Positions 1 through 14,427 of a stretch of DNA of 14,427 nucleotides are shown in pieces. Source of the DNA: Anaerobacillus sp. (GTDB lineage Bacteria > Bacillota > Bacilli > Bacillales_H > Anaerobacillaceae); contig SKOL01000309.1 of assembly GCA_007120055.1 (NCBI GenBank), forward strand, positions 1-14,427, read 5' to 3'. Each line of letters opens with the position of its first letter. Position 1 is the stretch's first letter. The position numbers and the translations under genes are program-made. Below the pieces are notes generated by a model. The model did not search any database and was not told the DNA's origin. It saw only the letters and a list, made by a program, of their open reading frames with translations.

Positions 1-282
1 AAAGAGAGAAGGATTTATGCGACCTTAAAAATGCAGTGGCCTTCTCTTAATTTTATCGTAACTTCACCTCAAAATTCTTATGAATCATATTGCAGTTACT
101 ATAATGACTCTGTTGAATTAGATATTTCAGATTTCATAAATATAATGGTTGGAGACCTTCAAAGAATTGATTTATATGCAAAAAAAGGCTTTCAGATTCC
201 ACAAGATATACCTGAAAATGTGATGGAAGCCTATAATCGATTAGTTGGTAATGGGTTTGATAGACAACTTATTAAGTCATAA
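1..282 (+). CDS. 3' end of an unidentified protein gene (partial)
   Basis: The reading frame is open from the first base of the window and stops at the TAA at 280-282, so this is the last 93 codons of a gene that begins outside the window. An internal ATG at 31 is possible but has no good ribosome-binding site, and the ATG at 17 leads to a stop after three codons. The visible part is soluble and mixed in composition, rich in Tyr, Asn and Asp, with no membrane segment and no motif that I recognise (for example YESYCSYYNDSVELDISDF near its middle). Function unknown. It runs toward the minus-strand pseudogene that follows. Confidence 0.55.
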   Translation, partial: KERRIYATLKMQWPSLNFIVTSPQNSYESYCSYYNDSVELDISDFINIMVGDLQRIDLYAKKGFQIPQDIPENVMEAYNRLVGNGFDRQLIKS

Positions 283-297
283 TCTTTTAAATGACTT
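274..297 (+). terminator. Weak inverted repeat at the end of the first gene
   Basis: AAGTCAT (274-280) and ATGACTT (291-297) form a perfect 7-bp stem with a 10-base loop, overlapping the stop codon of the partial gene. There is no run of T on the plus strand after it, so termination is doubtful. It could also serve the convergent minus-strand gene. Confidence 0.25.
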
Positions 298-306
298 GTA
301 ATTACC

Positions 307-774
307 TTAAGTCAATTCTTTACCACCTCTTTTGCTTATACTTTCGTAAAGAAGCGTGTAGCCCGTCTTCAGCAAGATGAAAATCTCAGTTTTAAGATGG
401 AGATGTTGTAAATCTCGATGATACACATGTCGCTCATCCATATGCATAACAGCTTCCTTTTCTAAAAATGGCTGTTTGATTTTTTTCAAGAAGGTTCATG
501 TGTGGACAATGAATCTGGTAGTTATTCAGGCAGTGCAGAAAACAAGACTTGCCAGGCAAATACTTTTGATACAAGCGAATCCGTTGGTTGTCGATTGTGT
601 GCCATGAACCGTTGGTATCTATACAAGGAGTTTTTGGATTCCTTGATAAGAATCACCTAACTCAATTCTTCGAATATAATATGCTGATAGAGTAGTAGAC
701 AATTTATCCTTTGTATATTCCACTTCGATGTTAAGGTACAAATCTTTTAAAGATGCGACTAAATCTGATAAAAC
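307..774 (-). pseudogene. Decayed gene with two frameshifts, unknown product
   Basis: Read on the minus strand, three adjoining stretches have protein-like composition but lie in alternating frames. The first (about 771 to 619) contains LSAYYIRRIELGDSYQGIQ and ends at a TAG. The second, in the next frame (about 622 to 490), contains NGSWHTIDNQRIRLYQKY and later QIHCPHMNLL. The third returns to the first frame near a short A tract and runs to the stop at 307, containing HMDERHVYHRDL and LLKTGYTLLYESISKRGGKEL. Joined, they would make about 155 residues. An AAGGAGAG sequence lies upstream, and at the expected start distance there is a TTA, which could be a mutated TTG or ATG. The family was not recognised. 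That this was once one gene is an inference from the coding quality of the three pieces. Confidence 0.5.
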
Positions 775-776
775 TT

Positions 777-812
777 ACTCTCCTTAGGTTCTTAATAATC
801 AACTCTCCTTAG
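777..812 (-). repeat. Short direct repeat carrying a ribosome-binding-site-like sequence
   Basis: The 11-mer ACTCTCCTTAG occurs at 777-787 and again at 802-812. On the minus strand it reads CTAAGGAGAGT, a strong Shine-Dalgarno sequence, so the leader of the decayed minus-strand gene carries two copies. The copy nearer the gene lies about 8 bases before the presumed former start. This could be a small tandem duplication that arose during or before decay. Confidence 0.4.
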
Positions 813-892
813 ATTTTATTAGTGAACTAAGCATTACCTAATCAAATACACAAAATATATTTTTTAGAATAGAATAGTCCTATAATGCTAGA

Positions 893-1196
893 GTGAGTAT
901 TCTTTTTACAAGAAGAAAAAAGATTTCGCTAAGCATAATCGCCTTTCAATTGTTGTGTATTGCCAGTATCGTTGTACTACAAATTCCTTTTTAAAGTATG
1001 AAAAAGGATCTTATAATGCTACAGTTTTGATCATGCAAATGCTCTTTAAAAGTGTTGCTGTAAAATTCACCATCATCCAGAAAATATTGTCTGTGATTGT
1101 TGCCAAAGTCATCCAAAAAGATTACAAATAAAAGTTTCTTATTTAACAGTATTAAATGAAGCTAAATCAAGCACCTCGTGTAGTAATATGACATAA
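893..1196 (+). pseudogene. Coding-like debris between two decayed genes
   Basis: Three short open stretches in different frames follow one another. A 33-codon ORF from GTG 893 to TAA 994 starts MSILFTRRKK and then has a single hydrophobic stretch, like a signal peptide or small membrane peptide. An overlapping frame is open from about 895 to 1131 without a clear start. A third frame (1050-1196) is rich in Cys and His (CCCKIHHHPENIVCDCC), like a metal-binding protein end. A TATAAT sits at 881-886, but it is too close to the GTG to serve it normally, and no Shine-Dalgarno is seen. A good terminator follows 28 bases after the last stop, which supports a former plus-strand gene here. It may equally be non-coding. 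The rest of the stretch from 775 to 1224 shows nothing else. Confidence 0.25.
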
Positions 1197-1224
1197 CCAT
1201 AACTCGATTTAGAGTAGTATTTTT

Positions 1225-1263
1225 AAAGAGTAGAACCTCTTAAAGGGCTTCTATTCTTTTTTT
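1225..1263 (+). terminator. Rho-independent terminator
   Basis: Bases 1225-1235 (AAAGAGTAGAA) pair with 1249-1259 (TTCTATTCTTT) in an 11-bp stem with one G-U pair. A further C-C/G-G pairing sits inside with a bulged C, and the T tract runs to 1263. It separates the decayed region from the operon starting at 1478, which therefore needs its own promoter in 1264-1477. I see no convincing sigma-A promoter there. Confidence 0.75.
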
Positions 1264-1477
1264 GATTCCAGCCATTAAATTTGAATATTTATGAAGGTTT
1301 TTCCAGAAAAATGTAGAATATTGTAATAACACTAAAGTCGCTTAAATTAGTTATAAGATTAAAATTCTAATGATTGGAATAATTACATATATTCATCTTG
1401 GGTAACTTGTTGGATGGCTTGTGAACTAGCTTTTGATATAGAAGAAGACAGGTACTTGAAGATGGGGAGGGGATATA

Positions 1478-2929
1478 GTGATTGAAATGAAGTCGGGTGT
1501 AAAGCAGTATAAGGTTCTTCTTCAGACGGATCGAGTCGAAGCAAAAGGGTATTATGATGAAGTGTTGTTTCCGGTCGTCTGTGAAAATTTTTGTGCAAAA
1601 GTGGCAGAAGCGCATAAAGAAAAGCGGATGGGGAAATATGAGTATTTGATTATGTCAGTCGGTTTTACGATCGAGCCACTCATTATGTGGATCAAAGCGC
1701 TCAAGCCGAAAAAAGTGTATTTCATATGTTCAACGGAAACCGAGGATCTCGTCAATGATATTTGTGAAATTGCTGGCTTGAAACATACGCAAACGAGCTA
1801 TGATATTGTAGAAAGTAGCGATGGAATCGATGTGTATCAAAAGATTAATGATTACGTCAATAAACATAAGCTGCGACATGATTTGAAAAAGGTTGCTATT
1901 GACATAACAGGTGGGAAAAAGAGTACAGTGAGCGGGTGTAGCTCGGCTGCGAACCACCTTGGGATTGATATTTTATATGTGGACTATCATCAATATTTTA
2001 CTGATGAACGAAAGCCAATTCCTGGGACTGAATGTCCGGTAATTTTAGAAGATCCTCTTGAAGTATTCGGTGACCGCGAGTTAAATCGAGGGATTTTTAA
2101 GTTTAATAGTGAGGACTTTGATACTGCATCCGAAATTTTCGCCTCGATCAAAGAACGGGCCAATAATCCACGACCGTATGAAGCTTATGAAAATTTAGCG
2201 ATTGGATATGGACATTTGGAGTCAATGCATTTTGAATTAGCTCACAAGCATTTGCAAAGAGCGATTGACTTAGCCGAGCGAAATGATATTTTTGAAATAC
2301 CAATTCGTGATATTAGGATACAGCTTGATGTAATAAAACCTCTCATAAATATACATTTAAATACCGAACACGAAATTTTAAGTGATGAACATTTATTTTG
2401 GCATTTGTATGCGTATATGTTTGCCATGGCCGATCATTATTATATCGGGAAAAAATATGATATTGCGGCGATGCTCATGTATCGGTGCTTTGAAATGATT
2501 AGCCAGCGCTTACTGAATGTAAGAGGCATTAATACGTCTTCAGCTAGCTATAGTCATATTGATGAAGATTTATTACTTGAAAAAGTAAATGAAAAAAGTG
2601 CTGAAATTTATCCAGATTACCGTCCTCTTCAAGACCTTCCTAAAAAAATTGGCTTAATGCAAGGATATACGATTTTGAAAAGTTTAAATGAACCGATCGT
2701 TGCTCAAATTGATTTAGAAGATTTGAATAACCAAAGCTTATTACGAAATAAAAGTCGACTTGTTCATGGTTTTCAACTTCTTGAAGAAGGAGATGTCACA
2801 GGGTTTTATGGCCGTTTAAAAGGAATAACAAATAAATTATGGTCAAGTAGCGATACGCATCATTTAGGAAGACACTTTAAAGATCTTTGGAAAAAATACA
2901 GCTTTTTAAACATTCGAAAACTACATTAA
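1478..2929 (+). CDS. CARF-HEPN protein, TIGR02710/Cas02710-like (copy A)
   Basis: Probable second-messenger-gated ribonuclease of 483 aa. The N-terminal ~200 residues look like a CARF Rossmann domain: a strand and glycine loop YLIMSVGF at 56-63, LKPKKVYFICS at 75-85, and the CARF signature DITGGKK at 142-148 followed by small residues. A conserved linker EDPLEVFG (191-198) leads to TPR-like helices (about 210-270). The C-terminal helical region carries LRNKSRLVHG at 422-431, with R423-N424 and H430 fitting the HEPN ribonuclease pattern R-polar-X(4-5)-H. CARF domains of related Csm6/Csx1 proteins bind cyclic oligoadenylate and activate the HEPN RNase. That this protein does so is inference. 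The GTG start is chosen because GGGAGGGG ends 5 bases before it; the in-frame ATG at 1487 is too far. It is first in an operon, 19 bases before the next gene. Family assignment is from motif recognition only. Confidence 0.8.
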   Translation: MIEMKSGVKQYKVLLQTDRVEAKGYYDEVLFPVVCENFCAKVAEAHKEKRMGKYEYLIMSVGFTIEPLIMWIKALKPKKVYFICSTETEDLVNDICEIAGLKHTQTSYDIVESSDGIDVYQKINDYVNKHKLRHDLKKVAIDITGGKKSTVSGCSSAANHLGIDILYVDYHQYFTDERKPIPGTECPVILEDPLEVFGDRELNRGIFKFNSEDFDTASEIFASIKERANNPRPYEAYENLAIGYGHLESMHFELAHKHLQRAIDLAERNDIFEIPIRDIRIQLDVIKPLINIHLNTEHEILSDEHLFWHLYAYMFAMADHYYIGKKYDIAAMLMYRCFEMISQRLLNVRGINTSSASYSHIDEDLLLEKVNEKSAEIYPDYRPLQDLPKKIGLMQGYTILKSLNEPIVAQIDLEDLNNQSLLRNKSRLVHGFQLLEEGDVTGFYGRLKGITNKLWSSSDTHHLGRHFKDLWKKYSFLNIRKLH

Positions 2930-2948
2930 ATAAAGCAAGGTGATACAG

Positions 2949-5081
2949 ATGAAACAATATGAGCTATGGCTTGACGAAAGTGGAAAGTTTATCGATCAAA
3001 TTGAAACGGAAGAAGTCCCTTCAATGGTAGGAGGACTTCTTTTTCCTGTGGACCAATTTGATTCTGAAAAAGCGACACAGGTAGTGAATGAAATGAAAGA
3101 GCAACTCGGAATTGAAGGATCGATCAATGGAAAGTTTTTTCATAGTACAAAATACGGAACGTATGCAAAAACACTGTTAAAAAAGCTGTATGACGAAAAT
3201 GGGAAGTTTGTAGTCTTTCAAAATAAAGAACGTCTCTCCATTATTAACAATGATTATACGTATATTAATATTTTAGCAGAAGGGGTCATCCAACTTTTAA
3301 GAGTGTTACAAGGAACAAACAGTGAAGAAGTTCACCTCTCAGTTAAAGCGGCGCGAAGACTCAATGTCACAAAAAGCAAAGAGAATGGTATCAATTCTTT
3401 TATTCATGACGATGAATTTATCGTACGTTTAAAAGAGCGAATCTTATTAGCGATTGCTAGAACGGGCGCGAAAAACATGAATTGGGACTTTGAAGTTATC
3501 AATGCCAGAAGAGATATTCGTTCCGAAATTGGAGATTGTATTTGTCACACATGGTTTCGCAAGAATAGCCCGAAAAAATTTACTGACGAACATCGCGTTT
3601 TTATTCATGAACTATATCATGAGCCGTTTTTATTTTCGGTGTTTGAACATGCGACTTCGAGTGCGATTATGAGACTTTTAGGAGAAGGATCTGTAGGAGA
3701 AGCCTTGTTTGAGGCACTTGTTTGTTACGACGACTTAGAAGATCCGCATTTTCGAGAATCTGCCACTAAGACAGAAGTTCAAGTCCATCCGATACTAGAT
3801 TCAGTGATTCAGCGCTTCGTTGAACTTACCGATCGAAATCGCGATACTCAGTTTTCGATTACTGTACAAAACATTGAACAACTATTAGATGTCGATCGAG
3901 ACTTACAACTCGGGAAAACTGTTCTAGAAAATTTGCAAACACATGGTTTGCCATTGATTGCTGAAAGAAATATCCATTCCGATTTTCTTGCGATGAAAGC
4001 CGCAATGTTACTACTAGTTTGTGCGAATCACCAAGGGGATGTCATCGCGGCTGAAAAACAATTAAAACAATTACGAAAACATCTAAAGAAAATGCAAGGG
4101 CGTTTCGAGTTTTTAGATTTATGGGTGAAGATGGTTGTTTTAGAAGCCGTTCATGAAATGAATTGTTTCCAGTTTGAACGAGCCGTTGTTATTTTATCTC
4201 ATACTGAAAAAACGATGAAAGAAGTATTTGCTTTAGTTGCTACAGCGTTTCAAAATGATGAGGCTGAAGATCGAATGAAATCGCAATTAGTAGGCAAGTT
4301 ACTCGGTACTCGTCTATTAAGTAGAATTTTATTAGGTAGAAAAGATCCGAACCAACTACTTTGGGCTCGTCAAGATTCACAAGAAGCAATTTCTAAATTT
4401 TTTTATGAAGAGGATAAAAGCCGTCAATATCAATACCGTTCACAACTTGAATGTGAAGCTCACCAATTTCATGATTCTCTCTTCTGGTTAGGGAAGGCTT
4501 TTCATGTTGAGATCCATTCATTTTCGCAATGTACACAGCTTCTAGAAGCCATCGAATCTACGAATTATTATCAACGATTGTTCGGATTGATGCATTATAC
4601 GAGATTAATGGCGGAGCTTGCTTTAGCTGAGCAGCTAACCTATGCTGAACAAATGTTGATCGCATGGGATCATGCGGGAATCGAAAACATTGATGGAAAT
4701 GATCATCCTATCGAAATTATTTATTGGAAGCTGGCAACAACAGAAATGAAGCTACATCAGCCGAAAAAAGCTTTTCATCATTATGATAAAGCGCTGAAAA
4801 TTTGTCAATTCAACAAAGAACGTCTAACTTTACGAGTGATTAGTTTAGGGGTTGAATTCGAACGAGTCGCTTTATTAGCTGAGCAAAAAGATACCCGCTT
4901 TAGTAAAGAAATGAAAGAAAAGTATAATCATCGATCATTAAAAAAAGCGTATCAGAACCTTTTAAAAGAGGAAATTCCAAGTTCAATGCGAGAATTTCTT
5001 AGTGAATGGGAAGCGATTCTTGAATTAGAGGAAGTAGATGCTGATAGATCATTAAGTTACTCGAGGATGGTCCCTTATTGA
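2949..5081 (+). CDS. DUF3800-like N-terminus fused to a helical-repeat (TPR-like) region
   Basis: A 710-aa protein between the two CARF-HEPN genes. The start is ATG 2949, since AAGGTGAT lies 5 bases before it; the in-frame GTG at 2940 lies within that ribosome-binding site. Residues 7-12 read LWLDESG-like (D9, E10), then VGGLLF at 27-32, HST at 65-67, and near 190-205 a segment SEIGDCICHTWFRK with D196. This matches the layout of DUF3800 proteins (YxDESG at the start, a late ADLI-type acidic motif), a putative RNase H-fold nuclease family. Activity here is unproven. From about 340 to 655 it is helical, with TPR-like units such as KLATTEMKLHQPKKAFHHYD near 594. No membrane segment or signal peptide, so it is cytoplasmic. 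Its place between two CARF genes suggests a partner or second effector in the same response. The family call is tentative; the operon position is certain. Confidence 0.6.
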   Translation: MKQYELWLDESGKFIDQIETEEVPSMVGGLLFPVDQFDSEKATQVVNEMKEQLGIEGSINGKFFHSTKYGTYAKTLLKKLYDENGKFVVFQNKERLSIINNDYTYINILAEGVIQLLRVLQGTNSEEVHLSVKAARRLNVTKSKENGINSFIHDDEFIVRLKERILLAIARTGAKNMNWDFEVINARRDIRSEIGDCICHTWFRKNSPKKFTDEHRVFIHELYHEPFLFSVFEHATSSAIMRLLGEGSVGEALFEALVCYDDLEDPHFRESATKTEVQVHPILDSVIQRFVELTDRNRDTQFSITVQNIEQLLDVDRDLQLGKTVLENLQTHGLPLIAERNIHSDFLAMKAAMLLLVCANHQGDVIAAEKQLKQLRKHLKKMQGRFEFLDLWVKMVVLEAVHEMNCFQFERAVVILSHTEKTMKEVFALVATAFQNDEAEDRMKSQLVGKLLGTRLLSRILLGRKDPNQLLWARQDSQEAISKFFYEEDKSRQYQYRSQLECEAHQFHDSLFWLGKAFHVEIHSFSQCTQLLEAIESTNYYQRLFGLMHYTRLMAELALAEQLTYAEQMLIAWDHAGIENIDGNDHPIEIIYWKLATTEMKLHQPKKAFHHYDKALKICQFNKERLTLRVISLGVEFERVALLAEQKDTRFSKEMKEKYNHRSLKKAYQNLLKEEIPSSMREFLSEWEAILELEEVDADRSLSYSRMVPY

Positions 5082-5218
5082 TGACTTACGTTGACACGAA
5101 TGTTGAAGATGCAAGTATCTCTAAAAAAGTTAAGATTTATTTTTTAACTCCTAAAAACAACAACATTTTACAAAAAACGCTATTACTACAAGGAATTAAC
5201 CAAATTTTCAACGAATAG
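5081..5218 (+). CDS. Small 45-codon ORF translationally coupled to the gene before it
   Basis: The stop TGA of the preceding gene (5079-5081) overlaps this ATG (5081-5083) by one base in a TGATG junction, the usual sign of termination-reinitiation coupling. The predicted peptide starts MTYVDTNVEDASISKKVKIY and ends LLLQGINQIFNE. It is basic-to-neutral, has no cysteines and no membrane segment, and belongs to no family that I recognise. It stops 36 bases before the second CARF gene. It could be a small regulatory subunit, a remnant C-terminal piece of the upstream protein, or a chance ORF. The overlap is the main argument that it is translated. Confidence 0.45.
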   Translation: MTYVDTNVEDASISKKVKIYFLTPKNNNILQKTLLLQGINQIFNE

Positions 5219-5254
5219 TATGTATAGGTAAATCTACTTAGAGCGGGTGATGAA

Positions 5255-6709
5255 ATGACGACATTTAAAGATCATAAATCAACGTACATGCAAAAGTTAA
5301 AGATTAATAAGCATGAAGCACTAGTTTACTATCGGGAAAATTTATTTGATGAAATTTGCTCCGCTTTTATTGAAAAAGTAAAACTAAAGCAGGCAGTAGG
5401 GGAAATTCACGAATATGATTATTTAATTGTTTCCGTCGGCTTTAATATTGATCTGCTCATTATGTGGATTAAAGCGCTGCAGCCGAAGGAAGTATTTTTT
5501 ATTTGTTCGAAAGAAACCGAGAGCAAAATTAATGAGATTTGTAAGTTTACAGGTTTAAGCCACACCCAATGTGATCATAAAGTGGTAAAGCGTACGAATG
5601 GAACCGATGTTTATGAAGCGATCTTAGAATATTTAAATAAGCGGCGTATCACCGGTGATCAATTACTAAACAAAGTAGCGATAGACATTACAGGTGGTAA
5701 GAAAAATATGGTTTCAGGCTGCACGTTAGCGGCCAACTTTTTAGGGATTGACCTTCTGTATATTGATAATAACGGGAATTATTTAAAAGAAGAAAAACCT
5801 TTTCCAGGTCAAGAAGAGCCAATTAGGCTAGAGGACCCACTGGATACATTTGGTGGAAGAGATTTTAGGAAAGCGATCATTAAGTTTAATAGTGAAGATT
5901 TCAAGCAGGCGACAGAAATTTTTACAGAAATCAAAGAGCGGGTGACAAACCCCCGCCCTTATGAAGTGTATGAAAGCTTGGCCAAAGGTTATTTTTATTT
6001 AGAAGCGATGGAGTTTAATCAAGCCTATGAAAATATTGAAAATGCCATCCACTGGGGACGTAAATTTGACTTATGGAGAATTCCGTTCAATGAGCTTGAA
6101 CAACAACTGAAAGCGATTGAACCGTTAAAAAAACTAAGCCAGGAACCAGAAAGAAAAGTATTATCTGAGCCGGTACTATACTGGCACTTGTTCGGTTATT
6201 TTTATGAATTAACAAAACACTTTATTACGAGCAAAAAATACGATGCGGCCGCATTACTAACGTATCGCTCGTTAGAGTTAATCGTCCAACATTTATTACT
6301 TAAGCATGATATTTTCCATTCGAAGGCAAGCTATCGACATTTAGACCAAAAAAAGATGCTACAGAAATATAATGAATTTTCTAGCCAAGTTTATTTCAAT
6401 TATCGTCGTGTGTATCATTTACCTAGTAAGCTAAGCTTAATGAATGGACTTATTTTATTGAAGGCACTTGATGAACATATGGTAAGTGGTGTTAATCTGA
6501 AAACAGTTAACGATTTCCTGAATTTACGAAACAACAGTCGCTTTGCCCATGGCTTCGAGTTACTAAAAAAAGACGATGTATGTGAGTTTTTTCAGCAATT
6601 AGAATCTATTAACAACTTTATTTGGAATCATGATCAACATAAGTTTAACTTACAATGTCGCTTTGATGAGTTTTCTAAGCCGTTTGCATTTTTGAATATA
6701 AGTTTATAA
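5255..6709 (+). CDS. CARF-HEPN protein, TIGR02710/Cas02710-like (copy B)
   Basis: A 484-aa paralogue of the first operon gene, matching it over the full length. In the aligned CARF block at residues 54-105, I count 35 identities in 52 positions against copy A. CARF features are YLIVSVGF at 56-63, FFICS at 81-85 and DITGGKK at 144-150. EDPLDTFG (193-200) links to TPR-like helices, where NPRPYE is shared with copy A. The HEPN-type motif LRNNSRFAHGF has R425, N426 and H432. It probably acts as a ligand-activated RNase, alone or with copy A; homo- versus heterodimer is open, as CARF sites form at dimer interfaces in known members. ATG 5255 is chosen because the ATG five bases earlier stops at once; GCGGGTGA precedes it at short distance. 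It is last in the operon, followed directly by a terminator. Confidence 0.8.
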   Translation: MTTFKDHKSTYMQKLKINKHEALVYYRENLFDEICSAFIEKVKLKQAVGEIHEYDYLIVSVGFNIDLLIMWIKALQPKEVFFICSKETESKINEICKFTGLSHTQCDHKVVKRTNGTDVYEAILEYLNKRRITGDQLLNKVAIDITGGKKNMVSGCTLAANFLGIDLLYIDNNGNYLKEEKPFPGQEEPIRLEDPLDTFGGRDFRKAIIKFNSEDFKQATEIFTEIKERVTNPRPYEVYESLAKGYFYLEAMEFNQAYENIENAIHWGRKFDLWRIPFNELEQQLKAIEPLKKLSQEPERKVLSEPVLYWHLFGYFYELTKHFITSKKYDAAALLTYRSLELIVQHLLLKHDIFHSKASYRHLDQKKMLQKYNEFSSQVYFNYRRVYHLPSKLSLMNGLILLKALDEHMVSGVNLKTVNDFLNLRNNSRFAHGFELLKKDDVCEFFQQLESINNFIWNHDQHKFNLQCRFDEFSKPFAFLNISL

Positions 6710-6710
6710 G

Positions 6711-6746
6711 TGTGCTGCAAATGAAATTCGAAAGCGCACATTTTTG
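6711..6746 (+). terminator. Rho-independent terminator of the CARF operon
   Basis: TGTGCTGC (6711-6718) pairs with GCGCACA (6734-6740), with one bulged T, followed by TTTTTGTT. It starts just after the TAA of copy B, so the operon probably ends here. Confidence 0.7.
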
Positions 6747-6770
6747 TTAAAAACATTGAGACATCAGTGG

Positions 6771-6800
6771 GTAGGATAAAAATGTGGGTGTAGGTAAAAA
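6771..6800 (+). promoter_or_regulatory. Possible sigma-H-type promoter of the Spo0M-like gene
   Basis: GTAGGATAA (6771-6779) fits the B. subtilis sigma-H -35 pattern RNAGGAWWW fully. After 12 bases, AGGTAAAAA (6792-6800) is only a partial match to the -10 pattern RNNGAATWW. Expression of spo0M in B. subtilis is reported to depend on sigma-H, which is why I looked for it. The poor -10 keeps confidence low. Confidence 0.3.
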
Positions 6801-6879
6801 TGAATGTTTAAAAGACATTATTATTAAGTAAACAAAGGACTTTTATGAAGCAATTAAAAACCGGAAGGAAGAAGAAAGA

Positions 6880-7591
6880 ATGCCAAAATACCAAAAGAGA
6901 TTACATCGCGTTAATTTTGAAGACGTATCAATTATGACGACCGTAAATAAAACGCACTTTACTGTAGGAGAAGTCGTTGATGGGGAAGTAGAAGTAAAAG
7001 CGAATAAAGAAGATTCCGATCTTGGCTATTTATATATGTATTTAAAATCAGAATGCGCGAAAAATCCGAAACTCCCGTTAGAAAGAACTGAAGTGAAAAT
7101 TGATAAATTTGTGGTCGGTCAACCATTTCACATCTCGGCTGGACAAACGATTTATATCCCGTTTTCCTTTACAATCCCTTTCCACACACCAATTACTTAT
7201 CGTAGCGTAAAGGTCTTTATTCACACAGGCCTAGACTTACATGCCGGTGATGACCCGGAAGACACTGATTACATAGAAATAGGCCCATCTCCATTACAAG
7301 AAAAAGTGTTTCAAAGTATCGAATTATTAAAATTCGTCCAACAAAAACCCAAATATATCCCAACTGCTATCGAAGGCGAGTATTTACAAATATTTGAGTT
7401 CACTAAAAAAAAATTCATCCTATAAAAAATTAGAAATATCATTTATATCAAGCTGCACGGAAGCGATGCTCGTTCACGCCATCGGTACTTTTGACAACGT
7501 TTTACTTTTTGACGAAATGATCAATATACATAAAAACGAAACAGTTGAAGTAGTGAAAGAGAAGTTTGAGGGGAAGTTTAGTGGAAGTTAA
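6880..7591 (+). pseudogene. spo0M: Spo0M-like sporulation-control gene, frameshifted in an A9 tract
   Basis: The first 181 codons (6880-7425) encode an arrestin-like protein of the Spo0M family: FTVGEVVDGEVEVK near 27-40, the SAGQTIYIPFSFTIP block at 86-100, and the signature GLDLHAGDDPEDTDYIE at 117-133. After EFTKKK the frame runs into a stop. The +1 frame continues with KKLEISFISS and a plausible Spo0M C-terminus to TAA 7589-7591. The shift lies at nine A residues (7405-7413); with eight, a 237-residue protein would result, near the roughly 258 aa of B. subtilis Spo0M. The cause could be a true mutation, a sequencing error, or polymerase slippage that still yields some full product. GGAAGGA lies before the ATG. 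Spo0M is a cytoplasmic protein affecting sporulation and cell shape. Here it is probably host chromosomal context rather than part of the flanking operons. Confidence 0.7.
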
Positions 7592-7685
7592 ATATTGTGG
7601 TTGAGGGGCTAAAGTATCGAATAACTTATAATAAAAAAGTGTTGAAGCGCTGAAAAGTGACAAATATTTACTAACAAACGAATCA

Positions 7686-7720
7686 AAAATAAAAAGCGAA
7701 CATGTCAACTTTTTATTTTG
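7686..7720 (+). terminator. AT-rich hairpin downstream of the Spo0M-like gene
   Basis: AAAATAAAAAG (7686-7696) is a perfect complement of CTTTTTATTTT (7709-7719) with a 12-base loop. The T-rich right arm could serve as the U tract. It is a probable terminator for the gene ending at 7591, though the stem is almost all A-T. Confidence 0.5.
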
Positions 7721-7834
7721 TTAAGAAACTATAGTTAGGAACCCCAAAAAGGTTATATCTCAATATCTCAACCGCTTCTATACTGTCACTTGTTCGCTAT
7801 TTTTATAAATTAACAGAATACTTTATTACGTGCT
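7720..7834 (+). pseudogene. Relic of a third CARF-HEPN gene copy (helical region)
   Basis: This intergenic stretch aligns with bases about 6125-6233 of copy B. The clearest part is 7778-7834 against 6176-6233: one gap and about seven mismatches, with shared blocks CTATACTG, CACTTGTTCG, ATTTTTAT, AATTAACA and ACTTTATTACG. Translated, one frame gives YFYKLTEYFIT against YFYELTKHFIT of copy B, and just before it, in another frame, LLYCHLF against VLYWHLF. Similarity falls off before 7760 and beyond 7834. It is closer to copy B than to copy A. It has no start, stops in every frame and no CARF part, so it is a dead fragment. Confidence 0.7.
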
Positions 7835-7839
7835 ATAGT
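7810..7839 (+). promoter_or_regulatory. Probable sigma-A promoter of the STAND operon
   Basis: TTAACA (7810-7815) and TATAGT (7834-7839) each match the consensus at five of six bases. They are 18 bases apart, and a TG at 7831-7832 gives an extended -10. Transcription would begin near 7846, just before the AGGAAGGTG ribosome-binding site of the gene at 7872. The -35 lies inside the CARF-HEPN relic; the same TTAACA exists within the coding sequence of copy B. Confidence 0.5.
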
Positions 7840-7871
7840 TATTATGGTTTTAGAAGGAAGGTGAATAACCG

Positions 7872-8660
7872 TTGGTAAAATTGAGTTTTATTTTTGCTTC
7901 TTTTATATTTTTAGTGGGGTGTTACAATATATCGACTTATAAAGAAAGCACCAATAAATTTGGACAAAATGACTTGATGAGAGCGGTCTATTATCAAGAT
8001 TTAAACAAAGTAAAATCATTGGTGAATTCGGGAGTACCCTTGCATCATACAGATGTTAATGGAGCAAATATATTACATTACACTGCATATTATGGCTCAG
8101 AAGAGATTGCAAGTTTTCTAGTAAAGCAACAGACGGAAGAGTTACAAATGCAGCGTGGTGGAATTAGGGGGAACTTGCCAGTACAAGATGCCTTGTTAGT
8201 ACAAAATATACAAGTTTTTCAAGTTTTAATGGAGTCTTTTCCGACATCAATTTTAGAGCTTAAGGATGATAAAGGAAGGAGTTTGTTGCATTTATCTGCA
8301 TCTTTAGAAGAGACTGATATCGTTAAAGATTTGCTTGTGCTAGGTGTTGATCCTAATCTCCAAGACGTGAGTGGGAGCACTCCAGGTCACCTTTTATTAT
8401 ATAGTCTCGAAAAGCAAAATAGTTCACGGCATTACACAAATGCTGACACTATAGCTAGGGATTTATTTGTTCATGGATTAAATCCAGATATTCCTAACGA
8501 TAAGGGTGAAACCTTTCGCTCAATTACCGAAGGTGCTAATATTGTTACAATTATGACTCCAAACATAGAAAATTATAGTTTATTAGATATGATAACATTT
8601 ACATTAGATAGCTTAATTAATCGATATGATGACGGTTACTATGAAGAAGATGAGGATTGA
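7872..8660 (+). CDS. Ankyrin-repeat lipoprotein
   Basis: A 262-aa predicted lipoprotein. The start is TTG 7872, 8 bases after AGGAAGGTG; no better in-frame start precedes the signal peptide. The leader MVKLSFIFASFIFLVGC ends in a lipobox L-V-G-C with the lipidated cysteine at 17. Ankyrin-like units follow: about 32-65 (NDLMRAVYYQDLNKVKSLV), 66-98 (ILHYTAYYGSEEIASFLV), a weaker one at 100-131, 133-165 (GRSLLHLSASLEETDIVKDL) and 166-210 (with DLFVHGLNPDIPND). An acidic tail ends EEDED. It should lie on the outer face of the cytoplasmic membrane, where ankyrin repeats bind a protein partner that I cannot name. The stop is 5 bases before the membrane-protein gene, so both are probably co-translated from the promoter at 7810-7839 with the STAND gene. 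Confidence 0.75.
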   Translation: MVKLSFIFASFIFLVGCYNISTYKESTNKFGQNDLMRAVYYQDLNKVKSLVNSGVPLHHTDVNGANILHYTAYYGSEEIASFLVKQQTEELQMQRGGIRGNLPVQDALLVQNIQVFQVLMESFPTSILELKDDKGRSLLHLSASLEETDIVKDLLVLGVDPNLQDVSGSTPGHLLLYSLEKQNSSRHYTNADTIARDLFVHGLNPDIPNDKGETFRSITEGANIVTIMTPNIENYSLLDMITFTLDSLINRYDDGYYEEDED

Positions 8661-8665
8661 TTTAA

Positions 8666-9199
8666 ATGGAAGGAAATAAACTTGCATTTCCTATTATTAT
8701 TTATTCGTTTCTGTTCTTTGCATATATTTATTTTGTTTTGAATGCTGTAAGGAAATATCTTTTTTCGAGAGATTACGGTTGGTTTACATATGTGGTTATT
8801 TTTATTTATCAATTAATACTCCCATTAGTTTATAGTATATTTTCAGTTGGATCTACTGTATTAATGTACCTTACATTTACTGAACGTGTGCCTTTGAAGT
8901 GGGCCGCACCGTTCTTCTACATTTTATTTGGTTTTCTTTTTTTTATTCTTCCTTATTTCCAGTACACTAATAGAAAAATAAGGTTATACCTTATTGCTTT
9001 AACTATTTTTTGGATTACTGTTGGAATAGGCATATCCATGATTAATCCAATATGGAATGATCAACTTGAAAGAAGCATACATATTACGATGCCTACGATT
9101 GGGCTATTTTTAATTTTAACAAATTCGAGCGTTCTCGCTGTCATCGCTATATATTATGGCTTTGAGAGAACAAACTTTATAAAACAAAAAAAGGCATAA
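8666..9199 (+). CDS. Five-helix integral membrane protein, unknown function
   Basis: A 177-aa, strongly hydrophobic protein. Membrane segments are predicted by eye at about 7-27, 41-69 (long), 78-98, 106-127 and 141-164, with short loops and a basic tail NFIKQKKA. By the positive-inside rule, Lys and Arg at 29-35 and 103-106 and the tail suggest an odd-helix topology with the C-terminus inside. No known family motif was found. GAGG about 10 bases before ATG 8666 overlaps the end of the lipoprotein gene. The short gaps on both sides (5 and 16 bases) put it in one operon with the lipoprotein and the STAND NTPase. It may hold a membrane complex together or be the membrane target of the STAND protein. 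Both ideas are inference from gene order. Confidence 0.7.
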   Translation: MEGNKLAFPIIIYSFLFFAYIYFVLNAVRKYLFSRDYGWFTYVVIFIYQLILPLVYSIFSVGSTVLMYLTFTERVPLKWAAPFFYILFGFLFFILPYFQYTNRKIRLYLIALTIFWITVGIGISMINPIWNDQLERSIHITMPTIGLFLILTNSSVLAVIAIYYGFERTNFIKQKKA

Positions 9200-9215
9200 T
9201 AAAGGAGGGGGAATA

Positions 9216-12200
9216 GTGCCAAGAACGAGTAAGATATTTCGTATATTTGTAAGTTCGACATTTGCCGATTTAAAGCACGAAAGACTTATCCTTCAGCGCT
9301 ATGTTTTTCCTGAATTGCAACAGTTTTGTGAAAAATTTGGTGCAAAACTCCAACCGATTGATTTACGTTGGGGGGTTAGTGAAGAAGCACAGCTCGATCA
9401 AAAGACATTGCAAATTTGTTTAAATGAACTGCAAAAGTGTAAAGAACTTTCTCCAAGACCGAACTTTCTTCTTTTATTAGGTAATCGTTACGGATGGCGT
9501 CCGGTGCCAGTAGAAATAAAGAAAGATCAGTTTGAACATATATTAGCATACTACGAAGCAACAAATAAATTAGGCCATTCCTTATTAACCAAATGGTATA
9601 AGGAAGATTGTAATAGTATTCCTGTGACGTACTGTTTGCAGAAGCGGGAAGGGAAATATATTGATCAGAACGAATGGTATGCAATAGAAGAGTCATTACG
9701 ATTATTGTTTGATCACGTGATTGCTGAATTATCGTTTCAAGAAAATGAACTGGGATCATATATGGTATCTGCGACCGAACATGAAATTAGAGCAGGGGCT
9801 TTCCAACAAGAAGGTGCTCATGATCATGTTTTTGCATTTTTTCGTAACATTCAAAGACTCCCTAAAGATAAGCGTGCAAAAGATTTTCAAGATTTTACTT
9901 CAGAAGGGAAAATAAATGAAGGTGCTCGGAAGCAATTAGATAAGTTGAAAAGTGACATTCAAGCTTTTTTACCAGAAGAAAATATAGCATATTATGAAGT
10001 TGGGTGGAAGGAGACAGACATTGATACTTCTTACTTAATGGAGTTTCGTGATGATGTTTTGAATAAACTAAAACCAATTATTGAAAAAGAGTGCCGTGAT
10101 ATTGAGCATATGGATGTTATTGCAGTAGAGAAAGAAAAGCATAAACAATTCGGTTTCGAACAGTCTCGCAATTTCATTGGAAGAGATGATTTATTTACAA
10201 AGATTGAAAAAGTCTTAAAGACGACAACGTCTCTACTCGTCATCTGTGGAGAGTCCGGTTCTGGAAAAACAGCGTTTGCCGCTGAATTGTCAAAACGCAT
10301 AGATCAACAATTAGAGAGTGCGAAGCTCACTCAACGTTTTATTGGGGCTTCTGCTTTTGGAACTAATACATTGGAGTTACTAGAATCAATTCTTGTTGAA
10401 CTAAAACCTGATGAGTCGGAAATAATAATTGCCCAAACTGAAATTGACGATTTATTACAACTTTTATTAGATGCATTTGATGAAATAACAAAACAAAAGC
10501 CTATATATATTGTGATCGATGGTTTAGATCATCTAACAGATCAATATTTGCTCCCAAAATGGTTTCTAACACAGTTGCCAGAACAAGTTCACTTGATTGT
10601 TACAGTTGCTAAAGATTGTGATGCTTATTCACTTCTTAAAAGGATCATTGACCAGGAAAATATGTTTGAGATTGGTCCATTAAGTGTTACAGAAGGAAGA
10701 AAACTGTTAGAACAGTGGCTAGCGGAATGGTCAAGAACGCTTCAAGCCAATCAATATAAAGAAGTGATTGAAAAGTTTAAGGAATGCCCTCTACCGTTAT
10801 TTTTGAAGTTCGCTTTTGAAGAGGCGAAACTATGGAAGTCCTATTCTGAAAACGTTAAAATTGAACCGTCCATATCAGGGGTGATTAATCAATTTTTGGG
10901 CAGAATCTCGAGTGATTCAAATCACGGTCCTGTCTTAGTTAAAAACGTATTTGGTTTTTTAGCCGCATCTAAGAGTGGTTTAGAAGAAGCGGAGTTACTT
11001 GAACTATTATCTCAATCCGAGGAAGTGATGGGAGATTTTAGAAGTCGTGCGAAGCATGAATATATTGAAAATAGTTTACCGCCGATTATATGGGCGCGCT
11101 TATTCGATGATCTCATACCTTATTTAGTAGAGAAGAAGGAAAATGGAACATTAGTTTATAGCTTTTATCATAGACAATTAGAAAAAAGAGTAAAAGAAGT
11201 GTATTTAATGAGCGACTTTCATCGAAGTATTTCTAATTATTATGATAAAAAGCCGACATTTCTTGATGATAATAAGACGCTACCTAACATTCGAAAGATA
11301 AGTGAATTGCCTTTTCAGTTATATCAAACGAGAGATATTGCTAACTATGAGAATATTTTAACTGACTTTGACTTTTTAGAAGCAAAATTTACAGCAATGT
11401 TTTCCCAAGATTTATTACATGATTATTCCTTATTAAAAGAGCTTATCACTGATGAAGGTTTACTGAAAAAAAGAGTAAATGACTTTGAAAGATTTTGTCG
11501 TATCCGCCATGACGTCCTCCTTCAATACCCTGACAGGTTAAAGTTATTTGCTTTAAGAATGCCACATGCTACATACGTATTTAAGGAGTCGGAACAGTGG
11601 TATATAGAAAGGGAAACACCCTATATAAGAGGCGGTAATTCTAATCTTAGCAAAAATAGATTCCTACATATTTTTGATATACAAGATGATAATGGATCAA
11701 TCTGTAAATTACACCCGAATGGTCAACATATTATTGTTGCGAGTGGAGAATTATTAAAAGTATGGGACATCATGACTGGGGAGGAAACCTTTCAACATCA
11801 TCCACAAATAGGAAAAATCAATAATGTATCTATTTCCGATGAAGCACTTCTTGCATCAATTGTTGGTGAAAAAGGACTAAAGGTAATTGACTTGCAATCT
11901 TATGATGTTTTTTATCAAAAACAAACGCAAGACGAACTATTATTAACTGATCTTCATATAAATGGTAGTTGCGTAGCTGTTAGCAATGCTGATGGTAATG
12001 TCTTGCTTATTAATATAGAAGATAACGAGGAGTTGCTTATTAAGAAAGAGGATTATGACGGAGTTTTTACACTGAAATGGCATCCCACTGAGCTTGTAAT
12101 TGCTATTTGGGCCAACGATGAAAAAATCTATTTAATGGATTTTAAAGAGGAAATGGAAAGCAAAGTACTTTATTCAGAATATCAGCTAGAAAAATATATA

Positions 12201-13679
12201 CTTTTTCCTAAATTTTATAATTTATCATTTGATGAGGAAACAGGCTTACTATATGCAAGTCAAGATTATGGTGTTACCGTTTGGGATATATTATTAGCTA
12301 GTCGAGTTAATAATACTGTTAAATTACCAAAAGGAAATCACATTTCAAATAAAAATGTGATATTCTCAGTTCAATATGATAATCAAATTAAAGTTTGGGA
12401 TGTTGATGGTTTTCATTATTTAACAATAGACCATAACTATTTTCAAACGTATAAATACGCTACGGTTCAAAAAGGTATATTAGCAGTTATCACTTTAGAT
12501 GGCAAAGTGGTTATTTGGGATTTAACAAAACTTAGAAAAAGTTATTCCGAAAGCAACGTCGAAATGATAAATGATAGTTTCTGGTGGGTTTTGGCACCAC
12601 TGATTTCAGGCATTATAACAAACACTATTATAAATCTATTTGAGAAGACCTTTAAAACATTTCATCGTGAAAATGTTGATATTAAAAAAGGTACTTTGAA
12701 CGAAAAAATACTTAATGTAAGCGTATCCCCAAATCAGTCATATATTTCAACAGGTCATTTAGGGAATTTCCTACAAATTAAAAATATAAAAGAAAACAGT
12801 ATTACACAGTTTAAACCTCATAATACAGAACCAATCTTGTATTCGAATTGGTCATTTGATGAATCGCTCATCTATTTTGGAACAACACAGCGAGCTTGGG
12901 TTATGACGTTAACTGGAAAATTAAAACAAACAATTAAAACAGAAAATAAAATAGTCAGTGGATCTTGGTCCCCAAACAAAAATCAACTGCTCGTTTTATA
13001 CACTGACGGAAACGTCTCGATATATGACTTTAATTTAGATTGTACACATCATTTGAAATTGGAAATAGAAGCATTTAACAAATTATTAAATAGTAGCTGG
13101 AGTAACCGTGGTGACCATTTTGTCATTTGTTATGAACAAACATATCTACTTTATGAGTTTATTGAATCTCCTAAGTTAGTTGTTAAGAGAGATAATACAA
13201 AGAAAATCCATAAGGTAGTGTGGAGTCCTGATGATCAATTACTTACTTTCGTAGACTATCATTATGAAACGACTTTGGTTAGCTTAAATGATGGGGAAGT
13301 CAAGTCACGGTTTGATATTGTCAGTTCCAAAGAGATGAAAAAGTATTCGACATACTATAATTACCTCACAACACCAATCAATCAACGAATTGCCTTTTTA
13401 AATTCTATTGTACAAGGAAACAATAAAGGGAAGTATACAGTATGCTATATTCGTTTTCTACCTTTTCAATTATTAGTTTCATGGAAAGATAATATGAAAA
13501 AAATAGCATTTGCTTATGGAAATTGGTTAACAGTTTTCGTTTTAGACAACGGGAACGAACGTATTCATTGTTATATTGATGATGGTATTCATCACATAAA
13601 TTGGGAGAATAATAATCTTCGTGTTTTAACAGGAAACAAGTTGGATGAAGAAGTGTTTGTGATTGTCGATGAGTTTTAA
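9216..13679 (+). CDS. STAND NTPase: DUF4062, NACHT-like ATPase, WD40 propellers
   Basis: A 1487-aa multidomain protein. N-terminus: RIFVSSTFADLKHER (9-23), PIDLRWGVSEEA (47-58) and LGNRYGWRP (88-96), the pattern of DUF4062, found at the front of eukaryotic NWD1, TEP1 and nephrocystin-3. ATPase: Walker A GESGSGKT at 345-352, Walker B YIVIDGLDHL at 431-440, then winged-helix-like helices to about 700. C-terminus: WD40-like sheets from about 828, with LKVWD (W850), VTVWD (W1023), IKVWD (W1061) and VVIWD (W1101). A hydrophobic helix spans 1121-1142, and a second set (WSFDESL, WSPNKNQ, WSPDDQ) runs to 1480. Such proteins stay inactive until a trigger lets them oligomerise and fire the N-terminal domain; bacterial relatives often act in phage defence. 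That role here is inference. The GTG start has GGAGGGGG 5 bases before it. It is last in the operon, 16 bases after the membrane protein. Confidence 0.85.
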   Translation: MPRTSKIFRIFVSSTFADLKHERLILQRYVFPELQQFCEKFGAKLQPIDLRWGVSEEAQLDQKTLQICLNELQKCKELSPRPNFLLLLGNRYGWRPVPVEIKKDQFEHILAYYEATNKLGHSLLTKWYKEDCNSIPVTYCLQKREGKYIDQNEWYAIEESLRLLFDHVIAELSFQENELGSYMVSATEHEIRAGAFQQEGAHDHVFAFFRNIQRLPKDKRAKDFQDFTSEGKINEGARKQLDKLKSDIQAFLPEENIAYYEVGWKETDIDTSYLMEFRDDVLNKLKPIIEKECRDIEHMDVIAVEKEKHKQFGFEQSRNFIGRDDLFTKIEKVLKTTTSLLVICGESGSGKTAFAAELSKRIDQQLESAKLTQRFIGASAFGTNTLELLESILVELKPDESEIIIAQTEIDDLLQLLLDAFDEITKQKPIYIVIDGLDHLTDQYLLPKWFLTQLPEQVHLIVTVAKDCDAYSLLKRIIDQENMFEIGPLSVTEGRKLLEQWLAEWSRTLQANQYKEVIEKFKECPLPLFLKFAFEEAKLWKSYSENVKIEPSISGVINQFLGRISSDSNHGPVLVKNVFGFLAASKSGLEEAELLELLSQSEEVMGDFRSRAKHEYIENSLPPIIWARLFDDLIPYLVEKKENGTLVYSFYHRQLEKRVKEVYLMSDFHRSISNYYDKKPTFLDDNKTLPNIRKISELPFQLYQTRDIANYENILTDFDFLEAKFTAMFSQDLLHDYSLLKELITDEGLLKKRVNDFERFCRIRHDVLLQYPDRLKLFALRMPHATYVFKESEQWYIERETPYIRGGNSNLSKNRFLHIFDIQDDNGSICKLHPNGQHIIVASGELLKVWDIMTGEETFQHHPQIGKINNVSISDEALLASIVGEKGLKVIDLQSYDVFYQKQTQDELLLTDLHINGSCVAVSNADGNVLLINIEDNEELLIKKEDYDGVFTLKWHPTELVIAIWANDEKIYLMDFKEEMESKVLYSEYQLEKYILFPKFYNLSFDEETGLLYASQDYGVTVWDILLASRVNNTVKLPKGNHISNKNVIFSVQYDNQIKVWDVDGFHYLTIDHNYFQTYKYATVQKGILAVITLDGKVVIWDLTKLRKSYSESNVEMINDSFWWVLAPLISGIITNTIINLFEKTFKTFHRENVDIKKGTLNEKILNVSVSPNQSYISTGHLGNFLQIKNIKENSITQFKPHNTEPILYSNWSFDESLIYFGTTQRAWVMTLTGKLKQTIKTENKIVSGSWSPNKNQLLVLYTDGNVSIYDFNLDCTHHLKLEIEAFNKLLNSSWSNRGDHFVICYEQTYLLYEFIESPKLVVKRDNTKKIHKVVWSPDDQLLTFVDYHYETTLVSLNDGEVKSRFDIVSSKEMKKYSTYYNYLTTPINQRIAFLNSIVQGNNKGKYTVCYIRFLPFQLLVSWKDNMKKIAFAYGNWLTVFVLDNGNERIHCYIDDGIHHINWENNNLRVLTGNKLDEEVFVIVDEF

Positions 13680-13686
13680 TGGAGCT

Positions 13687-13724
13687 TGGCCCTATCCTCT
13701 TCAAAAAAGTTTAGGGCCATATTT
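13687..13724 (+). terminator. Terminator between convergent genes
   Basis: TGGCCCTA (13687-13694) pairs perfectly with TAGGGCCA (13712-13719) around a 17-base loop, followed by TATTTTAC. It lies 8 bases after the STAND gene stop and just before the end of the minus-strand gene, so it may stop transcription from both sides. On the minus strand its U tract is poor. Confidence 0.65.
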
Positions 13725-14413
13725 TACTTGAAGGCTAACGGCGTCAGTAAACTAGGTTTTTCGTAAATCGGTCCTCTTGGCTCTGTAACGTTTTCTTCAA
13801 TTCGTACAATTGTTTTTGTGATTGGTAAGTAAGTGATGATAACGTTTTTATTTTTAACTTCCATTAATCTACTTAACGTACTTAAGTATTGAGATTCATA
13901 AAGAAAGTATGCTGTCTTAAATTCTTTTTCGCCGTCTACTGTTAAACGAATGTTATATCTACTAGGGTATCCGTATCCATTATGAGGGATTTGTCTAAAT
14001 TTACTATTATCATGTGAGCTAAAATAGCTAATGTAAGTACCGTTAAGGTTCGTTAATTCTCCCTCTATCTGGATTGGTATATCTTCTGAAATCGATGTAG
14101 CGTAATTGCTTGTTACTCTAATTCCAATAAAGGTTGGTGTCACGATTAAAACAGTTAATATGCTAATAAATAAAAATTGATTAAATATTGTTGGTGACTG
14201 TTATTTTCGAAGTGCATAAAGTAAACGACTGAGCATGGAACTAATAATAAATAAATAAAAAAAGAAAAGGAAATATCCAATCGAATGAAGCTGAAATAAA
14301 TTTTGAGTTGGGTAAAAAAATATAATATATGCCGCGATCAATGGGAAGATAACCATTGATATTGTAAGAAAAATAAAATGAACGACTTTATAATAAAGGA
14401 TATGTATACGCAA
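13724..14413 (-). pseudogene. Membrane protein gene interrupted by an in-frame TAA
   Basis: Read on the minus strand, a TTG at 14413 has AGGTGG six bases before it and begins a 70-aa protein (MRIHILYYK...) with two membrane helices, ending SRLLYALRK at the TAA 14203-14201. The same frame continues past that stop: a third hydrophobic segment (FLFISILTVLIVTPTFIGI), then a mainly beta extracytoplasmic domain of about 120 residues (IPIQIEGELTNLNGTYISYF and later ITYLPITKTIVRI) to the stop at 13724. The second part alone would start at GTG 14143, in the middle of the third helix and with no ribosome-binding site, so one gene of 229 sense codons with a single nonsense codon is the simpler reading. 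Family not recognised. A one-base sequencing error is possible. It converges on the STAND gene. Confidence 0.6.
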
Positions 14414-14427
14414 TAAATTCCACCTCA

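What the first reader, a model, noticed from the sequence alone, without database searches (positions are those of the whole stretch)
1478..6709. Candidate signalling module: CARF-HEPN / DUF3800-like helical-repeat protein / small ORF / CARF-HEPN
Two full-length CARF-HEPN paralogues flank a 710-aa protein whose N-terminus resembles DUF3800 (putative RNase H fold), all in one operon with its own terminator and no cas gene or CRISPR array in view. I know of CARF-HEPN RNases as type III CRISPR accessories, but not of this gene order. If the middle protein is a nuclease, one small-molecule signal could drive two different nucleases. Sequence shows the motifs and the gene order; the function is inference.
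Basis: partly seen in the sequence, partly recalled or inferred. Interest (0 to 1): 0.8.

Follow-up and report, generated by a model that had tools for sequence, protein, structure and literature searches.

The report
Twin RNases flanking RNase-H-fold protein
Two RNA-cutting proteins of a kind normally switched on by CRISPR signals flank a long protein predicted to be a nuclease on a scaffold; the parts recur in bacterial defence settings, but this trio was found only here and how it is triggered is unknown.

The parts
1478..2929 (+). CARF-HEPN1 (TIGR02710/Csm6-like, 483 aa); HEPN motif RNKSRLVH at residues 423-430 (2744-2767); CARF motif DITGGKK at residue 142
   Evidence: TIGR02710 114.6 bits, PDLC01801 E 2.8e-115; motifs
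2949..5081 (+). MID: RNase-H-fold + TPR-like protein, 710 aa
   Evidence: ORF; models; 25 homologous loci
2949..3740 (+). MID N-terminal RNase-H-fold domain (residues 1-264); invariant D9 E10 S11 G12 (2973-2984), H65, R137, D196 (3534-3536) in 25 of 25 aligned rows
3789..5078 (+). MID C-terminal TPR-like helical solenoid
   Evidence: helices in model; Foldseek matches of the whole model are mostly TPR-type proteins, none at E<=0.001; weak TPR HMM hits below cut-off
5081..5215 (+). 45-aa small ORF overlapping MID stop (TGATG); probably leader sequence
   Evidence: no significant match in the loci held; in-frame stop in L036
5151..5254 (+). conserved leader of CARF-HEPN2 incl. ribosome-binding region; homology with relative L036 begins at 5151
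   Evidence: blastn 92.9% over 2451 columns; junction alignment
5255..6709 (+). CARF-HEPN2 (TIGR02710/Csm6-like, 484 aa); HEPN motif RNNSRFAH at residues 425-432 (6527-6550)
   Evidence: TIGR02710 118.2 bits; 95% identical copy in G623
6708..6743 (+). weak hairpin plus U run after CARF-HEPN2
   Evidence: fold -9.9 kcal/mol, z -1.22

Best explanation
The region is a variable defence module: Csm6-like CARF-HEPN RNases plus an RNase-H-fold/TPR nuclease (MID) on a scaffold. Likely action (inferred): an infection-linked nucleotide or RNA-end ligand binds the CARF dimers and switches on non-specific HEPN RNA cleavage; MID, acting through its D-E-D centre and recruited through its TPR-like arm, attacks a second nucleic-acid target or assists the same response, giving dormancy or death of the infected cell. 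The CARF-HEPN belongs to a branch, in Bacillaceae, found in genomes without a recognisable cyclase, so its trigger is probably not Cas10 in the same locus. Shown: domain content, motifs, gene order, recurrent defence neighbourhoods, variability. Inferred: activity, ligand, cooperation of MID with the CARF-HEPNs.
For: CARF-HEPN identity and intact HEPN motif. RNase H fold for MID with D9, E10 and D196 in 25 of 25 rows. MID neighbourhoods: array or cas gene in 8 of 25 loci (arrays in 6; cas genes); of 30 MID loci held, AAA + PDDEXK_7 in 4, kinase/VWA/PP2C in 3, VWA/tubulin-like operon in 1. CARF-HEPN adjoins the VWA/tubulin-like operon in 3 of 5 genomes with a close copy. Co-presence in 299 order-level genomes: CARF-HEPN 5, tubulin-like 11, both 3 (p 4e-4); MID 8, tubulin-like 11, both 3 (p 0.002); MID and CARF-HEPN both 2 (p 0.006). 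The sample is centred on G001, which has all three; without it p is 0.006, 0.02 and 0.09 (Fisher, not corrected for kinship). No convincing Cas10, SMODS or mCpol in the 5 CARF-HEPN genomes. CARF-HEPN1 and MID 19 nt apart.
Against: CARF-HEPN beside MID in 0 of 30 MID loci; TIGR02710 anywhere in only 1 of the 25 genomes of L001-L025. CARF-HEPN2 stands without MID at this place in the nearest relative. The window's MID lies in a Bacilli clade with no CRISPR link in the 7 other loci seen, and several MIDs stand among seemingly ordinary genes, judged by eye (L001, L044, L082). CARF-HEPN1 and CARF-HEPN2 are not recent duplicates. MID/CARF-HEPN co-presence is not significant without the centre genome (p 0.09). 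G001's best PF22335 hit passes Pfam's cut-off (29 bits vs 27), though I read it as a GGDEF protein. No activity data.
Confidence: 0.45

Rival explanations
1. Chance neighbours in a defence island: each gene is an independent, mobile defence or stress gene, and they lie side by side only in this genome.
For: CARF-HEPN beside MID in 0 of 30 MID loci; CARF-HEPN2 next to spo0M without MID in L036; MID among seemingly ordinary genes in L001, L044 and L082; a NACHT/WD40 gene downstream fits an island; MID/CARF-HEPN co-presence p 0.09 without the centre genome.
Against: 19-nt gap between CARF-HEPN1 and MID; both families adjoin the same VWA/tubulin-like operon elsewhere; L009 has MID followed by CARF effectors.
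Confidence: 0.32
2. Detached effectors of a type III CRISPR system lying elsewhere in the genome: Cas10-made cyclic oligoadenylate activates both CARF-HEPNs, and MID is a type III accessory.
For: TIGR02710 is named as a CRISPR-associated family; MID lies in loci with Cas10 in L009, L020, L023 and L025; the distant CARF-HEPN of G459 lies in a locus whose neighbours read as cmr-type genes and which holds Cas10. The paper PMC11229360 (passages) suggests that some effector-less loci use effectors coded elsewhere.
Against: No convincing Cas10 in any of 5 genomes with a close CARF-HEPN, including the near relative G623 (2.7 Mb, many contigs, maybe incomplete). The window's own genome is not held.
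Confidence: 0.15
3. The CARF domains sense RNA ends (2',3'-cyclic phosphate or tRNA fragments), in the way suggested for RtcR, and the module is an RNA-damage response rather than a cyclic-oligoadenylate one; MID makes or removes the RNA fragments.
For: No known cyclase in the carrying genomes; RtcR has a divergent CARF and its operon is regulated by damaged tRNAs (title and start of abstract of PMC7790460 in the listing).
Against: No RtcB/RtcA-like gene in the lists for the 7 window proteins scanned; the CARF core keeps the DITGGKK motif seen across the family.
Confidence: 0.08

Closest known systems
Csm6/TIGR02710 CARF-HEPN ribonucleases (type III CRISPR ancillary effectors)
   Same: CARF, 6H and HEPN domains, R-N-x5-H motif, length
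   Different: no cas10 or array in the contig; the close relatives sampled are in genomes without convincing Cas10, three of five beside a VWA/tubulin-like operon; two non-recent paralogues flank MID
TPR-DUF3800 protein linked to Cas12a2 (PMC10910872) and DUF3800 RNase-H-fold nuclease of VI-F and V-A2 loci (PMC12669027)
   Same: RNase-H-fold domain and TPR repeats in one protein; one MID locus (L012) lies beside a CRISPR array whose repeat resembles type VI repeats (recalled)
   Different: here beside CARF-HEPN; the homologues found lie in type III-like, AAA+PDDEXK, VWA/kinase or isolated contexts, and no Cas12a2 or Cas13 was sought; the published sequences could not be compared
RNase HII
   Same: closest fold of the MID N-terminal domain; a D-E pair on the first strand
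   Different: sequence identity about 9-15% in the best rows; the further conserved residues (H65, R137, D196) were not mapped onto the RNase HII active site; fused to TPR
vWA / tubulin-domain systems near CRISPR loci (PMC10910872, passage)
   Same: VWA-like and Tubulin_2 proteins associated with CARF or defence genes
   Different: the four-gene operon VWA/Tubulin_2/~720 aa/~1280 aa with a CARF-HEPN or MID beside it was not identified in the passages I saw

Membership tests
TIGR02710 / Csm6-like CARF-HEPN | NCBIfam model above curated cut-off | tested here: met
   114.6 and 118.2 bits vs 83.9
TIGR02710 / Csm6-like CARF-HEPN | HEPN domain with catalytic R and H aligned to a solved Csm6 | tested here: met
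   RNNSRFAH vs RNSALLVH of 5fsh; motif in 27 of 27 members of the tree set
TIGR02710 / Csm6-like CARF-HEPN | activation by cyclic oligoadenylate | not testable with these tools
   needs protein
Type III CRISPR-Cas locus | Cas10, RAMP genes or CRISPR array beside it | tested here: not met
   none in the 14.4-kb contig; the rest of the genome is not held
DUF3800 (PF12686) | Pfam model match | tested here: not met
   no match in the window protein (E<=1) or P0002-P0004 (E<=5); not among the 25 of 48 families shown for 26 members; its 2 hits in 10 MID genomes lie on contigs other than the MID genes
DUF3800 (PF12686) | profile-profile similarity | tested here: inconclusive
   hhalign of 25 MID N-termini against only 2 DUF3800 proteins, probability 0.3%
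RNase H superfamily | RNase H fold | tested here: met
RNase H superfamily | complete acidic metal-binding site and activity | tested here: inconclusive
   D9, E10, D196 invariant in 25 of 25; geometry not measured, activity untested
CRISPR-associated TPR-DUF3800 protein | RNase-H-fold domain plus TPR repeats | tested here: met
   (models)
CRISPR-associated TPR-DUF3800 protein | sequence relation to the published members | not tested
VWA/Tubulin_2 operon | Tubulin_2 (PF13809) gene beside the module | tested here: not met
   no PF13809 match shown for the 7 window proteins (25 of 48 families shown for the last of them)

The most novel reading that the evidence does not exclude
A branch of CARF-HEPN immunity in Bacillaceae that works without Cas10 or any known cyclase, in which CARF-HEPN RNases and an RNase-H-fold/TPR nuclease are exchangeable or joint effectors, in some genomes of a VWA/tubulin-like membrane operon and here combined in one cassette. 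It would mean an unrecognised signal or sensor upstream of Csm6-type RNases.
Probability: 0.3. Interest if true: 0.8.

Novelty: new variant of a known kind. Interest (0 to 1): 0.55.

Why it matters
Csm6-like RNases are known as servants of type III CRISPR. Here their close kin sit in genomes with no recognisable cyclase and share an operon partner with an RNase-H-fold/TPR protein that also recurs in CRISPR loci. This makes a direct question testable: what activates a CARF-HEPN when there is no Cas10? It also names a rare protein family (MID) that moves between CRISPR, AAA+PD-(D/E)XK pairs, kinase/VWA and CARF settings.

Tried and rejected
Searches that gave nothing: MID by tblastn in plasmids; MID and CARF-HEPN alignments in viral contigs (pattern matches, none confirmed); MID alone in genome contigs, though the alignment later found 25 loci. 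The protein search with the MID alignment returned the same four proteins; only the 7996 candidates sharing most words were scored. Rfam: none. CARF-HEPN2 in plasmids: one distant Meiothermus record. Foldseek of the full-length MID gave mostly TPR-type proteins, none at E<=0.001, so the N-terminal domain was modelled alone.

Considered and rejected: a recent tandem duplication of the CARF-HEPN genes (CARF-HEPN1 branches outside a 15-row group, support 98/97, that holds CARF-HEPN2 and the tubulin-linked copies); the small ORF as a gene; DUF3800 as a proven Pfam assignment. PF22335 hits at E 1e-3 to about 1e-6 were read as GGDEF proteins because E. coli rings in the control; that is my reading, some of them pass Pfam's cut-off (G001 29 bits, cut-off 27), and their identity was not tested further. 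The hit in G459 is distant (26%) and was left out of the count of close CARF-HEPN genomes (5 of 6 kept). One search scanned 27 sequences for arrays: L001-L025, L026 and the window. One search scanned 19 other loci as a rough control: one had an array, the locus L042 with Cas10; that control is poor, because three of the 19 hold a MID (L044, L045, L048, the last repeating L001) and several overlap one another. Cas6 at the end of L014 was read by eye and gave no Pfam match (49 aa). P-values do not correct for kinship; the rarity counts include the centre genome G001 itself. MID flanks were at most about 10 kb and several contigs are short (L013, L014, L017, L021, L024 under 6 kb). On checking, I found that co-presence leaned on G001, recomputed it without G001, and lowered the best explanation from 0.50 to 0.45 and raised chance neighbours from 0.27 to 0.32.
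Full report
WHAT IS THERE. The 14,427-bp window is itself a whole contig, and no whole genome is held for it. On the + strand lie CARF-HEPN1 (1478-2929), a 710-aa protein here called MID (2949-5081), a 45-aa small ORF (5081-5215) and CARF-HEPN2 (5255-6709), followed by spo0M, an ankyrin-repeat protein, a probable membrane protein (by eye; no Pfam match) and a DUF4062/NACHT/WD40 protein. No CRISPR array, no tRNA and no Rfam match were found.

THE CARF-HEPN GENES. Both pass TIGR02710 (114.6 and 118.2 bits; cut-off 83.9), Pfam's Csm6 HEPN and Csm6_6H models, and match PADLOC's CARF_HEPN model PDLC01801 with E 2.4e-112 or better. phmmer aligns CARF-HEPN2 to Thermus Csm6 with RNNSRFAH opposite RNSALLVH. 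The motif RN-x5-H is present in 27 of 27 members of the tree set (25 distinct rows) and DIT-x-G-x-K in 25 of 27. The two are 46% identical. In the tree CARF-HEPN2 pairs with a 95%-identical copy in genome G623, while CARF-HEPN1 branches outside a 15-row group (98/97) that holds CARF-HEPN2 and the tubulin-linked copies, so they are old paralogues. Named proteins among the 20 found with CARF-HEPN1 include Alkalihalophilus pseudofirmus, Sutcliffiella horikoshii, Alteribacter species, Evansella tamaricis and a Methanosarcinales MAG.

WHERE MID OCCURS. It is rare. Counting the centre genome G001 itself: 1 of 398 genomes of the class sample (no other than G001), 2 of 35 in the family search and 8 of 299 in the order sample. 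Of the 25 loci, 8 carry a CRISPR array or cas gene: L009, L012, L014, L020, L023 and L025 have arrays; L009 has Cas10 and two CARF proteins matching CARF-PDDEXK/Csx1 models; L020 has Cmr1, Cas10, Cmr4, Cmr5 and Cmr6, the last directly before MID; L023 has Cas6 and CorA; L025 has Cas10 and a RAMP gene; L017 has a RAMP gene and Cas1; L021 has a reverse transcriptase-Cas1 fusion. In a tree six of these form one clade of seven (100/100, one row unlinked), so they are not independent; L009 and L012 lie elsewhere. The window's MID lies in a nine-row Bacilli clade; none of its 7 other loci seen (L001-L007) is CRISPR-linked, and the context of P0003 is unknown. Other partners: an AAA + PDDEXK_7 pair in L003, L008, L081 and L083; a PIN-like/kinase, VWA and PP2C operon in L005-L007 (Pfam run on L005 only, the others by clustering); NTPase-TPR proteins in L015 and L018. 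L001, L044 and L082 seem to lie among ordinary genes, by eye. A window-type CARF-HEPN lies within the held flanks of 0 of 30 MID loci (L001-L025, L044, L045, L081-L083), and TIGR02710 is found anywhere in 1 of the 25 genomes of L001-L025.

THE CARF-HEPN CONTEXT AND THE SHARED PARTNER. CARF-HEPN2 was sought in 299 order-level genomes: 6 had it, 5 of them close (45-95% identity) and one distant. In three of the five (G589, G571, G001) the CARF-HEPN directly adjoins, in the same direction, a four-gene operon: a protein with a VWA-like DDSGSM motif (by eye; no Pfam match), a Tubulin_2 protein (PF13809, E 9e-63), a protein of about 720 aa and a protein of about 1280 aa with a hydrophobic start. In G525 the CARF-HEPN stands in the syntenic place without the four genes. 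In G031 the same four-gene operon, its last gene cut by the 10.6-kb stretch fetched, is preceded by a MID, of which the last 527 residues are held. The tubulin-like gene is in 11 of 299 genomes; in the stretches fetched, CARF-HEPN adjoins it in 3 of 11 and MID in none of the 11 (G031 is not one of them). Co-presence: CARF-HEPN with tubulin-like 3 genomes (p 4e-4), MID with tubulin-like 3 (p 0.002), MID with CARF-HEPN 2 (p 0.006). The sample is centred on G001, which carries all three and was reached because it has a MID; without it the values are 0.006, 0.02 and 0.09. No correction for kinship was made. So the two effector families meet through a shared operon partner, which is the best indirect support for a link.

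NO KNOWN CYCLASE. PF22335 (Cas10 palm) gives no hit in G571, G525 and G623, and only weak hits in G589 (9e-4) and G001 (3.5e-6, 29 bits, over the cut-off of 27), which I read as GGDEF proteins because E. coli also passes in the control; the Cas10 loci of G459, G020, G023 and G025 score 6.1e-26 or better. SMODS is in 0 of 7 genomes searched, and mCpol hits only the Cas10 of G459. Limits: G623 is only 2.7 Mb in many contigs and may be incomplete, and the window's own genome is unknown.

THE NEAR RELATIVE. In G623 contig C369 (L036), DNA 92.9% identical to window 5151-7596 carries CARF-HEPN2 and an uninterrupted 237-aa spo0M, but upstream of the point matching 5151 there is neither MID nor CARF-HEPN1 in the remaining 1.4 kb of that contig. 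A second copy, 80% identical, stands on another short contig (L037), and no MID was found in that genome. Hence CARF-HEPN1 + MID looks like a variable cassette beside an older CARF-HEPN2/spo0M pair. The conserved DNA before CARF-HEPN2 suggests it has its own leader, and the small ORF is broken in the relative.

HOW IT LIKELY WORKS. Inference: infection or stress makes a ligand for the CARF domains; the HEPN dimers degrade RNA; MID, held by its TPR-like arm, cleaves a second nucleic acid or assists. PMC11229360 (passages) reports that co-occurring type III effectors usually share one activator, which fits two CARF-HEPNs with one signal, but MID has no sensor domain that I could detect. I give the module reading 0.45, chance neighbours 0.32, a detached type III system 0.15, an RNA-end sensor 0.08.

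COMPARISON WITH WHAT IS IN PRINT. PMC10910872 (passages) describes a TPR + DUF3800 protein with Cas12a2, modelled as an RNase H fold with a catalytic rearrangement, and vWA systems with tubulin-domain proteins near CRISPR loci. PMC12669027 (passages) mentions a DUF3800 nuclease in VI-F and V-A2 loci. Searches for DUF3800 with Csm6, CARF or type III CRISPR found only these two papers; a search with TPR, DUF3800 and Cas12a2 added one genome paper, seen in the listing only; TIGR02710 with Csm6 found none. Searches for CARF or HEPN with vWA and tubulin terms listed a few papers, of which I read only PMC10910872, in passages. Of PMC13187428 I saw the abstract and outline. So the pairing seen here was not found in print by those searches of that library.

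Noticed in passing
window 7764-7833: A stretch 84.5% identical over 71 columns to the middle of CARF-HEPN2 (6162-6232), so a further partial copy once lay downstream.
   Followed up: partly
window 6880-7425: spo0M (181 aa) is shorter than the 237-aa copy in the near relative L036; an A-run lies just before its end.
   Followed up: no
window 9216-13679: 1487-aa DUF4062-NTPase (NACHT/AAA)-WD40 protein with an NWD1-type HTH match, with ankyrin and probable membrane proteins upstream; maybe another defence gene.
   Followed up: no
L038, L041, L045, L047, L066-L073: Conserved operon of VWA-like protein, Tubulin_2 protein, ~720-aa protein and ~1280-aa protein of unknown function (the last two not matched in L072 and L073; broken into pieces in L071); the tubulin-like gene is in 11 of 299 order-level genomes.
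   Followed up: partly
L003, L008, L081, L083: MID next to an AAA + PDDEXK_7 pair in four genomes; a possible restriction-type system with a MID subunit.
   Followed up: partly
L005-L007: MID at the head of a PIN-like/kinase, VWA, PP2C operon.
   Followed up: no
L009: CRISPR array (runs of 91 and 7 exact repeat copies), MID, two CARF proteins (CARF-PDDEXK/Csx1 models) and Cas10 in a row.
   Followed up: partly
L012:147-806: CRISPR repeats of about 36 nt resembling type VI repeats (recalled) directly upstream of a MID, near a contig edge.
   Followed up: no
L020, L023, L025: MID at the cmr6 end (L020, L023) or the cmr1 end (L025) of Cas10/cmr operons, with a shared gene weakly matching DEDDh (E 0.007 in L023) and CorA in L023, which might mean SAM-AMP-type loci.
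   Followed up: no
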